Of a stretch of DNA of 64,000 bases, positions 1 through 64,000 are shown in pieces. The position numbers were made by a program, and so were the translations under genes. Under the pieces are notes generated by a model. That model had not been told where the DNA came from, ran no database searches, and saw only the letters and a program-made list of their open reading frames with translations. Within the stretch, counting starts at the first letter, position 1. Every line of letters begins with the position of its first letter. Origin of the DNA: Bacteroidia bacterium (lineage in GTDB: Bacteria > Bacteroidota > Bacteroidia > Chitinophagales > Chitinophagaceae); the NCBI GenBank assembly GCA_030427635.1, contig JAUIBA010000006.1, forward strand, positions 62,001 to 126,000. The letters are read 5' to 3'.

Positions 1-1
1 G

Positions 2-400
2 TGCAGACATAGTGAAAATGACCTGTTCCCCGAAGTGCGCAACCTTTTCAATATCCTGTTTACCAATAATGGTGTAGCAATATCAAAGTTTGCCGACGAG
101 TGGTCTAAAGCAGGCAGGGAGCAACAAAAAAATCTGCTTCAATACATCATACACCTGCTGGAACATACTATACGTGCCCGGTATGCACCTACCCTGCCCG
201 TAGCGCTACAGGATGCCGAAGCTACTTTTGTAAAAAAGCTTGCTGCATCGCGTATTTCATTTGAGGGATTAAAAGAAATGACGGAAATCCTAACTGATAC
301 CGCTTATTTCATAGAGCGTAATGCCCATGGAAAAACACAGCTACATGCTATGCTTATACGCCTGCACCATGTAGTACTGGGTGCTCCCATTCACATATAA
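2..400 (+). CDS. holB: Probable DNA polymerase III delta' subunit, C-terminal fragment
   Basis: The frame is open from the first bases of the window to a TAA at 398-400, so this is the 3' end of a gene that begins upstream. The GTG at 35 is only an internal codon. The roughly 132 visible residues form an all-helical domain. They include a segment SKFADEWSKAGREQQKNLLQ, about 35-55 residues in, that resembles the C-terminal oligomerisation domain of Bacteroidota clamp-loader delta' subunits, where a WVEE..K.GREKQKNFL-type stretch is usual. In that role it would help load the beta clamp in the cytoplasm. The nucleotide-binding part lies outside the window, so the family call rests on one motif region and is moderate. 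The gene is convergent with the GWxTD gene, with 6 bases between the two stops. Confidence 0.6.
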   Translation, partial: CRHSENDLFPEVRNLFNILFTNNGVAISKFADEWSKAGREQQKNLLQYIIHLLEHTIRARYAPTLPVALQDAEATFVKKLAASRISFEGLKEMTEILTDTAYFIERNAHGKTQLHAMLIRLHHVVLGAPIHI

Positions 401-406
401 GCAATA

Positions 407-1909
407 CTACCTGTTTCCAAAATATTGTTCTGCACGCGAGTTCATATTGAATCCTGCGGCTGAGGCACCATTAGTGGTAGAATAGAGATATGAACGCCAG
501 CCGCCATTCATGGGCTCACCAGGTACGGTAGAATGAAGTAAACGATAATCGGTAAGATTCTGAGACTGCTTAAAGAAAAGGAACAAAGAGTTTGCCAGCT
601 CTTTTTTATTACCAAACTGTGTAAGTGTATTGTACTGCCATATTTCATAAGGCAGAGAGCCTGCCTCATTGGTGACTGTAATTATATCAGTAGGTTTTCC
701 ATAACGAAGGTAAATGAAGCCCCTGTCTGTCTGATACCCCGGAGTACCATTTGCACTGAACTTTTTGTTTACCTCCATCACTTTAGCAGAATATTCTTTC
801 CAGGCTTTCCCCGGGTCTTTAGGATTAATATCCTTAAAGTGATTGTATATGTAATACCTCATATACATTTCGTCCGTTTTTTTCAGAAAACCGTTGATAG
901 TGTTTTTGTGCATTGCATCACTGAGGGGCAATAGCATGACAAGTATTGCTTTAAGCTGAGGAATAGTATACTTTGAGATAAATGTTTTATCAAGGTCCAG
1001 AACCGTTACGTGCTCCATGGTGGTATCCTTCATTATCTCTTTGATATTTACGACCGGAGCTTCTTTTTTCTCCGGAGTGCGATTCATTCGCTGTATAAAG
1101 AGTGTATTAGCCGTAATACGGTTGCCCATCTTATCGTCTAATGATACTGTAATATAATAATTGCCGGATGCAAGCGTAGCTATGGGTATTTCTCCTGCTT
1201 TTACTGATGAAGCAGGATTTATAATCGTATCAGTAATTGTGTATTCGGGCAAATACATTTCTGTAGCCCGTTTACTTATCTGCACCTTACGCACCAGAGG
1301 GAAACGGTCATTATCAATAACTCCCGGCTTCAGATTATATAATTCAGTTTTAAAATACAGTGTGCGTATGGGGTCATCAAGGAAGTTAGTACACAGCGGA
1401 ACTGATGCTCCTGTACTATCGGCATAGACCATAAGCTCCACATCACTGAAAAAAGGCTGGCCTGATACTTTAACTACATGCATTGAGTCTGTATGTGTAA
1501 ATACACTACTACTGTCGCCCAGGTCCATAAGACTTATCGTGTACTGCACCATGCCGGACGCAGGGCGGGAAAAACCATAACTGCGACGCTCAGCAATCAC
1601 CAGATCGGCCAGTTCTTCTGCACTGCTGCGGGGAGGTGTCTGCAAAATAAACTGGTCTTTGACTACGACACCAGATTCATCCTGTATTGTAATGCTGGTG
1701 AGTACACGGGCAATGATCGTTTTTTGAGCCGTGGTCGTGAAATGCAATGAGGCAGGATCTATCTGCCATGATATAGATGGCTGTGGCAGATATTTACCTT
1801 CTCCAGTCAAATGATAATACACAGCATGAGCTACTGTAGCACTCATCCCCCTGGCAATAATAGAAAAAGAACATCCTGCAATGAACAGGAGCATTAACCG
1901 TAAGCGCAT
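407..1909 (-). CDS. GWxTD domain-containing lipoprotein
   Basis: An exported protein of about 500 residues. The frame extends to 1960, but the ATG at 1909 is preferred. It gives a short basic start (MRLRLM), a hydrophobic core and a lipobox ending IAGC, a lipoprotein signal peptide. The middle is beta-rich, as in the N-terminal part of this family. The C-terminal third carries the family signature around GTPGYQTDRGFIYLRYGKP, followed by a conserved PYEIWQY segment and a short C-terminal tail. The eponymous Trp is replaced by Tyr (GYQTDRG). GWxTD proteins are widespread in Bacteroidota, but their biochemical role is not established. The gene is a single transcription unit on the minus strand, divergent from the kinase at 2028. 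Confidence 0.85.
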   Translation of the reverse strand: MRLRLMLLFIAGCSFSIIARGMSATVAHAVYYHLTGEGKYLPQPSISWQIDPASLHFTTTAQKTIIARVLTSITIQDESGVVVKDQFILQTPPRSSAEELADLVIAERRSYGFSRPASGMVQYTISLMDLGDSSSVFTHTDSMHVVKVSGQPFFSDVELMVYADSTGASVPLCTNFLDDPIRTLYFKTELYNLKPGVIDNDRFPLVRKVQISKRATEMYLPEYTITDTIINPASSVKAGEIPIATLASGNYYITVSLDDKMGNRITANTLFIQRMNRTPEKKEAPVVNIKEIMKDTTMEHVTVLDLDKTFISKYTIPQLKAILVMLLPLSDAMHKNTINGFLKKTDEMYMRYYIYNHFKDINPKDPGKAWKEYSAKVMEVNKKFSANGTPGYQTDRGFIYLRYGKPTDIITVTNEAGSLPYEIWQYNTLTQFGNKKELANSLFLFFKQSQNLTDYRLLHSTVPGEPMNGGWRSYLYSTTNGASAAGFNMNSRAEQYFGNR

Positions 1910-2027
1910 CTGCAACAAGTATAATATAATGCCGCAATTTACATAAACAGGCCCTAGCAAATGGCATAGTGTATGTTAAAATAAAACCGGCAATAATTGT
2001 GCTGTATCAATTAGTTTTGACAATCCG

Positions 2028-3419
2028 ATGAAAAGACGACTTACAATAGTGCTGGTAGCATTTGGCGCTTCATTTATCTCAATGATAGCGTTGTCTCTCT
2101 TTTCCATTGGCAGGTTTACTACGTTTACATCGTACTCTGACGAAGTGACCCGTATTAACGGAACAATTACAACCCTCTTTCGCACGGAAGTTCTTTTCAA
2201 AGACATAGACAGATGGGAACGTGGCTACATTCTCATGGGAGACACCGTATCACTCAATAATATCAATGCGACAAAAGACAGCTTATTTCACGCGCTTGAT
2301 TCACTGGAGTTTCAGTTAAAAGATAACCCCGTGCAGGCAAGGAACATGATAGATCTGCGTGATGTTATTGGCCAGAGAATGCGATGCCTTGATAATAATA
2401 TCGCCTTTGTAGCATCAACACGCTCCAACGACGCATCTGACCACTACATGGCGGGACGCAGGCATACGATGGCTGCCAACCGGCAGTTTATAAACATGCA
2501 TATTATAGAGAATAAGGTGCTTGCTGACCTTATTGAAAAACAAAAATTCTATCAAAAACTTACAACCAGCACATTAAAAAGCCTTCTTGTCATTTTCTGC
2601 CTGGTAACATTACTACTCTTTGCCTTGCTCATTAAACTCATGAGATCGGGCATGCTGTATCAGGAGACACTGAAAGGGAAGATTATAGACTTGAAAAGGT
2701 CTCACGATGAGCTACAGGAAATTGCCTATTCTATTTCGCACGACCTTCAGGAACCATTGAGGAAGATACAGGTATTCAGTAATATGCTGGTAGTGCGCAA
2801 GGCCAACAGCCCGGAAGATGATGGCTCCCGGGATACCCTGCAAAGAATTCATGGATTTGCCAACAGAATGCAGTCACTGATATACGACCTGGAGAGCCTT
2901 ACAAACCTGACACGGATAGATGAACAAAAAGCAACGGTGAACCTGAATAACCTGACAGAGCAGGTAGTAGAAGGAATGCGCGAACTGATTCAATCCAGAC
3001 AGGCAGTAGTACGCATAGAGCAGCTACCGGAAATAAAGTGTTACGAGTCTCAGTTACAGATACTGTTCAAAGCCCTGCTGGATAATGCGCTCAAATTTGT
3101 AAAGGCAGATACACAGCCTGAGATATACATAGGCTACCGTATATCGAAAGGAGAAGAGCTTGCAGAACTGACGCAGCGCCTTCCCAACCAGCAGTTTCAT
3201 TGCATCAGTGTTTCAGACAATGGTATTGGGTTTGACAACAAGTATATCTCTAACATATTCAAGATATTCAGACGGCTGCATAATGAGGAGTCGCAGTACT
3301 CCGGTAAAGGTATAGGGCTGGCAATATGCCAGCGTATAATGACAAACCATGAAGGATATATACTGGGAGAAGGAAAGCCAGACCATGGCGCGACCTTTAA
3401 ATTGTATTTCCCTATATAA
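2028..3419 (+). CDS. Sensor histidine kinase with CHASE3-type sensor domain
   Basis: A 463-residue membrane kinase. A TM helix covers residues about 5-27. It is followed by a periplasmic helical domain (about 30-185) whose RWERGYILMGD segment fits CHASE3. A second TM helix lies at about 187-207, then a short coiled linker and the HisKA/HATPase_c core. The H box is SISHDLQEPLRKI, with the phosphoacceptor His at residue 238. The N box is DNALKFV, and the G boxes include SDNGIGF and GKGIGLAIC. There is no PAS domain and no receiver, and no response regulator lies beside it, so its partner is unknown. Its core resembles phytochrome-type light or stress kinases. A perfect TAnnTTTG box at 2012-2019 sits only 8 bases before the ATG, so the mRNA may be nearly leaderless. 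Confidence 0.92.
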   Translation: MKRRLTIVLVAFGASFISMIALSLFSIGRFTTFTSYSDEVTRINGTITTLFRTEVLFKDIDRWERGYILMGDTVSLNNINATKDSLFHALDSLEFQLKDNPVQARNMIDLRDVIGQRMRCLDNNIAFVASTRSNDASDHYMAGRRHTMAANRQFINMHIIENKVLADLIEKQKFYQKLTTSTLKSLLVIFCLVTLLLFALLIKLMRSGMLYQETLKGKIIDLKRSHDELQEIAYSISHDLQEPLRKIQVFSNMLVVRKANSPEDDGSRDTLQRIHGFANRMQSLIYDLESLTNLTRIDEQKATVNLNNLTEQVVEGMRELIQSRQAVVRIEQLPEIKCYESQLQILFKALLDNALKFVKADTQPEIYIGYRISKGEELAELTQRLPNQQFHCISVSDNGIGFDNKYISNIFKIFRRLHNEESQYSGKGIGLAICQRIMTNHEGYILGEGKPDHGATFKLYFPI

Positions 3420-3602
3420 TGAATGGTACTATTTGCTAAAATAGTCTGCACAGAATATGGCTTTCACCACCGTTTTTTGATTTTTCAATGTATTATCTTG
3501 ACTTTTGGCAAGTTTTGCAGCAGCGAAACATGTATAAACATGTACTGATAGCAAAAATTAAATTACAGAATATCGCGACAACATTGCGGAAAGCATAACC
3601 AG

Positions 3603-4904
3603 ATGAAGAAGTACGTGTTACCATTATTACTGATCGGCTGTACTATAACCCGGGCTCAGGAAAGACTGACAATGCAGGATGCAATTCTGATGGCTCTGGA
3701 ACGTAACTATGACATAAGAACGGCAGAGATAGCACAAAAACAGGCTCAAAGAAACAATACACTGGGTAATGCAGGATTTTCACCTGTAATCAATGCCGGG
3801 ATTACAGCATCTGAAAGCCATAACAACGTAAGAAGCGACCTGGCAAACGGCTCTCAGCAAAACAACCCAAATGCAAAGAATACCAATGTAAACCCTGCTG
3901 TCACAGTAAACTGGACACTATTTGACGGAGGCAGAATGTTTCTGGTAAAAAAGCAGCTCAATGAGGCTGAGGCCCTGTCTGAAACTCAGTTCAGAGCTCA
4001 GATACAGGCCACCGTATCTAAAGTAATACAAACATACGCTCAGGTAACGCTCCAGCAAAAACAGATGATGGCCATAGATACGGCACTGAAGCTGGCCATA
4101 GAACGAATGAAACTGGCTGAGCTTAAATACCGCACCGGAGCTGGAGCAAAAGTGGACTATCTGCAGGCCAGGGTAGACTATAATGCCAGGCAGGACGACT
4201 CCGTTACATACCTGAATACATTTGCCAATGCCTGCGACTCGCTAAGTGTGCTGATGGGCAATAATGACGGGAAACTATACAAGGTAGACGACAGCCTTAC
4301 CATAAATCTGAACCTGATACCGGCTGACATGAACCGACTGAAGGAATTAAACCTCTCTCTGGATGCATACCGGCACAATTCTAACATATCCCGTTTAAAT
4401 GCAGATATTGCTAAAACGTATCACTTACCTACACTTTCATTCAGTGGTACCTATGCCTATAACCGCTCTACCAGCGCTACAGGTTTTGCACTATTTACAC
4501 GTACCTATGGAATGAACGGACTATTCAATCTCAGTATCCCGGTATTTTCAGGCGGCAACATTCGCCGCCAGTCAGGTATTGCGTCACTACAGGCCATGCG
4601 CGATGAATTACTTTTTGAGCGCCACTATACTGTAATAGGCCGCCAGTACAGAACTGCATGGAGAAACTACCGACTGGCAACAGCTGCGTATAACCTGGCA
4701 AGGGAAAATATTTCTTTTGCACGGGAAAATATAGAAGTACAGGCTGCAAGATTTCGTGTAGGCATGGGAACAACTCTGGAACTGAGGGAGGCCGAGAACG
4801 GCTATGTGCAGGCTCTCGTAAGGCTCTATACGGCTCAGTACAATGTAAAAGTGGGAGAAACGCAGATGCTGGAGCTGGAAAACAAGCTCATTACCCGTAA
4901 ATAA
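3603..4904 (+). CDS. TolC family outer-membrane efflux protein
   Basis: A 433-residue protein with a short signal peptide (cleavage expected after the first 17-18 residues, ending in ITRAQ). It contains two homologous TolC-like halves. Each has long amphipathic helices with QAQRNNTLG/AELKYRTGAGAKVDYLQA and AARFRVGMGTTLELREAENG. These are the usual repeated RFxxGxGTxLDLxxA elements of the OEP family. It would form a trimeric channel-tunnel in the outer membrane and work with an inner-membrane pump and a periplasmic adaptor. Neither partner is encoded nearby, so the substrate cannot be inferred. The gene is monocistronic, with 183 bases of non-coding DNA upstream and 135 downstream. Confidence 0.9.
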   Translation: MKKYVLPLLLIGCTITRAQERLTMQDAILMALERNYDIRTAEIAQKQAQRNNTLGNAGFSPVINAGITASESHNNVRSDLANGSQQNNPNAKNTNVNPAVTVNWTLFDGGRMFLVKKQLNEAEALSETQFRAQIQATVSKVIQTYAQVTLQQKQMMAIDTALKLAIERMKLAELKYRTGAGAKVDYLQARVDYNARQDDSVTYLNTFANACDSLSVLMGNNDGKLYKVDDSLTINLNLIPADMNRLKELNLSLDAYRHNSNISRLNADIAKTYHLPTLSFSGTYAYNRSTSATGFALFTRTYGMNGLFNLSIPVFSGGNIRRQSGIASLQAMRDELLFERHYTVIGRQYRTAWRNYRLATAAYNLARENISFARENIEVQAARFRVGMGTTLELREAENGYVQALVRLYTAQYNVKVGETQMLELENKLITRK

Positions 4905-4981
4905 TGAACAGCAACACCATTATAGCCCGACATGTATTTAAAACTTAACATTTTTCATACGTAGCAGTATGCTGTATTACC

Positions 4982-5010
4982 TTGCAACGCTGGTATTTTT
5001 TGTATCTTTG
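4982..5010 (+). promoter_or_regulatory. Bacteroidota-type promoter for the small lipoprotein gene
   Basis: TTG at 4982-4984 (-33 element), an 18-base spacer and TATCTTTG at 5003-5010 (-7 element, a perfect TAnnTTTG). Start codon at 5040. This is the best complete -33/-7 pair in the window. Confidence 0.65.
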
Positions 5011-5039
5011 ACCTATTCCATCACAACTTATACGTACGT

Positions 5040-5237
5040 ATGAATAACAAAAACACACTACTGATACTTGCTGCTATAGCTTTTGTAATCATAGTATGCA
5101 ACAGTAGCTGTGCGCTGGACCGCAGACGTTATTCTACTTTCAGAGATGAAAACGGAGATGTAAAAACGGAACACTATAATCAGTACAAGCGGAAATGGTA
5201 CCGTAAAAACTGGTATAACAGGCAGATATGGAGATAG
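5040..5237 (+). CDS. Small putative exported lipoprotein
   Basis: A 65-residue ORF with a hydrophobic signal (residues 5-20). The following Cys-containing segment ICNSSCALD could be a lipobox (Cys at about residue 25). The mature part is very polar and rich in Tyr, Arg, Lys and Trp (RKWYRKNWYNRQIWR at the end), so basic and aromatic. A well-formed promoter just upstream and normal codon use support a real gene. No family is recognised. It ends 6 bases before the stop of the convergent NHL-repeat gene. Confidence 0.6.
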   Translation: MNNKNTLLILAAIAFVIIVCNSSCALDRRRYSTFRDENGDVKTEHYNQYKRKWYRKNWYNRQIWR

Positions 5238-5243
5238 CTGCTG

Positions 5244-7763
5244 CTACCATACTTTCACAATTTTCAGCGACTTTACACGAATACCTCCGGGGTCAAATAC
5301 ATTCAGGAAATATATGCCTGCAGGCAGGTCTTTTAATGATATACGTCTTACCTCATCGGCACGACCAGCTAACCGACCATCGGCAGTGTATAGAGTAGCA
5401 GTTATTTTCCGGCACCATACAATAGACAAATCACCACTTACAGGATTGGGCATAATCTGCAACTCATCTGCACCACAACCAGTATAGTTAGTAGTGGCAG
5501 ATACTACAGTACAGCCTTCGGCATTAGATACTTCTACTTCATATAATCCCATTTCTGTAGCATATAATGTATCTGCTACCGCACCGGGAATGGTAGCGGC
5601 ATTAAGCCGCCACTGGTATGTAGCATAACCTTTATCGGCATATAACACCCCCTGAACTACAGTAATCTCCGGCGCCACCGGCAGGGGATATACTGCCACC
5701 GGCCAGTTTGCTATATCCGTGCCGCAGGTGTTGGTAATGCTGTAGTTGACAAATTCATTACCGGGTGTCACCCCCGTAACTACCCCATTAGCAACTGTGG
5801 CAAAACCAAGGCTGGTGGTCCATAACCCACCATCTACCTCACTGCTGAGACTGATGCTGGCTCCTACACACAGAGATACAGGCCCGGTAATAGTACCTGC
5901 ATCAGGAAATGTATCAACAAGCACCTCCTGAACAGCCGCCGCATGGCACCAGTTGTTATATACCGTATAAATGACAACAGATGTGCCTGGCGCTATCCCT
6001 TTTACCTGCCCTACCGCATTGACACTAGTGTTACTGTTACTTGTAGTCCATACACCTCCGGTAGCGGTTGCTGTAAAATTGACCATATTGCCCAGGCAAA
6101 ATGCAGCAGGCCCTGTAATATTTCCCGGTGAGGGCAATGGGTCTACGGTAACAACATGCCGTGCCGATGCAATGCCACAAGCATTGGCAACCAGGTACTT
6201 TACAGTATCTACCCCTGCAGAAAGCCCCCAAACCTTACAGGATAAACCAATGGTAGTAAAGTTCAGGTGTCCTGATGATGTAGCCCAGAGTCCACCGGTC
6301 ACCGTATTGGATAGTTCTATTGTATCATGCACACATACCCTGCCAGGCCCGGTAATGATTCCCGGAGATAACAAAGGATCTACTGATACATAAACACGTA
6401 TAATGTCGCTGGTAAGTGAATTGGCTACTTTTACATCAAATGAATCAAGCCCGGTATATCCGGGAGCAGGTTGGTATGTAAGGCCTGAGGGGACAGTAAT
6501 ACCTCCTGTGGACGTAGCAGAATAGGAAACAAATGCAGTGCCATGTACCGGTGACACTTCCAAAGACCATGTATCTGTATATCCTGTATATACATTCCTT
6601 ACAGATAGTATGGTATCAACCGAAACCGGTGGACCATTTTCACATACTGCAATGTGTGCTGAGTCTCCTTCAAGGAAATACAGCACATTTACCACCTTCC
6701 GCACGCGCACATTTCTCATATCAGAGAAGTACACATTCTCTGCAGTATCTACCAGCACACCTGCCGGATGAAAAATATGAGCGCTGGTAGCAGGGATTCC
6801 TTCTCCATTATAGGATGGCACCCCAGTACCCACAATGGTTTTTACAATACCATCAGTCCCTACCCTTCTCAATCTGTTATTTTTACCATCTACAATTACT
6901 ATGGCTCCTCCCGGGGAAACACTTACAGAAACCGGAAAATTAAAAGCAGCAGATACTGCAGGGCCACCATCCCCTGAAAAGCCGGGACTACCATTACCTG
7001 CTACAGTTGTTACAATACCGTCAGGCGAAACTTTTCTTACACAGTAATTTCCACCATCACATATATACAGGCTCCCATCTTTCCCGGTAGCCAGCCCGAA
7101 AATGTAACCAAAACGAGCTGCTGTGGCAGGGCCGCCATCACCACTAAAACCAGCTATACCAGTACCTGCATAGGTAGTAATTGACCCTTCAGGACTGATT
7201 TTGCGTACACAGTAATTATCTATATCTCCTACAAAAATATTCCCGGCCTCATCTGTTGCTATGCCCAGGGGCTTATTAAATGTTGCCGCAGTGGCAGAAC
7301 TGCCATCTCCTGTATACCCTGCAGCTCCTGTACCTGCTATAGTGGTTATAACACCGGTAGCCGCATTTACTTTCCTTACCCTGTAATTGAACTGGTCGGT
7401 AATGTACACATTGCCGGCAGTGTCTGTAGCTATACCCCAGTTGCCATTAAGGCGAGCTGCCGTAGCAGGACCATTATCCCCCGAAAAGCCAAATGAACCT
7501 GTACCGGCAATAGTGGTAATAATACCACTGGTACTTACCTTACGCACCGCATAATTAAACTGGTCATTAATGTAGATATTCCCATATCTGTCTGTAGCTA
7601 TACTTGTGGGAGAATCTAAACGGGCACTGGCAGCAGCGCCGCCGTCACCTGAGTAACCTACTGTACCATTACCCGCAAAACCTGAAATAATCTGCCCGGA
7701 AGCAACAGGTAAAAAACCCATGAAAACAACTATGCAATACAGGCAGTACAGGCATCTGTTCAT
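5244..7763 (-). CDS. NHL-repeat propeller protein with Ig-like repeats and T9SS type A sorting domain
   Basis: An 839-residue secreted protein. The signal peptide (1-24) ends in VASGQ. Residues about 25-360 contain six NHL-type blades built on GDGGPATAARF, VRKVS and ITTIAGTG motifs, giving a six-bladed beta-propeller. A cadherin-like or Ig-like segment with LTYQPAPGYTGLDSFDV follows at about 375-465. Three Big2-like repeats come next, each beginning ITGP..xC and carrying GG.WTTS, then a YQW-type Ig module (ATYQWRLN). The protein ends in a T9SS type A domain (IMPNPVSGDL, LPAGIYFLNVF, final Lys-Val-Trp). It should be exported through the T9SS to the surface or medium. Propellers of this sort bind ligands or proteins, but the ligand is not evident. 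The repeat unit is shared with the proteins at 58564 and 60640. Confidence 0.92.
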   Translation of the reverse strand: MNRCLYCLYCIVVFMGFLPVASGQIISGFAGNGTVGYSGDGGAAASARLDSPTSIATDRYGNIYINDQFNYAVRKVSTSGIITTIAGTGSFGFSGDNGPATAARLNGNWGIATDTAGNVYITDQFNYRVRKVNAATGVITTIAGTGAAGYTGDGSSATAATFNKPLGIATDEAGNIFVGDIDNYCVRKISPEGSITTYAGTGIAGFSGDGGPATAARFGYIFGLATGKDGSLYICDGGNYCVRKVSPDGIVTTVAGNGSPGFSGDGGPAVSAAFNFPVSVSVSPGGAIVIVDGKNNRLRRVGTDGIVKTIVGTGVPSYNGEGIPATSAHIFHPAGVLVDTAENVYFSDMRNVRVRKVVNVLYFLEGDSAHIAVCENGPPVSVDTILSVRNVYTGYTDTWSLEVSPVHGTAFVSYSATSTGGITVPSGLTYQPAPGYTGLDSFDVKVANSLTSDIIRVYVSVDPLLSPGIITGPGRVCVHDTIELSNTVTGGLWATSSGHLNFTTIGLSCKVWGLSAGVDTVKYLVANACGIASARHVVTVDPLPSPGNITGPAAFCLGNMVNFTATATGGVWTTSNSNTSVNAVGQVKGIAPGTSVVIYTVYNNWCHAAAVQEVLVDTFPDAGTITGPVSLCVGASISLSSEVDGGLWTTSLGFATVANGVVTGVTPGNEFVNYSITNTCGTDIANWPVAVYPLPVAPEITVVQGVLYADKGYATYQWRLNAATIPGAVADTLYATEMGLYEVEVSNAEGCTVVSATTNYTGCGADELQIMPNPVSGDLSIVWCRKITATLYTADGRLAGRADEVRRISLKDLPAGIYFLNVFDPGGIRVKSLKIVKVW

Positions 7764-7819
7764 GGTTTCCTATTCACTTGTTCTAAGGCGCCATATTGTA
7801 TGACACCGGGTCAACTATT

Positions 7820-7827
7820 CAAATTTA
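7820..7827 (-). promoter_or_regulatory. -7 promoter element for the NHL-repeat gene
   Basis: Minus-strand TAAATTTG, a perfect TAnnTTTG, 56 bases upstream of the start at 7763. The -33 region is not a good match. Confidence 0.45.
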
Positions 7828-7901
7828 GCCTGATTTTACATAACGGTAAAATTTAGCGTGGCAAGGTGAGTTATATAAAGAAAGGGTTTACAGTACGACG
7901 G

Positions 7902-9407
7902 TCATTTATTCAACTTGTACCCTACGGACACCCTGAATGATGGTGCGGAGAGCGGTGCATTAACATCATAGCCTCCTTTTACGGAAGGAGTTACAGAACT
8001 CTTTTGCACCATTGCATCGAACAGCCAACGGTCGCTGCAGGTATAAGTGAAGCCGGCAACGCCTCCAATACGGAGCATATTGCCGGGCGCCGACGGATAC
8101 TGCGCTCCCTGATAATCGGACACAGGTGTGCCGCTATAAGTGATCACGTCTCCGGTAGCTGGGGCTACAGGGGCTGCTGTAGAACTGATAACTGTATCAA
8201 CTGTTTTTAATATACCCGATTTTATATAGGTATGTTCTGTAACCGACTGCAGTCTGCTGTAAACAAAATTCACACCGCCGTACACAGACACCTTATCAGA
8301 TATTTTATATTTACCCATAACCGGCAACTCATATTGCATATACTGCCCACCGGTACGATTACTTTTTACGATGCTGTCATGAGACTGTGTATAGCGATAT
8401 TTTTCATTATTATAAACAATAACGCTGGTACCCTCCACCGATGTAGAGGTATACTTTTCCAGTAATGTTACCTGCGCGTCATCGTTTACTTTGTAATATG
8501 ACTTACTTTCTCCTACATTTCTCAATGGTGCTGAGGCAAAAATCACGCCGGGCTGTACCATTAAAGACCAACGGTCTGAAACTTTATAAGCCACATAAGG
8601 AGCAACAGCAACACCTGAGGACGCACTGTTGTCAAAACCTCTCTGGTAGCCGGTCTTAACCCCCCACTCCCATTTTGGCTGAAATGTATTTACATTGTGG
8701 TCTTCTGATTTATCATTTGCAGCAATGAGAGAGTTTTTAACATGTACTGCATCTTTTTCAACAATTTGATTTTCAACACTTTTATGAATGCTATTGTAAA
8801 CTAATTGTTGAGAATATTCTGCTGAATTTGCATTGCCCTGTTTCTTATTTTCTGTACCAGTACCACCTCCATAATATTCAGCGGAAGCTGTTGCAACCAC
8901 CGACATAACATCTGGCATTATAGGCGTAACACCTTCTACGTACTCTTCATCTGCATTTACCGCATATTGCTCATTCTCTGCCAATGGCTCATCGCACACC
9001 ACTGCTTCTGCCAATACAGTACCCTGCGATACAGGTACGTTATTGTCTTCCTGCTCATCATCTGAATTCTGAGATGACTGCGTTACATTATTATGATCTG
9101 CAACAGATAAATTATTAGATGATGTAATGGCATCTGAATTACTGACAGTCAAATAGTTATCAGAATTTTCAATAACTATAGATTCTTTACCGATAAACTT
9201 TTTCACCAGAGGTATAGATAGCAACCCTATGACAGAGACGATGGCAACATGTCCCAGCCACCTGAAAGGATTTACTTTGACAGGTAATGGTTTCAGTGTA
9301 TCCAGCATCTTATCCATATCATACCAGGCATCAGCCGGCGGGGCTTCAGAGTATTTTCCCAGTTTATCCCGGAAAAGCTCATCGATATGTTTTCGCTTAT
9401 TACTCAC
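7902..9407 (-). CDS. Membrane-anchored outer-membrane beta-barrel-like protein paired with an ECF sigma factor
   Basis: A 501-residue protein. Residues 1-47 are polar (starting MSNKRKHIDELFRDKL) with an AWYDMDKMLD segment, resembling the cytoplasmic N-terminus of membrane-bound anti-sigma proteins. One TM helix spans about 51-66. Residues 70-245 form a long Asn/Ser/Asp/Glu-rich low-complexity linker. Residues about 245-501 alternate short beta strands and turns (WEWGVKTGYQRG, YVAYKVSDRWSLMVQPGV, MLRIGGVAGFTY, FRVSVGYKLNK) like a PorT/OmpA-type eight-stranded barrel. It starts 4 bases after the sigma-factor stop, so the two are co-transcribed. Inference: the N-terminus holds the sigma factor at the inner membrane while the C-terminus senses the envelope. 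The last residue is Lys rather than the usual aromatic of outer-membrane barrels, so the barrel may be soluble or atypical. Confidence 0.82.
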   Translation of the reverse strand: MSNKRKHIDELFRDKLGKYSEAPPADAWYDMDKMLDTLKPLPVKVNPFRWLGHVAIVSVIGLLSIPLVKKFIGKESIVIENSDNYLTVSNSDAITSSNNLSVADHNNVTQSSQNSDDEQEDNNVPVSQGTVLAEAVVCDEPLAENEQYAVNADEEYVEGVTPIMPDVMSVVATASAEYYGGGTGTENKKQGNANSAEYSQQLVYNSIHKSVENQIVEKDAVHVKNSLIAANDKSEDHNVNTFQPKWEWGVKTGYQRGFDNSASSGVAVAPYVAYKVSDRWSLMVQPGVIFASAPLRNVGESKSYYKVNDDAQVTLLEKYTSTSVEGTSVIVYNNEKYRYTQSHDSIVKSNRTGGQYMQYELPVMGKYKISDKVSVYGGVNFVYSRLQSVTEHTYIKSGILKTVDTVISSTAAPVAPATGDVITYSGTPVSDYQGAQYPSAPGNMLRIGGVAGFTYTCSDRWLFDAMVQKSSVTPSVKGGYDVNAPLSAPSFRVSVGYKLNK

Positions 9408-9411
9408 TTTA

Positions 9412-10008
9412 TTACTTATTTATAAGTGAATTTATTTTTTCCTTTAATCTTCTCCGTGCATCATTCAGATGCCAGCGACAATTGTTCTGTTGCATATTAA
9501 GCATGCCTGCTATTTCTTTATGAGAAAGATTTTCAAATACGAACAGGTTAAAAATACTCCTTTGCGTATCTGGTAAAGTCTCTATCAGATTCAACAATTC
9601 TTTATGCGACAGGTTTTCCACCTGATGTCCGCTTACATAAGCATCTTCCGGCAATACTTCTCTGGCCTGCCTGTCATGCTTTACATTGCGGCGCATATGA
9701 TCACTGATAGCGTGAATTACTATACGTCTTATCCACCCCTCAAAAGCCCCCTGAAAAGAATACTGATGTAAATCTCTGAACACCTTGAAAAACGCATCGT
9801 TCAGTATTTCTTTAGCAATAGCCTCATTATTAGGTACATACTTCCTTATCGTACCATATGCAGCCGGGGAATATTTTTCATATAGTTTTTTTTGTGCTGT
9901 GCGCGACAGAGCAATACAATCCTTTATCAGCGCCCTTAATTCGTCATGTGCTGACAAACTGTGCTCTGAGGCAGGAAAATGACTGCTCACATTAATCGCT
10001 TTAGCCAA
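9412..10008 (-). CDS. ECF RNA polymerase sigma-70 factor
   Basis: A 198-residue sigma factor with only regions 2 and 4. Region 2 (about residues 40-105) contains LYEKYSPAAYGTIRKYV, NDAFFKVFRDL and FEGWIRRIVIHAISD. Region 4 (about 140-195) contains LPDTQRSIFNLFVFENLSHK and the helix-turn-helix EIAGMLNMQQNNCRWHL. It directs RNA polymerase to a dedicated regulon, probably including its own operon. The start at 10008 is TTG, with an in-frame TGA two codons upstream. A GTG at 9990 is the alternative. The downstream partner at 7902-9407 is the probable membrane-bound regulator. Confidence 0.9.
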   Translation of the reverse strand: MAKAINVSSHFPASEHSLSAHDELRALIKDCIALSRTAQKKLYEKYSPAAYGTIRKYVPNNEAIAKEILNDAFFKVFRDLHQYSFQGAFEGWIRRIVIHAISDHMRRNVKHDRQAREVLPEDAYVSGHQVENLSHKELLNLIETLPDTQRSIFNLFVFENLSHKEIAGMLNMQQNNCRWHLNDARRRLKEKINSLINK

Positions 10009-10085
10009 TGCTCATAGAAATTTCTTTCGTTACTCAAAAACGCTCAGTAAAACCAGCGTAGCCCTAACCTGAGCATTTTATTAAT

Positions 10086-10106
10086 TATCAGTTATCAATA
10101 CTGATA
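10086..10106 (-). terminator. Small hairpin downstream of the GldM-C-like gene
   Basis: Inverted repeat TATCAGT/ACTGATA (10086-10092 and 10100-10106) with a 7-base loop. It is followed on the minus strand by an AT-rich stretch without a clear U-run. It could end transcription of the gene at 10199 or be a chance hairpin in the 190-base gap before the sigma operon. Confidence 0.25.
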
Positions 10107-10198
10107 TTAAATAGGCGCAGCAGCAAGCAAAAACGTTAGTACAAATGGAAAAGAAATCCGGTTATCCGGCACTACTGGTATAGTGACAATGAAATAAG

Positions 10199-10687
10199 CT
10201 ACTTTTCTACAATACACTTCATACCTAACCCTGCTATTTCAGACTGCTCATTGCTTGCTGAAGTCCTTATCACTTTTACATTATTGATATACAATGTATC
10301 ACCAGCTTTAAAGCGCTCATATATAGTAGCAGATACGCCTGCTGATAATGTATCCCCTAAACAAAACTCTGACAAATAATCATTGACCCACAGAGGATTG
10401 CCCACAGAGTCTTCATATAGCATACGCTCAGAATACGCCAGTTCAAACCCGGTAATCTTGTATGAATGTCCTAATGAGTCGCGGCAGGAAAGACCCTGTC
10501 GCAATAACAGTGCCAGCTGATCTTTTGCTATCGGGCCACCTTTATAGTCCCCATTACCCAAATATGCCTGAGGTATTAATAACTTCTTCTTTGCTACCGG
10601 TTTTTCTTTAGCTGGTTTACCCTGCCCGGCTACTCCTGAAGCATTAAAAGCAATAAAAAAGACTATAAGACTTAATACACGAATCAT
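10199..10687 (-). CDS. Secreted protein resembling the GldM C-terminal domain
   Basis: A 162-residue protein with a signal peptide (1-21, ending SGVAG) and then a Lys/Pro-rich stretch. The rest follows the pattern of the last Ig-like domain of the gliding/T9SS motor protein GldM: GGPIAKDQLALLL, a central YKITGFELAY strand, a G..LS turn before a hydrophobic helix, and FKAGDTLYINNVKVI near the end. GldM itself is about 500 residues and inner-membrane anchored. This protein has only the terminal domain and a cleavable signal, so it would be free in the periplasm. The assignment is by pattern only. A perfect TAnnTTTG box at 10695-10702 lies 7 bases before the ATG. Confidence 0.75.
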   Translation of the reverse strand: MIRVLSLIVFFIAFNASGVAGQGKPAKEKPVAKKKLLIPQAYLGNGDYKGGPIAKDQLALLLRQGLSCRDSLGHSYKITGFELAYSERMLYEDSVGNPLWVNDYLSEFCLGDTLSAGVSATIYERFKAGDTLYINNVKVIRTSASNEQSEIAGLGMKCIVEK

Positions 10688-10694
10688 AGTATTT

Positions 10695-10702
10695 CAAAAA
10701 TA
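10695..10702 (-). promoter_or_regulatory. -7 promoter element abutting the GldM-C-like gene
   Basis: Minus-strand TATTTTTG, a perfect TAnnTTTG, ending 7 bases before the ATG at 10687, so the transcript would be close to leaderless. Confidence 0.4.
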
Positions 10703-10809
10703 ACCAATTTCGTTTCACAAAGGCTTGTTTTTAGCGGAAAGTTGCCATAATGCCATAGCGGTTACCTATCTTAGCCATAACAGGAGGTACGGCACTCCGG
10801 AATAAATAT

Positions 10810-11592
10810 ATGAATGAAATAATAACATTAAAAGCCATTGTGGTAGATGATGAGCCGGGAGCAGTAAATAATCTTTGTAAACTAATAAGCACCTACTGCT
10901 CTTCTATAAAAGTATCCGGCACATGTAATTCGGCAGATAGTGCTGCGGATATGATTAACAATACGAAACCTGATGTTGTATTTCTTGATGTATCCATGCC
11001 CGGCAAAAATGGCTTTGAACTACTGGGTATGCTCACATTTCATCCGCTGATAGTTTTTGTTACCGCATACGAGCAATACGCTATTAAAGCCATTAAAGCA
11101 TCGGCAGTAGACTTCTTACTGAAACCTGTAGATGTTAATGACCTGAAACAGGTAGAGCAAAAGTTACTGCATGTACAACAGTTTAAAACAAGTACCGGGA
11201 TGGCGGGATATAGCACAGCGCTAACCAACCTTGCCACTATTGTTGCCAACCCCGGAGCTGTGCGCACAATTACCATACCAACTGCCGATGGATACACCAT
11301 TGCAGACATAAAAGACATACTATATATGGAAGGCGTAAATAATTATACAGCCTTCCATTTCAGTAATTCTACCCGGGTTTTGGTATCCCGCACACTACGG
11401 GAATATGAAGAGCTGCTGTCTGATGCCGGTTTTATCAGGATTCACAAGTCAAGTATCATTAACCTCATGCACCTGAAAAAACTGTTAACAGAGGATGGCA
11501 TGAACGCATTAATGGCTGATGGCAAAACGCTTGCAGTATCCCGCAGAAGAGCATCGGAACTGATGGAACGTACAAAGCAATACAGGCTGTAA
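10810..11592 (+). CDS. LytTR-family response regulator
   Basis: A 260-residue regulator. The receiver domain (about 7-120) has the acidic pair VVDDE, phosphoacceptor Asp60 in VVFLDVSMPG, the switch Thr in VTAYE and Lys in FLLKPVD. A linker leads to a C-terminal LytTR DNA-binding domain (about 155-258) with IKDILYMEGVNNYTAFHF, FIRIHKSSIINLMHLKKL and LAVSRRRASEL. It binds direct-repeat LytTR boxes when phosphorylated, presumably by the kinase that starts 2 bases after its stop. No LytTR-type repeat was found in its own upstream region. Confidence 0.93.
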   Translation: MNEIITLKAIVVDDEPGAVNNLCKLISTYCSSIKVSGTCNSADSAADMINNTKPDVVFLDVSMPGKNGFELLGMLTFHPLIVFVTAYEQYAIKAIKASAVDFLLKPVDVNDLKQVEQKLLHVQQFKTSTGMAGYSTALTNLATIVANPGAVRTITIPTADGYTIADIKDILYMEGVNNYTAFHFSNSTRVLVSRTLREYEELLSDAGFIRIHKSSIINLMHLKKLLTEDGMNALMADGKTLAVSRRRASELMERTKQYRL

Positions 11593-11594
11593 GT

Positions 11595-14510
11595 ATGAAA
11601 CGGGGCCAATGGATATTAAAACTAATCGTTGTATTAACGATTGCTCTTGCTCCATGGCATGGTATATATCTATGTACGGCCCAGTCTGTAACCTATAAGC
11701 TATACACAACCGGAGATGGACTGCCAAGTGCTACCGTATATCATATACTGCAGGACAGAGAAGGATTTATGTGGTATGCCACAGATGCCGGAGTTTCCAG
11801 ATTTGATGGCAAGCACTTTACTAACTATACACTCAAAGACGGACTGGGAGAAAACGAAATTCTGGTGATGGGTCAGGACCATCTCAACAGAATATGGTTT
11901 CTGGGCTTTAGCGGTAGCCTGTCTTACTTCTATAACGGTAAGATATATAACAATAAGAATGACAGTATAGTAATGAAAGTAGGTAATCATGGTACGCTGC
12001 TCCACTACTATGAAGACAAAAAAAACAGAATATGGCTCTCCTCTGTGTACGGATATACTGTTATTGACAACACAGATGTACAATATATTGCTTCTGTTGA
12101 AAAAAACATACCGGCCCCGGGCCTTGTATACACAGACAGTAGTAATAAAATAAGCTATATAAACAGTATGTTTCGTACATACACATATCTGGATGATGGC
12201 ACGCTCTTATACCCCACCCATGATAGTATCATGCAAATAAATGAGAAGGGCAGTCAACTTCTTTTCAGGCTGGACAAGAACGTATACGAAGCAACAGTAG
12301 AAGGGATAGCAGAAACAAATGACAAGAGGCTTTGGCTATCAACTGCAACAGATGGGGTGTACTGCTATGACCTGAGAGAGTTGCAACGACCTCCGGAGCA
12401 TTACCTGCCCGGAGTAATAATGACAACCATCAGATGTGACAACGAAGATAATGTGTGGGCAGGCACCCGTAATAAAGGCATATATATGATACAGCCCTGG
12501 CACGGGCTGGCTATCACCTACAACTCATCTAATAGTGTATTGCCAGACAACAGTTATTCTGTAACAAGAGCTGACGACGGCACCTATCTTGTAGGAGCTG
12601 ACGCTTCTCAACTGTATGAAGTAAGCGCAAAAGGTATAACACAATTACCAACATCTACTTTAAGACTGCCTCATAACAGAGTGGTGTGTACTGAATGCAT
12701 AGGTCCATATCTATTTGCAGCTACTGATAAAGGGTTGCTGCAATATGACCGGAATCAAAAAAAAGGCAGGTATGTATCATTGCGGTACCGAACAGAAAAA
12801 ACCGGAGGAGATGCCAGAGCTACAAAAGCCGTATGCAAATGGAAATACGGACTGGCTGTTGCCGAAGGGTATAACATATATGTAGACAGCACACATGGCT
12901 GTATAGACAATGGAGAGCCTCTTGTTTCTATAGATGCCAATAATTCGCGGAAGTATACTGTTTTTTCAGACAGGAACAACTTGCTCTGGTTTAGCGCCAC
13001 TACCGGGCTATACTCGTATGACGGACATAAGACCATGTGGCACCCATCTGTAAATGAATACATTCACGAAAAAATATCAGACATAGCCCAGCTGAAAGAT
13101 GGAACACTCGTACTGGCCACACATGGCAACGGGCTGATATTTATGCGTAATGACTCTGTACTGAAAACACTGGGGCAGACCGATGGACTGGCCCATGATA
13201 TATGCAGACGTCTGTTTATACATGACAATACAGTATATGTAGCTACTGCCGGCGGAATAACCGTATTTAACTGGCTGGATGGGGTAATTGGGAACGTGCA
13301 TATATACACTACATCAAATGGGCTGGCTACCGACAATGTAAACGATATATGGGCCAATGATGCCGTTATCTGTGCATCCACTTCGGGAGGGCTTACATTT
13401 CTGAATGCACGTACAGTAGCCCGGCACAGACCACCGCCCCTGCTGTACATTACTGCTGTACGTAATATGCAGCACCTGCTTCAGGAAGATACTGTTTACC
13501 ATTTTGGCTACAAACAAAACTCACTTCAGTTTGATTTTATAGGTATATCATTCCGCTCTGCAGCCGCAGTTCATTACCGTTACAGACTTTCTGCTACTGA
13601 GCCCTGGATGTATACAGACAATAACTCTGTAATCTATTCATCGCTATTACCGGGCAGCTACCGTTTTGAAGTAGCGGCACGTATACATAATGAGCCATGG
13701 AGCGCTCCACGCATCATTACGTTTTATATAGCTACGCCCTTTTGGCGTACATGGTGGTTCATATCACTAATCAGTGTAGCCAGCGCTACAGGCATCTTTT
13801 TCCTGTTTCGCTACAGAGTACGGGCCAATGCACGTAAGCAAACCGAAGAATTGCGCTTTAAGCGTCAGATAACAGAACTGGAACAGCAGGCATTACAGGC
13901 AATGATGAATCCTCATTTCATTTTCAATGTAATGAATACCATTCAGCAGGCTATAAATGACAGTGATACACACAGAGCCAATATTTACCTTTCTGACTTT
14001 GCACGACTTATACGCATGAACCTGGAGATATCTGCAAAAAGATATATAACACTGGAGGAAGAAATAGCATGGCTGGAATTATACCTGTCACTGGAACAAA
14101 TACGGTTCGGACACAGACTACGGTACACGATTGTTGTAGACCCTACAATAGACCAATACGAAACACTTGTCCCTGTTATGCTGCTGCAACCATATATAGA
14201 AAATGCTATATGGCATGGAATATTGCCCGGAGAAATGAATGGCTATGTTCAGGTAGATATAATGAAACACAACGAAGACTCAATATGTGTAACAATAACA
14301 GATAATGGTGTAGGACGACCAAAAGAACAGCCTAAAGCAACCGGAAGAAAGACACATGTAAGCAGAGGTATGCAGCTTACCCGGCAGCGACTGGAACTGC
14401 TGGCAAAACTCACCGGCAAAGAAGTATCAATATATATTGAGGATGCATTCCCTGACAGTAAAAACAGAGGCACAAGGGTAATCATCATTTTCCCATCTGA
14501 CCTGGAATAA
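11595..14510 (+). CDS. LytS-type sensor histidine kinase with two-component regulator propellers
   Basis: A 971-residue kinase. After a signal/anchor (1-27, ending CTAQS) comes a large periplasmic sensor of Reg_prop repeats (DGLPSATVYHILQDREGFMW, KRLWLSTATDGVYCYD, NGLATDNVNDIW), expected to fold as two beta-propellers. A Y_Y_Y Ig-like domain (about 640-710) ends in a TM helix at about 718-738. The cytoplasmic coiled coil leads to a His_kinase module with phosphoacceptor His in MNPHFIFNVMNT, then HATPase_c with YIENAIWHG and ITDNGVGR. The architecture resembles half of a hybrid two-component system of the polysaccharide-sensing type, but without a fused receiver. The partner is the LytTR regulator immediately upstream, with regulator first and kinase second. 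Confidence 0.94.
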   Translation: MKRGQWILKLIVVLTIALAPWHGIYLCTAQSVTYKLYTTGDGLPSATVYHILQDREGFMWYATDAGVSRFDGKHFTNYTLKDGLGENEILVMGQDHLNRIWFLGFSGSLSYFYNGKIYNNKNDSIVMKVGNHGTLLHYYEDKKNRIWLSSVYGYTVIDNTDVQYIASVEKNIPAPGLVYTDSSNKISYINSMFRTYTYLDDGTLLYPTHDSIMQINEKGSQLLFRLDKNVYEATVEGIAETNDKRLWLSTATDGVYCYDLRELQRPPEHYLPGVIMTTIRCDNEDNVWAGTRNKGIYMIQPWHGLAITYNSSNSVLPDNSYSVTRADDGTYLVGADASQLYEVSAKGITQLPTSTLRLPHNRVVCTECIGPYLFAATDKGLLQYDRNQKKGRYVSLRYRTEKTGGDARATKAVCKWKYGLAVAEGYNIYVDSTHGCIDNGEPLVSIDANNSRKYTVFSDRNNLLWFSATTGLYSYDGHKTMWHPSVNEYIHEKISDIAQLKDGTLVLATHGNGLIFMRNDSVLKTLGQTDGLAHDICRRLFIHDNTVYVATAGGITVFNWLDGVIGNVHIYTTSNGLATDNVNDIWANDAVICASTSGGLTFLNARTVARHRPPPLLYITAVRNMQHLLQEDTVYHFGYKQNSLQFDFIGISFRSAAAVHYRYRLSATEPWMYTDNNSVIYSSLLPGSYRFEVAARIHNEPWSAPRIITFYIATPFWRTWWFISLISVASATGIFFLFRYRVRANARKQTEELRFKRQITELEQQALQAMMNPHFIFNVMNTIQQAINDSDTHRANIYLSDFARLIRMNLEISAKRYITLEEEIAWLELYLSLEQIRFGHRLRYTIVVDPTIDQYETLVPVMLLQPYIENAIWHGILPGEMNGYVQVDIMKHNEDSICVTITDNGVGRPKEQPKATGRKTHVSRGMQLTRQRLELLAKLTGKEVSIYIEDAFPDSKNRGTRVIIIFPSDLE

Positions 14511-14547
14511 CTAATGTTGTATAGACATTAACAGAGCACTCTTACTC

Positions 14548-15648
14548 ATGTCGTTTTCAAAAAAGCTTTTGCTCATTTGCCTGCTACTCCTGCTGATATG
14601 GGGTACTGAGTTTTGCTTCATGCAGCTAAACGGTTTTACTGACTGGTATGCGGCAAAGATGTATCCTGCAATACAAAACAGCAAAGGCTTTATAACAAAC
14701 ATAATACCCTTCAGTATAGGCGATATCATCTATGTTCTGGCAGGGGTCGGCCTGCTGCTTACTGTTATAAGATGGGTGTATTATATCAGGCGCTTCGGGA
14801 TACATAAAGAACGTCTGGGGCATTCTATACTAAACCTGATAAACATATGCCTGAGTGCTTATCTGTTTTTTCTGATATCGTGGGGAGGAAATTATCATAA
14901 AAAACCGCTGGCCAAAACATGGGGACTGGCACTAAGCAAAACATCCGCCAAATCAGCAGCATATCACAGGGAGTTAAAAGAAATGAACCTGTTTCTGCTA
15001 TCCCGTCTGAAAACATATGCACCGCTACAAAAGCACCTGAACGGCGCTGAAACGAACACTCAGGCTATATCCTATTTCCGCGCATATACACAGAGCCGGG
15101 TTAAGGATAATGGTCTATACATAAAGCCAAGTCTTTTTACATTTATTATCCGGCGTATGGGTGTGGATGGATACTATAACCCGTTTACAGGAGAAGGACA
15201 AGCCAATGTAAATCAGCCATCATTTATGCTACCGTTTTTAATGTGTCATGAAATGGCACATCAGTGCGGTATAGCTGCAGAAGGAGATGCCAACCTACTG
15301 GCGTATACCCTATGCTCATCGGTGAACGACCCGCATTTCCAATATTCGGCATATATAAACCTGTGGATGTATGCGCACAGAAAACTATATTATATTGACT
15401 CCGGTGAAGCGAAGAAAATATCGGCTATGTTACCTGACCTCACACGCAGACAGCTGGACACAATGAAACAAATATATCTGAAATATCAGGGAGCTATATC
15501 CCGTTATACAACTGATGTATATGACGAATATTTACGCATGCACCGGCAGGACGGCATTACTACATATGGCAATGTAGTACGCGAAGCCTGGGCCCTGGAG
15601 CAACAGCGGGACAAACGCCGGCAAGTCAAAAACATATATATCCCCTAA
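14548..15648 (+). CDS. DUF3810 family membrane protein
   Basis: A 366-residue protein with three N-terminal hydrophobic segments (about 5-23, 55-75 and 97-115). A soluble domain follows, containing CHEMAHQCGIAAEGDAN (about 232-248). HEMAH is a zincin-like HExxH with a downstream Glu, and GEGQANVNQPSFMLPF precedes it. DUF3810 is common in Bacteroidota and is suspected, but not shown, to be a membrane metallopeptidase. The gene starts 37 bases after the propeller kinase and could be co-transcribed. Its TAA overlaps the stop codon of the convergent ClC gene in a shared CTAA. Confidence 0.9.
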   Translation: MSFSKKLLLICLLLLLIWGTEFCFMQLNGFTDWYAAKMYPAIQNSKGFITNIIPFSIGDIIYVLAGVGLLLTVIRWVYYIRRFGIHKERLGHSILNLINICLSAYLFFLISWGGNYHKKPLAKTWGLALSKTSAKSAAYHRELKEMNLFLLSRLKTYAPLQKHLNGAETNTQAISYFRAYTQSRVKDNGLYIKPSLFTFIIRRMGVDGYYNPFTGEGQANVNQPSFMLPFLMCHEMAHQCGIAAEGDANLLAYTLCSSVNDPHFQYSAYINLWMYAHRKLYYIDSGEAKKISAMLPDLTRRQLDTMKQIYLKYQGAISRYTTDVYDEYLRMHRQDGITTYGNVVREAWALEQQRDKRRQVKNIYIP

Positions 15649-17015
15649 CTATCGGAGCTTTGCTCTGGTACCTTTACAGATGCCAGCGAATCTATATAGC
15701 CGCGTTTCAACTGTTCATAAAACGACTTTCTGTCTACCACAAGTGCCACTACATTGGCTATCATTGATGCCAGCATCAAATGAAATATGACACTATGCCT
15801 GTCTGTCATTTCCAGTACTAGTATGGCAGATGTAAACGGAGTGCGGGTAACCCCGGTGAGAAAGCCCACCATCCCGCAAAGGATAATGATATTAGCATTA
15901 GAGCCTGTAAGACCTGCAAGGGAAGAAAAATAAGAGCCTACCGAAGCACCAGCCGAGAGGGCAGGTGCAAAAATTCCACCGGCACCGCCTACATTAAAAG
16001 AAAGAATAGGCCCGGCAATACGAAACAAAACTGTATGCCATGAAACATATTTATCAGACCCGAAAAGCACATGGTTCATCAGCTCTTTACCTGATCCAAG
16101 CATATTTTCATCAACGAAATACGCTGACGCGGCTGTTATAAGCGCACATACTACTATGAACATGATGCTTTTACTGAGTGTAAAAGTGCGTTTCCACCTC
16201 ATAAGCCACAGCACAATAGAGCACATCATAGCACCAAGTATGCCTGCCACAATAGCAGTAGCAATAACACCGGCATAGATATAGCCATCCAGATTTTTCA
16301 CCTCAGGATAACCAAGATAAAGGTACGGACCAATGAAAGCCTGTGCTGTAAGACCAGCAATAATTACTGCTGTAAACAGCGCAGTCTTAAAGAAATTAAG
16401 ATGTATACGTGCCAGCTCTTCAATGGCAAATACAATTCCTCCGAGAGGGGTATTAAATGCCGCCGCAAGACCGGCAGCAGCACCCGTGAGAATAACGCTC
16501 TTTTCAGAAAGCCGGGGCCATGATGCCGGAACAAACCTACTCACTGAGCGGAAAACAGATGCAGCTATCTGAATAGTAGGACCCTCACGGCCTACAGCAC
16601 CACCTCCCAGCACCATAAAAAAGCTGGAAAACACCTTTGTGAGTAATACTCTTATACTCACCAGTGCCGACACTTTATGCTCAGCCCCTGAAGGGAGCTC
16701 CAGTGCGGCCATTACCTGAGGTATACCACTACCCCGTGCATAGGGAGCCAGTAAATTAACAATAAACCATGCCAGAAGGAAACATAACGGAGCAAGGATG
16801 AAAACCGACCAACGCTGCCAGTGCAATGCATCACGCAACATATCCTCGGCAAAACCAAACAGCCGTGTATACCCTACTGCTACACATCCTGTAATAAAAG
16901 ATGCCACCCAAAATGGTATAGCCTGAAGAATACCCGCCTTAATCTCTCCACTTGCAAATGCCTCAGCAGCATCACGCAACCGTATTCTTATTAAATTAAT
17001 CCATCTTTTTATCAT
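15645..17015 (-). CDS. ClC-family chloride/proton antiporter-type transporter
   Basis: A 456-residue polytopic inner-membrane protein with the three ClC selectivity motifs: GSGIP at 95-99, GREGP at 142-146 and GGIFAPALSAG in the second half. The gating glutamate is Glu144. The intracellular proton glutamates correspond to the pair in AIEEL (198-199). Both are the residues of Cl-/H+ exchangers rather than channels. No CBS domains follow, as in the E. coli protein. Likely roles are chloride homeostasis or acid resistance. It starts 10 bases after the YdeI-like gene and so forms an operon with it. Confidence 0.93.
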   Translation of the reverse strand: MIKRWINLIRIRLRDAAEAFASGEIKAGILQAIPFWVASFITGCVAVGYTRLFGFAEDMLRDALHWQRWSVFILAPLCFLLAWFIVNLLAPYARGSGIPQVMAALELPSGAEHKVSALVSIRVLLTKVFSSFFMVLGGGAVGREGPTIQIAASVFRSVSRFVPASWPRLSEKSVILTGAAAGLAAAFNTPLGGIVFAIEELARIHLNFFKTALFTAVIIAGLTAQAFIGPYLYLGYPEVKNLDGYIYAGVIATAIVAGILGAMMCSIVLWLMRWKRTFTLSKSIMFIVVCALITAASAYFVDENMLGSGKELMNHVLFGSDKYVSWHTVLFRIAGPILSFNVGGAGGIFAPALSAGASVGSYFSSLAGLTGSNANIIILCGMVGFLTGVTRTPFTSAILVLEMTDRHSVIFHLMLASMIANVVALVVDRKSFYEQLKRGYIDSLASVKVPEQSSDS

Positions 17016-17025
17016 CAGTCAGATA

Positions 17026-17517
17026 TCATTTTCCGGCCACCTGTTCAAAGGGCCTTCCGATGCCGATAGCCTCTATCGCCATCACCATCCGCTGTACTAC
17101 ATCATCTGTTGCTGCCGGTGCCAACACCCACTGCTGCCATACCTCCTGCGCCTCAACGGACATATCTGAGAAACGACTCCATGCATCAGGAACATCTTTT
17201 AATGCCATATGAAAATCTTCAACCCCGGCATTCTCTCCTGCAACAGCTCCATATAGCTTAATATGGACCTTATCTCCCGCCTCTTTTCCTATCTTTTTAC
17301 GCACAGCAGCTTTCACAGCTATGAACAATCTTCCACCCTTTATGGGCATCAGGCTCACCCCTGGCATACTATACCCATCAATAACAGCATCCATCTTTTT
17401 CCACCCGAATGCTTTTTTGCTCCCTCTTACCACATCAGGCAAAAGCGCATAAGTCCACCCTCCTTTTCCTGGCATTCGTTCCAGCTCCACTTCGATGTCG
17501 AGCAGCAGATCATTCAT
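17026..17517 (-). CDS. DUF1905 / YdeI-OmpD-associated family protein
   Basis: A 163-residue soluble protein. Residues about 1-85 match DUF1905: GKGGWTYALLPDVVRGSKKA, then VIDGYSMPGVSLMPIKGGR and the IGKEAGDKVHIKLY strand. The C-terminal half is a YdeI-like helical part with MALKDVPDAWSRF. Family members have been called bacteriocin-protection proteins, but the biochemical role is unclear. It is the first gene of an operon with the ClC transporter. It is divergent from the thiolase gene across 156 bases. Confidence 0.85.
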   Translation of the reverse strand: MNDLLLDIEVELERMPGKGGWTYALLPDVVRGSKKAFGWKKMDAVIDGYSMPGVSLMPIKGGRLFIAVKAAVRKKIGKEAGDKVHIKLYGAVAGENAGVEDFHMALKDVPDAWSRFSDMSVEAQEVWQQWVLAPAATDDVVQRMVMAIEAIGIGRPFEQVAGK

Positions 17518-17673
17518 ATTTGAAAATCTGTTTTCAGGTGATAAAGTTAAGACAGTGTGATGTAATAGCCCGATTAAGTATTCAACACCTGTTATCTTTC
17601 TCTGCTTACTGTTTCTTTCTTAACTTTATAAGGACGGAAACCAATAAGAAGAACGCAAATAATATTTCAGAAA

Positions 17674-18849
17674 ATGCAGACAGCATATATAGTATCAGGA
17701 TTGCGCACAGCAGTAGGAAAGTCGAAAAGAGGCGGTTTCAAAACATTCAGACCAGACGACCTTGCGGTAAGCGTGATAAAAGGATTACTGGCAGCCACGC
17801 CTGCACTGGACCCTGCACTGATAGATGATGTAATAGTGGGTAATGCCGTACCCGAAGCAGAGCAAGGGCTACAGGTAGGGCGGATAATAGCCAACAGAGC
17901 TATAGGTGAGTGGGCAGCCGGTGTTACCATTAACCGGTATTGTGGCTCCGGTCTTGAAGCAATAGCAATGGCCACTGCAAAAATTCAAAGCGGACAGGCA
18001 GAATGTATCATTGCCGGAGGAACAGAAAGCATGTCACTTGTGCCCACTGCCGGATGGCGTACAATGCCTAACTATGAGTATGCAAAAGACAATGGAGATT
18101 ATTACCTGAGTATGGGCCTGACTGCAGAGCAGGTAGCAAAACAATACAATATTTCGCGCGAAGCACAGGATGAATTTGCGCTACGCTCACATACCCGGGC
18201 ACTGAATGCTATAAAAGAAGGATACTTTAAAAACAGTATACTACCTATAAAAGTGAATGAGGTATACGTAAATGAAAAAAACAAGCGTGCTGAAAGAAGT
18301 ATTACAATTGATACCGATGAAGGACCGCGTGCTGACACTTCGCTGGAAGTACTTTCCCGACTACCGGCAGTATTTGCACAGGGAGGCAGTGTTACTGCCG
18401 GTAATTCATCACAGACATCGGACGGTGCCGCCTTTACCATAGTAATGAGTGAAAAGCTCATGAATAGTTTGGGACTTTCTCCCGTTGGCAGGCTGGTATC
18501 CTGTGCATCGGCTGGTGTAGACCCTCGTATTATGGGTATAGGCCCGATAAAAGCAGTACCTAAAGTATTGAAGCAGGCCGGCTTCAACCTGGGACAGATA
18601 GACCTGATAGAGCTAAATGAAGCATTTGCATCACAGTCTGTAGCTGTAATAAAAGAACTGGACCTGAACCACGATACCGTGAACATTAACGGAGGGGCAA
18701 TTTCCCTTGGTCACCCTTTAGGATGTACAGGTGCCAAGCTAACCATACAGATACTTGATGACCTGAAAAGGCTTAATAAAAAATATGGTATCGTTACCGC
18801 CTGTATAGGTGGTGGACAGGGTATAGCCGGTATTATAGAACGATGCTGA
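17674..18849 (+). CDS. Acetyl-CoA C-acyltransferase (thiolase)
   Basis: A 391-residue thiolase of normal length. The nucleophilic Cys90 is in INRYCGSGLEA. His347 is in SLGHPLGCTGAK and the acid/base Cys377 in ACIGGGQG. It joins or cleaves acetyl units on CoA. The sequence alone does not separate a biosynthetic (acetoacetyl-CoA forming) from a beta-oxidation enzyme, and no fadB- or hbd-like gene is adjacent. Cytoplasmic, and probably monocistronic. A TAACTTTA sequence about 45 bases upstream is a near match to the -7 consensus. Confidence 0.96.
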   Translation: MQTAYIVSGLRTAVGKSKRGGFKTFRPDDLAVSVIKGLLAATPALDPALIDDVIVGNAVPEAEQGLQVGRIIANRAIGEWAAGVTINRYCGSGLEAIAMATAKIQSGQAECIIAGGTESMSLVPTAGWRTMPNYEYAKDNGDYYLSMGLTAEQVAKQYNISREAQDEFALRSHTRALNAIKEGYFKNSILPIKVNEVYVNEKNKRAERSITIDTDEGPRADTSLEVLSRLPAVFAQGGSVTAGNSSQTSDGAAFTIVMSEKLMNSLGLSPVGRLVSCASAGVDPRIMGIGPIKAVPKVLKQAGFNLGQIDLIELNEAFASQSVAVIKELDLNHDTVNINGGAISLGHPLGCTGAKLTIQILDDLKRLNKKYGIVTACIGGGQGIAGIIERC

Positions 18850-18879
18850 CACCCCACCAATAACCCGAACATATGACAT

Positions 18880-18908
18880 GTTACTGCCGGAGGGACTACT
18901 CCGGTAAC
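18880..18908 (+). other. GC-rich hairpin between thiolase and carboxypeptidase genes
   Basis: CCGGAG (18887-18892) pairs with CTCCGG (18899-18904), extended outside a small bulge by GTTA/TAAC. No U-run follows, so it is either a weak terminator of the thiolase transcript or a leader structure of the gene at 18938. Confidence 0.3.
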
Positions 18909-18937
18909 AGCTATATTTATCATACTTACAGAACAAT

Positions 18938-20443
18938 ATGACCACACAGGAGCTATATGCCGAATATGTGTCCATGATGCAAAAAGCAGCTGACCTCAAT
19001 GGTGCTGCGGCATTACTAAGCTGGGACCAGGAAACTTACATGCCATCAAAAGGGGCGGGGTTCAGAGCCCGTCAACTGGCCACCCTTGCCGGACAGGCAC
19101 ATGAAATACTTACCAGCCCACGCCTGAGCGATGTAATGGAAGCACTACATGAGCGAAAAGACTTACAGCCCGATGAAATGGCTAATGTAGCCCGCAGTTA
19201 CGAAGACTACCAAAAGCATAAAAAATTGCCGGGCGCATTTGTAGAGTCACTGTCAATGCTTACCAGCGAGTGTTTTACGGCCTGGATGGAAGCAAGAAAA
19301 GAAAATGACTATGGCATATTTGCACCATCGCTCACCCGTATGATAGCTATGAAGCGGGAGCAGACAAAACTGCTGGGCTATGAGGCACACCCATATGATG
19401 CGTTGCTGGATGAGTACGAGCCGGGAGCAACTACTGCTATGCTCGACAATGTATTTGACGGCATACGTACTGATCTGCCCCCAATACTGGAACGTATACG
19501 TAATGCACAACAGGTAGATGATGCTGTATTCCTAAAACATTACCCCAAAGAGCAGCAATGGGAATTTTCTGTAGCAATACTGAAAGCAATGGGATACGAT
19601 ATGGAGGCCGGTCGCCAGGACTATTCAGAGCATCCGTTTACTATCTCTTTTTCACCAGACGATGTACGTGTAACTACCCGTGTTGATGAAGACAACTATG
19701 CATCCCTATTATGGAGTACAATTCATGAAGGTGGTCATGCACTCTATGAGCAAGGTCTGCTACCTAAAAACTACGGATTACCACTGGGAGCAGCCGCATC
19801 ACTGGGCATACATGAGTCACAGTCCCGCCTCTGGGAAAACTGCATCGGCCGCAGCAGCACCTTCTGGCAACAGTTCTTCCCCCGGCTAAAGAACACATTC
19901 CCGCAACAACTGGCCCATGCCGGATGGCAGGACATATGGAAAGCATGCAATAAAGTAATACCGTCACTGATACGCACAGAGGCTGATGAACTTACGTACC
20001 ACTTCCATGTACTTATAAGGTATGAACTGGAAAAGCAGCTCATAGAAGGCAGCCTGGATGCATCAGACCTGAAAGAAGCATGGAATAGTGCCTATGAGCA
20101 TTACCTGGGCATACGCCCGGCCAATGACAGAACAGGCATCCTGCAGGATATACATTGGAGCCATGGCAGTTTTGGGTACTTCCCTACCTATACACTGGGC
20201 AGCTTTTATGCAGCACAGTTTTACGCAGGTGCACAAAAGGCTATGCCAGAACTGGAGCATGAGATAGCCGCAGGTAACTTTACAAATCTGCTACAGTGGC
20301 TGCGTAACCATATCCATATCCATGGCCGCAGGTACTACTCTGATGAGCTATGCGAAGTAGTAACTGGTGAAAAGCTGAATGTGAATTACTTTCTGAACTA
20401 TGTAAAACAGAAATATGCCCGGATATATGATGTGACATTCTGA
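18938..20443 (+). CDS. M32 family metallocarboxypeptidase
   Basis: A 501-residue cytoplasmic enzyme of the Taq carboxypeptidase family. It has the zinc motif HEGGH (His263 and His267, within TIHEGGHALYEQG) and the downstream family signature GIHESQSRLWEN, whose Glu is the third zinc ligand. The conserved ..LGIRPANDRTGILQDIHWS near residue 390 is also typical. It removes C-terminal residues from peptides. There is no signal peptide. The gene is monocistronic and convergent with the phosphatase gene, with a strong hairpin between the two. Confidence 0.96.
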   Translation: MTTQELYAEYVSMMQKAADLNGAAALLSWDQETYMPSKGAGFRARQLATLAGQAHEILTSPRLSDVMEALHERKDLQPDEMANVARSYEDYQKHKKLPGAFVESLSMLTSECFTAWMEARKENDYGIFAPSLTRMIAMKREQTKLLGYEAHPYDALLDEYEPGATTAMLDNVFDGIRTDLPPILERIRNAQQVDDAVFLKHYPKEQQWEFSVAILKAMGYDMEAGRQDYSEHPFTISFSPDDVRVTTRVDEDNYASLLWSTIHEGGHALYEQGLLPKNYGLPLGAAASLGIHESQSRLWENCIGRSSTFWQQFFPRLKNTFPQQLAHAGWQDIWKACNKVIPSLIRTEADELTYHFHVLIRYELEKQLIEGSLDASDLKEAWNSAYEHYLGIRPANDRTGILQDIHWSHGSFGYFPTYTLGSFYAAQFYAGAQKAMPELEHEIAAGNFTNLLQWLRNHIHIHGRRYYSDELCEVVTGEKLNVNYFLNYVKQKYARIYDVTF

Positions 20444-20487
20444 TAATATCTGCATTTTATACATTGACATTCATTGTCACAAAAAGT

Positions 20488-20520
20488 AATGGCCCCCATT
20501 TATAATAAATGGAGGCCATT
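20488..20520 (-). terminator. Bidirectional terminator between carboxypeptidase and giant phosphatase genes
   Basis: A 16-base inverted repeat with one mismatch (arms 20488-20503 and 20505-20520; inner AT pairs form the loop). On the minus strand it is followed by ACTTTTTG, giving a U-run for the phosphatase transcript. It also lies 45 bases after the plus-strand stop. Confidence 0.75.
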
Positions 20521-20537
20521 GTTGTATTCAGAAACTA

Positions 20538-23500
20538 TTATTTTTTAAGAATCACGTGGAAGGACTCACGGCCATTCTCACCTTCCAGCGTCAGCAGATA
20601 GGTACCTTCAGCCAGTTGGTTATTCAGAGAAACAACAGCAGATATTCTACTATTTATCACATCTGTACTGCCACTATAAACCTCACGTCCCAGAACATCA
20701 GTAACAGCTATCCTTACCTTTCCTGAAGTGTAATTCATGCTACCGTCTATTGTAAACACACCTGAAGTAGGGTTAGGGATAATACGTATATCCCCTTTTG
20801 CAGACACACTATTTATACCCAATGCTACCACATTCATAACAACAGAGTTGAAGCTTTCATGCCCGCATAGACCGCTTCCGGTTACAATACAGGTAATAGT
20901 ATCCTTATCGGCAAGTGCGCTGGTTGTATATTCTCCTGATACCGCTCCGGCGATTATGCTGCTATTCTTTTTCCACTTATAAGAAGGTGCTATTCCTGCA
21001 TCATCAGCCGATGCTGTAAATGTTACTGATTGTCCCTGAGCAATGTTAAGACCCGGCACCGCTGAAATAGTAACAACAGGCAGATAGCTATCATCCACCT
21101 TCATTGCTACCAGATTACTATATACGATATCAGAAGTACGACACTGAGCATTGCTGGTCATTGAAACTACCACACCATCGCCATGTGCAGGCAGATAACT
21201 GAAGGTATCCCCTACCGCTACCGGTACAGAGTTTTTAAGCCAGGTATATACCGGAGCTGTACCGCCATTTACTGATGATACAGAGAAAGACACCGGAGTA
21301 CCTTCACAAACAGAGTCAGATGGGCTTACTGATACCGTAGCAACCGGTACCTGTGCAGGGAGAACGCCAACGACTTTATCGGCAGTAGTAGCCGGAACTG
21401 TGAGACATGGTAATGAGCTGTATATGATTACCGATACCAGATCGCCATTGGCTGGCAGGTAACTGAATACCGGACTACCCGTAAGCATTGTAGCGCCATT
21501 TACTTTCCATTCAAAGTTTGGTGTAACACCACCGTTTACAGGAAGCGCATTGAACGTTAGCATGGTACCGGCACATACCGTATCATCAGGGAACACATTG
21601 ATAGCAGACGATGGTATAGACAGCGGAGTAACAACAACTGAGGCTGTAGCAGCCATAGTATTTGTACATCCTGTACCCATATCAGTAGCAATAACATTAT
21701 AAGTACCTTCTACCGTCTGCATACCAAACGAAACCGGCAGGCCTGTACCAGTTACTGAAGCCCCTGTAGGAGTAGCGCCATTATATAGAGCGTAACTGAT
21801 ACCTGCTTCTGTACCACCTAATCCTACTGCTGCACCTGTGCCACCAGCGCAAAAACTACCACCACCGGTAACAGCATAAATATTAGGCAGGCCATATATA
21901 CCTACAACAGAAGCGCCGAGCATCTCACTCACACAACCTGTAGCAGGATATGTAGCCATAACGGTATAGCTACCAGCTGCAGTTTTCATACCAAATGAAA
22001 GCCCAGAACCACTACCTGTAACAGATGAACCTGACATTGCTGTACCGTAATACAACTGATACTGAGCTGCAGTTTCTGAGCCTGAAAGGGTTACCTCAAC
22101 ACCTGTACCACCACTACAATAATTACCACCTGCATTCATATTGAAAACAGTAGGCAGAGGGTCTATTGTTACAGTAGCACTTCCTGTCATATCAGACATA
22201 CAACCAGTAGCTGCATTTGTAGCAACCGCCGTATATGTTCCCGCTGTAGTGTGACTGCCAAAGCTGATAGCTGCACCGGTACCGGATACAGGTGCGCCCA
22301 TGGTTGTAACACCATTATACAACTGATAATTAACTCCTGTTACTGAGCCATCCAGCGACACGGTAACACCTGTACCTGTGCTACAATAATGCCCACCACC
22401 GGTAACATTGAATGCCGCAGGCAATGGATTTATACCAACAGTTGTTACACCACTCATGCCAGCCACACACGTAGTGGCAGCATCGGTAGCCATAACACTG
22501 TATGTAGCTACGGTGGAATATATACCAAATGAAACTGCACTTCCGGTACCAGCAACAACACTACCTACAGTAGCAGCACCACTATATAGCTGATAATTTA
22601 CACCTGCCTGTGAAGATGCCAGCCCGATAGCAACTCCGGCACCACCAGAACAGTAATTACCGCCACCTGATACTGTCTGAGTTACCGGTAGTGGGAATAT
22701 CTCTATATCCTGTGTGTTTGCCATAGCATTTGTACAACCGGTTACATCATCAGTAGCAAGTACCGAATAAGTAGCATGTGCAGTATAAGTACCTAATGAA
22801 ACAGCACCACCGGTACCGGCTACTGCCGCGCCCATCATAGTGCTACCTGTATATAACTGATAGGCAACTCCCATCTGTGTATTGAGGAGACCCAGCTCAC
22901 GTCCTGTACCTCCGGGGCAATAGCCACCGCCACCTGCCAGTGTCTGTGCTACAGGCAATGGCTTAATGGTAACCGTAAAGCTGCGGCTGTTGCTGCCACA
23001 TTCATTGGCAATAGTAAGAGTTACCGTAGTTACACCCGTACTGAATACAGAACCGCTCCCCGTACCATTTCCTGTAGCAACGGTGGCTCCGCTGAATTCG
23101 TAAGTATAGGTACCTGAAGGGCGACCTGTATCTGACACAGAATAAGTAACCATAGCGTCACAACCTTCACGTGTGATATTGGCTGGTACAGATACTATAT
23201 CAGGAGTGGTACAAAGCAAATCCACATAAAGCATATCCGTAAGACATGTACCCGTAGCGGCATCTTTAACCGCTATCAGCGTGTCATTAGCCGGGGTAAC
23301 ATTTATAGTACGTGCTGTTTCTGTAGGAGTCCATACATAATTACCTTCCCATGAAGCTGAGAGGTCTACACTTTCTCCGTTGAGTATTTTTACTGTATCC
23401 TGAACATTTACATCTTTCATTATGGTAAACTGATCCCATACAGTACCATTCTTACGAATGAACTTACCATCAAGACGGTTATTATTGATGTCTACAAAGA

Positions 23501-25838
23501 ACATACCGCCATCATTTATTGAAAATGGCATTGCATCATGCGGGTAACCAGCCTGCGTATTTCCACTGGCACCTGATGAACCGGATACTACATATACAGT
23601 ACCATGCTCTACCTGACCAGACACTGTTTTATAAGGGCATGAATTGGCTGAGCCATCATACTTAGCGCTTGAGTTATCTACAGCATGTGTAGCAAGGTCA
23701 AATGATGCTTCATTACCATAATGACCACGGAGCAGATAAGAACGCTCATAGTCGTGACTGTGTCCACAAATAATAAGATCCACACCATAACGTTCCAGTA
23801 TACGAATGAAACGCTGTCTCATATTTATCAGCTCACCTTCATTATCAGAGTTATGGCTGCCCATAGTATAGGGCGGATGATGCCAGTATGCAATAACCCA
23901 TTTCTTCGTATTGGCAGCAAGGTCTGCCTTTACCCATTGTGCCTGTGCGCCATTGGTATCGTACAGACGCATGTTTGATTCCTCACCATAAGAGTCTAGC
24001 GACAGTACGTGTACATCACCCCAGTTAAAAGAGTAGTATTCTTCTTTGCCTGAAGCTACACCACCACACTCGCCAAACTTAGGCAGGCTGAATATGCTCA
24101 GGTAAGGAATGTTATGATCATCCTGGCGGGCTGCGAGATTGGCATAATCATGATTACCCGGTGCAGGGAACAGCATATGATTCTTAAGTATGTTGTTCTG
24201 ATATGCATTAAAGAAGCCTGTCTGGTACTCACCGTCCGTACCACTGTTATAAGCATTATCACCTACCAGCAGCATAAGGTCTGCAGCCTGCATACCCATT
24301 GATGTAAGGAACGACCTGTATGCCGACAAAGCACCAGCCTGATTTCCTGAAGAGTTTGTACCACAATCTCCATATGCAGCTATTGTTACCCTGCGGTGTG
24401 ATCCATCGGCAGGAGCAGTAACACAGAAGTTGGTAGTATCGCCCTGAAGCACAACCCTGTCAGAACCGAAACGGTAATAGTATTTCGTATCGGCAGTAAG
24501 ACCCGTTACACGCACCTCATGTTCTGTAACCGCCGCTGCATCTTCTACCACTATCGGGTATGTACCGAATGAAGTTCCAACTTCAAGACGTGATTTACAG
24601 GCGAAATCTGTACGCCATCTTACGGTAAATGCGTCCTGGTTACCCATCTGCAGGTATGGACCTCTTACAAGGGTAGGATCTATATAAAGTATACCACTTG
24701 CCTGAACACCAAAGTCAGCATCAGAACTGGTAGAAGTTGTTGTACCTGTCTGGTGCAGTTCAAATGCTATCAGGTTAGCGCCCTGTTTAAACGAGGTAAT
24801 CGGCAGTGTAACTATAACTGCGGTATTCTCGGGAATAGTATTAGGGGTAAGTGTTGTATATGATATAGTACCTGCCGGCATGTTATGACGCCATACTTCT
24901 GTACCGTTTACATACATAACGGCACCATCATCCATAATAACTGAGAAACGAACCGAGTCGTAAAGCGATGTGTCTGCAATATCCATATTGCTACGGAAGT
25001 AAATAGTAGGATATTTCACACAACCGCTGCCTACAGAGTTACAGGGGCCTGATGCCGTATATGAAGAGCAGGATGGGCCGGCTGCCACACAGGTTGTAAT
25101 ATAGCTTTCACCATATCCGAAACGACCATTACCTGATGGCCATGCAGCATCGTTAAAAGACTCATTGCGCCATGCAGTACCCTGATCACTACCCGTATTG
25201 TACTTCCATGATGTAGCAGTATTGATGAAGCCTGTTTTTACAAAACCTTTCATCTGTACATTGAATGTTACGTCAGAGCTGCTACCACCATTCTGATGAA
25301 CCTCTACTGCAATGGTATTGTTACCACTCACAAAAGCAGATACAGGAACCCTTTTAATTATAGGGGTGTATTCGTTTGCGCTACCTATAGCACTAGGTGC
25401 CGATGTTGTATAAGTAGGTGTACCTGCAGGCATATTATCCCTGGCCACCTCTACACCATTTACATACATTACAAATCCATCATCTCTCATGATGGCAAAC
25501 TCAACAGAATCAAAGCGGGAAATATCTCCCATATCTACTACTTTTCTAAAGTAGGTAGTAATGTATTTTGTACCGCAGGACGGGCTGCAGGACACAACAC
25601 CACAGGCATTGATACATCTTGTGATCCATGGGTCATTATAACCGAACGTACCGGTATCAGAAGTCCATGAGGCATCATTAAAGCCTACATCTTTCCATGC
25701 TGTCCCCTGATTGCTTCCATTATCCAGAAAACGCCATTCTGAACCAAATTTGAAGAAGGAGTATGTCTGTGCATGACCAATGACGCCCATCAACAATTGC
25801 ATTGCGATAACCATCACTAATAGAAGTCTCTTATTCAT
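20538..25838 (-). CDS. Giant secreted purple-acid-phosphatase-like metallophosphoesterase with T9SS type A sorting domain
   Basis: A protein of about 1,766 residues. The start at 25838 gives MNKRLLLV and a clean signal peptide ending GHAQT; 25847 is an upstream alternative. Domains in order: two homologous lectin-like jelly-roll domains of about 170 residues (each with DDGxVMYVNG.EV and NMPAGT); an Fn3-like PAP N-terminal domain (about 390-480); a calcineurin-like phosphatase (about 485-790) with GDCG, VGDNAY, GNHDY, WHHPPY and GHSHDYER, all five metal-ligand motifs intact; five tandem repeats of about 87 residues (about 965-1400), each with two Cys and a YQLY or similar motif; three Ig-like domains; and a T9SS type A domain (IIPNPTSGVF, AEGTYLLTL). 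Probable role: surface or extracellular phosphate scavenging from phosphomonoesters. Monocistronic. Confidence 0.95.
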   Translation of the reverse strand: MNKRLLLVMVIAMQLLMGVIGHAQTYSFFKFGSEWRFLDNGSNQGTAWKDVGFNDASWTSDTGTFGYNDPWITRCINACGVVSCSPSCGTKYITTYFRKVVDMGDISRFDSVEFAIMRDDGFVMYVNGVEVARDNMPAGTPTYTTSAPSAIGSANEYTPIIKRVPVSAFVSGNNTIAVEVHQNGGSSSDVTFNVQMKGFVKTGFINTATSWKYNTGSDQGTAWRNESFNDAAWPSGNGRFGYGESYITTCVAAGPSCSSYTASGPCNSVGSGCVKYPTIYFRSNMDIADTSLYDSVRFSVIMDDGAVMYVNGTEVWRHNMPAGTISYTTLTPNTIPENTAVIVTLPITSFKQGANLIAFELHQTGTTTSTSSDADFGVQASGILYIDPTLVRGPYLQMGNQDAFTVRWRTDFACKSRLEVGTSFGTYPIVVEDAAAVTEHEVRVTGLTADTKYYYRFGSDRVVLQGDTTNFCVTAPADGSHRRVTIAAYGDCGTNSSGNQAGALSAYRSFLTSMGMQAADLMLLVGDNAYNSGTDGEYQTGFFNAYQNNILKNHMLFPAPGNHDYANLAARQDDHNIPYLSIFSLPKFGECGGVASGKEEYYSFNWGDVHVLSLDSYGEESNMRLYDTNGAQAQWVKADLAANTKKWVIAYWHHPPYTMGSHNSDNEGELINMRQRFIRILERYGVDLIICGHSHDYERSYLLRGHYGNEASFDLATHAVDNSSAKYDGSANSCPYKTVSGQVEHGTVYVVSGSSGASGNTQAGYPHDAMPFSINDGGMFFVDINNNRLDGKFIRKNGTVWDQFTIMKDVNVQDTVKILNGESVDLSASWEGNYVWTPTETARTINVTPANDTLIAVKDAATGTCLTDMLYVDLLCTTPDIVSVPANITREGCDAMVTYSVSDTGRPSGTYTYEFSGATVATGNGTGSGSVFSTGVTTVTLTIANECGSNSRSFTVTIKPLPVAQTLAGGGGYCPGGTGRELGLLNTQMGVAYQLYTGSTMMGAAVAGTGGAVSLGTYTAHATYSVLATDDVTGCTNAMANTQDIEIFPLPVTQTVSGGGNYCSGGAGVAIGLASSQAGVNYQLYSGAATVGSVVAGTGSAVSFGIYSTVATYSVMATDAATTCVAGMSGVTTVGINPLPAAFNVTGGGHYCSTGTGVTVSLDGSVTGVNYQLYNGVTTMGAPVSGTGAAISFGSHTTAGTYTAVATNAATGCMSDMTGSATVTIDPLPTVFNMNAGGNYCSGGTGVEVTLSGSETAAQYQLYYGTAMSGSSVTGSGSGLSFGMKTAAGSYTVMATYPATGCVSEMLGASVVGIYGLPNIYAVTGGGSFCAGGTGAAVGLGGTEAGISYALYNGATPTGASVTGTGLPVSFGMQTVEGTYNVIATDMGTGCTNTMAATASVVVTPLSIPSSAINVFPDDTVCAGTMLTFNALPVNGGVTPNFEWKVNGATMLTGSPVFSYLPANGDLVSVIIYSSLPCLTVPATTADKVVGVLPAQVPVATVSVSPSDSVCEGTPVSFSVSSVNGGTAPVYTWLKNSVPVAVGDTFSYLPAHGDGVVVSMTSNAQCRTSDIVYSNLVAMKVDDSYLPVVTISAVPGLNIAQGQSVTFTASADDAGIAPSYKWKKNSSIIAGAVSGEYTTSALADKDTITCIVTGSGLCGHESFNSVVMNVVALGINSVSAKGDIRIIPNPTSGVFTIDGSMNYTSGKVRIAVTDVLGREVYSGSTDVINSRISAVVSLNNQLAEGTYLLTLEGENGRESFHVILKK

Positions 25839-25987
25839 TTCTAACATTTTGAGCGAAAGTACCCTGTAGTTATTACCACCTCCTTAAACGAACGTTTCCT
25901 GTATATTACATTTTCGCCATCATCGTTATTAAATTATTACGAGAACATTACGAAGCATTCTTTCGTGCTATGTTCGCATAATTAATA

Positions 25988-27823
25988 GTGATGTACTCCC
26001 CTCTCAGAATCAGGAATTTACTTATCGCACTCTTTGCAACCGGGCTACTTGCATTTTCAGTATCAGAGAAATCTGTACCGGCACAAAAGGCGCTCAGATA
26101 CTATGACCGGAATATGTCCCGGCTTGAAGGGTCGTTGCGTATTCTGGCTCAGGCATCAAACACACATGCGACGCACGACTCTTTGCTTAGGTTATTCTAC
26201 ATATGCAGAAACACCTATAAAAAAACAGAACTGTTTACTGATGTTTTCACCCCATACAAAGCACGTATACTTAACGGACCCGACATTCTGAAAATTGACG
26301 AGGAAAACCCGTCAGATTCTATGACTGCACACGGACTCCAGGTAATGGAGCGTATACTATACTCCCCTCCTTTAAACCGAAAAGAACTTTACAGGGAAGC
26401 AAAAGCAATGGAGCTGGAAATAAGAGCCCTGCGCACTACTCCTGACAGAAAGTATTATTTTAATGATGAAAAAGTATGGACAGCTATACGTCTGTCATCA
26501 TTCCGTGTCATTTCTCTCGGAATCACCGGCTTTGATGTGCCTATGTCGCACCATGCTATTCCGGAAACAAGAATAGTTCTGAATACGATAAAAGAAATCA
26601 GCTCTTACTATAGAGGAGAAATATCAGTGCAGCTATGGCACACAGGAGACTCACTGCTGAAACGGGCTAACACTTTTTTATCAGGAAACATATCATTCAA
26701 CTCCCTTGACCGGCTTACGTTTATCAGGGACTATATGAACCCACTCTCGGAGTGGATAACACAGATAAGTTTACAGTACTGTAATTCTGCTACTGCCCGC
26801 TATCCATTTACCCCAGGCGCAGGTCACCTTTTTGCCAGAGACATAATGAATATCACTTTTTTCTCACCGAGTGATGACTACCTCACTACACCACAGAGAG
26901 CCTATCTGGGCAGGAAGTTGTTTTATGACCCTATACTATCAGGTGATGGCAGCCGCACCTGTGCTTCCTGCCATAAACCAGAGCTGGCGTTTACTGATGG
27001 TATAGCCAAACCCATGGACATATCGGGTAAGAAGGAATTACTGAGGAATACCCCTACCCTATGGAATGCAGCATTACAAACAGCTCAGTTCTATGACTCC
27101 CGTGCCCGGATACTGGAACGTCAGCTCAATGATGTAGTACACAATCAGGAAGAGATGAACGGATCGCTGCTCAGATGTATCCCATCTCTGAATGCAGACA
27201 CACTATATGCACGCCTGTTTAAATCAGCGTATCCTAACGAGCCTGCACCTGTTACAGAATATACCATTTCCAATGCAATATGCTCTTATGTAAGAACCCT
27301 CATCAGTTTTGACTCGCGATTTGACAGGTATATGCGCAGAGAGTCCGATAGCTTAACTGAAAAAGAAAAGAATGGATTCAATCTGTTTATGGGCAAGGCA
27401 GGGTGTGGCACATGTCATTATGCACCTATGTTTAATGGTCAGGTACCGCCTCTGTATCAGGAAACAGAATCGGAAATACTGGGAGTACCTGCACAGGACA
27501 AAAAACGACTTACCACTCCCGATACGGATATGGGGAAATATCTGTTCACGCATCACCCACTCCACAGGTATGCGTTCAAAACTCCAACAGTAAGAAATAT
27601 AGCACTTACGGCCCCATATATGCATAATGGTGCATTCAAAACACTGGAATCTGTAATAGACTTTTATAATGATGGAGGTGGTGCAGGTAGAGGAATGGAT
27701 ATACCTACACAAACCCTGCCTGCTGACAGTCTGAGTCTGACCCAAAAAGAAAAACAGGATATCATTGCTTTTCTGAATACACTTACCGATACCACAACTA
27801 TTGATTACGACTATACAAAATAG
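25988..27823 (+). CDS. Di-heme cytochrome c peroxidase with helical N-terminal extension
   Basis: A 611-residue exported protein (hydrophobic signal about 8-25). The C-terminal half (about 300-600) is a bacterial di-heme peroxidase/MauG-type domain. It has the heme sites CASCH (Cys325, Cys328, His329) and CGTCH (Cys473, Cys476, His477), LGRKLFYDPILSGD before the first heme and TVRNIALTAPYMHNGAFKTL near the end. It would reduce H2O2, or oxidise a partner, in the periplasm using c-type electron donors. Residues about 30-290 are a helical domain absent from classical peroxidases. Its NGPDILK...HGLQVMERILYSP region recalls imelysin-like iron-regulated proteins, an analogy only. The 3' end overlaps the convergent membrane-protein gene by 26 bases. 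Confidence 0.92.
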   Translation: MMYSPLRIRNLLIALFATGLLAFSVSEKSVPAQKALRYYDRNMSRLEGSLRILAQASNTHATHDSLLRLFYICRNTYKKTELFTDVFTPYKARILNGPDILKIDEENPSDSMTAHGLQVMERILYSPPLNRKELYREAKAMELEIRALRTTPDRKYYFNDEKVWTAIRLSSFRVISLGITGFDVPMSHHAIPETRIVLNTIKEISSYYRGEISVQLWHTGDSLLKRANTFLSGNISFNSLDRLTFIRDYMNPLSEWITQISLQYCNSATARYPFTPGAGHLFARDIMNITFFSPSDDYLTTPQRAYLGRKLFYDPILSGDGSRTCASCHKPELAFTDGIAKPMDISGKKELLRNTPTLWNAALQTAQFYDSRARILERQLNDVVHNQEEMNGSLLRCIPSLNADTLYARLFKSAYPNEPAPVTEYTISNAICSYVRTLISFDSRFDRYMRRESDSLTEKEKNGFNLFMGKAGCGTCHYAPMFNGQVPPLYQETESEILGVPAQDKKRLTTPDTDMGKYLFTHHPLHRYAFKTPTVRNIALTAPYMHNGAFKTLESVIDFYNDGGGAGRGMDIPTQTLPADSLSLTQKEKQDIIAFLNTLTDTTTIDYDYTK

Positions 27824-29408
27824 TGCGGCCTGTAGCTGAGGTATATGTAATATGATAATTCGCCCGCACTTCCTTCACCAGCTGCTCTGATGTATTGAAT
27901 GTAGTAAAAGAAGAATCAAAGTTCATAAACAACACATAATCTACTACTATACCGGTTTTCTCTTCATATGCTGCTATATCGGCCGCAGGTGGTACTGCCT
28001 GAAATCCGGGCCAGCGGGCCAGATGTACAAAAGGATCTAACTCTGGTCTCCATAGCAAGGGGAAATATCCCGTATTGGCTTCAAAATTGTCCAGCACCAG
28101 TACATCTGGTATATCGGACAGGTACTGTGCCATATGACAGAATATATTATTACGGCTACATATTACCTTCCCATCGCGTGCGCGCCCCCATGTATTATAG
28201 GTAAACGGTACTACTACCGCTCCCTTTTTTACAAATGGCTTTACTTCCATATGCTCTCTGATAAGGTCTGCAGCCGCCATGCTTACCGGCATGCGAATAA
28301 AAAACAGCACAATAAATGCGGCAAACAGGCTTAGTCCGGCCACCAATGAGCCGCTACTATGTCTGGACACATAAGAGCAACATATCAGCAAAAGAAGTGT
28401 GCTGAATATAGCTGCTCTTAATGTAAAGTACCCTCCATTCAGCATTGAGTCAGGCAGAACAAAGTATACAACCAGTGCAAATATGAACGTAATTAGAAAT
28501 CCATCAAACTGATGGATGGGAATCTTCATCCGGATACGCGAAAATATCAGATACAAGCAAAGCAACATCAGCGCAATGCCCGTAATAACAAGCGTATCTT
28601 CTTCTTTATGAGAGTAGTTGACCAGATGTTTCAGAGACATGATTGTCTTAAAGCGCTCTGGCATAAACTGTATCTTTATTTCCTCCACCCCCCCATAACG
28701 GTTGGCAAATGCAAGAAACATAAGTAAAAACGGCACTACTGCTCCTGCCAGCAAAAAAACAGATGACTGCATATGTTTCCGCTCAGCCTTAATCCTCCAT
28801 TCAGACATGGTATGTGTGAACCATAGAGCACCACAGGTAATACAGCCAAAAACGAATGATACAGGGTGAGAGAAATATGTAAGAGCCAGCAATAACGGGA
28901 ACGACACGGCATATGACCACCGCTTTTCCTGCAGCCATAGTAGCCATACTGCTACAAGATGCATGTAAAGCCCTATGCTGAAGGAGAAATTATAAAAACC
29001 CTGAGGAACTGCGTTATGGAATATAACCAGAAAAAATGCAGGCAGCCAATAAACAGCGCTACCACCAACTATCCTGACCAGCCGCATAGCTCCGGTAAGC
29101 ATAAGCACTACATATCCCGACAGAAGTACCTTTTCGGCTACCACATACGAAAACAAATGCTGCAATAATGCCAGTATAATTTCATTGAGCCAGTTAGGGT
29201 CAGGCGAATAATTAATCGTGTAAAACTTACTGTAAACGCTTTGCGCCCCATGTCCCCAGATATCAGCTATGGCGGTAGCATTAGCTAAATGACAAGGGCC
29301 ATCACAATTAGGATAATAAGCCGGCAGCCATATCTGTATAAGGCATAGTATGATACCTATGGCAGAAACTATAATGGGAACTCTACTGGTATTTTTACTC
29401 TCTGGCAT
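27798..29408 (-). CDS. Polytopic membrane protein of unknown function (GT-C-like)
   Basis: About 536 residues from the preferred ATG at 29408; the frame opens at 29444. The protein has about ten hydrophobic helices spread over residues 10-400. The first loop (YYPNCDGPCHLANATAI) is followed by PDPNWLNEIILALL. A periplasmic C-terminal domain of about 130 residues contains VVVPFTYNTWGR and LDNFEANTGYFPLLW. The layout (first TM, an acidic first loop, many helices, then a soluble C-terminal domain) resembles GT-C glycosyltransferases or O-antigen/mannosyl transferases, but no diagnostic motif was found. It is divergent from nnr and overlaps the peroxidase gene at its 3' end. Confidence 0.8.
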   Translation of the reverse strand: MPESKNTSRVPIIVSAIGIILCLIQIWLPAYYPNCDGPCHLANATAIADIWGHGAQSVYSKFYTINYSPDPNWLNEIILALLQHLFSYVVAEKVLLSGYVVLMLTGAMRLVRIVGGSAVYWLPAFFLVIFHNAVPQGFYNFSFSIGLYMHLVAVWLLWLQEKRWSYAVSFPLLLALTYFSHPVSFVFGCITCGALWFTHTMSEWRIKAERKHMQSSVFLLAGAVVPFLLMFLAFANRYGGVEEIKIQFMPERFKTIMSLKHLVNYSHKEEDTLVITGIALMLLCLYLIFSRIRMKIPIHQFDGFLITFIFALVVYFVLPDSMLNGGYFTLRAAIFSTLLLLICCSYVSRHSSGSLVAGLSLFAAFIVLFFIRMPVSMAAADLIREHMEVKPFVKKGAVVVPFTYNTWGRARDGKVICSRNNIFCHMAQYLSDIPDVLVLDNFEANTGYFPLLWRPELDPFVHLARWPGFQAVPPAADIAAYEEKTGIVVDYVLFMNFDSSFTTFNTSEQLVKEVRANYHITYTSATGRTILYSRNQ

Positions 29409-29511
29409 TAATATGGTGCAAAATACACGTAATAATACAAACACCTGACGCAGGAATGTAAGTCGTATTACTTATCTATAGAAAACAAAACCATTACGAA
29501 CGATTAACATG

Positions 29512-29519
29512 TAAATTTG
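29512..29519 (+). promoter_or_regulatory. -7 promoter element for nnr
   Basis: TAAATTTG, a perfect TAnnTTTG, 58 bases before the ATG at 29578. The -33 region lacks a TTG. Confidence 0.4.
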
Positions 29520-29577
29520 TAATGTTCTTACATAGAACTATTATTTTTCTGCCGCTTTAACATCCATAGCCTCAAGT

Positions 29578-31098
29578 ATGAAGATATTATCGGCCGCTCA
29601 AATAAGAGCATGTGACCAACAGACTATTACATCATCATCCATCACATCCCTGCAGCTAATGGAAAGGGCCGCGACAGCCTGTGTAGCATGGATACAAAGC
29701 CATTTACCTCACGATAGCCTTTTTGCTGTACTTTGTGGCACCGGGAATAATGGTGGAGACGGGCTGGCAATAGTGCGGCTGCTTCATAAAGCCGGATATG
29801 GCGCCAAAGCATTTGTATTAACACCTGAAACTAACCCATCAACAGACAGGACAGCCAATCTGAACCGGCTGCTGGCAATAGAAAAAGAACTTGTTACCTA
29901 TGTGGCACCGGAAACATTTATCACTAATATACCAGGTAATATTATAGTAATTGATGCCATTCTGGGAACAGGAACAAACAGACCGCTGGATGGATGGATA
30001 GCACAGTTTATACAACAACTGAACCGATTACGAAACAGAAAGATAGCTATTGATATACCATCCGGAATGATGGCAGACAATGTACCAGCTATAAACAATA
30101 CCGTATTTCATGCAGATGACACGCTAAGCTTTCAATTTTACAAACGTAGTTTCCTGCACCCTGAAGGCGGCCAATACACCGGCAGAATACACATCATAGA
30201 TATAGGGCTGGATAAAACAGCCATACAAAACACAAAAACACAGTACTACATCACTGAAGCCGGGGATATATTACGGGTATTCAGGAAACGGAGTAAGTTC
30301 TCTCACAAAGGGCACTACGGGAGAGTATTAATCGCTGGCGGCAGCTACGGAAAGGTGGGCGCAATTGTACTATCTACTCATGCAGCACTACGTGCCGGAG
30401 CTGGCCTGGTAACGGCATTAATACCGGAGTGTGGATACAATATATTACAGACGGCAGTGCCGGAAGCTATGTGTATAACAAGCGGAGAAAAACATGTAGC
30501 CCACTTCAGTAATGACATTAAGTATGATGCCATAGGTATAGGGCCGGGATTAGGCACTGATAATATAACTGCTGCTGCTCTCGAGTCTTTTATTAAAGCC
30601 GCTACCACACCTATAGTACTGGATGCAGATGCCCTGAATATAATAGCCAATAAGCCTGAGATGCTGAATCAGATTCCGGCAGACTCAATTTTAACTCCCC
30701 ACCCCGGTGAATTTGTAAGACTGTTTGGAGAGAGTACCGACAGTATGGCAATGACAGAAAATGCGCGAATGCAGGCCATGCGTTATAACCTGAATATTGT
30801 GCTGAAGGGTGCTCATACTGCCGTCATAAACAAAGATGGTGAATGCTGGTATAATAACACAGGTAATTCTGGTATGGCTACTGCCGGCTCCGGAGATGTG
30901 CTTACCGGAATCATCACTTCGTTTATGGCTCAGGGGTACAAGCCCTCACATGCAGCACTTGCAGGTGTGTATTTCCATGGCCTGGCAGGAGACATTGCAG
31001 CAGCCACGCACTCACGGGAAAGCATGATAGCTGGAGATATCATTGAAAATCTGGGGGTAGCATTCAGCACTATGTACCCTGATAATACTAATCACTAA
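29578..31098 (+). CDS. nnr: Bifunctional NAD(P)H-hydrate epimerase / ADP-dependent NAD(P)H-hydrate dehydratase
   Basis: A 506-residue two-domain repair enzyme. The N-terminal YjeF_N epimerase (about 1-215) contains CGTGNNGGDGLAIVRLL and IDIPSGM. The C-terminal ribokinase-like dehydratase (about 225-500) has HKGHYGRVLIAGG, GPGLGTDN, DADALN, TPHPGEFVRL and GMATAGSGDVLTGII. It epimerises the damaged R-hydrate of NAD(P)H to S and then dehydrates S-NAD(P)HX to NAD(P)H at the cost of ADP. Length and domain order are those of E. coli Nnr. Its 3' end overlaps the convergent SurA-like gene by 11 bases. Confidence 0.97.
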   Translation: MKILSAAQIRACDQQTITSSSITSLQLMERAATACVAWIQSHLPHDSLFAVLCGTGNNGGDGLAIVRLLHKAGYGAKAFVLTPETNPSTDRTANLNRLLAIEKELVTYVAPETFITNIPGNIIVIDAILGTGTNRPLDGWIAQFIQQLNRLRNRKIAIDIPSGMMADNVPAINNTVFHADDTLSFQFYKRSFLHPEGGQYTGRIHIIDIGLDKTAIQNTKTQYYITEAGDILRVFRKRSKFSHKGHYGRVLIAGGSYGKVGAIVLSTHAALRAGAGLVTALIPECGYNILQTAVPEAMCITSGEKHVAHFSNDIKYDAIGIGPGLGTDNITAAALESFIKAATTPIVLDADALNIIANKPEMLNQIPADSILTPHPGEFVRLFGESTDSMAMTENARMQAMRYNLNIVLKGAHTAVINKDGECWYNNTGNSGMATAGSGDVLTGIITSFMAQGYKPSHAALAGVYFHGLAGDIAAATHSRESMIAGDIIENLGVAFSTMYPDNTNH

Positions 31099-32443
31099 GC
31101 GCCCACTCATTAAGTACAGGGCAAGAGCGGTATTCAGGGTCTATCCATAAGTAGAATGATGGCGCTTTCTGCTTTACCCACGACTGTATCTTCATTTGCT
31201 TTTTCTGCCCCAGTGCTACATCCTGTATGCGACCATAGTCCTCCTTCAGGTTTGCCCTGTGCGGTGAAGTTCTGCTTCTCAGGAAAATGATACGGGAAGA
31301 TTTCTCGCGCATATCATTAATGAAAACATGCGGTGCTGATACCTGCCCTTCCTGTAGTGTATCCAGCATAAGTACCATCACAGGGTCCAGCTTGCTCACA
31401 TCCAGCTCTGTATTACCGGTAGCCGGGTCTGCCACCATACCACCTGTACGCTTTGCTGCCTCATCGGTAGAAAACTTACCTACTGCCTCCTGGAAGCTCA
31501 TTTTACCAGATACTATCAATCCCCTTATACTATCCAGCTTTGCAATTGACTTTTCAAAATCGGCACTGGTAACAGTGGGTTTAACCAATATATGCCTTAT
31601 ATCTGCTTCGTCACCTTTTCTGCTTACCATCTGTATTATATGGTAACCGAAACGTGTTTTTACGATAGGAGATATCTCTCCGTTCTGCAGCTTAAAGGTA
31701 GCAGCTTCAAATTCAGGAACAAACTTACCATCCCGCTTCACACCGCCATAAAACCCGCCTTCATCACGGCTACCCGGGTCATCACTGTAAAACCCTGCAG
31801 CAACTTCAAAACTCATTTTACCGGAAATAACATCATTGCGGATATCTTCAATCTTTTTGTGAGCATATTCCTCCATTTCCTGACTCACAGGAGGATCTAC
31901 CACAATCTGCCCTACCTCTACCGAAGCAGGAAAATAAGGCAGACTGTCTTTAGGTATTTTGTTATAAAATGCCTCTACCTCGGCTGGTGTTATTTTTACA
32001 TGCTCCAGTATATCGCCTTGCACTCTTTCTGCCAGCATCTGCTCCTTTATCAAATCCCGGTATTCCTCTTTCAACTGAAAAACTGTCTTACCCGATATCT
32101 GCTCCAGCTTTTCTTTAGAGCCATATACCTGAGTAAAATAACGAATACGATTATCCAACTGACCTTCTACATCCTCATCAGATACAGAAACGCTGTCTCT
32201 GTCGGCCTGTTCCATCATCATACGCTGGAGTATCATTCCCTGCAATGCAATACAACTCATGGAGTCTCCCATGGAGGGGTCCTGCTGGCGGGCCTGTGCT
32301 AATTGAATCTCCAGCTCTGACAAAAGAATAATTCTATTCCTTCCTACTTTCACAATAATCTTATCAAGCGTTTGCTGTGCTACAACAAACTGCCCGGATG
32401 CCAGCAACAAAACAAGACAAATCCCCCTGACTAATACATTCAT
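31088..32443 (-). CDS. surA: SurA-like periplasmic peptidyl-prolyl isomerase/chaperone
   Basis: A 451-residue exported protein (signal 1-22, ending VVAQQ). The N-terminal SurA_N helical chaperone region (about 25-165) is followed by two parvulin domains. The first (about 170-280) has ASVEVGQIVV and FGYHIIQMVSRKG. The second (about 285-400) has ADIRHILVKP and FSTDEAAKRTGGM. It would assist folding and delivery of outer-membrane proteins in the periplasm, relevant in a genome rich in barrel and T9SS proteins. Its own -7 box at 32470-32477 suggests transcription independent of the upstream aminotransferase operon. Confidence 0.93.
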   Translation of the reverse strand: MNVLVRGICLVLLLASGQFVVAQQTLDKIIVKVGRNRIILLSELEIQLAQARQQDPSMGDSMSCIALQGMILQRMMMEQADRDSVSVSDEDVEGQLDNRIRYFTQVYGSKEKLEQISGKTVFQLKEEYRDLIKEQMLAERVQGDILEHVKITPAEVEAFYNKIPKDSLPYFPASVEVGQIVVDPPVSQEMEEYAHKKIEDIRNDVISGKMSFEVAAGFYSDDPGSRDEGGFYGGVKRDGKFVPEFEAATFKLQNGEISPIVKTRFGYHIIQMVSRKGDEADIRHILVKPTVTSADFEKSIAKLDSIRGLIVSGKMSFQEAVGKFSTDEAAKRTGGMVADPATGNTELDVSKLDPVMVLMLDTLQEGQVSAPHVFINDMREKSSRIIFLRSRTSPHRANLKEDYGRIQDVALGQKKQMKIQSWVKQKAPSFYLWIDPEYRSCPVLNEWALSD

Positions 32444-32469
32444 CGAATAAAAATATAATAGAAAACGAA

Positions 32470-32477
32470 CAAATTTA
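32470..32477 (-). promoter_or_regulatory. -7 promoter element for the surA-like gene
   Basis: Minus-strand TAAATTTG, a perfect TAnnTTTG, 26 bases before the start at 32443. Confidence 0.45.
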
Positions 32478-32537
32478 ACCTGTTTAAAGGTATATCACTG
32501 TGTCGTTCCTCATTTTAACGTTTATATACAATTCACA

Positions 32538-33668
32538 TTATCCCAGCACTTCATTAATAACAGAAATTATCCGCTCAAAGTCATTTTCTGTCAGGTTTGA
32601 GCCAGACGGAAGGCATAACCCCTGCATAAATAACTTATCAGCCACACAATCTCCATAATAAGGGTAATTCTCAAATATTGGCTGCTGATGCATAGGTTTC
32701 CACAATGGACGGGACTCAATGTTATTCTGCTCTAATGCCAGTCGTAAATCTTCCCTCGTCACACCAGCTATATCAGAGTCTACCAATATTGTTGTCAGCC
32801 AGCGATTACTGAAATAGCCAGGCAACTCTTCTGACATGGAAATACCCGGTTTACCAGCAAAAACACTTTTATATGCTGCAAAAATCTCCCTCCTGCGATT
32901 CACCCGGTCTTGCAAAACCTGCATCTGCCCACGGCCAATTCCGGCACATACATTACTAAGCCTGTAATTATACCCTATATGTGAATGCTGATAATGAGGT
33001 GCATTATCTCGTGCCTGAGTGGCAAGAAATGTGGCTTTCTTTATCGCACCTTCGTCCACAGACACTAAAGCACCACCACCAGATGTTGTTATTATCTTAT
33101 TACCATTGAACGACAGGGCAGAAAAGCGGCCAAATGTACCACACATCTGTCCATCAACCGAAGAGCCAAGCGCTTCTGCCGCATCTTCCAGTACAGGAAT
33201 ATCATACTTGTCTGCTACAGCCTGAATTTCTTTTATACGGGCAGGCATACCGTAAAGGTGTACAGGAATAATAGCTTTGGGCTTTTTGCCTTTCGCCATA
33301 CGGTCCTTTATAGCGGCTTCTAGCCACTCAGGAGACATATTCCATGTTTCCGGCTCACTGTCTACAAATACGGGTTTAGCTCCGAGGTAACAGATAGGAT
33401 TGGCCGATGCAGAAAAGGTAAAACTCTGACATATCACCTCATCACCGGGGCCCACACCCAGTAATATCAACCCCAGATGAATAGCCGCAGTACCAGAACT
33501 AAGAGCAGCTACATGCATATGGCCACCCAGATAAGATGCAATATCCTGTTCAAATCCATTTACATTAGGGCCCAACGGTGCAATCCAGTTACTGCTAAAT
33601 GCTTCATTAACAAACTGCTGCTCCCCCCCACCCATATGTGGGGATGACATCCATATCTTATTGCTCAT
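32538..33668 (-). CDS. DegT/DnrJ/EryC1/StrS-family sugar aminotransferase (PglE-like)
   Basis: A 376-residue PLP enzyme of normal family length. The cofactor Lys191 is in SFNGNKIITTSGGG, with the phosphate/ring contacts SSGTAAIHLGL (about 57-67) and EDAAEALGS (about 161-169). These enzymes aminate 4-keto (or 3-keto) sugar nucleotides, and the closest-looking group is PglE/LegC-type UDP-4-amino-sugar synthases. It overlaps the PglD-like acetyltransferase gene by 11 bases, which fits sequential amination and N-acetylation of a surface sugar. It is the last gene of a three-gene operon. Confidence 0.93.
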   Translation of the reverse strand: MSNKIWMSSPHMGGGEQQFVNEAFSSNWIAPLGPNVNGFEQDIASYLGGHMHVAALSSGTAAIHLGLILLGVGPGDEVICQSFTFSASANPICYLGAKPVFVDSEPETWNMSPEWLEAAIKDRMAKGKKPKAIIPVHLYGMPARIKEIQAVADKYDIPVLEDAAEALGSSVDGQMCGTFGRFSALSFNGNKIITTSGGGALVSVDEGAIKKATFLATQARDNAPHYQHSHIGYNYRLSNVCAGIGRGQMQVLQDRVNRRREIFAAYKSVFAGKPGISMSEELPGYFSNRWLTTILVDSDIAGVTREDLRLALEQNNIESRPLWKPMHQQPIFENYPYYGDCVADKLFMQGLCLPSGSNLTENDFERIISVINEVLG

Positions 33669-34269
33669 GCTGCGGGGTATTGATTTTTATTATCCTTGCC
33701 GGGTTACCTACAACCGTAGCATAATCAGGGACATCCCTTATCACTACGGCACCTGCACCTATTGTACACCATTTACCAATCCTTATTCCCTGTATGGCCA
33801 CTGCGCCTGCACCAAAATGAGTTCCCTCACCTATGTGTACATCTCCGCTTAATGTGGCATTGGGTGACACATGAGAAAAGTCGCCCAGCACACAGTCATG
33901 ATCTATAGATGCACAGGTATTAACAATACAATGTTTTCCCACCGAGGTATCGGCATTTATTACGGCACCAGCCATTACCACAGTACCCTCCCCCACTCTG
34001 GCCCGTACAGAAACAATAGCACCGGAATGCAATGCTACCGGAAATGAAACACGTCCATGCAGCTTTGCAGCAATTTTCATACGAACTGCGTTTGCACCTA
34101 TCCCGATAACTACCTGATTATCTCCATCACCGGAAAATGGTCTGGACACATTGTACTCCCATACCGGTGGTCTGTCCGCATCATCCCATATTTCTATTTC
34201 GCGGATACCCATACTTTCCAGTATTTCTATTACAACCTTACCGTGACCACTGGCACCGTAAACAATCAT
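33658..34269 (-). CDS. PglD/NeuD-family sugar O/N-acetyltransferase
   Basis: A 203-residue enzyme. The N-terminal Rossmann-like part starts MIVYGASGHGKVVIEIL, as in PglD, and binds the nucleotide sugar. The C-terminal part is a left-handed beta-helix with hexapeptide repeats (ATLSGDVHIGEGTHFGAGAV, KWCTIGAGAVV). A putative catalytic His lies in the SIDHDCVLGDF segment (about residue 118). It transfers acetyl from acetyl-CoA to an amino sugar. The family and the overlap with the DegT aminotransferase point to UDP-4-amino-4,6-dideoxy-sugar acetylation. The required 4,6-dehydratase is not in this window. Confidence 0.92.
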   Translation of the reverse strand: MIVYGASGHGKVVIEILESMGIREIEIWDDADRPPVWEYNVSRPFSGDGDNQVVIGIGANAVRMKIAAKLHGRVSFPVALHSGAIVSVRARVGEGTVVMAGAVINADTSVGKHCIVNTCASIDHDCVLGDFSHVSPNATLSGDVHIGEGTHFGAGAVAIQGIRIGKWCTIGAGAVVIRDVPDYATVVGNPARIIKINTPQHEQ

Positions 34270-34279
34270 AGTAATGAAT

Positions 34280-35473
34280 TTACTTGCTGTTATATTCTTT
34301 AAGTGCTATTTCCAGGCAATCCATTGCCATGTTTATGGCATCCTGATTGAGTACGTATGCCAGTCGCACTTCATTCTTTCCTTTATCAGGCGTAGCATAA
34401 AAGCCTGCGGCAGGAGCCATCATTACAGTAGCACCATTATGAGAAAAGCTCTCCAGCAACCACTGACAGAATTTCTCACTATCATCTACAGGTAAGCTTG
34501 CCATAGCATAAAATGCACCACCGGGATTAGGACATAATACTCCCTCCATAGCATTCAGGCGGCGTACTAGTAAATCGCGACGTGCATTATATTCAGCATG
34601 CACACCTTCAAAATAATCTTCCGGCATATCTACGGCCGCCTCACCCAGTATCTGTGCAAAAGATGGAGGACTCAGCCTGGCCTGCGCAAACTTCATTGCC
34701 GCATCAATAACAGTTTTGTTACGTGTTACGAAAGAACCTATTCTCCCACCACATGCGCTATATCTTTTACTGATAGTATCCAGCAGTATTACATTCTGTG
34801 ACATGCCTTCCAGTGTCATTGCCGACTTATGTTTGCGCCCATCATAGCAAAACTCTCTGTATGCCTCATCACTGAAAAGGAAAAGGTCATACCTCAGACA
34901 TATATCTCTTAGTATATTCAGCTCCTCTTCACTATATAAATATCCGGTAGGGTTATTGGGATTGCATATCATAATGGCTTTAGTACGTGGAGTGATCGCC
35001 ATTTCAAAATCGCTGATTGGGGGCAATGCAAATCCAGTCTCTATGCCAGATGGAATTGGAATAATTTTCACCCCCGAGCTAGTGGCAAAACCATTGTAGT
35101 TTGCATAGAACGGCTCAGGAATAATGATTTCATCTCCTGGGTCAAGGCATCCCATTATAGCAAACAGTATGGCTTCAGACCCTCCGGTTGTCACAATAAT
35201 ATCTGCCGGGGTAACATTGATGCCATTCCTTTTATAATACTCCGCCAGTTTGGCCCGGTAGCTATCAAAACCAGCACTGGGACTATACTCAAGTACTTTC
35301 ATATGAGTATTGCGCACTGCATCAAGAATCACCTGAGGTGTCTCAATATCGGGTTGACCAATATTAAGATGGAATACTTTTGTTCCACGCTTTTTAGCAG
35401 CATCGGCATATGGCACGAGCTTTCTGATGGGAGATGGTGGCATATGTGTGCCACGAGACGATATAGACGGCAT
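34280..35473 (-). CDS. Class I/II PLP-dependent aminotransferase (aspartate aminotransferase-like)
   Basis: A 397-residue fold-type I enzyme. The PLP Lys236 is in DTISKRYSACGGRIG, with NPNNPTGYLYS (about 171-181) and SDEAYREF for cofactor binding. The N-terminus SSRGTHMPPSPIRKLVPYAD is the usual start of this subgroup and supports the ATG at 35473. It transfers the amino group of Asp, Glu or similar amino acids to a 2-oxo acid. It is the first gene of the operon leading to the PglD- and DegT-like genes, with a 10-base gap. A perfect TAnnTTTG box at 35479-35486 ends 5 bases before the ATG. Confidence 0.93.
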   Translation of the reverse strand: MPSISSRGTHMPPSPIRKLVPYADAAKKRGTKVFHLNIGQPDIETPQVILDAVRNTHMKVLEYSPSAGFDSYRAKLAEYYKRNGINVTPADIIVTTGGSEAILFAIMGCLDPGDEIIIPEPFYANYNGFATSSGVKIIPIPSGIETGFALPPISDFEMAITPRTKAIMICNPNNPTGYLYSEEELNILRDICLRYDLFLFSDEAYREFCYDGRKHKSAMTLEGMSQNVILLDTISKRYSACGGRIGSFVTRNKTVIDAAMKFAQARLSPPSFAQILGEAAVDMPEDYFEGVHAEYNARRDLLVRRLNAMEGVLCPNPGGAFYAMASLPVDDSEKFCQWLLESFSHNGATVMMAPAAGFYATPDKGKNEVRLAYVLNQDAINMAMDCLEIALKEYNSK

Positions 35474-35770
35474 GGGCGCAAAGGTATATCAAAAAACAAG
35501 TGTAATATATAGTTCAGAGATACGTTTAGCCTCTAAGAAAAAAAATGCGTATTATTATAGCAAAATATGCACCTGTGACCCAACAGTTCACACACCCGCT
35601 ACTGTTATTCTGTCTTTTTTCCCAAAATAAAGGACGAGTAATATTTTATAAGAATGTTGGCCGTTTTATTAGCCCATTTATCCCCCAAAACTGCTACTCA
35701 CATAATGTAATTACCACCTGCGGCAAAAGAAGAACATCAATAAAAGAAAAATCAAAACATCAACGACAGA
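35474..35770. other. Divergent intergenic region upstream of aminotransferase and AT-rich kinase
   Basis: 297 bases without a convincing gene. It holds the aminotransferase -7 box (35479-35486, minus strand). No LytTR-type repeats are seen, and no clear plus-strand promoter for the kinase at 35771 could be identified. The region is AT-rich like the kinase gene. Confidence 0.5.
35479..35486 (-). promoter_or_regulatory. -7 promoter element abutting the aminotransferase gene
   Basis: Minus-strand TACCTTTG, a perfect TAnnTTTG, 5 bases before the ATG at 35473. Confidence 0.4.
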
Positions 35771-38700
35771 ATGCCTGACCTTTTGTTAAGATACTATGGG
35801 CAACTACTCTGTTTGCTATTTCTGTCGCTACCAATGTATGCACAGCATACTGCCTCATTTAACCTGAATGCTGACAATGGGCTGTTATCAAACCACATAT
35901 ACGGATTAACAACCGATCACCTTGGATACTTATGGATAGCAACTGACCGGGGTGTATTGAAGTATAACGGATATGACTGTATATCATTTACAACAGCTGA
36001 CGGACTGCCTAGTGACGACGTGTGGGGGCTTTTGGAAGATAAAAAAGGTAGAATGTGGCTAAGTACAATTGCCGACCATGTAGGTTACATACATGAAAAT
36101 AAGTATAAAAATGCTATAAGCGATAAAATATCAGGTACATTCTACCCTATAATGATGAGCCCGATTGATAGTGGCATTTATTTTTCGAGTACACACCTGA
36201 ACGGCTTAACAAGCGCAATTATATGCATGGAAAGAAATGACACAATATTCCCATTTGAACTGTCTGATGAAAAATTTCACTACAAGTTCAAAACAAATGA
36301 CATTGGTGCATCAATACATTCAGGAACAAAAAAATATGTCTTCTACAAACGAAATGGGTTTCGCCTCGATAATCTCCATTTAGCTATTGACGCACCTGAA
36401 AAAGTAGCAATGACACTACTGCCTAAGTTAACATGGGAAATAATACAAAAATATATTAGTGGAGTTAGCACAGGATACATTACAATAAACATAGATGGCA
36501 ACTTTCTCTGTTATATTCCATATTTCTCTAAAAGTCTACTGAGGCTTAATCCGGAAACATCCATTATAGACACTATTAACCTAAAGCCATTGGGCTTTAA
36601 TGAAGAAATAGAATATATCAGCATTGGAAAAGATAGTAGTTGTGAAATAATCCATATATACTCATCCAAAAAGATCCTGTCTCTTGGCATAAAAGATGCT
36701 AAAATCGTCAAACATAGTACGATATCAATAGCGGAAGCAACATCGGGCAAAGGCGAAAACATAAAAGTAACCTGCAATACCAACCAAAGCATTTGGGACA
36801 TATGCATAGGAACAAATGATCATGGTACTTTCATAACGCGCGACTGTATCCCGTCAAAATTGTCTATTCCTGAATTCCTGAAATTATACCGTCCTTTAGG
36901 AACAGCTAATGGGTACAAGTATTGGTATAGCAACGCTACAAAGACATTGCTGTTATTGCAGAACAATAAAGCAGTAAAAGAATTCCATATAAACACAAAC
37001 GTTGAAAATGTTATTTCATATAACAATGATACAGTAATAATTTCCGGGCAACATGTGTACTATCTCAATACGAAGACAATGATATTGAGCAATGCACTAA
37101 TGACTGACTATGGAACGAATATCCGTAAAATCATAAGAGGAACAGCAAAAAACTACTTCATAATTGCAAGAACAGGGGCCTACTTTGTAGCAGATGACGA
37201 TGATAAGTCCAAAAGATCTGGCTTTAATCATATCGGTACTGAATGGTATGAAGGGGCAGGATATTATAGCTGTGAAAATGCTATTGTCGCATTTACAAGA
37301 AAAAAAATATCATTATTTAATGCCACTAATGGCACTCCCGACACTAACTCAATATTCTATCACAGAATTTTTAACCGAATAAAAGGCGTATCACTCGATA
37401 ATAGATATTGCCATATGTATATTCAGACCAATGACACTCTTTATAGATACAATTCTGCAACAAAAACGATAAATACAATAGACATAAATATAAACTTTGC
37501 TAACTGTAATATTCAAATAGTAAATGATCAGTTGATTTTATATGGCGACATTGGGGTATACTTCTATTTAATATTGCCCGATGGGTCATTGACAAAACCA
37601 ATAACCTATAATAACTTCAAAAAGCTTCGATATCGAAGCATCGATAAGCTATACATATTAGATAGTTCTTTACTAATACATACCGACAAGGGACAACTTT
37701 CGCTGCAAATACCAGACAGAGATTTGTTCTTCAAAAATGCATCCAACTACACAGATAGAAAAATATTACTTGCCAAAGTTGGTACACATACACGGCATAT
37801 ATCCCATAAAGACACATTGGAATTAAGCCAGAAAAACAAATTTATTTCTATGGATGTAATTAACCCATACGGCAATGGAAAATTGGCTGTATACTATCTA
37901 ACCAGAAAAAATGGAAACTGGGAAAAAAGCACGTCAAGTGAAGTAATACTGCCGGAATCTTTCAAACCTGACAGATACAACAAAATATGGGTATATTTTA
38001 AAGATGATGGATGGAAAAGTGATGTAATTGAATTAACCGTGTACATCACTCCTTTATGGTGGCAAACACGTAAGGCACAGCGGTTATTCTGGATTGGGGG
38101 TATCTTGTTAGGCATAGCTATAGTAAGTCTTGCAATATTTGTCACAAGAAGGATAGTAACAAAAGCGAACGAAAAACGAAATCTGCAAAGAGAACTAGAG
38201 CTGAAAGCAATTTATGCTCAAATAAACCCTCATTTTATATTTAACACACTTACATCGGCACTTCTGTTGGTAAGTAAGAACCGGATGGACGAGGCATATG
38301 TTCACATATCAAAATTCTCAAAACTATTGCGAAGCTATCTCAAATCGTCCAGAAACAAGTTTATTACACTGGCTGAAGAAATTGAAAACCTAAAAAATTA
38401 TACAGAACTACAACAAACAAGATTCAAGGAAAGGTTCAGATGTGATATTACTGTAGATGATTCACTTGATACAGAAAGTGAAAAAATACCTTCGTTATTG
38501 ATTCAGCCGTTTGTAGAAAATGCTATTAACCATGGAATTTTATACAGTGAAAATCAGGGATATCTGACTATTTCTTTTAAAAAAATTGCTCATGGCGTAG
38601 CATGCACTGTATCAGATAATGGAATAGGACGAAAAAAATCATTAGAAGCAAAAAATAACCAGGAAAATATTTTAGGGTCTTATGGCAACATGATGATTAA

Positions 38701-38815
38701 AGACCTGGTGGAGATTTTCAATAAATATGAAGATATGACCATTAGTATCAATTATGAAGATCACGAACCATCAGGCACAGGTACAACGGTAAAAATACTA
38801 ATTATAAAACAGTAA
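35771..38815 (+). CDS. LytS-type sensor histidine kinase with regulator propeller (AT-rich paralogue)
   Basis: A 1,014-residue kinase. The signal peptide is about 1-24 (ending MYAQH). The periplasmic propeller region starts with clear Reg_prop motifs (NGLLSNHIYGLTTDHLGYLW, DGLPSDDVWGLLEDKKGRMW), but later blades are degenerate. A diverged Y_Y_Y-like domain precedes a TM helix at about 776-796. The cytoplasmic kinase has phosphoacceptor His in INPHFIFNTLTS, then FVENAINHGIL and SDNGIGRKK. It is paralogous to the kinase at 11595 but sits before, not after, its LytTR regulator. Base composition is visibly AT-richer than its neighbours: the 60 bases from 37441 have 14 G/C, against 28 in the 60 bases from 12961 of the paralogue. 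Confidence 0.94.
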   Translation: MPDLLLRYYGQLLCLLFLSLPMYAQHTASFNLNADNGLLSNHIYGLTTDHLGYLWIATDRGVLKYNGYDCISFTTADGLPSDDVWGLLEDKKGRMWLSTIADHVGYIHENKYKNAISDKISGTFYPIMMSPIDSGIYFSSTHLNGLTSAIICMERNDTIFPFELSDEKFHYKFKTNDIGASIHSGTKKYVFYKRNGFRLDNLHLAIDAPEKVAMTLLPKLTWEIIQKYISGVSTGYITINIDGNFLCYIPYFSKSLLRLNPETSIIDTINLKPLGFNEEIEYISIGKDSSCEIIHIYSSKKILSLGIKDAKIVKHSTISIAEATSGKGENIKVTCNTNQSIWDICIGTNDHGTFITRDCIPSKLSIPEFLKLYRPLGTANGYKYWYSNATKTLLLLQNNKAVKEFHINTNVENVISYNNDTVIISGQHVYYLNTKTMILSNALMTDYGTNIRKIIRGTAKNYFIIARTGAYFVADDDDKSKRSGFNHIGTEWYEGAGYYSCENAIVAFTRKKISLFNATNGTPDTNSIFYHRIFNRIKGVSLDNRYCHMYIQTNDTLYRYNSATKTINTIDININFANCNIQIVNDQLILYGDIGVYFYLILPDGSLTKPITYNNFKKLRYRSIDKLYILDSSLLIHTDKGQLSLQIPDRDLFFKNASNYTDRKILLAKVGTHTRHISHKDTLELSQKNKFISMDVINPYGNGKLAVYYLTRKNGNWEKSTSSEVILPESFKPDRYNKIWVYFKDDGWKSDVIELTVYITPLWWQTRKAQRLFWIGGILLGIAIVSLAIFVTRRIVTKANEKRNLQRELELKAIYAQINPHFIFNTLTSALLLVSKNRMDEAYVHISKFSKLLRSYLKSSRNKFITLAEEIENLKNYTELQQTRFKERFRCDITVDDSLDTESEKIPSLLIQPFVENAINHGILYSENQGYLTISFKKIAHGVACTVSDNGIGRKKSLEAKNNQENILGSYGNMMIKDLVEIFNKYEDMTISINYEDHEPSGTGTTVKILIIKQ

Positions 38816-38847
38816 ATATTAAATCACAGGTGTTAACCGGTAATAAT

Positions 38848-39597
38848 ATGAGTCAGAATTATTCATGCATTATTATTGACGACGAACAGGATGCTATTGA
38901 CCTCCTTTCAGATCGTATAGAACAGCTATTTCATAATATAGATGTCGTTGCCACTTTTACACACTGGAAGCAGGCATTACCGGTACTTAGAGAAAATGAA
39001 TTTGACATATTATTTCTTGATGTTTCTATGCCGGAAAAAAGCGGCTTCGAGATATTGAAGTTGGTCCCGGGAATGGGTGCAGAAATAATATTTGTTACCG
39101 CACATGACAATTTTGCTTTAAAAGCATTTTCATTTGCAGCTACAGGATATATACTGAAGCCAATAGACGATAGCGATCTTGCCAATGCAATAGATAAAGC
39201 GCTGGAAAGAGTAAAGCTAAAAAGCATGCTGAAACGTGGAAGTACCAGTGCTGCTACATCAGGCACACCTAGCCAAAGTGGAAACGGAAAAATAAAAATA
39301 CCCAGCGGCACAGGTATTGATTACGTGAACATCAATGATGTAATATATCTGGAGAGCACTAATAAGTGTACAATGATAGTGACGAATAAAGGAAAATATA
39401 CAAGCTCTGCCAACATTGGTACATTCCGGTATTTGATTGATGATCATGCTTTTTTTCAGGTACACAGATCATTTATTGTTAATCTAAACAAAGTAATGAG
39501 ATACGAACTGACAGGTTTTGTTGTCATGGAAGACAAAACTGAAGTACCTATTGCCCGAAATATAAGGCAGGAATTCCTCCAGTTATTTGATAAGTAG
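38848..39597 (+). CDS. LytTR-family response regulator (partner of the AT-rich kinase)
   Basis: A 249-residue regulator; the ATG at 38848 is preferred over a GTG at 38830. The receiver (1-120) has IIDDEQD, phosphoacceptor Asp58 in LFLDVSMPEKSG, VTAHDNFALKAF and Lys in YILKPIDD. A Ser/Thr/Gly-rich linker (about 130-150) leads to a LytTR domain with IKIPSGTGIDYVNINDVIYL, FFQVHRSFIVNLNKVMRYEL and VPIARNIRQEFL. It starts 32 bases after the kinase stop and shares its AT-rich composition. Three LytTR-type boxes begin 24 bases after its stop codon and are its most obvious candidate target. Confidence 0.93.
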   Translation: MSQNYSCIIIDDEQDAIDLLSDRIEQLFHNIDVVATFTHWKQALPVLRENEFDILFLDVSMPEKSGFEILKLVPGMGAEIIFVTAHDNFALKAFSFAATGYILKPIDDSDLANAIDKALERVKLKSMLKRGSTSAATSGTPSQSGNGKIKIPSGTGIDYVNINDVIYLESTNKCTMIVTNKGKYTSSANIGTFRYLIDDHAFFQVHRSFIVNLNKVMRYELTGFVVMEDKTEVPIARNIRQEFLQLFDK

Positions 39598-39620
39598 GCC
39601 TGTTTTTCGCACATAGAAAT

Positions 39621-39675
39621 TACCGTTCGTCGGCTCAAAACTACCATTCGTCGGCTCAAAGCTACCGTTCGTCGG
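39621..39675 (+). promoter_or_regulatory. Array of three direct-repeat LytTR-type boxes
   Basis: TACCGTTCGTCGG (39621-39633), TACCATTCGTCGG (39642-39654) and TACCGTTCGTCGG (39663-39675), exactly 21 bp apart, with CTCAAA also shared between the first two spacers. The core ACCGTTCGTC is the same as the published recognition core of the LytTR regulator AlgR. Two-helical-turn direct repeats are the normal architecture of LytTR sites. The array lies immediately after a LytTR regulator gene. It should control a promoter just downstream (the short unit at 39.7-39.93 kb) or the regulator itself. Confidence 0.7.
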
Positions 39676-39759
39676 TTTGTGATGGCTATAAAATTATGGC
39701 ATCGTAATTTGCATGTGTTATCAGGATGGTAGCAGTGATTTACCCTACTATGCTGATAT

Positions 39760-39945
39760 ATGAAAAGTATACCAGCCCCGATTAACCTTTATGAAATATA
39801 TCCGAGTTCGAACTATAACCCTGTCAAACGTTTCACACCAGATGAAACAGGCCTTATTTCCCTTATGAAAATCAACCTGGAAATGGTTACAATGGCAGAA
39901 GAGAGTGTCTTAACAGACACTCTCTTCATTTATAGTACATTGTAA
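39760..39945 (+). CDS. Possible 61-residue peptide downstream of the LytTR boxes
   Basis: An ATG ORF of 61 residues (starts MKSIPAPINLYEIYPSS; middle FTPDETGLISLMKINLE) lying 84 bases after the last LytTR box. No signal peptide or TM is evident, and no family is recognised. Its last 16 codons run through a perfect 12-bp terminator hairpin (39898-39927). The ORF is therefore either truncated in effect, or the unit is a small RNA rather than an mRNA. Kept as a low-confidence gene because of its placement. Confidence 0.3.
   Translation: MKSIPAPINLYEIYPSSNYNPVKRFTPDETGLISLMKINLEMVTMAEESVLTDTLFIYSTL
39898..39927 (+). terminator. Intrinsic terminator hairpin
   Basis: A perfect 12-bp stem (39898-39909 with 39916-39927) and a 6-base loop TTAACA, followed by ATTTATAG. 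It ends the short unit downstream of the LytTR boxes. On the other strand it lies 29 bases past the stop of the collagen-like gene and may act for both. Confidence 0.75.
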
Positions 39946-39956
39946 TCAACTGTATA

Positions 39957-40475
39957 TTACCCTGCAGAAGTGTTGACCTGACGGGACTTCTCAATAGCCC
40001 CCATAGCAGCTTTGTAATTATTCCAATCCGTATCAGGGTTTGCCTGACGCAATGCGCTGGAAATAACCACCAACCTAAATGTAACTGTACCTGGTAGTGG
40101 AGGGACAGATCCGTCTACTGTTTGTACATATATCTTAAAGCCACCATCAAAAAAATTGAAAACAGTAGCTATGTTCCCGTTTACATCCGGCAAAGGGGTC
40201 CATTCATAGTTTCCATAAGCCTTGAATAATGATACTACGCCAAAATCTACAATATCAGTAGTAATATCGCTACTGTTAAATGTAGCGGTATACATATTGA
40301 TACCGGCCTCGTAAGTCCAGTTAGACACTGTAAATGGGTCTGAAGCAATAACATTTGCATTGCCCTGCGGCCCCTGTGGACCTTGAGGCCCCTGCGGTCC
40401 CGGAGGACCCGTTTTAGTACAGCCAGTGAAAACAAAAGTGCTTGCAACAAGAAGAAACAAGAAAAACCTTTTCAT
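39957..40475 (-). CDS. Collagen-like lipoprotein
   Basis: A 172-residue protein with a lipoprotein signal (1-19, lipobox FTGC). It is followed directly by a short collagen-like run of about six G-x-y triplets (GPPGPQGPQ...), then a beta-rich domain (SDPFTVSNWTYEAG, VDFGVVSLFKAYGNYEWTPL, GTVTFRLVVISS). The triplet run followed by this domain is a common Bacteroidota lipoprotein layout of unknown function. It would sit on the periplasmic or outer face of the outer membrane. Expected 5' leader of about 105 bases from the box at 40586-40593. A small ATCCAC/GTGGAT inverted repeat lies in that leader (about 40490-40512). Confidence 0.85.
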   Translation of the reverse strand: MKRFFLFLLVASTFVFTGCTKTGPPGPQGPQGPQGPQGNANVIASDPFTVSNWTYEAGINMYTATFNSSDITTDIVDFGVVSLFKAYGNYEWTPLPDVNGNIATVFNFFDGGFKIYVQTVDGSVPPLPGTVTFRLVVISSALRQANPDTDWNNYKAAMGAIEKSRQVNTSAG

Positions 40476-40585
40476 AATAATTACATTTTATCCACCTGGC
40501 CCCTGAGTGGATGTTAGTAAGAAGAGCGCGGGACCAAAGCAGGTATTTGTGTGTGCTTGCGTCGCTTTTATGAAAGTATAGCAGA

Positions 40586-40593
40586 CAAATTTA
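40586..40593 (-). promoter_or_regulatory. -7 promoter element for the collagen-like lipoprotein gene
   Basis: Minus-strand TAAATTTG, a perfect TAnnTTTG, 110 bases before the start at 40475. Confidence 0.4.
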
Positions 40594-40716
40594 GTGCCAA
40601 TACCATACCAATAACCGAATAGAAATGTTATAAAAAAGTTGTAACACTATCTATTACGCTATCAATGCATACCATTTCAGGCATGCTTTGTATTTTTACA
40701 GCAAATAATATGCATT

Positions 40717-41283
40717 TTGATATCATCTGCCAAATGTCTTACAGTTCTTATTGCTGCACTACTTTTTCTAACAGACAGTAAGGCGCAGCAAACTGTGCAA
40801 AATGCAGGTATCACAGATACGGTACATGCTGGCATGCCCTGGCAGCCTAACCCTAAAAAAGCAGGATTATATGCGGCCCTATTACCCGGGCTTGGCCAAA
40901 TATATAACCGTCAGTACTGGAAACTGCCAATAGTATATGGAGGACTATCCGTAGCCGGCTATTTTATTGTGCGTAATACAAAAGATTATAACTCACTTCG
41001 CAGTGCATACATTTCCCGTATAGGCCAGGGTTCCGGTCCGTATACCGACGAGTATGCCGATATATATAAAGATACAGACCAGTTAAAACAATTGCAGGAT
41101 GACGCAAACAGATTACTGAATCTCACAATTGTATTCAGCGGCGTTGCATATGTAGCTCAGATTCTGGATGCCGTTACATCTGCACATTTGCGCAACTTTG
41201 ACATTTCCAGAGATATATCCTTACATGTAAGGCCTGTGATGCTGCCTCAGGGGCCAGCTGCAGGAATAGTTATGAACTTTTAG
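40717..41283 (+). CDS. DUF5683 family exported protein
   Basis: A 188-residue protein. The best start is the TTG at 40717, which gives a proper signal peptide ending DSKAQQ; no in-frame ATG is available before it. The mature part has the DUF5683 signature WQPNPKKAGLYAALLPGLGQ followed by IYNRQYWKLPIVYGGL. It also has a second hydrophobic helix (LNLTIVFSGVAYVAQILDA). The family is widespread in Bacteroidota, with membrane association predicted and function unknown. Its TAG shares bases with the stop of the convergent dusB gene (TTAG). Confidence 0.88.
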   Translation: MISSAKCLTVLIAALLFLTDSKAQQTVQNAGITDTVHAGMPWQPNPKKAGLYAALLPGLGQIYNRQYWKLPIVYGGLSVAGYFIVRNTKDYNSLRSAYISRIGQGSGPYTDEYADIYKDTDQLKQLQDDANRLLNLTIVFSGVAYVAQILDAVTSAHLRNFDISRDISLHVRPVMLPQGPAAGIVMNF

Positions 41284-42272
41284 GCTGGTTCAGCCTCGGC
41301 ATACTGCTGCTGTATTTCCACAAAAATATCTTCCAGTTCCTGCATACTATCAGTACTGACAAGTCTTGTTCTGAACTCCTTTACATGAGACAACCCTTTC
41401 AGATAGCTTGCATAATGCCTTCTCATTTCCAGTATACCCAACTTTTCCCCTTTCCACATTACAGAACCATGTAGATGCCTGCGGCATGCGGCTAATCTTT
41501 CATTAATGTCTGGTGGTGCCAATACTTCTTCGGTAGCCATGTAGTGCTTTATCTCTCTGAATATCCAGGGATAACCAATAGCCGCCCTACCAATCATGAT
41601 ACCATCCACTCCATATCTGTTCTTATATTCCAGTGCCTTTTGAGGAGAGTCAATGTCTCCATTACCGAAAATCGGAATTTTAATACGCTGATTGTTTTTA
41701 ATCTTCCCTATCAAAGTCCAGTCTGCATCCCCTTTATATAACTGCATTCGGGTACGCCCATGAATGGAAACCGCCTGAACGCCAATATCCTGCATTCGTT
41801 CTACAACTTCCTCAATATTTTTGGTATCATTGTCCCAGCCAAGACGGGTTTTTATTGTTACCGGCAGAGAAGTAGAACGAATGCATGCAGATGTAAGCCG
41901 CACCATAAGATTTATATCCCTTAATACTGCTGCACCTGCACCTTTGCACACCACCTTTTTCACCGGACAGCCAAAATTGATATCGAGCAAATCGGGCTGA
42001 GTAGTATCCACAATCTTTGCCGACATAGCCATTGCATCTTCATCACCTCCGAATATCTGGATACCTATGGGCCGCTCATAGTCAAAAATGTCCAGCTTCT
42101 GCCTGCTCTTAATAGCATCACGTATAAGCCCCTCCGACGAAATGAATTCCGTATACATTAAATCTGCACCATGATCCTTGCACACAGCGCGAAACGGAGG
42201 ATCACTTACATCCTCCATAGGAGCTAATAAAAGCGGGAAGTCCCCAAGCTCAATTTTACCAATTTTCACCAT
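41280..42272 (-). CDS. dusB: tRNA-dihydrouridine synthase
   Basis: About 330 residues. The ATG at 42272 (MVKIGKIELGDFP) is preferred over an upstream frame opening at 42284. This is a TIM-barrel flavoenzyme with LLAPMEDVSDPPFRAVC at the N-terminus and DINFGCPVKKVVCKGAGAA, carrying the catalytic Cys. It also has KTRLGWD, SIHGRTRMQLYKG, FGNGDIDSP and GIMIGRAAIGYPWIF. It reduces specific uridines in the tRNA D-loop with FMN/NADPH. The residue pattern and the PMEDVSD start fit DusB. A TAATTTTG box at 42282-42289 ends 9 bases before the ATG, which supports the shorter start. Confidence 0.94.
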   Translation of the reverse strand: MVKIGKIELGDFPLLLAPMEDVSDPPFRAVCKDHGADLMYTEFISSEGLIRDAIKSRQKLDIFDYERPIGIQIFGGDEDAMAMSAKIVDTTQPDLLDINFGCPVKKVVCKGAGAAVLRDINLMVRLTSACIRSTSLPVTIKTRLGWDNDTKNIEEVVERMQDIGVQAVSIHGRTRMQLYKGDADWTLIGKIKNNQRIKIPIFGNGDIDSPQKALEYKNRYGVDGIMIGRAAIGYPWIFREIKHYMATEEVLAPPDINERLAACRRHLHGSVMWKGEKLGILEMRRHYASYLKGLSHVKEFRTRLVSTDSMQELEDIFVEIQQQYAEAEPA

Positions 42273-42281
42273 AACCCGGAG

Positions 42282-42289
42282 CAAAATTA
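42282..42289 (-). promoter_or_regulatory. -7 promoter element abutting dusB
   Basis: Minus-strand TAATTTTG, a perfect TAnnTTTG, 9 bases before the ATG at 42272. Confidence 0.35.
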
Positions 42290-42407
42290 CAGTAAAACAC
42301 TTACAGCATGTACATCAGTATACCCTACAGTAACATTATCCCCCACCCTGATAAATACATACTGTTATACAGGTAAAAGTGATTATACAAAAATGCACTG
42401 AAAACAC

Positions 42408-42415
42408 TACTTTTG
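42408..42415 (+). promoter_or_regulatory. -7 promoter element of the tRNA-Arg gene
   Basis: TACTTTTG, a perfect TAnnTTTG, ending 8 bases before the mature tRNA 5' end at 42424, so transcription would start almost at the tRNA itself. Confidence 0.5.
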
Positions 42416-42423
42416 CAGCCGCT

Positions 42424-42495
42424 GGCTTCGTAGTACAATGGATAGTATAAGAGTTTCCGAAGCTCCAGATTCAGGTTCGATTCCTGACGAAGCTA
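42424..42495 (+). tRNA. tRNA-Arg (anticodon CCG)
   Basis: A complete 72-nt cloverleaf. The acceptor stem is GGCTTCG/CGAAGCT (a G-U closing pair) with discriminator A. The D stem is GTAC/GTAT, and the anticodon loop TTCCGAA has CCG at positions 34-36. The anticodon stem has a G-U pair and one A-C mismatch at the top. The T arm is TCAGG-TTCGATT-CCTGA. The 3' CCA is not encoded. It reads CGG arginine codons. Confidence 0.95.
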
Positions 42496-42496
42496 C

Positions 42497-42527
42497 AAAA
42501 GGACATGCCTATGGGTGTGTCCTTTTT
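42497..42527 (+). terminator. Intrinsic terminator of the tRNA-Arg gene
   Basis: Stem AAAAGGACATGCC with GGTGTGTCCTTTT (two G-U pairs), a short TATG loop and a U-run, starting 2 bases after the tRNA. Confidence 0.8.
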
Positions 42528-42595
42528 CATTATGTTACTTTCCACTATAGCCAAAGTAAATAATAGACATTTTACTGTCGGCTCTTGCTCTTGTA

Positions 42596-43246
42596 TCAGG
42601 ATACGATCCTGTTTCTAATGGCATATAATACAAGTCCGGCAGCATTACGTGTGCCGGTCTTCTCTATCAGAGATGCCCGTATTCCCTCTACTGTTCTGGC
42701 ACTGAGATTTATCATATCACCTATTTCGGCCGCAGTCAGCTCCTGACAAATTAGCTTTAACACCTCAGTTTCCCGCTCAGTGAGTTTTACCTGAGGCATA
42801 GTTACAACAGGCGCTCTTTTTTTCATCATCACTTTACGAAGCAGTGTAGCACTCACAAGGTCACTGAAATAATACTCACTTTCCCACACAGTATGAATAG
42901 CCATAGATATCTCGTCCGGTTCAGCATTTTTCAGCAAATAACCATTTGCGCCAGTTTCCATAAGGTGTATAATAAAATGCTCCTCCTCATACATGGTCAG
43001 TATCAGCACCCTGAGGTCGGGGTACTGTGACCTTATACGCCCCAGTGCTTCAATGCCATCCATGTCGGGCATCTTTATATCCAGCAGCACAACATCCGGC
43101 TGACGAATTTCGAGTAATGCAAGTAACTCCACTCCATTACCTGCCTCCCCAGCACATTTCAATGATGGGTCGGTACCTAATGTCAGCTTCAGTCCCTGAC
43201 GAAAAATTTTATGGTCGTCTGCAATCACATATTCTATTACTTTCAT
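42596..43246 (-). CDS. NarL/FixJ-family response regulator
   Basis: A 216-residue regulator from the ATG at 43246. The receiver has VIADDHKIFRQGL, phosphoacceptor Asp56 in VVLLDIKMPDMDG and LLKNAEPDEI. The LuxR-type helix-turn-helix (about 148-212) has LTERETEVLKLICQELTAAE and ARTVEGIRASLIEKTG. Its ATG shares one base with the kinase stop (TGATG), so it is translationally coupled to the histidine kinase. It is the third gene of a membrane protein-kinase-regulator operon. Confidence 0.94.
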   Translation of the reverse strand: MKVIEYVIADDHKIFRQGLKLTLGTDPSLKCAGEAGNGVELLALLEIRQPDVVLLDIKMPDMDGIEALGRIRSQYPDLRVLILTMYEEEHFIIHLMETGANGYLLKNAEPDEISMAIHTVWESEYYFSDLVSATLLRKVMMKKRAPVVTMPQVKLTERETEVLKLICQELTAAEIGDMINLSARTVEGIRASLIEKTGTRNAAGLVLYAIRNRIVS

Positions 43247-44022
43247 CAAAGACGTTTTTCAGATAAAGGTGTTTCAATGATAATTCTGTAAGCGTCGCCC
43301 TGCATATCAAATGAAATTGACGCATTTACAGACTTCAGTCTGTTTACAATATTCTTTAAGCCAATAGCTCCTTTTTTATACGTAAGCTCTTTGTATGATG
43401 TCTCCGTTAGTCCTTCTCCATCATGCACAATAACTGTTCGCAACCCTGCGGGCAACAGCAATGTCTCGATGGTAATTGATGAAGCATGAGCATGCTTCAA
43501 TATGTTGCTGGTAAGCTCCTGAAGGATGCGGTATACCGATAACTCTACATTATCATTAAGCCGGGGAAGCGGCACCGGACAGGAATACTCTATGGTAATA
43601 TTACCTGTCTTACTTAGCATTGCCGCAAATGATTCAAGTGAGGCCTGTAAACCCAGCTGCTGTAGCAGCGCCGGCTGTAGCTTATGAGAAATATTGCGAA
43701 CCTTACGGATACTATCGTCCAGCAAATCTCGGGACTGGTCCAGTATTTCAGCATCTGAACTCCGGCGGGCTGCATGTAAAAACAAGCGTACAGATGATAG
43801 TGTTGCCCCCACATCGTCATGCAGTTCAGAGGCTATACGCATACGCTCTTCTTCTTCGCCACGTATAGATGCCTGTATCAGTTCTATCTGCTTGCGCTCA
43901 TTTATACTTCTTATGTCTTCCTGATGTTTGATGACACGGCGCTGGTATAAGACTACGAAAAAAACGATGCCTACCGATAGCAGCAGCATGACCGCAATAG
44001 CCGTTATGACGAGCGAACCCAT
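43246..44022 (-). CDS. NarX-type sensor histidine kinase with a single TM helix
   Basis: A 258-residue kinase. One N-terminal TM helix (about 4-26) is followed by a short coiled coil and a HisKA_3 domain with EEERMRIASELHDDVGATLS (phosphoacceptor His68). A HATPase_c domain contains RILQELTSNILKHAHAS and GAIGLKNIVNRLKSVNASI. There is no periplasmic sensor domain, so the signal must come through the TM helix or a partner protein. The gene overlaps the upstream membrane-protein gene by 19 bases, which makes that protein the obvious partner. Confidence 0.92.
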   Translation of the reverse strand: MGSLVITAIAVMLLLSVGIVFFVVLYQRRVIKHQEDIRSINERKQIELIQASIRGEEEERMRIASELHDDVGATLSSVRLFLHAARRSSDAEILDQSRDLLDDSIRKVRNISHKLQPALLQQLGLQASLESFAAMLSKTGNITIEYSCPVPLPRLNDNVELSVYRILQELTSNILKHAHASSITIETLLLPAGLRTVIVHDGEGLTETSYKELTYKKGAIGLKNIVNRLKSVNASISFDMQGDAYRIIIETPLSEKRL

Positions 44023-44657
44023 TTATTTTTATTCATCAAAACAAACCCATAAGCTATGAGCAGATTCTTAAAGATATTGAGTGGATTGCGAACATACAAC
44101 CACAGACTGAGAATTAAACCATTTTCCAGGTACAGTAGCTTGTTCTCAAAAAGCAAAATAATAAAACTACCCGAAGCATATAGCAATATAGCAACACAAA
44201 AGATAAAAGTCGGGTTTCGCTCAATCATGACATATTCTATTTCCTGGATAACTTTTGCCAGACCGCACAGGCAATAGAATATATATATACCATACAATAT
44301 GGCACCATCAACAAAGTTTGTATGCCAGACAGACTTTATTGATGTGTGAATAACAAAATATACAACCATTGCCCCCGTAAGGTAATAGGCAATCTTTTTA
44401 TATTTCTGCGGACATATTGCCCCAATAAAATAACAGGAAAAACAAAGGAACTCAACAAGAAAAAACAGGTTACTAGCCCAGAAACGAGGTATGTCCATGA
44501 GTCTGAGAACCGTGCCGTTTACATCAAAAATAAAACTTAACAATACATATAGCCAGATGGCAGAGCGCTTATTTCGCCCTGCCATCACGGCTGGAAGTCC
44601 GGAAAGAGTCGATAAGTATATTAATACTTTTGTAAACAAGCTTAAGTTGTCAGGCAT
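44004..44657 (-). CDS. Seven-helix membrane protein linked to the histidine kinase
   Basis: A 217-residue, very hydrophobic protein. It has about six to seven predicted TM helices separated by short polar loops. Aromatic and Cys-rich helices include FFLVEFLCFSCYFIGAI and ILYGIYIFYCLCGL, and the tail is basic (MNKNKWVRSS). No catalytic motif or named family is recognised. Because it overlaps the following kinase gene by 19 bases and that kinase has no sensor domain, a role as membrane sensor or signal-transmitting subunit is inferred. Confidence 0.82.
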   Translation of the reverse strand: MPDNLSLFTKVLIYLSTLSGLPAVMAGRNKRSAIWLYVLLSFIFDVNGTVLRLMDIPRFWASNLFFLVEFLCFSCYFIGAICPQKYKKIAYYLTGAMVVYFVIHTSIKSVWHTNFVDGAILYGIYIFYCLCGLAKVIQEIEYVMIERNPTFIFCVAILLYASGSFIILLFENKLLYLENGLILSLWLYVRNPLNIFKNLLIAYGFVLMNKNKWVRSS

Positions 44658-44682
44658 GTTTGTCCATACATTTTAGAATCGC

Positions 44683-45180
44683 CTATGGAAACTCAGCCGT
44701 AATATTGTAATAATTCAATGTTGTAGTACCCGACATTGTTTTGAAAACAACAAAATTCTTACCGTACCAGTCACTGGCACACGTAAAGACAAAATGAGTA
44801 GGCTGACCGTCCAGTATCTCTACACCTTCAAACAAGCAGGTGCTGTAACAACATGAATTGCTCTCTGGCTCTGGCTCGCCTGCTTTGCCTTCCATTGTTA
44901 TAACAGAAGTATTCTGGTCCCATGTAAACTCCAGGTAAGTAGGCATAACCCCTACTTTCACCTCGGTGCTTATCTCATCATCTACATCCTGCTGGGTAAA
45001 TGTGGTATTAACCGGCGTGGCGGTACCAAAGTAATACTCAATCACCTGGTTATACCGGAGCTCTGTTATGGTATGCATAATTGCTACCTCCTCTTTACTG
45101 CTACTGGAGTTACAGTCAGGAACCTGCCCACAGGGGGTACCGTGCGGTTTCTTTTTTTCGTGTTCTGGTTTGTGTGACAT
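44683..45180 (-). CDS. Hypothetical Cys-containing soluble protein
   Basis: About 165 residues from the preferred ATG at 45180 (MSHKPEHEKKKPHGTPC). A charged N-terminal tail carries CGQVPDC. A beta-rich domain follows with ITELRYNQVIEYYFGTATP, YLEFTWDQNTSVITMEG and an SNSCCYSTC cluster, then THFVFTCASDWYGKNFVVF near the end. There is no signal peptide from this start. The distribution of Cys (six or more) suggests metal binding or disulfides, but no family is recognised. It lies 25 bases upstream of the membrane-protein gene on the same strand and could belong to that operon. Confidence 0.65.
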   Translation of the reverse strand: MSHKPEHEKKKPHGTPCGQVPDCNSSSSKEEVAIMHTITELRYNQVIEYYFGTATPVNTTFTQQDVDDEISTEVKVGVMPTYLEFTWDQNTSVITMEGKAGEPEPESNSCCYSTCLFEGVEILDGQPTHFVFTCASDWYGKNFVVFKTMSGTTTLNYYNITAEFP

Positions 45181-45238
45181 TGACAGACGTTTTTTGTGAA
45201 ATAAATGACTATTGAAGTAGCACAAAAATAGACAGTAG

Positions 45239-45290
45239 TACGTAGCACACAAGCGTAGTTCTACGTATTAACAACAAGTATTTCCACGTA
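45239..45290. repeat. Three ACGTA elements at 23-bp spacing between divergent genes
   Basis: TACGTA at 45239-45244, TACGTA at 45262-45267 and CACGTA at 45285-45290, each offset by 23 bp, in the 204-base divergent region between the gene starting at 45180 (minus) and pirin at 45385 (plus). Possibly operator half-sites; the function is unknown. Confidence 0.35.
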
Positions 45291-45384
45291 TATAAGTCTG
45301 TTTCTATGCTGTGTGCTTTCATATAAAGTTATAAGTGATCGTACTTACCTGTCAGTACCATTATCTGTAACTTTATCAAAAAAA

Positions 45385-46296
45385 ATGCCGGACATAATAA
45401 TCACTGCAAGAGAAGCCTCCATCGGGCATAACCTGAATGTAAAACGGATTCTGCCATTCAGAAAAAGAAGGATGGTAGGCCCATTTATTTTTATGGATCA
45501 TGCAGGACCGGTAAGTAATTTACCATCCCCTATAAGCAGTATGGATGTTTTACCGCATCCGCACATTGGTCTTTCTACTGTAAGCTATCTTTTAGATGGT
45601 CAGGTAACGCACAGAGACAGCCTGGGAGTAGAGCAGATAATAAAACCGGGAGAAGTAAACTGGATGACAGCTGGAAAAGGCATAGCACATTCTGAACGCT
45701 TTGAAGACCCTGCAACACTCGCATCCGGACTGGAAATGATACAGACATGGGTAGCCCTGCCGGAGAAAGATGAAGAATGCGACCCATCATTTATGAATTA
45801 TACACCCGAAGACCTACCCACATATACAGATAAAGGCATCTGGATGCGGCTCATAGCGGGCAATGCATATGGACTCAATAACAACATACTTACCCACTCC
45901 CCTTTATTTTATATACACGCTATAATTGAAACAGGCACCACATTTACCCTCCCTCAGGAACATTCAGAGCGTGCTGTTTACATAGTAAATGGCACATTAG
46001 AAACTATGGGCATCAGGTATAATAAAGGGCAAATGATCATTTTCAAAAAAAATGAAGAGCCTGCAATGCTGGCATTAAGCCACACTGTTGTTATGCTCAT
46101 GGGCGGAGAGCCTCTTGGAGACAGGTATATATGGTGGAACTTCGTAAGCTCACGTAAAGAGCGCATAGAGCAGGCAAAAGCAGACTGGACAGCTGGCAGA
46201 ATAATATTACCGCCTAATGACAACAAAGAGTTTATTCCGTTGCCCGATGATCACTCAAGACCCGCCGATATGCCACAACCTAACGCACTGTCCTGA
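45385..46296 (+). CDS. Pirin family protein
   Basis: About 303 residues from the ATG at 45385; the longer frame from 45313 is unlikely, since homologues begin near MPDIIITARE. A double-stranded beta-helix cupin with the metal-binding N-terminal barrel: VGPFIFMDHAG, DVLPHPHIGLSTVSYLLDG, GEVNWMTAGKGIAHSER (His residues and Glu as metal ligands). Then a C-terminal Pirin_C barrel with SERAVYIVNG and VVMLMGGEPLGDRYIWWNF. Bacterial pirins bind iron, and some oxidise quercetin. Monocistronic and convergent with the ABC ATPase gene. Confidence 0.95.
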   Translation: MPDIIITAREASIGHNLNVKRILPFRKRRMVGPFIFMDHAGPVSNLPSPISSMDVLPHPHIGLSTVSYLLDGQVTHRDSLGVEQIIKPGEVNWMTAGKGIAHSERFEDPATLASGLEMIQTWVALPEKDEECDPSFMNYTPEDLPTYTDKGIWMRLIAGNAYGLNNNILTHSPLFYIHAIIETGTTFTLPQEHSERAVYIVNGTLETMGIRYNKGQMIIFKKNEEPAMLALSHTVVMLMGGEPLGDRYIWWNFVSSRKERIEQAKADWTAGRIILPPNDNKEFIPLPDDHSRPADMPQPNALS

Positions 46297-46322
46297 AGCT
46301 AAAAACACTTCCCCGGCAAAGC

Positions 46323-46943
46323 TTATTGATAATCTTCGATACTAAGCCGCTCCCTGCACATATAATATTCTCTGGGGTCATTGGATGCTACAACAACCAG
46401 CCTGTCACCGGCAAAGTTATCCATCCAGTCTCTGTACTGCTGTACGCCATTTTCATCCAGATTAGTGCACGGCTCATCCAGCATGAGTACAGGAGTGTCG
46501 GCAAATATTGCCTGAGCCAGCTTTACACGCTGTTTCATTCCTGAAGAGTAGTCATATATAGGCTTGTTGGCAGCAGCCTGCAAACCCACTATTTCAATCA
46601 TTTTCTCTACGGTCAGTCCCGGCAGTACAGGTTTAAAAGAAAAATGAAATTTCAGAAACTCCACTAATGTAAACTCTTCTACCAGCTCCTGCCCCGGTGC
46701 ACAAATGCTGATGTGTTTGTATACCTGTGCAGCAGTTATTATACCACCACTATTATCTGTGTATTCAATACGCCCCACAGAAGGTCGCTGCATACCGGCC
46801 AGTACCCGTAGTAATGTAGATTTACCACTACCATTGGGCCCCAGAAGTGCATATTTCCCGGGGGTACTAAAAGTAAAATCAACATCTTTAAACACCCTGT
46901 GACGCTGAAAGCGCTTACCTACCTGGTGTAATGCAATATTCAT
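46323..46943 (-). CDS. ABC transporter ATP-binding protein
   Basis: About 206 residues from the ATG at 46943; upstream in-frame codons to 47093 lie outside the normal family start. Walker A is LLGPNGSGKST, the signature YSSGMKQRVKLAQ and Walker B VLMLDEPCTNLD. The length is that of a minimal CcmA-like or lipoprotein-type ATPase. No permease or substrate-binding gene is adjacent, so partner and substrate are unknown. A TATTTTTG box at 46950-46957 ends 6 bases before the ATG, supporting this start. Confidence 0.92.
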   Translation of the reverse strand: MNIALHQVGKRFQRHRVFKDVDFTFSTPGKYALLGPNGSGKSTLLRVLAGMQRPSVGRIEYTDNSGGIITAAQVYKHISICAPGQELVEEFTLVEFLKFHFSFKPVLPGLTVEKMIEIVGLQAAANKPIYDYSSGMKQRVKLAQAIFADTPVLMLDEPCTNLDENGVQQYRDWMDNFAGDRLVVVASNDPREYYMCRERLSIEDYQ

Positions 46944-46949
46944 ATGGCT

Positions 46950-46957
46950 CAAAAATA
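46950..46957 (-). promoter_or_regulatory. -7 promoter element abutting the ABC ATPase gene
   Basis: Minus-strand TATTTTTG, a perfect TAnnTTTG, 6 bases before the ATG at 46943. Confidence 0.4.
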
Positions 46958-47071
46958 CAAACGGTATACGACAACAGGCTGTTTTATATGCGCAACTATG
47001 TGTAGACAGGTCCGGAATTTCTTCACACCTGCTATGCAAATAAAAATACATTCTCGATATTTGCATATCTG

Positions 47072-47476
47072 ATGCAGGGAAAACAGTCACCAATTATCAC
47101 TTTCAATAGCCGGGAAAAAGCCGGTCTGGTAGTGCTGTTATCTATCCTCACACTACTGGTGGCAATAAAAGCAACAATGCACCTTTGGGTAAAGCCCAGC
47201 TACGACAGGGAAAAAGAGCAACAGCTACTACAGGCATGGGAAGAAATGAAAGAGTCTGTAAGAAGTGGTCATGTCATAGTTAACATCAATACCGCAGACT
47301 CTGTTACGCTGGTAAGTCTGAAAGGTATAGGACCGGTAACAGCACATAAAATACTGCTGTACCGGGCCGAGAACGGCCCCTTCACCAATGTAAAACAGCT
47401 AGGGGACGTTGCCTCCTTTCCTCGCGATGTGTTTGCAGAGCTGGAAACACATCTTACTGTAGCCGATAAAAAATAA
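47072..47476 (+). CDS. ComEA-like helix-hairpin-helix protein
   Basis: A 134-residue protein. The N-terminal TM helix (about 14-34, AGLVVLLSILTLLVAIKATM) is followed by a charged linker and a ComEA-type double HhH domain (about 68-130): VNINTADSVTLVSLKGIGPV, AHKILLYRAENGPF and FPRDVFAELETHL. It would be membrane-anchored with the DNA-binding HhH outside the cytoplasm, as in the DNA-uptake receptor ComEA. No other competence gene is nearby. Convergent with the M28 peptidase, with 5 bases between them. Confidence 0.9.
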   Translation: MQGKQSPIITFNSREKAGLVVLLSILTLLVAIKATMHLWVKPSYDREKEQQLLQAWEEMKESVRSGHVIVNINTADSVTLVSLKGIGPVTAHKILLYRAENGPFTNVKQLGDVASFPRDVFAELETHLTVADKK

Positions 47477-47481
47477 CCCTA

Positions 47482-49059
47482 TCAGCGTCTGTAACTATCC
47501 GGCGAAGTATTTACTGCAGGTAAAGGCTTCCGGGGTAGCTTCTTCGTACGCATTGCTGTATGATATACAAATGATGCCACAATAGCAGATGCCTGCTGAA
47601 GATCAGCTACAGAAACCCTGTCATAAGAGTCCATATTGGTATGGTGTGTGCGGGTACCATATTCCAACGGATCCTGTATAAACTGAAATCCCGGTATACC
47701 CACTTCATCAAAGGAGATATGATCTGTAGACCCCGTATTTCTTCTGGTAACGGTTGCTGCACCCAAGTCAGCAAACGGCGCCAGCCATCCTGTAAATATT
47801 GGTCGTACCTCTTCATTCTCCTGCATATATATACCACGAATCTTTCCGCCACCATTATCCAGATTATAATATGCTGATACTTTTTTCTGGTCATCCTTCA
47901 GCTTCATTGTAAGCCTGTTACCAAAGTGCTTTTTTACATATGCACGGGACCCCAGAAGTCCTTGTTCTTCTCCTGTCCATAGTGCAAGGCGGATTGTGCG
48001 GCGCGGACGCACACCTGTCTTCTTAAGAATGCGCATTGCTTCCATCATCACAGCACATCCGGTAGCATTATCGGTAGCTCCTGTAGATGCATGCCAGCTA
48101 TCCAGATGAGCGCCCAGCATTACAAGCTCATCTTTTAACTCAGGGTCTGTTCCCGGAATTTCGGCTATCACGTTGTACTCAGTAGAGTCAGACGTAAGAA
48201 ATGTTGTCCATGAGTCCATCTCCAGAGTTACATGCTTACCAGCTTCCAGCAGTCGCCCCAGCACGCCCAGCTGCTCACTGCCTATCTCCATTTCCGGCAA
48301 TACCGGTGGCGCATCCCACCTGCGCGATGCACCATTCGATGTAAATACGGTCCCCATGGTGCCACGCCCACCACTTACTACAGCTCTGGCACCCTCCTGC
48401 CACAAAAATGAATCAATGCGAGGACGATGATTTACCCTGCGCCGGGCTGGTGGGGATGGCTTCCTGCTAAGATTCGTTGCTCCGGCATCACTTACCGGGT
48501 CTGAGGCTATTTTCTGTAACTCCTCATCAGTCAGTCGTCTTGCATCTGCTGTAAAGTTGGGCTGCGTCATATTACTAAGAGAAGACAGCACCACAAACTT
48601 CCCCCTCAATTGTCCTTTGTACTTATACAATTCCTCAGGCTTATCGGCTCTCACCAGCACAGCATCTCCTGTTAAAAGTCCCTCTGTTCCGGGTGTCCAT
48701 GCTCGGGGATATCCAATAATTGGCTGGTAATAGGGCACACGCATAGCTACATAGGCACGGTCTACCTGCCATCCCTTACCAAAACCTCCCCACCGCTCAA
48801 TTTTTACATTCTTCATCCCCCACGACTTTAATTGCTTTGCGGCCCACACCTCTGCATTATATAACCCCTGTGAACCAGTAAGCCGCGGTCCGTTAACATC
48901 AGTAAGCTCAAAAAGTGTATTCATAACCTGAGAGTTATGAAATGCCTCTTTTTTTATAAGGCCAATTGTGTGCATATCAACCTCACCATCCCTGTCGCCA
49001 CGGAATGAAAGCGAGAGTAATGCAACACCAGGAAGTATCAGAAATGCCAACTTTCTCAT
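47482..49059 (-). CDS. M28 family zinc aminopeptidase, exported
   Basis: A 525-residue protein with a short signal (about 1-19, ending LSLSF). A PA-like insert (about 120-250) is followed by the M28 catalytic domain. Zinc and catalytic residues are in LGAHLDSWHASTGATDNATG (His, Asp, bridging Asp), TGEEQGLLGSRAY (catalytic Glu-Glu), YNLDNGGGKIRG (Asp) and TGSTDHISFDEVGIPGFQFI (His). It cleaves N-terminal residues from peptides, probably in the periplasm or at the surface. Monocistronic and divergent from the Ala/Pro/Lys-rich gene. Confidence 0.94.
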   Translation of the reverse strand: MRKLAFLILPGVALLSLSFRGDRDGEVDMHTIGLIKKEAFHNSQVMNTLFELTDVNGPRLTGSQGLYNAEVWAAKQLKSWGMKNVKIERWGGFGKGWQVDRAYVAMRVPYYQPIIGYPRAWTPGTEGLLTGDAVLVRADKPEELYKYKGQLRGKFVVLSSLSNMTQPNFTADARRLTDEELQKIASDPVSDAGATNLSRKPSPPARRRVNHRPRIDSFLWQEGARAVVSGGRGTMGTVFTSNGASRRWDAPPVLPEMEIGSEQLGVLGRLLEAGKHVTLEMDSWTTFLTSDSTEYNVIAEIPGTDPELKDELVMLGAHLDSWHASTGATDNATGCAVMMEAMRILKKTGVRPRRTIRLALWTGEEQGLLGSRAYVKKHFGNRLTMKLKDDQKKVSAYYNLDNGGGKIRGIYMQENEEVRPIFTGWLAPFADLGAATVTRRNTGSTDHISFDEVGIPGFQFIQDPLEYGTRTHHTNMDSYDRVSVADLQQASAIVASFVYHTAMRTKKLPRKPLPAVNTSPDSYRR

Positions 49060-49259
49060 GTCTGTAAGCGTATTGTTTTATAGTACTTTCGAAAAGTAAT
49101 AAAAAGACAGATATAATGGTTGATATTTCAGTTTAAACGGATAAAAATCCATCCGGATATTCTACTATGAAATAACATTGGGTTAAATACTGAAAATGTA
49201 CGTAAAATGCTATGCCTGTTCATGTTTTTTTATATCTTCGCCTTAACAAAAGAAATACT

Positions 49260-50003
49260 ATGACTAAAATCTTTGTTCCTGTATTTGCTGCCTGCTTACT
49301 AACCGTTGGCACGTTGAATGCACAAACTCCAAAGGGTAAACCAGCCCCTGCGGTAAAAAAAGTTACCGTACCGGTACGTAAAGTACCTGTGCCGGTTGGC
49401 AGGCCTGTAGTTCCGGTTACAAAACCATCAGCTGCATCAAAACCTGCTGCTCCGGTAGTAGCAAAACCAGCTCCGGCACCAAAACCCGTAGCAACCAAAC
49501 CAGCGGCTGCACCAAAGCCAGTAGCTGCACCAAAGCCGGCACATACGCCAGCTCCTGCAAAAAAGGCTCCTGTAGCAGTAAAGAAAGCTCCTGTTACACA
49601 TGCTCCTGCTAAAAAAGCAGTAGTAAATCACAAAAAAGCTACTCCAAAGAAAAAAATTGCTCCTGCTTCACAAAAATTGGCTACGCCAGCACCACGTACA
49701 TCTCCTAAAAGATATACTGAAGATGCAATGCCAGCGCCGAAGCGTGTAATAGAAGAGCGTATCGTAATTCGCGAAGAAAGCAATGACGCTCCATCATCAT
49801 GCAACAGCCACAAGAAGTCTTCATGCTGTGATAAACACGACAATGAAAGTCCCAAAAGCATAAATGGCTGCGGATGCTACTCTCACATGCCTCATGCGTG
49901 TAAGCCATGGAAATTCCGTTACAGAAGATACTACAGATACAACTACACTATGCAGCATTATAATGCATGCAAAGAACATGGCTGCAATGGCCATCATCAC
50001 TAA
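49260..50003 (+). CDS. Secreted Ala/Pro/Lys-rich protein with Cys/His-rich tail
   Basis: 247 residues from the ATG at 49260, which gives a standard signal peptide (MTKIFVPVFAACLLTVGTLN, then AQ); the in-frame ATG at 49212 would disrupt it. Residues about 25-145 are low-complexity Ala/Pro/Lys/Val repeats (KPVAAPKPA, AKKAPVAVKKAPV), histone-H1-like and very basic. Residues about 180-247 hold eight Cys and nine His (SSCCDKH, NGCGCYSH, ending in three His) plus a Tyr/Arg-rich patch (FRYRRYYRYNY). Inference: an extended periplasmic or surface linker carrying a soft-metal-binding tail. No family is recognised. A TATCTTCG element at 49233-49240 is a one-mismatch -7 box, and a strong terminator follows. 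Confidence 0.85.
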   Translation: MTKIFVPVFAACLLTVGTLNAQTPKGKPAPAVKKVTVPVRKVPVPVGRPVVPVTKPSAASKPAAPVVAKPAPAPKPVATKPAAAPKPVAAPKPAHTPAPAKKAPVAVKKAPVTHAPAKKAVVNHKKATPKKKIAPASQKLATPAPRTSPKRYTEDAMPAPKRVIEERIVIREESNDAPSSCNSHKKSSCCDKHDNESPKSINGCGCYSHMPHACKPWKFRYRRYYRYNYTMQHYNACKEHGCNGHHH

Positions 50004-50020
50004 GTATAGTTATCTTACTT

Positions 50021-50065
50021 AAAAGAAAGAACCTCTGGTACAATCAGCCAGAGGTTCTTTCTTTT
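50021..50065 (+). terminator. Strong terminator after the Ala/Pro/Lys-rich gene
   Basis: A perfect 18-bp stem (50021-50038 with 50048-50065) and a 9-base loop, the descending arm ending in TTTCTTTT. Confidence 0.9.
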
Positions 50066-50130
50066 AGTGAAGTACACATTACGCTGCGGTATGCCGCACA
50101 TCATTAACATTTCAGTGTGCCCACATAGCT

Positions 50131-50138
50131 TACTTTTG
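50131..50138 (+). promoter_or_regulatory. -7 promoter element for the rhomboid gene
   Basis: TACTTTTG, a perfect TAnnTTTG, 22 bases before the ATG at 50161. Confidence 0.45.
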
Positions 50139-50160
50139 GGAACATTTTAATCATGCATAA

Positions 50161-50760
50161 ATGAGTCTGTTCATCCTTATTATAGCAATAACGGCACTGG
50201 TATCATTTCTGGCATTTAGCGACAACAGACTGATGGAGAAGCTGATATTATGGCCGGCACGTATGCATGAGCCAGGTCAGTATTATCGTCTACTCACATC
50301 CGGCTTTATTCATGCCGACTGGGCACATCTGATGTTCAACATGATTGCCCTGTATTTTGTAGGAGAGTTTGCTTATTATGTTCTTGGCAAATGGTTTCTG
50401 CTGCTATACCTGGCCGGGATAGTAGTGGCTTCGCTACCCTCTTTCCTGAAAAACCGTAACAATTATTACTACCGTTCTCTGGGGGCATCCGGTGGGGTGT
50501 CGGCTGTGATGTTCTTTTTCATATATTTTCTGCCATGGCAGAAAATATATCTGATGTTTTTGCCCGGCTTAGGCATTCCTGCTATACTCTTCGGGGTATT
50601 ATATCTTGCATCAGAAGTGTTTATGTCCCGCAGAAGTGAGTCAAACATCAATCACGATGCACACATATGGGGTGCTGTCTTTGGTGTTGTGTTTGCGCTT
50701 ATTAAAGACCCTACACATGGCGGGTATCTGATACATTCACTTACCAATCCTGTATTTTAG
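50161..50760 (+). CDS. Rhomboid family intramembrane serine protease
   Basis: A 199-residue protein with six hydrophobic helices. The catalytic Ser110 is in SLGASGGVS and the His168 partner in NHDAHIWGAVFG. The conserved loop motif FIHADWAHLMFNM (about 49-61) precedes TM2. It cleaves substrates within the inner membrane. The length is that of a minimal six-TM bacterial rhomboid. Its TAG shares bases with the stop of the convergent tilS gene (TTAG). Confidence 0.95.
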   Translation: MSLFILIIAITALVSFLAFSDNRLMEKLILWPARMHEPGQYYRLLTSGFIHADWAHLMFNMIALYFVGEFAYYVLGKWFLLLYLAGIVVASLPSFLKNRNNYYYRSLGASGGVSAVMFFFIYFLPWQKIYLMFLPGLGIPAILFGVLYLASEVFMSRRSESNINHDAHIWGAVFGVVFALIKDPTHGGYLIHSLTNPVF

Positions 50761-52097
50761 GAAATAGCTTTTCTTTCTATTTTTAATACCTGCTGCTGTC
50801 CCGGCATTACCCGGCAACGTTCATCTACCCGGTATCCGGCAAGCCAGAGTATGCGCCCCCTACTTTCCACCACCCATACATGCTCCTTTTCATGAAGGGG
50901 CACCTTCATATCTATAAGCAATCTGCTTACCTTTTTCTTCTTCATCCCCATGCCAAACGGGTAAAAATAGTCGCCTGTACGCCATCTTCTCAGCACCAGT
51001 GGGAATGTGGCAGCTGAGGCAGACAGGTAAACTTCATCCTCATTTGTTTTCAGTACATCCGGCACATCCTGCATAGAAAACCTATACCTGTATCCTTCCG
51101 TTTCTATAACAGCCGGCACTTCGTGTATATGTATCAGATCTGTATCTGCTACAGCATGTGTAGTAACAACCAGAAAATCCCGGTCTTTTATGATGCGATG
51201 TGTGGCAGAGGCAACATACCGTCCGGTCTCTGCCTCTAACAACCCTGTTATATCAGGTAACTGTGCTGTAGAAAAACCAAACTGAGAAAACAACTCATAA
51301 CATATTGTGCTCAATGGCTCCCTTTTCTTCAGCTTACGTACCGGCACATAAAAGTCAGCGCCGCGCTGCTCTATAAGGTTTTTCCGCTCCTTTTCTACTG
51401 CTGTGTTATATAGCAACTCAGCCTCTCTGAACCTTACTATATTATCGTTTAAAGTAGATACAAAGCCGGGAAACAAACTACCTATTTCCGGCACCAGCCT
51501 GTGCCGGATAGCATTGCGCAGGTAATCGTCAGACTGATTACTCTCATCCTCACGCCACACAATACCCTGCGCCTCTGCAAACGCCTTTATCTGATATCTA
51601 CCGGCAAATAGCAGCGGTCTTATTACCTTCCCATTATCCGGCAGTATCCCATGTAGCCCATGTAGCCCCGTACCTCTGAAAACATTAATCAGAAAGGTCT
51701 CTGCATTATCATCTGCATGGTGAGCAGTAGCCACTCTTGCATAATTATGCTCCTGCATGAGTGATGCAAACCAGTCATAACGTAGTTTGCGGGCAGTTTC
51801 CTGAGTCCCCGTCTTCCACGCTGCTGCACTTGCTTTAGTATCAAACCTTACAGCATGTAATGTAACTCCATTAGCCGCACACCAGGCTCTTACAAGGTCC
51901 TCATCAGCGTCAGATGCAGCCCCACGTAATCCAAAGTTGCAATGAGCCACAGCAAAAGAGATTCCGGAACTGTGGAATAAATGCGCCAGAACCATAGAGT
52001 CTATTCCACCGCTCACTGCCAGCAATAGCTTTGCATTTTGCAAATGAGAAAAAGCAGATGTCCAGTTTTTCCGGAATAAAGTCAGCAGATTGTTCAA
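50757..52097 (-). CDS. tilS: tRNA(Ile)-lysidine synthase
   Basis: A 446-residue enzyme. The N-terminal PP-loop ATPase has LLAVSGGIDSMVLAHLF (about 26-42), then CNFGLRGAASDADE, ATAHHADDNAETFLINVFRG and NAIRHRLVPE. The C-terminal part has the TilS substrate-binding domain (RRWRTGDYFYPFGMGMKKKK, VSRLLIDMKVP). It converts C34 of tRNA-Ile(CAU) to lysidine so that it reads AUA. AUA codons are very common in this window's genes, which fits a heavily used enzyme. It is the last gene of an operon with the TPR and DMP19 genes (24-base gap). Confidence 0.96.
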   Translation of the reverse strand: MNNLLTLFRKNWTSAFSHLQNAKLLLAVSGGIDSMVLAHLFHSSGISFAVAHCNFGLRGAASDADEDLVRAWCAANGVTLHAVRFDTKASAAAWKTGTQETARKLRYDWFASLMQEHNYARVATAHHADDNAETFLINVFRGTGLHGLHGILPDNGKVIRPLLFAGRYQIKAFAEAQGIVWREDESNQSDDYLRNAIRHRLVPEIGSLFPGFVSTLNDNIVRFREAELLYNTAVEKERKNLIEQRGADFYVPVRKLKKREPLSTICYELFSQFGFSTAQLPDITGLLEAETGRYVASATHRIIKDRDFLVVTTHAVADTDLIHIHEVPAVIETEGYRYRFSMQDVPDVLKTNEDEVYLSASAATFPLVLRRWRTGDYFYPFGMGMKKKKVSRLLIDMKVPLHEKEHVWVVESRGRILWLAGYRVDERCRVMPGQQQVLKIERKAIS

Positions 52098-52121
52098 TAC
52101 AGAATAAGTATGAGATTCAAT

Positions 52122-52436
52122 TTAATAGACAAGGTCTTCATATGCACCCTGAAGCTCATTATAGCTGTGCATATCCCCCGCTGCCTTAGCTACCGCCATA
52201 CCTGTCTCATAGGTTTTCACAGCGGCATCTGCATCACCTGTGCGCTCTAATAACTTACCCAGATGATAATAAGTGGCTACATAACCGGCATCATTGGTAA
52301 GGTTTACCTCAAAGTATTTTCTGGCATCAGCTTCATTACCCAGCTTCACATACTCCAATGCAAGTGCGTGATTCAGGAAGCAGTCCCCGGGACTGGCTTT
52401 CAGAAAATTTATCAGTTTCTCTATTCGTTCCGTCAT
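52122..52436 (-). CDS. Small TPR protein
   Basis: 104 residues from the ATG at 52436 (MTERIEKLINFLKASPGDCF). It contains about two and a half tetratricopeptide repeats: LNHALALEYVKLGNEADARKYF, ATYYHLGKLLERTGDADAA and YETGMAVAKAAGD. A cytoplasmic protein-protein interaction module with no catalytic part. It lies between the DMP19-like gene (26-base gap) and tilS in one operon, and the partner is unknown. Confidence 0.85.
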   Translation of the reverse strand: MTERIEKLINFLKASPGDCFLNHALALEYVKLGNEADARKYFEVNLTNDAGYVATYYHLGKLLERTGDADAAVKTYETGMAVAKAAGDMHSYNELQGAYEDLVY

Positions 52437-52462
52437 TACTATATCAGCTCGTAAACACAAAT

Positions 52463-52981
52463 TTACACTGCGGGTGCAGGTTTGACAAATTCATCCTGAT
52501 GTTCTACTGCATACTTCAGCAATAACTGTATCGTAGCTTCCGCCAAAGACTTATAACGCTCTTCCAGTCCCTCAAACTCGCGAAACTCGTCATACAGCTT
52601 TGCGAACTCCTCTACAGATGTCGTAGCATCCAGCTGCTCTCTGTTCAGTACATATACCTTTAGTACATCATCAAGTGTCTGCGCCATTTCCGGTGCACCT
52701 AATCTGTACAACTGAGTTATTATATCAGGCAGCAAACCTACATATCCGTTCTGAATGAACTGGATAAAACCACCCTGCCCTACCTGCATATGCAGGTAAT
52801 CACCTGTAAGCAGCAATTGCTGCCCCCACGTGAGGTCATCCAGAAAATCAAATGTCTGACGGCGATATAACTCCTCATGAAGCGGACGCACCAGCATATC
52901 ATACAGCTCTTCAAACCGACCACCTTTCCAGGCTGCATTCATTTCCGTTATGTTCACTTCAGGAAAAAAACTACTATTCAT
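52463..52981 (-). CDS. DMP19 / DUF4375 family protein
   Basis: 172 residues from the ATG at 52981 (MNSSFFPEVNITEMNAAW); the frame extends upstream to 53074 but with no homologous start. An all-helical domain with the family pattern TWGQQLLLTGDYLHMQVGQG, then GFIQFIQNGYVGLLPDIITQ and LGAPEMAQTLDDVLKVY. DMP19-like proteins mimic DNA in Neisseria, but most bacterial members are uncharacterised. It is the first gene of the operon with the TPR and tilS genes. Confidence 0.87.
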   Translation of the reverse strand: MNSSFFPEVNITEMNAAWKGGRFEELYDMLVRPLHEELYRRQTFDFLDDLTWGQQLLLTGDYLHMQVGQGGFIQFIQNGYVGLLPDIITQLYRLGAPEMAQTLDDVLKVYVLNREQLDATTSVEEFAKLYDEFREFEGLEERYKSLAEATIQLLLKYAVEHQDEFVKPAPAV

Positions 52982-53071
52982 ATTATATAATACAAGGATA
53001 AAGAAGCCTGTACATCCCGGTACTCTGGCAACATTACTAAACTTGCCGAAAAAAGCCAAAGGGCACCGTAA

Positions 53072-53079
53072 CAAATCTA
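53072..53079 (-). promoter_or_regulatory. -7 promoter element for the DMP19-TPR-tilS operon
   Basis: Minus-strand TAGATTTG, a perfect TAnnTTTG, 90 bases before the start at 52981. It lies within the longer open frame and so also argues for the shorter DMP19 start. Confidence 0.4.
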
Positions 53080-53251
53080 TACTACCATTGTAAAACCTGA
53101 ATCTTATAGAAATCTAAAGACAAAATGAAAATTAAAATATCTTATTTGATAAATTTTATATCAACCAAAACAAGTAATTCTTGTATTTTTCCGGCCCGTT
53201 CAGAAAAACGGGGTCTTCATCCGGAGAAAACAATACTTAGAATAGCTTTCA

Positions 53252-54370
53252 ATGAGAGTAATTGCAGCGACGATTCTGTTTTCCGGCATATGGCTTACCA
53301 GTGCCGGTCAGAACAAGATATTGAGGGACCTTGCCAATGCAAATGACCTGAGTTCAGAGGGGTTGAAAGGAAAGGTAAAATCTATAACCACACGTGGTTT
53401 TCGGGCACAGCGCGGTATACAGGGTACTGTGCTGAAGGGTAATCTTGTACATACTACTATCAAAAAATACAACCCATCGGGCTACCTGTCTGAGAGCACA
53501 TCCAGCATAGGGGGTAATACTATAGGAGGTACGGAAATACCTTACCGTTCAGCCAAGATTGTGTATAAATATGACAATCATAACAATCTTACAGGAAGCT
53601 GTAGTTATGACACGTATGGTCGTCTTCAGGACTCATCTATACACTTTGTAGATAAAATGGGAAACCGTATCTACTGGCAGATATATAAGAGAGGTGGCTA
53701 TCAGGAATGGGAGTATATATCTGAGTACGACAATGGCGGGAACCTGCTGGAAACAAATGATTTTCATTACGGCAAGCTCATTACAAGACATACTTATAAA
53801 TACAATGAACTTGGTGAATGCACTGTTGAAAATGACTTAAACCCCGACGGCACTTTAAAAGCAAAGCGCCTGTTTAAATATAATGACTGGGGTGGTAAAA
53901 TTGAATCGGAAGAGTGGACCGGAAATGGTTCATTTTCTGTACGCCATACTTATATCTATAACGATATGAGACGCGTAGTAGAAGAAAGAGAATATAAAGA
54001 AGATGGTTCTGATAAATATTCCAAAATCCTTACGGAGTATGACAATGAAGGAAACGTAGTAGGATTAAAGCAGTACAGCGAAAAAGGCATCATTATGTAT
54101 CTGGGTAAAATGGATAAATATGGCAACCATCTTGCCGACATTGGCTATAATCCCGATGGCAGCATACATGATAAGATTACCGCAGAGTATAAATATGATG
54201 AATACGGTAACGAAATGGAAGAACTGCTAAACTTCGGCGGCTCAGCCGGCGTTATCAGGAGCACCTATAAATATGTTTATGACATGGACCTGAACTGGAT
54301 AAAGAAAACAGTATGGGAAGATGGTGACCCAGTGCGCGTTACAGAGCGGGAAATAGATTACTACTATTAA
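53252..54370 (+). CDS. Exported YD/RHS-like repeat protein
   Basis: A 372-residue protein with a signal peptide (about 1-19, ending TSAGQ). The mature part is a chain of about ten beta-hairpin repeats of roughly 22-30 residues in the YD/MORN-like style: YKYDNHNNLTGSCSYDTYGR, TYKYNELGECTVENDLNPDG, EYKYDEYGNEMEELLNF. It lacks the long Rhs cage, the DPxG cleavage motif and any C-terminal toxin, so it is not a polymorphic toxin. A surface or periplasmic binding scaffold is likely. The TAGCTTTC just before the ATG is one mismatch from a -7 box. Confidence 0.85.
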   Translation: MRVIAATILFSGIWLTSAGQNKILRDLANANDLSSEGLKGKVKSITTRGFRAQRGIQGTVLKGNLVHTTIKKYNPSGYLSESTSSIGGNTIGGTEIPYRSAKIVYKYDNHNNLTGSCSYDTYGRLQDSSIHFVDKMGNRIYWQIYKRGGYQEWEYISEYDNGGNLLETNDFHYGKLITRHTYKYNELGECTVENDLNPDGTLKAKRLFKYNDWGGKIESEEWTGNGSFSVRHTYIYNDMRRVVEEREYKEDGSDKYSKILTEYDNEGNVVGLKQYSEKGIIMYLGKMDKYGNHLADIGYNPDGSIHDKITAEYKYDEYGNEMEELLNFGGSAGVIRSTYKYVYDMDLNWIKKTVWEDGDPVRVTEREIDYYY

Positions 54371-54423
54371 GACTGTGTAGTACAGAGCATATTATTCTGC
54401 CGTAAAACCTGACCTTACTAAGT

Positions 54424-54909
54424 ATGCATGCAAACTGGGAAAAGGAAGCAAAAGAACATCAGAAAGCATACAAAAACATGCTGGAACGCGGCAATAGAAA
54501 CAAGATGCTACGCGCACTACCAGACCTGCATGAGCGTGCTTTTGCTGAAATAGACTGCCTTGACTGTGCCAGATGCTGCAAAAATCACTCGCCCCGCTTC
54601 AAAGACCCTGACATAAGAAGAATTGCCAAAAGCCTTCGTATAAAAGAAGGTGAGCTGGTAAGCCGTTACCTGAGACTGGATAATGATGGTGATTATGTTA
54701 CCCAAACAAGCCCCTGTCCGTTTCTGGCAGATGACAATACATGCAATATATATTATGACCGTCCTGGCGACTGCAAAAGGTATCCTTATACGGATGAAGA
54801 CGTACTACTGAAGCGTGTGCAGCTTACTCTGAAAAATGCTACTGTATGCCCGGCCACATACACCGTGCTGGAGCAACTGCTGAAGATGAACGAAACAAAG
54901 ACCCGGTAA
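54424..54909 (+). CDS. YkgJ family cysteine cluster protein
   Basis: A 161-residue cytoplasmic protein with the CxxCxxCC arrangement DCLDCARCCKNHSPRF (about 42-57). The second cluster is CPFLADDNTCNIYYDRPGDC followed by KRYPYTDED. These Cys residues bind zinc or an iron-sulfur centre in the family. Function is unknown, although some relatives act with flagellar or methyltransferase systems. Monocistronic and convergent with the DMT transporter, with 2 bases between the stops. Confidence 0.92.
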   Translation: MHANWEKEAKEHQKAYKNMLERGNRNKMLRALPDLHERAFAEIDCLDCARCCKNHSPRFKDPDIRRIAKSLRIKEGELVSRYLRLDNDGDYVTQTSPCPFLADDNTCNIYYDRPGDCKRYPYTDEDVLLKRVQLTLKNATVCPATYTVLEQLLKMNETKTR

Positions 54910-54911
54910 GA

Positions 54912-55781
54912 TTATCGCCCCATACTGATAAGTATAATTGCCAGTATGGCCAGTGCAAGCCCGGTAATACGTTTTATACCAGCATTTTCCCTGAATACTA
55001 TAATAGCAGTAACAGTACTGAGTACCAGAATACTGACATTAATTACCGGTATTGCAGAGGAGCTCTGAAAAACATTACTATGCAATGCTTTTACGAAAAA
55101 CAGTATTGAAAAGAAGTTAGGCACCCCAAGACATATACCCGCTATAATGTTTCGCCATGCCAGGCGAGACACGCCGGTAACCAGCCTTTGCACCAGTAAT
55201 ATACTGCCTGACACGGCAGCCGTAGCAAAGCAGATAATAGTTCCTGACGCCTGCGCCTCGTGACTGGTAAGGAAACGTGCCTGTATAAAATTGACCAGAC
55301 TATCCAGCGCCCCACTGGCTATAAAAAGGACTGCAGGCCATAATATCTGTTTCCTACCCGCAGCGCTACTTTCTGATGGGGCAGTGGCTAAATACACAGC
55401 CGGGAATGCCATAAGTATTCCTATAACACTCAATACACCTGCCCGCTCACGGAAAATAAGCATAGAAAAGACAACCGGTATAACAAGCGACAACTTGTTG
55501 GCCAGCACCATTGAGGTCATACCACTTACACGGGCACAGTATGCCATCAGGTTAAATATAGAGATAAATGACACCCCCATCAGCATTGTCCAGGGTACCC
55601 AGTCAGAAAATAGCGTTTCTGCCCGGAAAGGCATCTGTCCGGTAGCAATACAGCCGGTAATGACACAGACAAAGTAATTAACAACAATGGCCTGCAGTGT
55701 ATCAATATTCCATCTACCGAACATCTTGAGGATGACGGATATGATAACATTGGTGAATACGGTGGCAATGAAGAAAAACAA
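54912..55781 (-). CDS. EamA/DMT-family transporter
   Basis: A 289-residue inner-membrane protein with ten hydrophobic helices in two EamA repeats, including YCARVSGMTSMVLANKLSLV in the first and ALHSNVFQSSSAIPVINVSI plus AIIVFRENAGIKRITGLALA in the second. The substrate is unknown (amino acids or metabolites in characterised DMT members). The start is a TTG at 55781, with a stop four codons upstream. It lies 5 bases after the SCO gene and is translated as the second gene of that operon. Confidence 0.9.
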   Translation of the reverse strand: MFFFIATVFTNVIISVILKMFGRWNIDTLQAIVVNYFVCVITGCIATGQMPFRAETLFSDWVPWTMLMGVSFISIFNLMAYCARVSGMTSMVLANKLSLVIPVVFSMLIFRERAGVLSVIGILMAFPAVYLATAPSESSAAGRKQILWPAVLFIASGALDSLVNFIQARFLTSHEAQASGTIICFATAAVSGSILLVQRLVTGVSRLAWRNIIAGICLGVPNFFSILFFVKALHSNVFQSSSAIPVINVSILVLSTVTAIIVFRENAGIKRITGLALAILAIILISMGR

Positions 55782-55786
55782 AACTA

Positions 55787-56449
55787 TCAGTTAACGGGGC
55801 TATACTTTACCGTCTTCTCATCCAGCAAAATTACTATGTGACCTATCATTGAGTCCACCTTTGCATCATCCAGCCCATCATACATTCCCCGCAGCCTCCC
55901 ATAATTGTCAATAAGTACATAGTGATTGTCATGTATGAAATCTTTATCAATACTGATACCTGCTGTATCATCCTGTGCACTGATAAGATAACTATAACGG
56001 GCCATATCATATAGCTGCTGTTTATCTCCTGTCAGGAACATCCACTGCCCGGCATCTGCGCCAAACTTAATACTATATGCCTTCAGCGCTGCAACTGTGT
56101 CTTTTACCGGGTCTACAGTATGAGAAAGAATAATTACATCTTTATTTCCTTTGAAACGTTCATAAACTTTAGCCAGGTTCTGATTCATTTTAGGACAGAT
56201 ACCCATACATGTAGCAAAAAAATAATCTACTACTACTATCTTACCTTTAATGTCCTCATTCGTTATCGTTTTACCATCCTGATTTACAAATGAAAATGGT
56301 GCCACTTTATGATCTGGTACATTGCCTAATATAGGTAGTGGCGACCTCTTGGGTTGCTCACTGCTCACTTTGTAATAATATCCCAGAAAAGCAACACCAA
56401 ATAAAATAAAAAACGATATGAGAAATATTCCTGCCTTATTGACTTTCAT
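55787..56449 (-). CDS. SCO1/SenC family copper-binding protein
   Basis: A 220-residue thioredoxin-fold protein anchored by one TM helix (about 8-26). The copper ligands are Cys81 and Cys85 in YFFATCMGICPKMNQNL, and the distal His is in DFIHDNHYVLIDNYGRLRG (about residue 177). It delivers copper to the CuA centre of cytochrome c oxidase or acts as a periplasmic thiol reductase. It is the first gene of an operon with the DMT transporter. A TAATTTTG box at 56454-56461 ends 4 bases before the ATG. Confidence 0.95.
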   Translation of the reverse strand: MKVNKAGIFLISFFILFGVAFLGYYYKVSSEQPKRSPLPILGNVPDHKVAPFSFVNQDGKTITNEDIKGKIVVVDYFFATCMGICPKMNQNLAKVYERFKGNKDVIILSHTVDPVKDTVAALKAYSIKFGADAGQWMFLTGDKQQLYDMARYSYLISAQDDTAGISIDKDFIHDNHYVLIDNYGRLRGMYDGLDDAKVDSMIGHIVILLDEKTVKYSPVN

Positions 56450-56453
56450 AAAG

Positions 56454-56461
56454 CAAAATTA
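56454..56461 (-). promoter_or_regulatory. -7 promoter element abutting the SCO gene
   Basis: Minus-strand TAATTTTG, a perfect TAnnTTTG, 4 bases before the ATG at 56449. Confidence 0.4.
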
Positions 56462-56551
56462 CAAAAATGGATAGCCTGTAGATGATTAATGAAACACTAT
56501 TTTCTTCAACAATCAACTGCAGCATCAGGTGGTCAAAAAATAACGAAGTTT

Positions 56552-56581
56552 TTTGTTTTTGAGTGGAATATGCCTATTTTG
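56552..56581 (+). promoter_or_regulatory. Possible promoter for the first surface-protein gene of the 56.7-63 kb cluster
   Basis: TTTG at 56552-56555, a 19-base spacer and TATTTTG at 56575-56581 (one base short of TAnnTTTG). It implies a leader of about 130 bases before 56722. Confidence 0.35.
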
Positions 56582-56721
56582 CAAATCATATTGCCAAATA
56601 ATGTCCTTTATTAACTTTTAACCAGATATGTCTGTTTTTATCTGTAGTTACAGAGATATTACAAGGGGATTTATACGGTAATATGCATGCTTAAACAACA
56701 CTATCTAACTTACAACATTAT

Positions 56722-58503
56722 ATGAAAAGAAATCTACTTCTTTTTGCTGCAACTATACTTTCTATTTCTGTATTCGGACAGAATACGGTAAATATATTTG
56801 CCAATGGTGCCGCTGGTTCCTACACAACGGGTAGCAGTACCAATGCAGTACGAACAGACAACACAATAGTAAGTACAGGCAGCATGATAGCGCCTACCAG
56901 AGGTTATGCTGTTTTTGATCTGAACGCAGTGCCTGCCGGTGCCACTATTACAGCTGTAGAACTACATTATAATATGGCCGCCGTAGCTCCCGGTGGTGGA
57001 CCTGGCTGGAATACGCGTGGATACGTAGGAGACCTTTCTACCATTACCACAGCGGGCACTCTGTACACAACTATGGGCCTTGCGTCTACTATATGGAACA
57101 CGCCCTACCCTACTACAGCCGGGAATGCAATGCTGGGTACTAATGGCGCCGCAGTTACATTTGTGCAGTCCAACATTGGCGGTAAAGTATCTATTATATG
57201 GTCTACCAACTCTACCAGAACATATACTATTACCGGTGAAACAGGTGCTACTACTACAACTGGTACACATGCCCCCTATCTGACCGTTACTTATGATTGT
57301 CCGGGTATTACATCTGTAGCAGCTGTAGCCCCGGCTACAGACCCGTGTCCCAACACAGACTTCAACCTCACCGCAAATGCAGTAGGTACTATTATATCTT
57401 ACGCATGGGCAGGCCCTGGAGGGTTTTCCTCTGCAACGGCTAACCCTACTGTAGTGGGCGGCATACCTGCCAATGGCACTTATACACTCACTGTTACTGA
57501 TAATGTGGGCTGTTCAGCATCTGCTACCGTGGTAGTTACGGTAAGCCCGGCACCGGCTGCAGATATTCTTCCCCTTACTGTTACTGCTTTCTGCGATGCA
57601 GATAGCGCTACATTGAGTGCGGTTACCTCATCCGGAGTCTCATATCAGTGGTACGATGGTTCTACAGCAATACCTGGCGCCACAGATCAGAATTACGTAT
57701 CCTATATTACAGGTAACTACAGAGTAGAAGTAACTGACCTGCTTACAGGATGTACCGCAATTACTACAGCTCCTACCCCCACAGTACGGCTGGCTACTCC
57801 TGAAGTTACCCCCGGAGACTCAATCCTCCTTTGTGCAGGAGATAACGGAACAATATCTGTTAACACAAATGGCATCACAAGCGGCATTTCATTTCAGTGG
57901 CAGAGAGATGGTATGAATATATCGCCGGGCGGTATTGGCGCTACGTATGTGGCATCTGTTACCGGCACTTACAGATGTGTACTATCTGTCCCTGCTTCTA
58001 TCATAGGTTGCACAACTACATCTGAAGAGGTATTTGTACTCGTAAATGACTATCCTTCCCCTGCAGTTGCTTATGCATCCGGAGTATTAAGTACCGCAAG
58101 CATATATGCACATTATCAGTGGTTCCTGAATACAGTACTGATTTCCGGTGCCACATCACCGAGCTATACACCTACTACTCCTGGCAGTTACAGGGTGCGC
58201 GTTACAGACGCCAATGGCTGTACAGCATTCTCTACAGGATATAGTGTTTTCAGTGCTACCGCCGTATCTGATATAAAATCTACAGAAATAAAGCTGTACC
58301 CTAATCCTACAAATACAATACTGAATATAGGGGCAAACGAGCCGATGGATGTAATAATATCCACTATTAGTGGCCGTACAGTACTAAGTCAGCAAAAAAC
58401 ATCTGCGATTGATATGACATCATTACCTGCGGGGTTATACATAGCTACTATCTATAACCAGAATGGTGAGCGCGTTGCAATTGAAAAAATTACGAAACAA
58501 TAA
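56722..58503 (+). CDS. Secreted surface protein with Ig-like domains and T9SS type A sorting domain
   Basis: A 593-residue protein. Signal peptide 1-19 (ending SVFGQ). An N-terminal jelly-roll-like domain (about 20-192) resembles DNRLRE/TGF-propeptide-type adhesin domains (RGYAVFDLNAVPAGATITAV, THAPYLTVTYDCPG). Ig/PKD-like domains with WAGPGGFSSATANPT and YQWYDGST come next, then FQWQRDG and YQWFLN. The T9SS type A domain has IKLYPNPTNTILN and SLPAGLYIATIY and ends in KITKQ. Likely a cell-surface adhesin. It is the first of three tandem genes with the same C-terminal plan. Gaps of 60 and 123 bases separate them. Confidence 0.92.
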   Translation: MKRNLLLFAATILSISVFGQNTVNIFANGAAGSYTTGSSTNAVRTDNTIVSTGSMIAPTRGYAVFDLNAVPAGATITAVELHYNMAAVAPGGGPGWNTRGYVGDLSTITTAGTLYTTMGLASTIWNTPYPTTAGNAMLGTNGAAVTFVQSNIGGKVSIIWSTNSTRTYTITGETGATTTTGTHAPYLTVTYDCPGITSVAAVAPATDPCPNTDFNLTANAVGTIISYAWAGPGGFSSATANPTVVGGIPANGTYTLTVTDNVGCSASATVVVTVSPAPAADILPLTVTAFCDADSATLSAVTSSGVSYQWYDGSTAIPGATDQNYVSYITGNYRVEVTDLLTGCTAITTAPTPTVRLATPEVTPGDSILLCAGDNGTISVNTNGITSGISFQWQRDGMNISPGGIGATYVASVTGTYRCVLSVPASIIGCTTTSEEVFVLVNDYPSPAVAYASGVLSTASIYAHYQWFLNTVLISGATSPSYTPTTPGSYRVRVTDANGCTAFSTGYSVFSATAVSDIKSTEIKLYPNPTNTILNIGANEPMDVIISTISGRTVLSQQKTSAIDMTSLPAGLYIATIYNQNGERVAIEKITKQ

Positions 58504-58563
58504 TATTTATTAACACAAAAAAGGACCACTCAAAACAGTCCCTGATTTCATTGTTGTAATCTC

Positions 58564-60516
58564 ATGAGAAAGATACACGGCTTGCTGCTGGCATGTAGCA
58601 TAAGTGTTGCAAGTAATGCACAGATAACTGCACTTAACCCCACTGCAGAAGGAGGATTTGAAGCGGGAAGTTCCTTCCTCATGAATGGATGGACAACCGT
58701 AGACCCCTCGGCCGCTCCCATAAATACGTGGACACTTTCCAATGCTGCACCAGCATACGGTGGTGCCAGAGGTGCTCATATCAGTAATGACGGCGCATCT
58801 TATACCTATTCAAACACAGCAACCCGTACCTGTCACCTCTACCGGGACATTACAGTCCCCCCGGGTGCGGTAAATCTTAACCTTGGCTTTTACTGGAAAG
58901 GCATGGGCCAGGTAGGCGCCGATCGCCTGCTGGTGTATACTGCCCCTACTTTTATTGTTCCGGTAGCCAATGCGCCTGCTTCTCCCTCAACAACAATATC
59001 CGGTGCTACGCTTGTCTGGACACAGACCAGTACATCTTCAGTATACGCCCCGGTAAGCATCTCATTACCACCATCACTTGCGGGTACTAATGTGCGTATC
59101 ATTTTCACATGGCAGAATGATGCTACTGGTGGAACAAACCCTGGTGCGGCCATTGACAACATATCTTTCACATACGAATGTGGAACACCTGCCAGCATTA
59201 CTGGTAATGCCCCCATGTGTGTGGGAAATACGGTTTCACTCTCTAACATCTTTACCGGAGGGTCATGGAGCAGTTCTAATACAGGTGTCGCTACAGTAAG
59301 TACATCAGGTGTTATTACCGGGGTAAATGGAGGCACTAGTACTATTTCCTACACATCAGGCAGTTGCCTGAGTACTGCCGTAGTTACAGTCAGCCCTTTA
59401 CCTGCTCCCATTACGGGTAATGATATCGTATGCGTAGGTGCTACTACAGCTTTTGCCAATGCAGTTTTGGGTGGTACATGGTCCAGCAGCTATCCTGCAG
59501 TAGCAAGCGTTATGACATCTTCCGGCATTATTACCGGTCACGTAGCAGGTGGCAGTTATATCACATATACTATGCCTGGCGGATGCTGGATAACAGACAC
59601 CGTGAATGTTGTTAACCCTCCCTCTCCTATAACAGGTGGCATGTCTATATGCCCGGGCACATCTACAGATCTTAACTCCAGTGGCTCCGGCGGGTCATGG
59701 ACGAGTCTTAATCCCGGATCTGCTTCTGTAAATCCGGCCAATGGTATTGTCACCGGTATTCATGCCGATACGGCACAAATAAAATACACATCGGCAGCAG
59801 GCTGTTCCGTCTTTGCTACCGTTACTATCAACCCTTTACCTGACACCATTATCAGCAGAGATATTATGTGTGCACAGGGAAAAGACACCGCATATGATGC
59901 CACACCAGGTGGTACATGGAGTTCAGTAACGCCTGCCCTGGGTACAATTGACCCTCTTTCTGGTCATTTCACCCCTTTGGCAGGTGGCATAGCCGTTATT
60001 AAGTATACACTCTCTACAACCTGTGCCAGAACAAAAACTATTACACTCAATCCGCTGCCGGTACCTAACGTAACTTACACATGGTTTACCAATACACTAT
60101 ATACAGACAGTGGCTATGTGGCATACCAGTGGTATCATACACTGTTTGGCGCCATTCCTGATGCAAACACTTTCCGTACAGCGGGCGTATTTAACGGTAA
60201 CTACTATGTAGAAGTTACAGACAGTAACGGTTGTGTAGGCAGGTCTGCATTATTTGCATACAATACCTCTATGGGAGTAGGTGCTGTTACATCAGGTACC
60301 GAAGTAGCTATCTACCCTAACCCTGCTACTGACCACATTAATGTAATAGCACCATCAGGTGCCACAACAACTGTGGCCGGCATGGATGGCAGAATAATAC
60401 TGAGCAGTAAACAAAATAAAATATCACTAACGGAACTTCCGACTGGGATATTTATGGTTACTGTAACAGACACAGAAGGCAGAAAAATTCTGACTGAAAA
60501 ACTGGCACGAAATTAA
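58564..60516 (+). CDS. Secreted surface protein with four Cys-paired Ig-like repeats and T9SS type A sorting domain
   Basis: A 650-residue protein. Signal peptide 1-20 (ending SNAQI). A jelly-roll domain at about 25-210 has GSSFLMNGWTTVDPSAAP and FTWQNDATGGTNPGAAIDNI. Four Big2-like repeats of about 72 residues follow (210-500). Each begins ITG..xCVG, carries GG.WSSSNPGVASV and ends with a second Cys before a V.V/I.P strand. A YQW Ig module (VAYQWYHTLFG) and a T9SS type A domain (AIYPNPATDHINV, LPTGIFMVTV, ends KLARN) complete it. Probably a surface adhesin or structural protein. It is closely related in repeat sequence to the next gene, suggesting tandem duplication. Confidence 0.92.
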   Translation: MRKIHGLLLACSISVASNAQITALNPTAEGGFEAGSSFLMNGWTTVDPSAAPINTWTLSNAAPAYGGARGAHISNDGASYTYSNTATRTCHLYRDITVPPGAVNLNLGFYWKGMGQVGADRLLVYTAPTFIVPVANAPASPSTTISGATLVWTQTSTSSVYAPVSISLPPSLAGTNVRIIFTWQNDATGGTNPGAAIDNISFTYECGTPASITGNAPMCVGNTVSLSNIFTGGSWSSSNTGVATVSTSGVITGVNGGTSTISYTSGSCLSTAVVTVSPLPAPITGNDIVCVGATTAFANAVLGGTWSSSYPAVASVMTSSGIITGHVAGGSYITYTMPGGCWITDTVNVVNPPSPITGGMSICPGTSTDLNSSGSGGSWTSLNPGSASVNPANGIVTGIHADTAQIKYTSAAGCSVFATVTINPLPDTIISRDIMCAQGKDTAYDATPGGTWSSVTPALGTIDPLSGHFTPLAGGIAVIKYTLSTTCARTKTITLNPLPVPNVTYTWFTNTLYTDSGYVAYQWYHTLFGAIPDANTFRTAGVFNGNYYVEVTDSNGCVGRSALFAYNTSMGVGAVTSGTEVAIYPNPATDHINVIAPSGATTTVAGMDGRIILSSKQNKISLTELPTGIFMVTVTDTEGRKILTEKLARN

Positions 60517-60639
60517 GGGGCACTACCTACGGAGTATCACAACTTATTTTTACTAACTTTAGGCATCCGCATTACGCCTATTAGATATGTGACGTAATAC
60601 GAAAGCTAACAGATTAACGAACAACCTCATACCAGCTGA

Positions 60640-63075
60640 ATGAAGAAGCTATATTTTTTATTGCTGACGTGCTGTGCAGGATTACTGGCTACAGCGCAGA
60701 ACTATACACCACATACACAGGTATCTTTTACCGGAGCTAACACATACTGCCTTGGGGCTACAATTTCCCCTCTTATATTCACGTACGACATCTGCAGTGC
60801 AGGTTCGGGTCCGGCATCCGGTGCCACTTGTGAGCTGAACTGGTATTACAATCCGGTTAACAGTAATGTGGTAGGGCCTTCTACTACACTGGCAAGTGGT
60901 CCATATACAGTTATCACATCTACAACGAGTGCTACAGGCACTGAAAACTATACACCGGCATTACCTGTAGGTGGAGATTACTACTTCTTCTGTATTATAA
61001 AATGGACTACCCCTACTCCTGACTGTTCCGGCTGGACAACAGACTCTGTTGTCAGCACTACACAGCTGGTAAAAGTAATGCCAGCGCCTATTACTGGTGG
61101 TACCGGTGTTTGTGTGGGGTCTGCTGTTACATTAAATAACTATTTCACTGGCGGTACATGGAGCAGTACAAACCCTGGCGTATTATCTATCAATGCTACT
61201 ACAGGTGTTGCTCAGGGTATATCTCCGGGCGCATCATTCGTAAATTATACAATCGGTGGATGTACGGTTAATGCATTTATTTCTGTTAATGACACACCTT
61301 CAGCTATTGGCCCATCTGCTTTCACTCCATGTGAAGGAACAACGATGGCACTTACCAGCAGCCCTTCAGGTGGTGTTTGGTCTACATCTGCTACTGCTAT
61401 TGCTGATGTAGGACCTGCTACCGGTATTCTTACTGCAGGCGTTTTCGGCACTGCCAATATAACTTATACTAACACAACTACCGGCTGCCGTACCTCCAGA
61501 ACAATTACAGTGAATGCCAATCCCGCAGCAATCACTGGAGCTACAGCAATCTGTACAGGTAGTACAACCTCATTGTCTAACGTATCCAGCCCGGGTACAT
61601 GGTTAAGCAGTTCTCCGGGTGTAGCATCTATCAACAATACTTCGGGTCTTGTAACTTCCGGCAGCTCAGGAGGCACTACAACAATTACTTATAAATTAAC
61701 AACTACAGGCTGCCAGGCTACACGTATACTGACAGTAAATATGCCTCCTCTGGCTATTACAGGCCCTGATGTAGTATGCGCAGGCAGCAATATTACACTG
61801 GCTAATGCACGCCCCGGCGGAGTATGGACCAGCGGTAATATGAGTCTTGCCACGGTAGTCTCAGGAACTGGTGTGGTAACAGGCGTAAGTAATGGTAGTG
61901 TAAATATCACTTACACGATGCCAGGCTGTGCTTCCACATTTAAAAACATCACGGTTAATCCATTACCCGGCACTATAGGCGGACTATTGAGTGTATGCTA
62001 TGGACAGGTAGTAACACTCTCCAGCACAGTAGGTGGTGGTACATGGAGCAGCAGTGACACTTCGGTTGCCACTATTGACACTATGCTCGGCATTGTTTCT
62101 GGTCACAGCCTCGGCACTACAGTTATTTACTACACAGTTCCTTCCGGCTGCCAGGCTACAGCTAACGTTACAGTAAATCCTTTGGCGCCTATTCTGGGTT
62201 CAGATACAGTATGCGTTGGCTCAGACATTCTCCTCACCAATATTGTAGGTGGAGGAACCTGGGTAAGCAGTAACCCTGACATTGCAGAAGCAGATACATT
62301 CAGCGGTGTTATTCATGGTCTGGTGCCCGGTATAACATATATAGGCTATTCACTACCTACAGGCTGTGCCACAACTTTCTTCCTCAATGTAATCCCCGCA
62401 TTACCCCCTATTGCAGGACCATTGAAAGTGTGCAGTGCTGCAGATGTAATACTCTCCAATGGTATAACAGGTGGTCGCTGGACTACCTCAAATGAATTTG
62501 TAGCAGATATTGACAGTGCCAGCGGAACGATGACAGGTCACTTCCCTGATACTGCCACTATAACCTATACAATATATGGCTGTGTTGCAACAGCTACAAT
62601 TACTGTAGATCCGCTACCAAGTCCGTCACTAAACTATACATGGGCATCAGCACAACTTGCTACAACTCCTACATACATTTCGTATCAATGGTTTGACAGT
62701 ACTACAGGTGTAATACCAGGTGCTACCAACTTCGCAATCACACTGCCTAACGTACAGAAAACATACCGTGTACGTGTTACAGATATGAACGGATGTGGCA
62801 ACTATAGTGAGTGGTTCCGCACTCCATTAGGGGTATCTTCAGCAGACCTGTCAGCACAGGTAAGGGTGTTCCCTAATCCGGTACAGACAACAGTAACAAT
62901 TGATGCTCCCATTAATATTACTGCTGTAATCAGCTCTACAGACGGGAAAGTGCTTACTACCGTGCATGATGCTAAACAGGTAGATATGAGTAACCTTGCA
63001 CCAGGCTTTTATCTATTGGCTCTATATAGTGATGAGGGGCAACTAATATCTATGCAGAAGCTCAGTAAAGAGTAA
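60640..63075 (+). CDS. Secreted surface protein with seven Cys-paired Ig-like repeats and T9SS type A sorting domain
   Basis: An 811-residue protein. Signal peptide 1-19 (ending LLATAQ). An N-terminal Ig-like domain (about 20-150) is followed by seven Big2-like repeats of about 73 residues (150-660). Each has two Cys at fixed positions (ITG...CVGS and G-C before V.V). Examples are FTGGTWSSTNPGVLSI and VGGGTWSSSDTSVATID. Then come a YQW module (ISYQWFDSTTGVIPGA) and a T9SS type A domain (VFPNPVQTTVT, LAPGFYLLALY, ends KLSKE). It differs from its neighbour at 58564 mainly in repeat number. A strong terminator follows at 63123. Confidence 0.92.
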   Translation: MKKLYFLLLTCCAGLLATAQNYTPHTQVSFTGANTYCLGATISPLIFTYDICSAGSGPASGATCELNWYYNPVNSNVVGPSTTLASGPYTVITSTTSATGTENYTPALPVGGDYYFFCIIKWTTPTPDCSGWTTDSVVSTTQLVKVMPAPITGGTGVCVGSAVTLNNYFTGGTWSSTNPGVLSINATTGVAQGISPGASFVNYTIGGCTVNAFISVNDTPSAIGPSAFTPCEGTTMALTSSPSGGVWSTSATAIADVGPATGILTAGVFGTANITYTNTTTGCRTSRTITVNANPAAITGATAICTGSTTSLSNVSSPGTWLSSSPGVASINNTSGLVTSGSSGGTTTITYKLTTTGCQATRILTVNMPPLAITGPDVVCAGSNITLANARPGGVWTSGNMSLATVVSGTGVVTGVSNGSVNITYTMPGCASTFKNITVNPLPGTIGGLLSVCYGQVVTLSSTVGGGTWSSSDTSVATIDTMLGIVSGHSLGTTVIYYTVPSGCQATANVTVNPLAPILGSDTVCVGSDILLTNIVGGGTWVSSNPDIAEADTFSGVIHGLVPGITYIGYSLPTGCATTFFLNVIPALPPIAGPLKVCSAADVILSNGITGGRWTTSNEFVADIDSASGTMTGHFPDTATITYTIYGCVATATITVDPLPSPSLNYTWASAQLATTPTYISYQWFDSTTGVIPGATNFAITLPNVQKTYRVRVTDMNGCGNYSEWFRTPLGVSSADLSAQVRVFPNPVQTTVTIDAPINITAVISSTDGKVLTTVHDAKQVDMSNLAPGFYLLALYSDEGQLISMQKLSKE

Positions 63076-63122
63076 TGCCTTGTAGCAAATAAAACAAAGT
63101 AGTTAAGAATATACAATTCTGT

Positions 63123-63163
63123 AAAACTGTCTCCTGTGTTAAGCAGGAGACAGTTTTGTTTTT
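63123..63163 (+). terminator. Intrinsic terminator after the surface-protein cluster
   Basis: A perfect 14-bp stem (63123-63136 with 63144-63157), loop TGTTAAG, then GTTTTTG. Confidence 0.9.
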
Positions 63164-63272
63164 GTACCATCCGGGTAGCTTTGTCGGAAAGTAGACATTA
63201 CCACATAATGACAATCCCAAATATAACAAAGAATGTAATCTATAATAAGAGTTAATACAGTCGTATAGAAAA

Positions 63273-63313
63273 TAAAAGAGAGCAGAACCATGTACTGAAT
63301 CTGCTCTCTTTTA
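63273..63313 (-). terminator. Intrinsic terminator of dnaJ
   Basis: A perfect 14-bp stem (63273-63286 with 63300-63313) and a 13-base loop, 22 bases past the dnaJ stop. It is followed on the minus strand by TTTTATTTT. The 110 bases between this and the previous terminator hold nothing recognisable. Confidence 0.85.
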
Positions 63314-63335
63314 CTTAAAAATGCAATACTATGTT

Positions 63336-64000
63336 CTAGCCAAATGCGTCTTTTATTTTATCGAAAAAACCACGATCATCCTTCTCTGACCGGGCATTGG
63401 CAGATGGCTTGAAATTCGGAGAGTTTTTTAATTTCTCCAGCATATCACGCTCCTCATTTGACAGGTTCTGAGGAGACCATACATTTACCTCTACAAGTTC
63501 ATCACCTTTCTCATAAGACTGGAATGCAGGAAATCCCTTCCCTTTCAGCCGGAATATTTTACCACTCTGTGTACCTGCCGGTATCTTAATCTTAGCCTTA
63601 CCATCAATGGTAGGGACCTCTGCCTGTATACCCAGCACCGCCTCGGGGAAGGAAATATGCAGCTGATATACTACATCAAGATCACGTCTTACGAGATGCT
63701 CGTGCTTTTCTTCTTCTATTACCAGCAGCAGGTCGCCGGGGGGGCCTCCACGCTCGCCGGCATTACCACGGCCATGCATACTAAGCTGCATACCTTCCTG
63801 CACACCTGCAGGTATATCCAGGCTTAGCGTCTCCTCTCCATATACCCTGCCATCTCCCTTACAGTTACTGCACTTATGGGTAATGGCACTACCCTCTCCA
63901 TTACAGGTAGGACATGTAGTTACTGTCTGCATCTGGCCCAGAAAGGTATTTGTCACCTTACGTACCTGGCCGGAGCCTCCACATGTGTTACACGTCTGAA
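63336..64000 (-). CDS. dnaJ: Molecular chaperone DnaJ, C-terminal part
   Basis: A partial gene whose start lies beyond the window edge; the frame is open through 64000, so the GTG at 63956 is internal. Visible parts are three of the four CxxCxGxG zinc-finger repeats (CNTCGGSG at the edge, CPTCNGEG and CSNCKGDG) and the two C-terminal substrate-binding beta domains. These contain ETLSLDIPAGVQEGMQLSMH, RGGPPGDLLLVIEE and KIKIPAGTQSGKIFRLKGKG. The tail is Lys/Asp-rich and ends KIKDAFG. It acts as co-chaperone of DnaK, delivering unfolded substrates and stimulating ATP hydrolysis. Confidence 0.97.
   Translation of the reverse strand, partial: QTCNTCGGSGQVRKVTNTFLGQMQTVTTCPTCNGEGSAITHKCSNCKGDGRVYGEETLSLDIPAGVQEGMQLSMHGRGNAGERGGPPGDLLLVIEEEKHEHLVRRDLDVVYQLHISFPEAVLGIQAEVPTIDGKAKIKIPAGTQSGKIFRLKGKGFPAFQSYEKGDELVEVNVWSPQNLSNEERDMLEKLKNSPNFKPSANARSEKDDRGFFDKIKDAFG

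Follow-up and report, generated by a model that had tools for sequence, protein, structure and literature searches.

FasA of Streptococcus pyogenes is a LytTR-type regulator, and RNAIII of Staphylococcus aureus carries C-rich unpaired motifs. The fourth gene of the fasBCA-FasX locus of S. pyogenes encodes a regulator-controlled RNA of ~205 nt that tunes surface proteins (PMC7602753), and in the agr-RNAIII system of S. aureus the effector RNA, whose gene adjoins the system, is switched on by a LytTR regulator and has a surface- and secreted-protein output (PMC7602753, PMC3673130). The two-component regulator of the VirRS-VR-RNA system of Clostridium perfringens drives a trans-acting RNA together with secreted proteins (PMC7602753), and VirR is described as binding two imperfect direct repeats (PMC4064291). 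Typical LytTR sites are repeats of ~9 bp with 12 bp between them, i.e. a 21-bp period (PMC6193735). Within the Bacteroidota, GibS and FopS of Bacteroides thetaiotaomicron are intergenic small RNAs (sRNAs) that end at an intrinsic terminator and carry their seed in a single-stranded region (PMC7366714, PMC11697453); the FopS report has this sRNA acting on surface proteins and describes the extra enhancer of sRNAs such as FopS as an unknown transcriptional regulator (PMC11697453).

Here, we describe a locus that is, by analogy, a Gram-negative counterpart of the staphylococcal and streptococcal systems in which a LytTR regulator is paired with an RNA. As in fasBCA-FasX, a regulator gene is followed by a small-RNA gene under its predicted control, whereas here the kinase is of the beta-propeller type, the host belongs to the Bacteroidota, and the RNA gene is preceded by an array of two or three boxes and a Bacteroidota -7 element; no sequence relation to FasX was seen (no Rfam match). 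The locus resembles agr-RNAIII in the adjacency of the RNA gene, the predicted surface- and secreted-protein output, and the C-rich unpaired motifs, but its units lack a conserved peptide frame, measure 120-270 nt (RNAIII: 514 nt), and lie downstream of the regulator gene on the same strand (the RNAIII gene is divergent). With VirRS-VR-RNA it shares an RNA and secreted proteins as predicted outputs, in another phylum, with another RNA, and with an RNA gene that usually adjoins the regulator gene. Like GibS and FopS, the predicted RNA is an intergenic Bacteroidota sRNA with a single-stranded candidate seed and a terminator; the LytTR array sets it apart, none being described for those two sRNAs in the accessible parts of their reports, and no sequence relation to either was found. 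The features discussed below are numbered along the window, i.e. the whole stretch of 64,000 nucleotides that was analysed:

35771..38815, plus strand: sensor histidine kinase of the propeller type (Pfam Reg_prop PF07494 and His_kinase PF06580, above cut-off)
38830..39597, plus strand: LytTR response regulator (Pfam Response_reg PF00072 and LytTR PF04397), probable ATG start at 38848
39621..39633, plus strand: LytTR-type box 1, TACCGTTCGTCGG, exact match, confined to the array in this genome
39642..39654, plus strand: LytTR-type box 2, TACCATTCGTCGG, exact match, 21 bp from box 1
39663..39675, plus strand: LytTR-type box 3, TACCGTTCGTCGG, exact match, 21 bp from box 2
39705..39712, plus strand: predicted -7 promoter element, TAATTTGC, starting 42 bp after the start of box 3
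39717..39934, plus strand: predicted small RNA of ~218 nt, its start taken from the -7 placement and its end from the terminator, with homologous units in relatives
39760..39945, plus strand: ORF of 61 codons, probably not a gene (not conserved, without a Pfam match, and extending across the terminator)
39773..39779, plus strand: conserved motif CAGCCCC, present in 12 of 14 units
39898..39927, plus strand: terminator-like hairpin with a 13-bp stem, a 4-nt loop, and a weak T tract (ATTTAT)

By its Pfam domains the pair consists of a LytTR response regulator and its cognate kinase, and it is conserved in relatives: the kinases beside the regulator orthologs of two of them (G009 and G013) have the same Reg_prop and His_kinase architecture. 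The regulator is one of many, as 28 LytTR-type regulator matches were counted in the window genome. A further match to a LytTR-type response regulator, with 31% identity, lies at 10831-11484 of the window (plus strand).

The original prediction had placed three TACC(G/A)TTCGTCGG boxes, in 21-bp phase, at 39621, 39642, and 39663, beginning 24 bases after the regulator gene; all three are exact matches, and the gap is indeed 24 bases when counted from the end of the stop codon to the start of box 1. Across the whole 4.25-Mb genome, exact copies of ACCRTTCGTCGG are confined to these three boxes, and the composite of a box, 28-32 bp, and TAnnTTKC occurs once. Exact phasing and genome-wide uniqueness together rule out a chance origin of the boxes. 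Judged from sequence and position, it is reasonable to regard them as putative LytTR sites, because their core is identical to that of AlgR of Pseudomonas aeruginosa, CCGTTCGTC, and their period is that of LytTR repeats; they thus recur in direct orientation at intervals of about two helical turns, ahead of a predicted RNA promoter. The likeness to AlgR ends with the core, as phased direct repeats are not a necessary feature of AlgR sites and AlgR has another kinase and other targets (PMC4064291).

Overlooked in the original prediction were the -7 element TAATTTGC and the CAGCCCC motif. The flavobacterial -7 box sits at -12 to -5 (PMC9723704), from which placement a transcription start near 39717 is predicted. 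An element of the TAnn type is present in all 12 aligned loci (window included), mostly as TAnnTTGC, and its distance from the start of the last box is nearly fixed, at 42 bp in nine loci and 43 bp in three. The Bacteroidota sigma-A consensus is TAnnTTTG at -12 to -5; the TAnnTTGC of most loci is a form one base shorter, nearer to TAnnTTGY, reported as motif SM5 in Flavobacterium psychrophilum (PMC9723704), than to that consensus. Because of this resemblance to SM5, another, alternative sigma factor may act at these promoters. At the usual distance no -33 TTTG is seen, which would suit an activator-dependent promoter.

The regulator was sought in 35 genomes of the genus, most of the relatives being metagenome-assembled genomes, and orthologs were found in 13, the window genome included (49-64% identity in the 12 others). 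When the box array was looked for beside these orthologous regulators, as had been suggested with the original prediction, it was found repeatedly. Twelve loci (window included) have two or three boxes at 21 bp, then a -7 element, then a terminated unit, and in most genomes the 3' end of the regulator gene is followed directly by the array. A sequence model of the array and promoter (R1; threshold E <= 0.001) matched all 13 genus genomes with a regulator ortholog and two of the 22 without (Fisher p = 7e-8, a value that is partly circular through the R1 training genomes, as all 13 training rows were drawn from ten of the 13 ortholog-bearing genomes); matches independent of training are those in G002, G003, G007, G010, and G046. 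Array-model and pattern searches of the window genome gave no convincing second array or second target. The weak R1 match on G000:C39 (E = 0.035), without a recognisable three-box array or -7 element, was judged to be due to chance.

The unit is usually present in one copy per genome. One exception, from outside the genus, is locus L188 (G386:C5, reverse strand), where two array-plus-terminated-RNA units stand in tandem, ~430 bp apart, each with GGAAAAAATATACC before its terminator. Also outside the genus, similar array-RNA units were found, one each, in G189 and G233, and in Bacteroidetes bacterium 46-16 (L114) a CAGCCC motif lies behind the regulator ortholog. Two genus members depart from the common arrangement: in G045 the whole block of array, -7 element, RNA, and terminator is inverted behind the regulator gene, and in G007 contig 70 carries the regulator and contig 46 the array and RNA. 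Since it is inverted in the one genome and unlinked from the regulator in the other, the block appears to be an independent transcription unit. The 3' part of the G007 RNA (L147, G007:C46; regulator L004, G007:C70) is nearly identical to that of G013 and may have been moved or exchanged.

Between relatives, the unit varies from 120 to 270 nt, and the hairpin at its end is mostly accompanied by a T run. The window stretch 39717-39934 folds far better than its shuffles (z = -4.3). The hairpin at 39898-39927, previously described as a perfect 12-bp terminator, is where it was said to be, although its stem has 13 bp. Two short, C-rich motifs, CAGCCCC and TATACCCA, sit in poorly structured stretches, and TATACCCA is unpaired and directly before the terminator in most units. 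CAGCCCC occurs in 12 of 14 units and TATACCC in 11, against dinucleotide-shuffle means of 0.33 and 0.41, respectively, and never more than four in 2000 runs. The terminator stems differ wholly in sequence between species while the pairing is kept. Likewise, as read by eye, two changes in a predicted stem between G021 and G050 preserve pairing (AUACAGC/GUUGUAU to AUGCAGC/GUUGUGU), and this pair of genomes differs further by a change in the terminator loop. A covariation-backed structure for the entire RNA was not obtained: RNAalifold on the 3' parts gave only five consensus pairs, every one in the terminator. The window unit is among the most divergent: TATACC is fused to CAGCCCC (GTATACC at 39767-39773 precedes the latter, a partial match to TATACCC), the T tract is weak, and TATACCCA is missing ahead of the terminator. 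It is not recovered by R2, a model of the 3' parts of the other units, and in genomes without the regulator R2 gives no more than weak matches. No unit matches Rfam 15 at gathering score, with four chance-level matches only, and the best reading is an RNA family of Chitinophagaceae-type genomes that is absent from Rfam. A leader or attenuator of a downstream gene was rejected, as the terminator follows and the next gene (39957-40475) is convergent.

The short unit is thus terminated and conserved at the RNA level, and it was originally predicted to yield either a small RNA or a peptide; the evidence favours the RNA, as nucleotide motifs are conserved and reading frames are not. From the conserved motifs, the paired but variable terminators, and the unconserved frames, we conclude that the tiny gene very probably yields a regulatory RNA and not a protein. 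That it encodes instead a small peptide, in the manner of the Firmicutes cassettes and with or without an RNA role (the dual function of RNAIII), is quite improbable. Such a peptide could be read from the predicted 61-codon frame at 39760-39945, which does exist, has an ATG start, and does overlap the hairpin, and the start of a TTG-initiated ORF in G018, the closest relative of the window genome, resembles it (MKSIPAPINLYEIYPSSNYNPV against LKNNPTPDTLEKYPNSTPCNPV). Yet the nucleotide alignment of G000 with G018 has 1- and 2-base gaps, the frames of the remaining units are short, unrelated, or overlapping, and in G019 and G042 the frame that passes through the conserved motif is closed upstream by a stop codon and offers no start codon (ATG, GTG, or TTG). 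Conservation is moreover at the nucleotide level, and the window ORF crosses the terminator hairpin. No reading frame conserved among orthologous units was found, which disposes of a conserved peptide, nor did the units contain a conserved short ORF that could be the precursor of an agr-type autoinducer peptide. There is a small remaining chance that in the window genome the unit acts both as an RNA and through a peptide.

We regard it as likely that the regulator activates a small RNA through which the system exerts post-transcriptional control, probably by base-pairing with mRNAs. In response to a signal, the propeller kinase would phosphorylate the LytTR regulator, which would bind the two or three phased boxes cooperatively on one face of the DNA and recruit RNA polymerase to the promoter with its -7 element and no obvious -33 element, activating rather than repressing it. 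The ~218-nt RNA would then be made, ending at the hairpin, and its C-rich single-stranded motifs could pair with G-rich stretches of target mRNAs, as their unpaired state suggests. Bacteroidota mRNAs lack Shine-Dalgarno sequences (PMC6847099), and ribosome-binding sites therefore cannot be presumed to be the targets. The core of the original prediction, that the LytTR regulator switches on the adjacent short unit, gains strong support at the level of sequence from the conserved array, the promoter spacing, and the terminated unit. The position of the array directly behind the regulator gene in most genomes would suit boxes that serve the regulator operon itself, by autoregulation or by titration at its 3' end, with the short unit incidental. 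We think this very unlikely, as inversion (G045) and separation from the regulator (G007) leave the array, the -7 element, and the terminated unit in one block, the -7 element keeps a fixed distance of 42-43 bp from the array, and secreted-protein genes elsewhere are preceded by arrays built in the same way. The main rival for the base-pairing step is a regulator-controlled RNA that works by binding protein, as a decoy or sponge. A shared protein-binding site could explain why TATACCCA occurs in the sense orientation at L161 (G009:C6), immediately ahead of the start codon (ATG) of a secreted-protein gene with its own array, and ATACCCA downstream of the array at L193 (G386:C44), but these are two cases only, near chance, and the Bacteroidota RNAs GibS and FopS act by seed pairing (PMC7366714, PMC11697453); the decoy is unlikely, and mRNA pairing is the reading we retain. 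When complements of the motifs were sought near array-driven genes as a sign of mRNA targets, no pattern emerged.

The other R1 arrays in relatives precede mostly genes for secreted proteins. One of these proteins combines an NHL propeller with a T9SS sorting tail; others are a lectin-domain protein (its lectin match below the Pfam cut-off), Omp28-like proteins (a T9SS tail was seen in the one scanned), and a Big_2-domain protein. In relatives, therefore, the regulator would also be a direct activator of surface-protein genes whose products are secreted, T9SS-sorted, or lectin-like, and since their arrays precede such genes, the output of the system is probably a surface-protein switch. G019 has nine R1 array matches (including L137 and L156, G019:C71, and those on G019:C119 and G019:C146); the ones that were read precede RNA or secreted-protein genes, which points to an expanded LytTR regulon in that genome. 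In the window genome, where the sole convincing array is at the RNA gene, the RNA looks like the main output. The self-contained cassette originally envisaged therefore holds in part: adjacency is usual, but arrays of relatives also precede genes for T9SS-type secreted proteins and the RNA gene of G007 is unlinked.

In a literature search that covered few subscription papers, no small RNA under LytTR control had been described from Bacteroidota, which is consistent with the earlier remark that such a cassette had not been described for propeller-type kinases of this phylum. We give an even chance to the broader proposal that Bacteroidota independently built an agr/Fas-like circuit, in which a propeller-sensor LytTR system has as its effector a family of C-rich-seed regulatory RNAs, conserved in several genera, and these RNAs, along with the surface-protein genes that are activated directly, reshape the surface proteome of the T9SS. 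The case suggests that the pairing of regulator and effector RNA has more than one origin among LytTR systems. The case supplies a sensor, a regulator, likely binding sites, a promoter of fixed geometry, and a conserved RNA, and is hence directly testable. LytTR regulators are numerous in Bacteroidota and their targets largely unknown, which gives value to mapping their regulons, for which the array-plus-promoter model (21-bp phasing, -7 element at 42-43 bp) can be used.

Two neighbours of the locus may be recorded here. The convergent gene at 39957-40475 (minus strand) encodes a lipoprotein-like product with collagen-like GPQGPQ repeats, for which a Pfam scan gave no match. A second two-component pair, read from the sequence as a NarL/FixJ-like regulator and a kinase, occupies 42596-44022 (minus strand), ~3 kb from the LytTR system.
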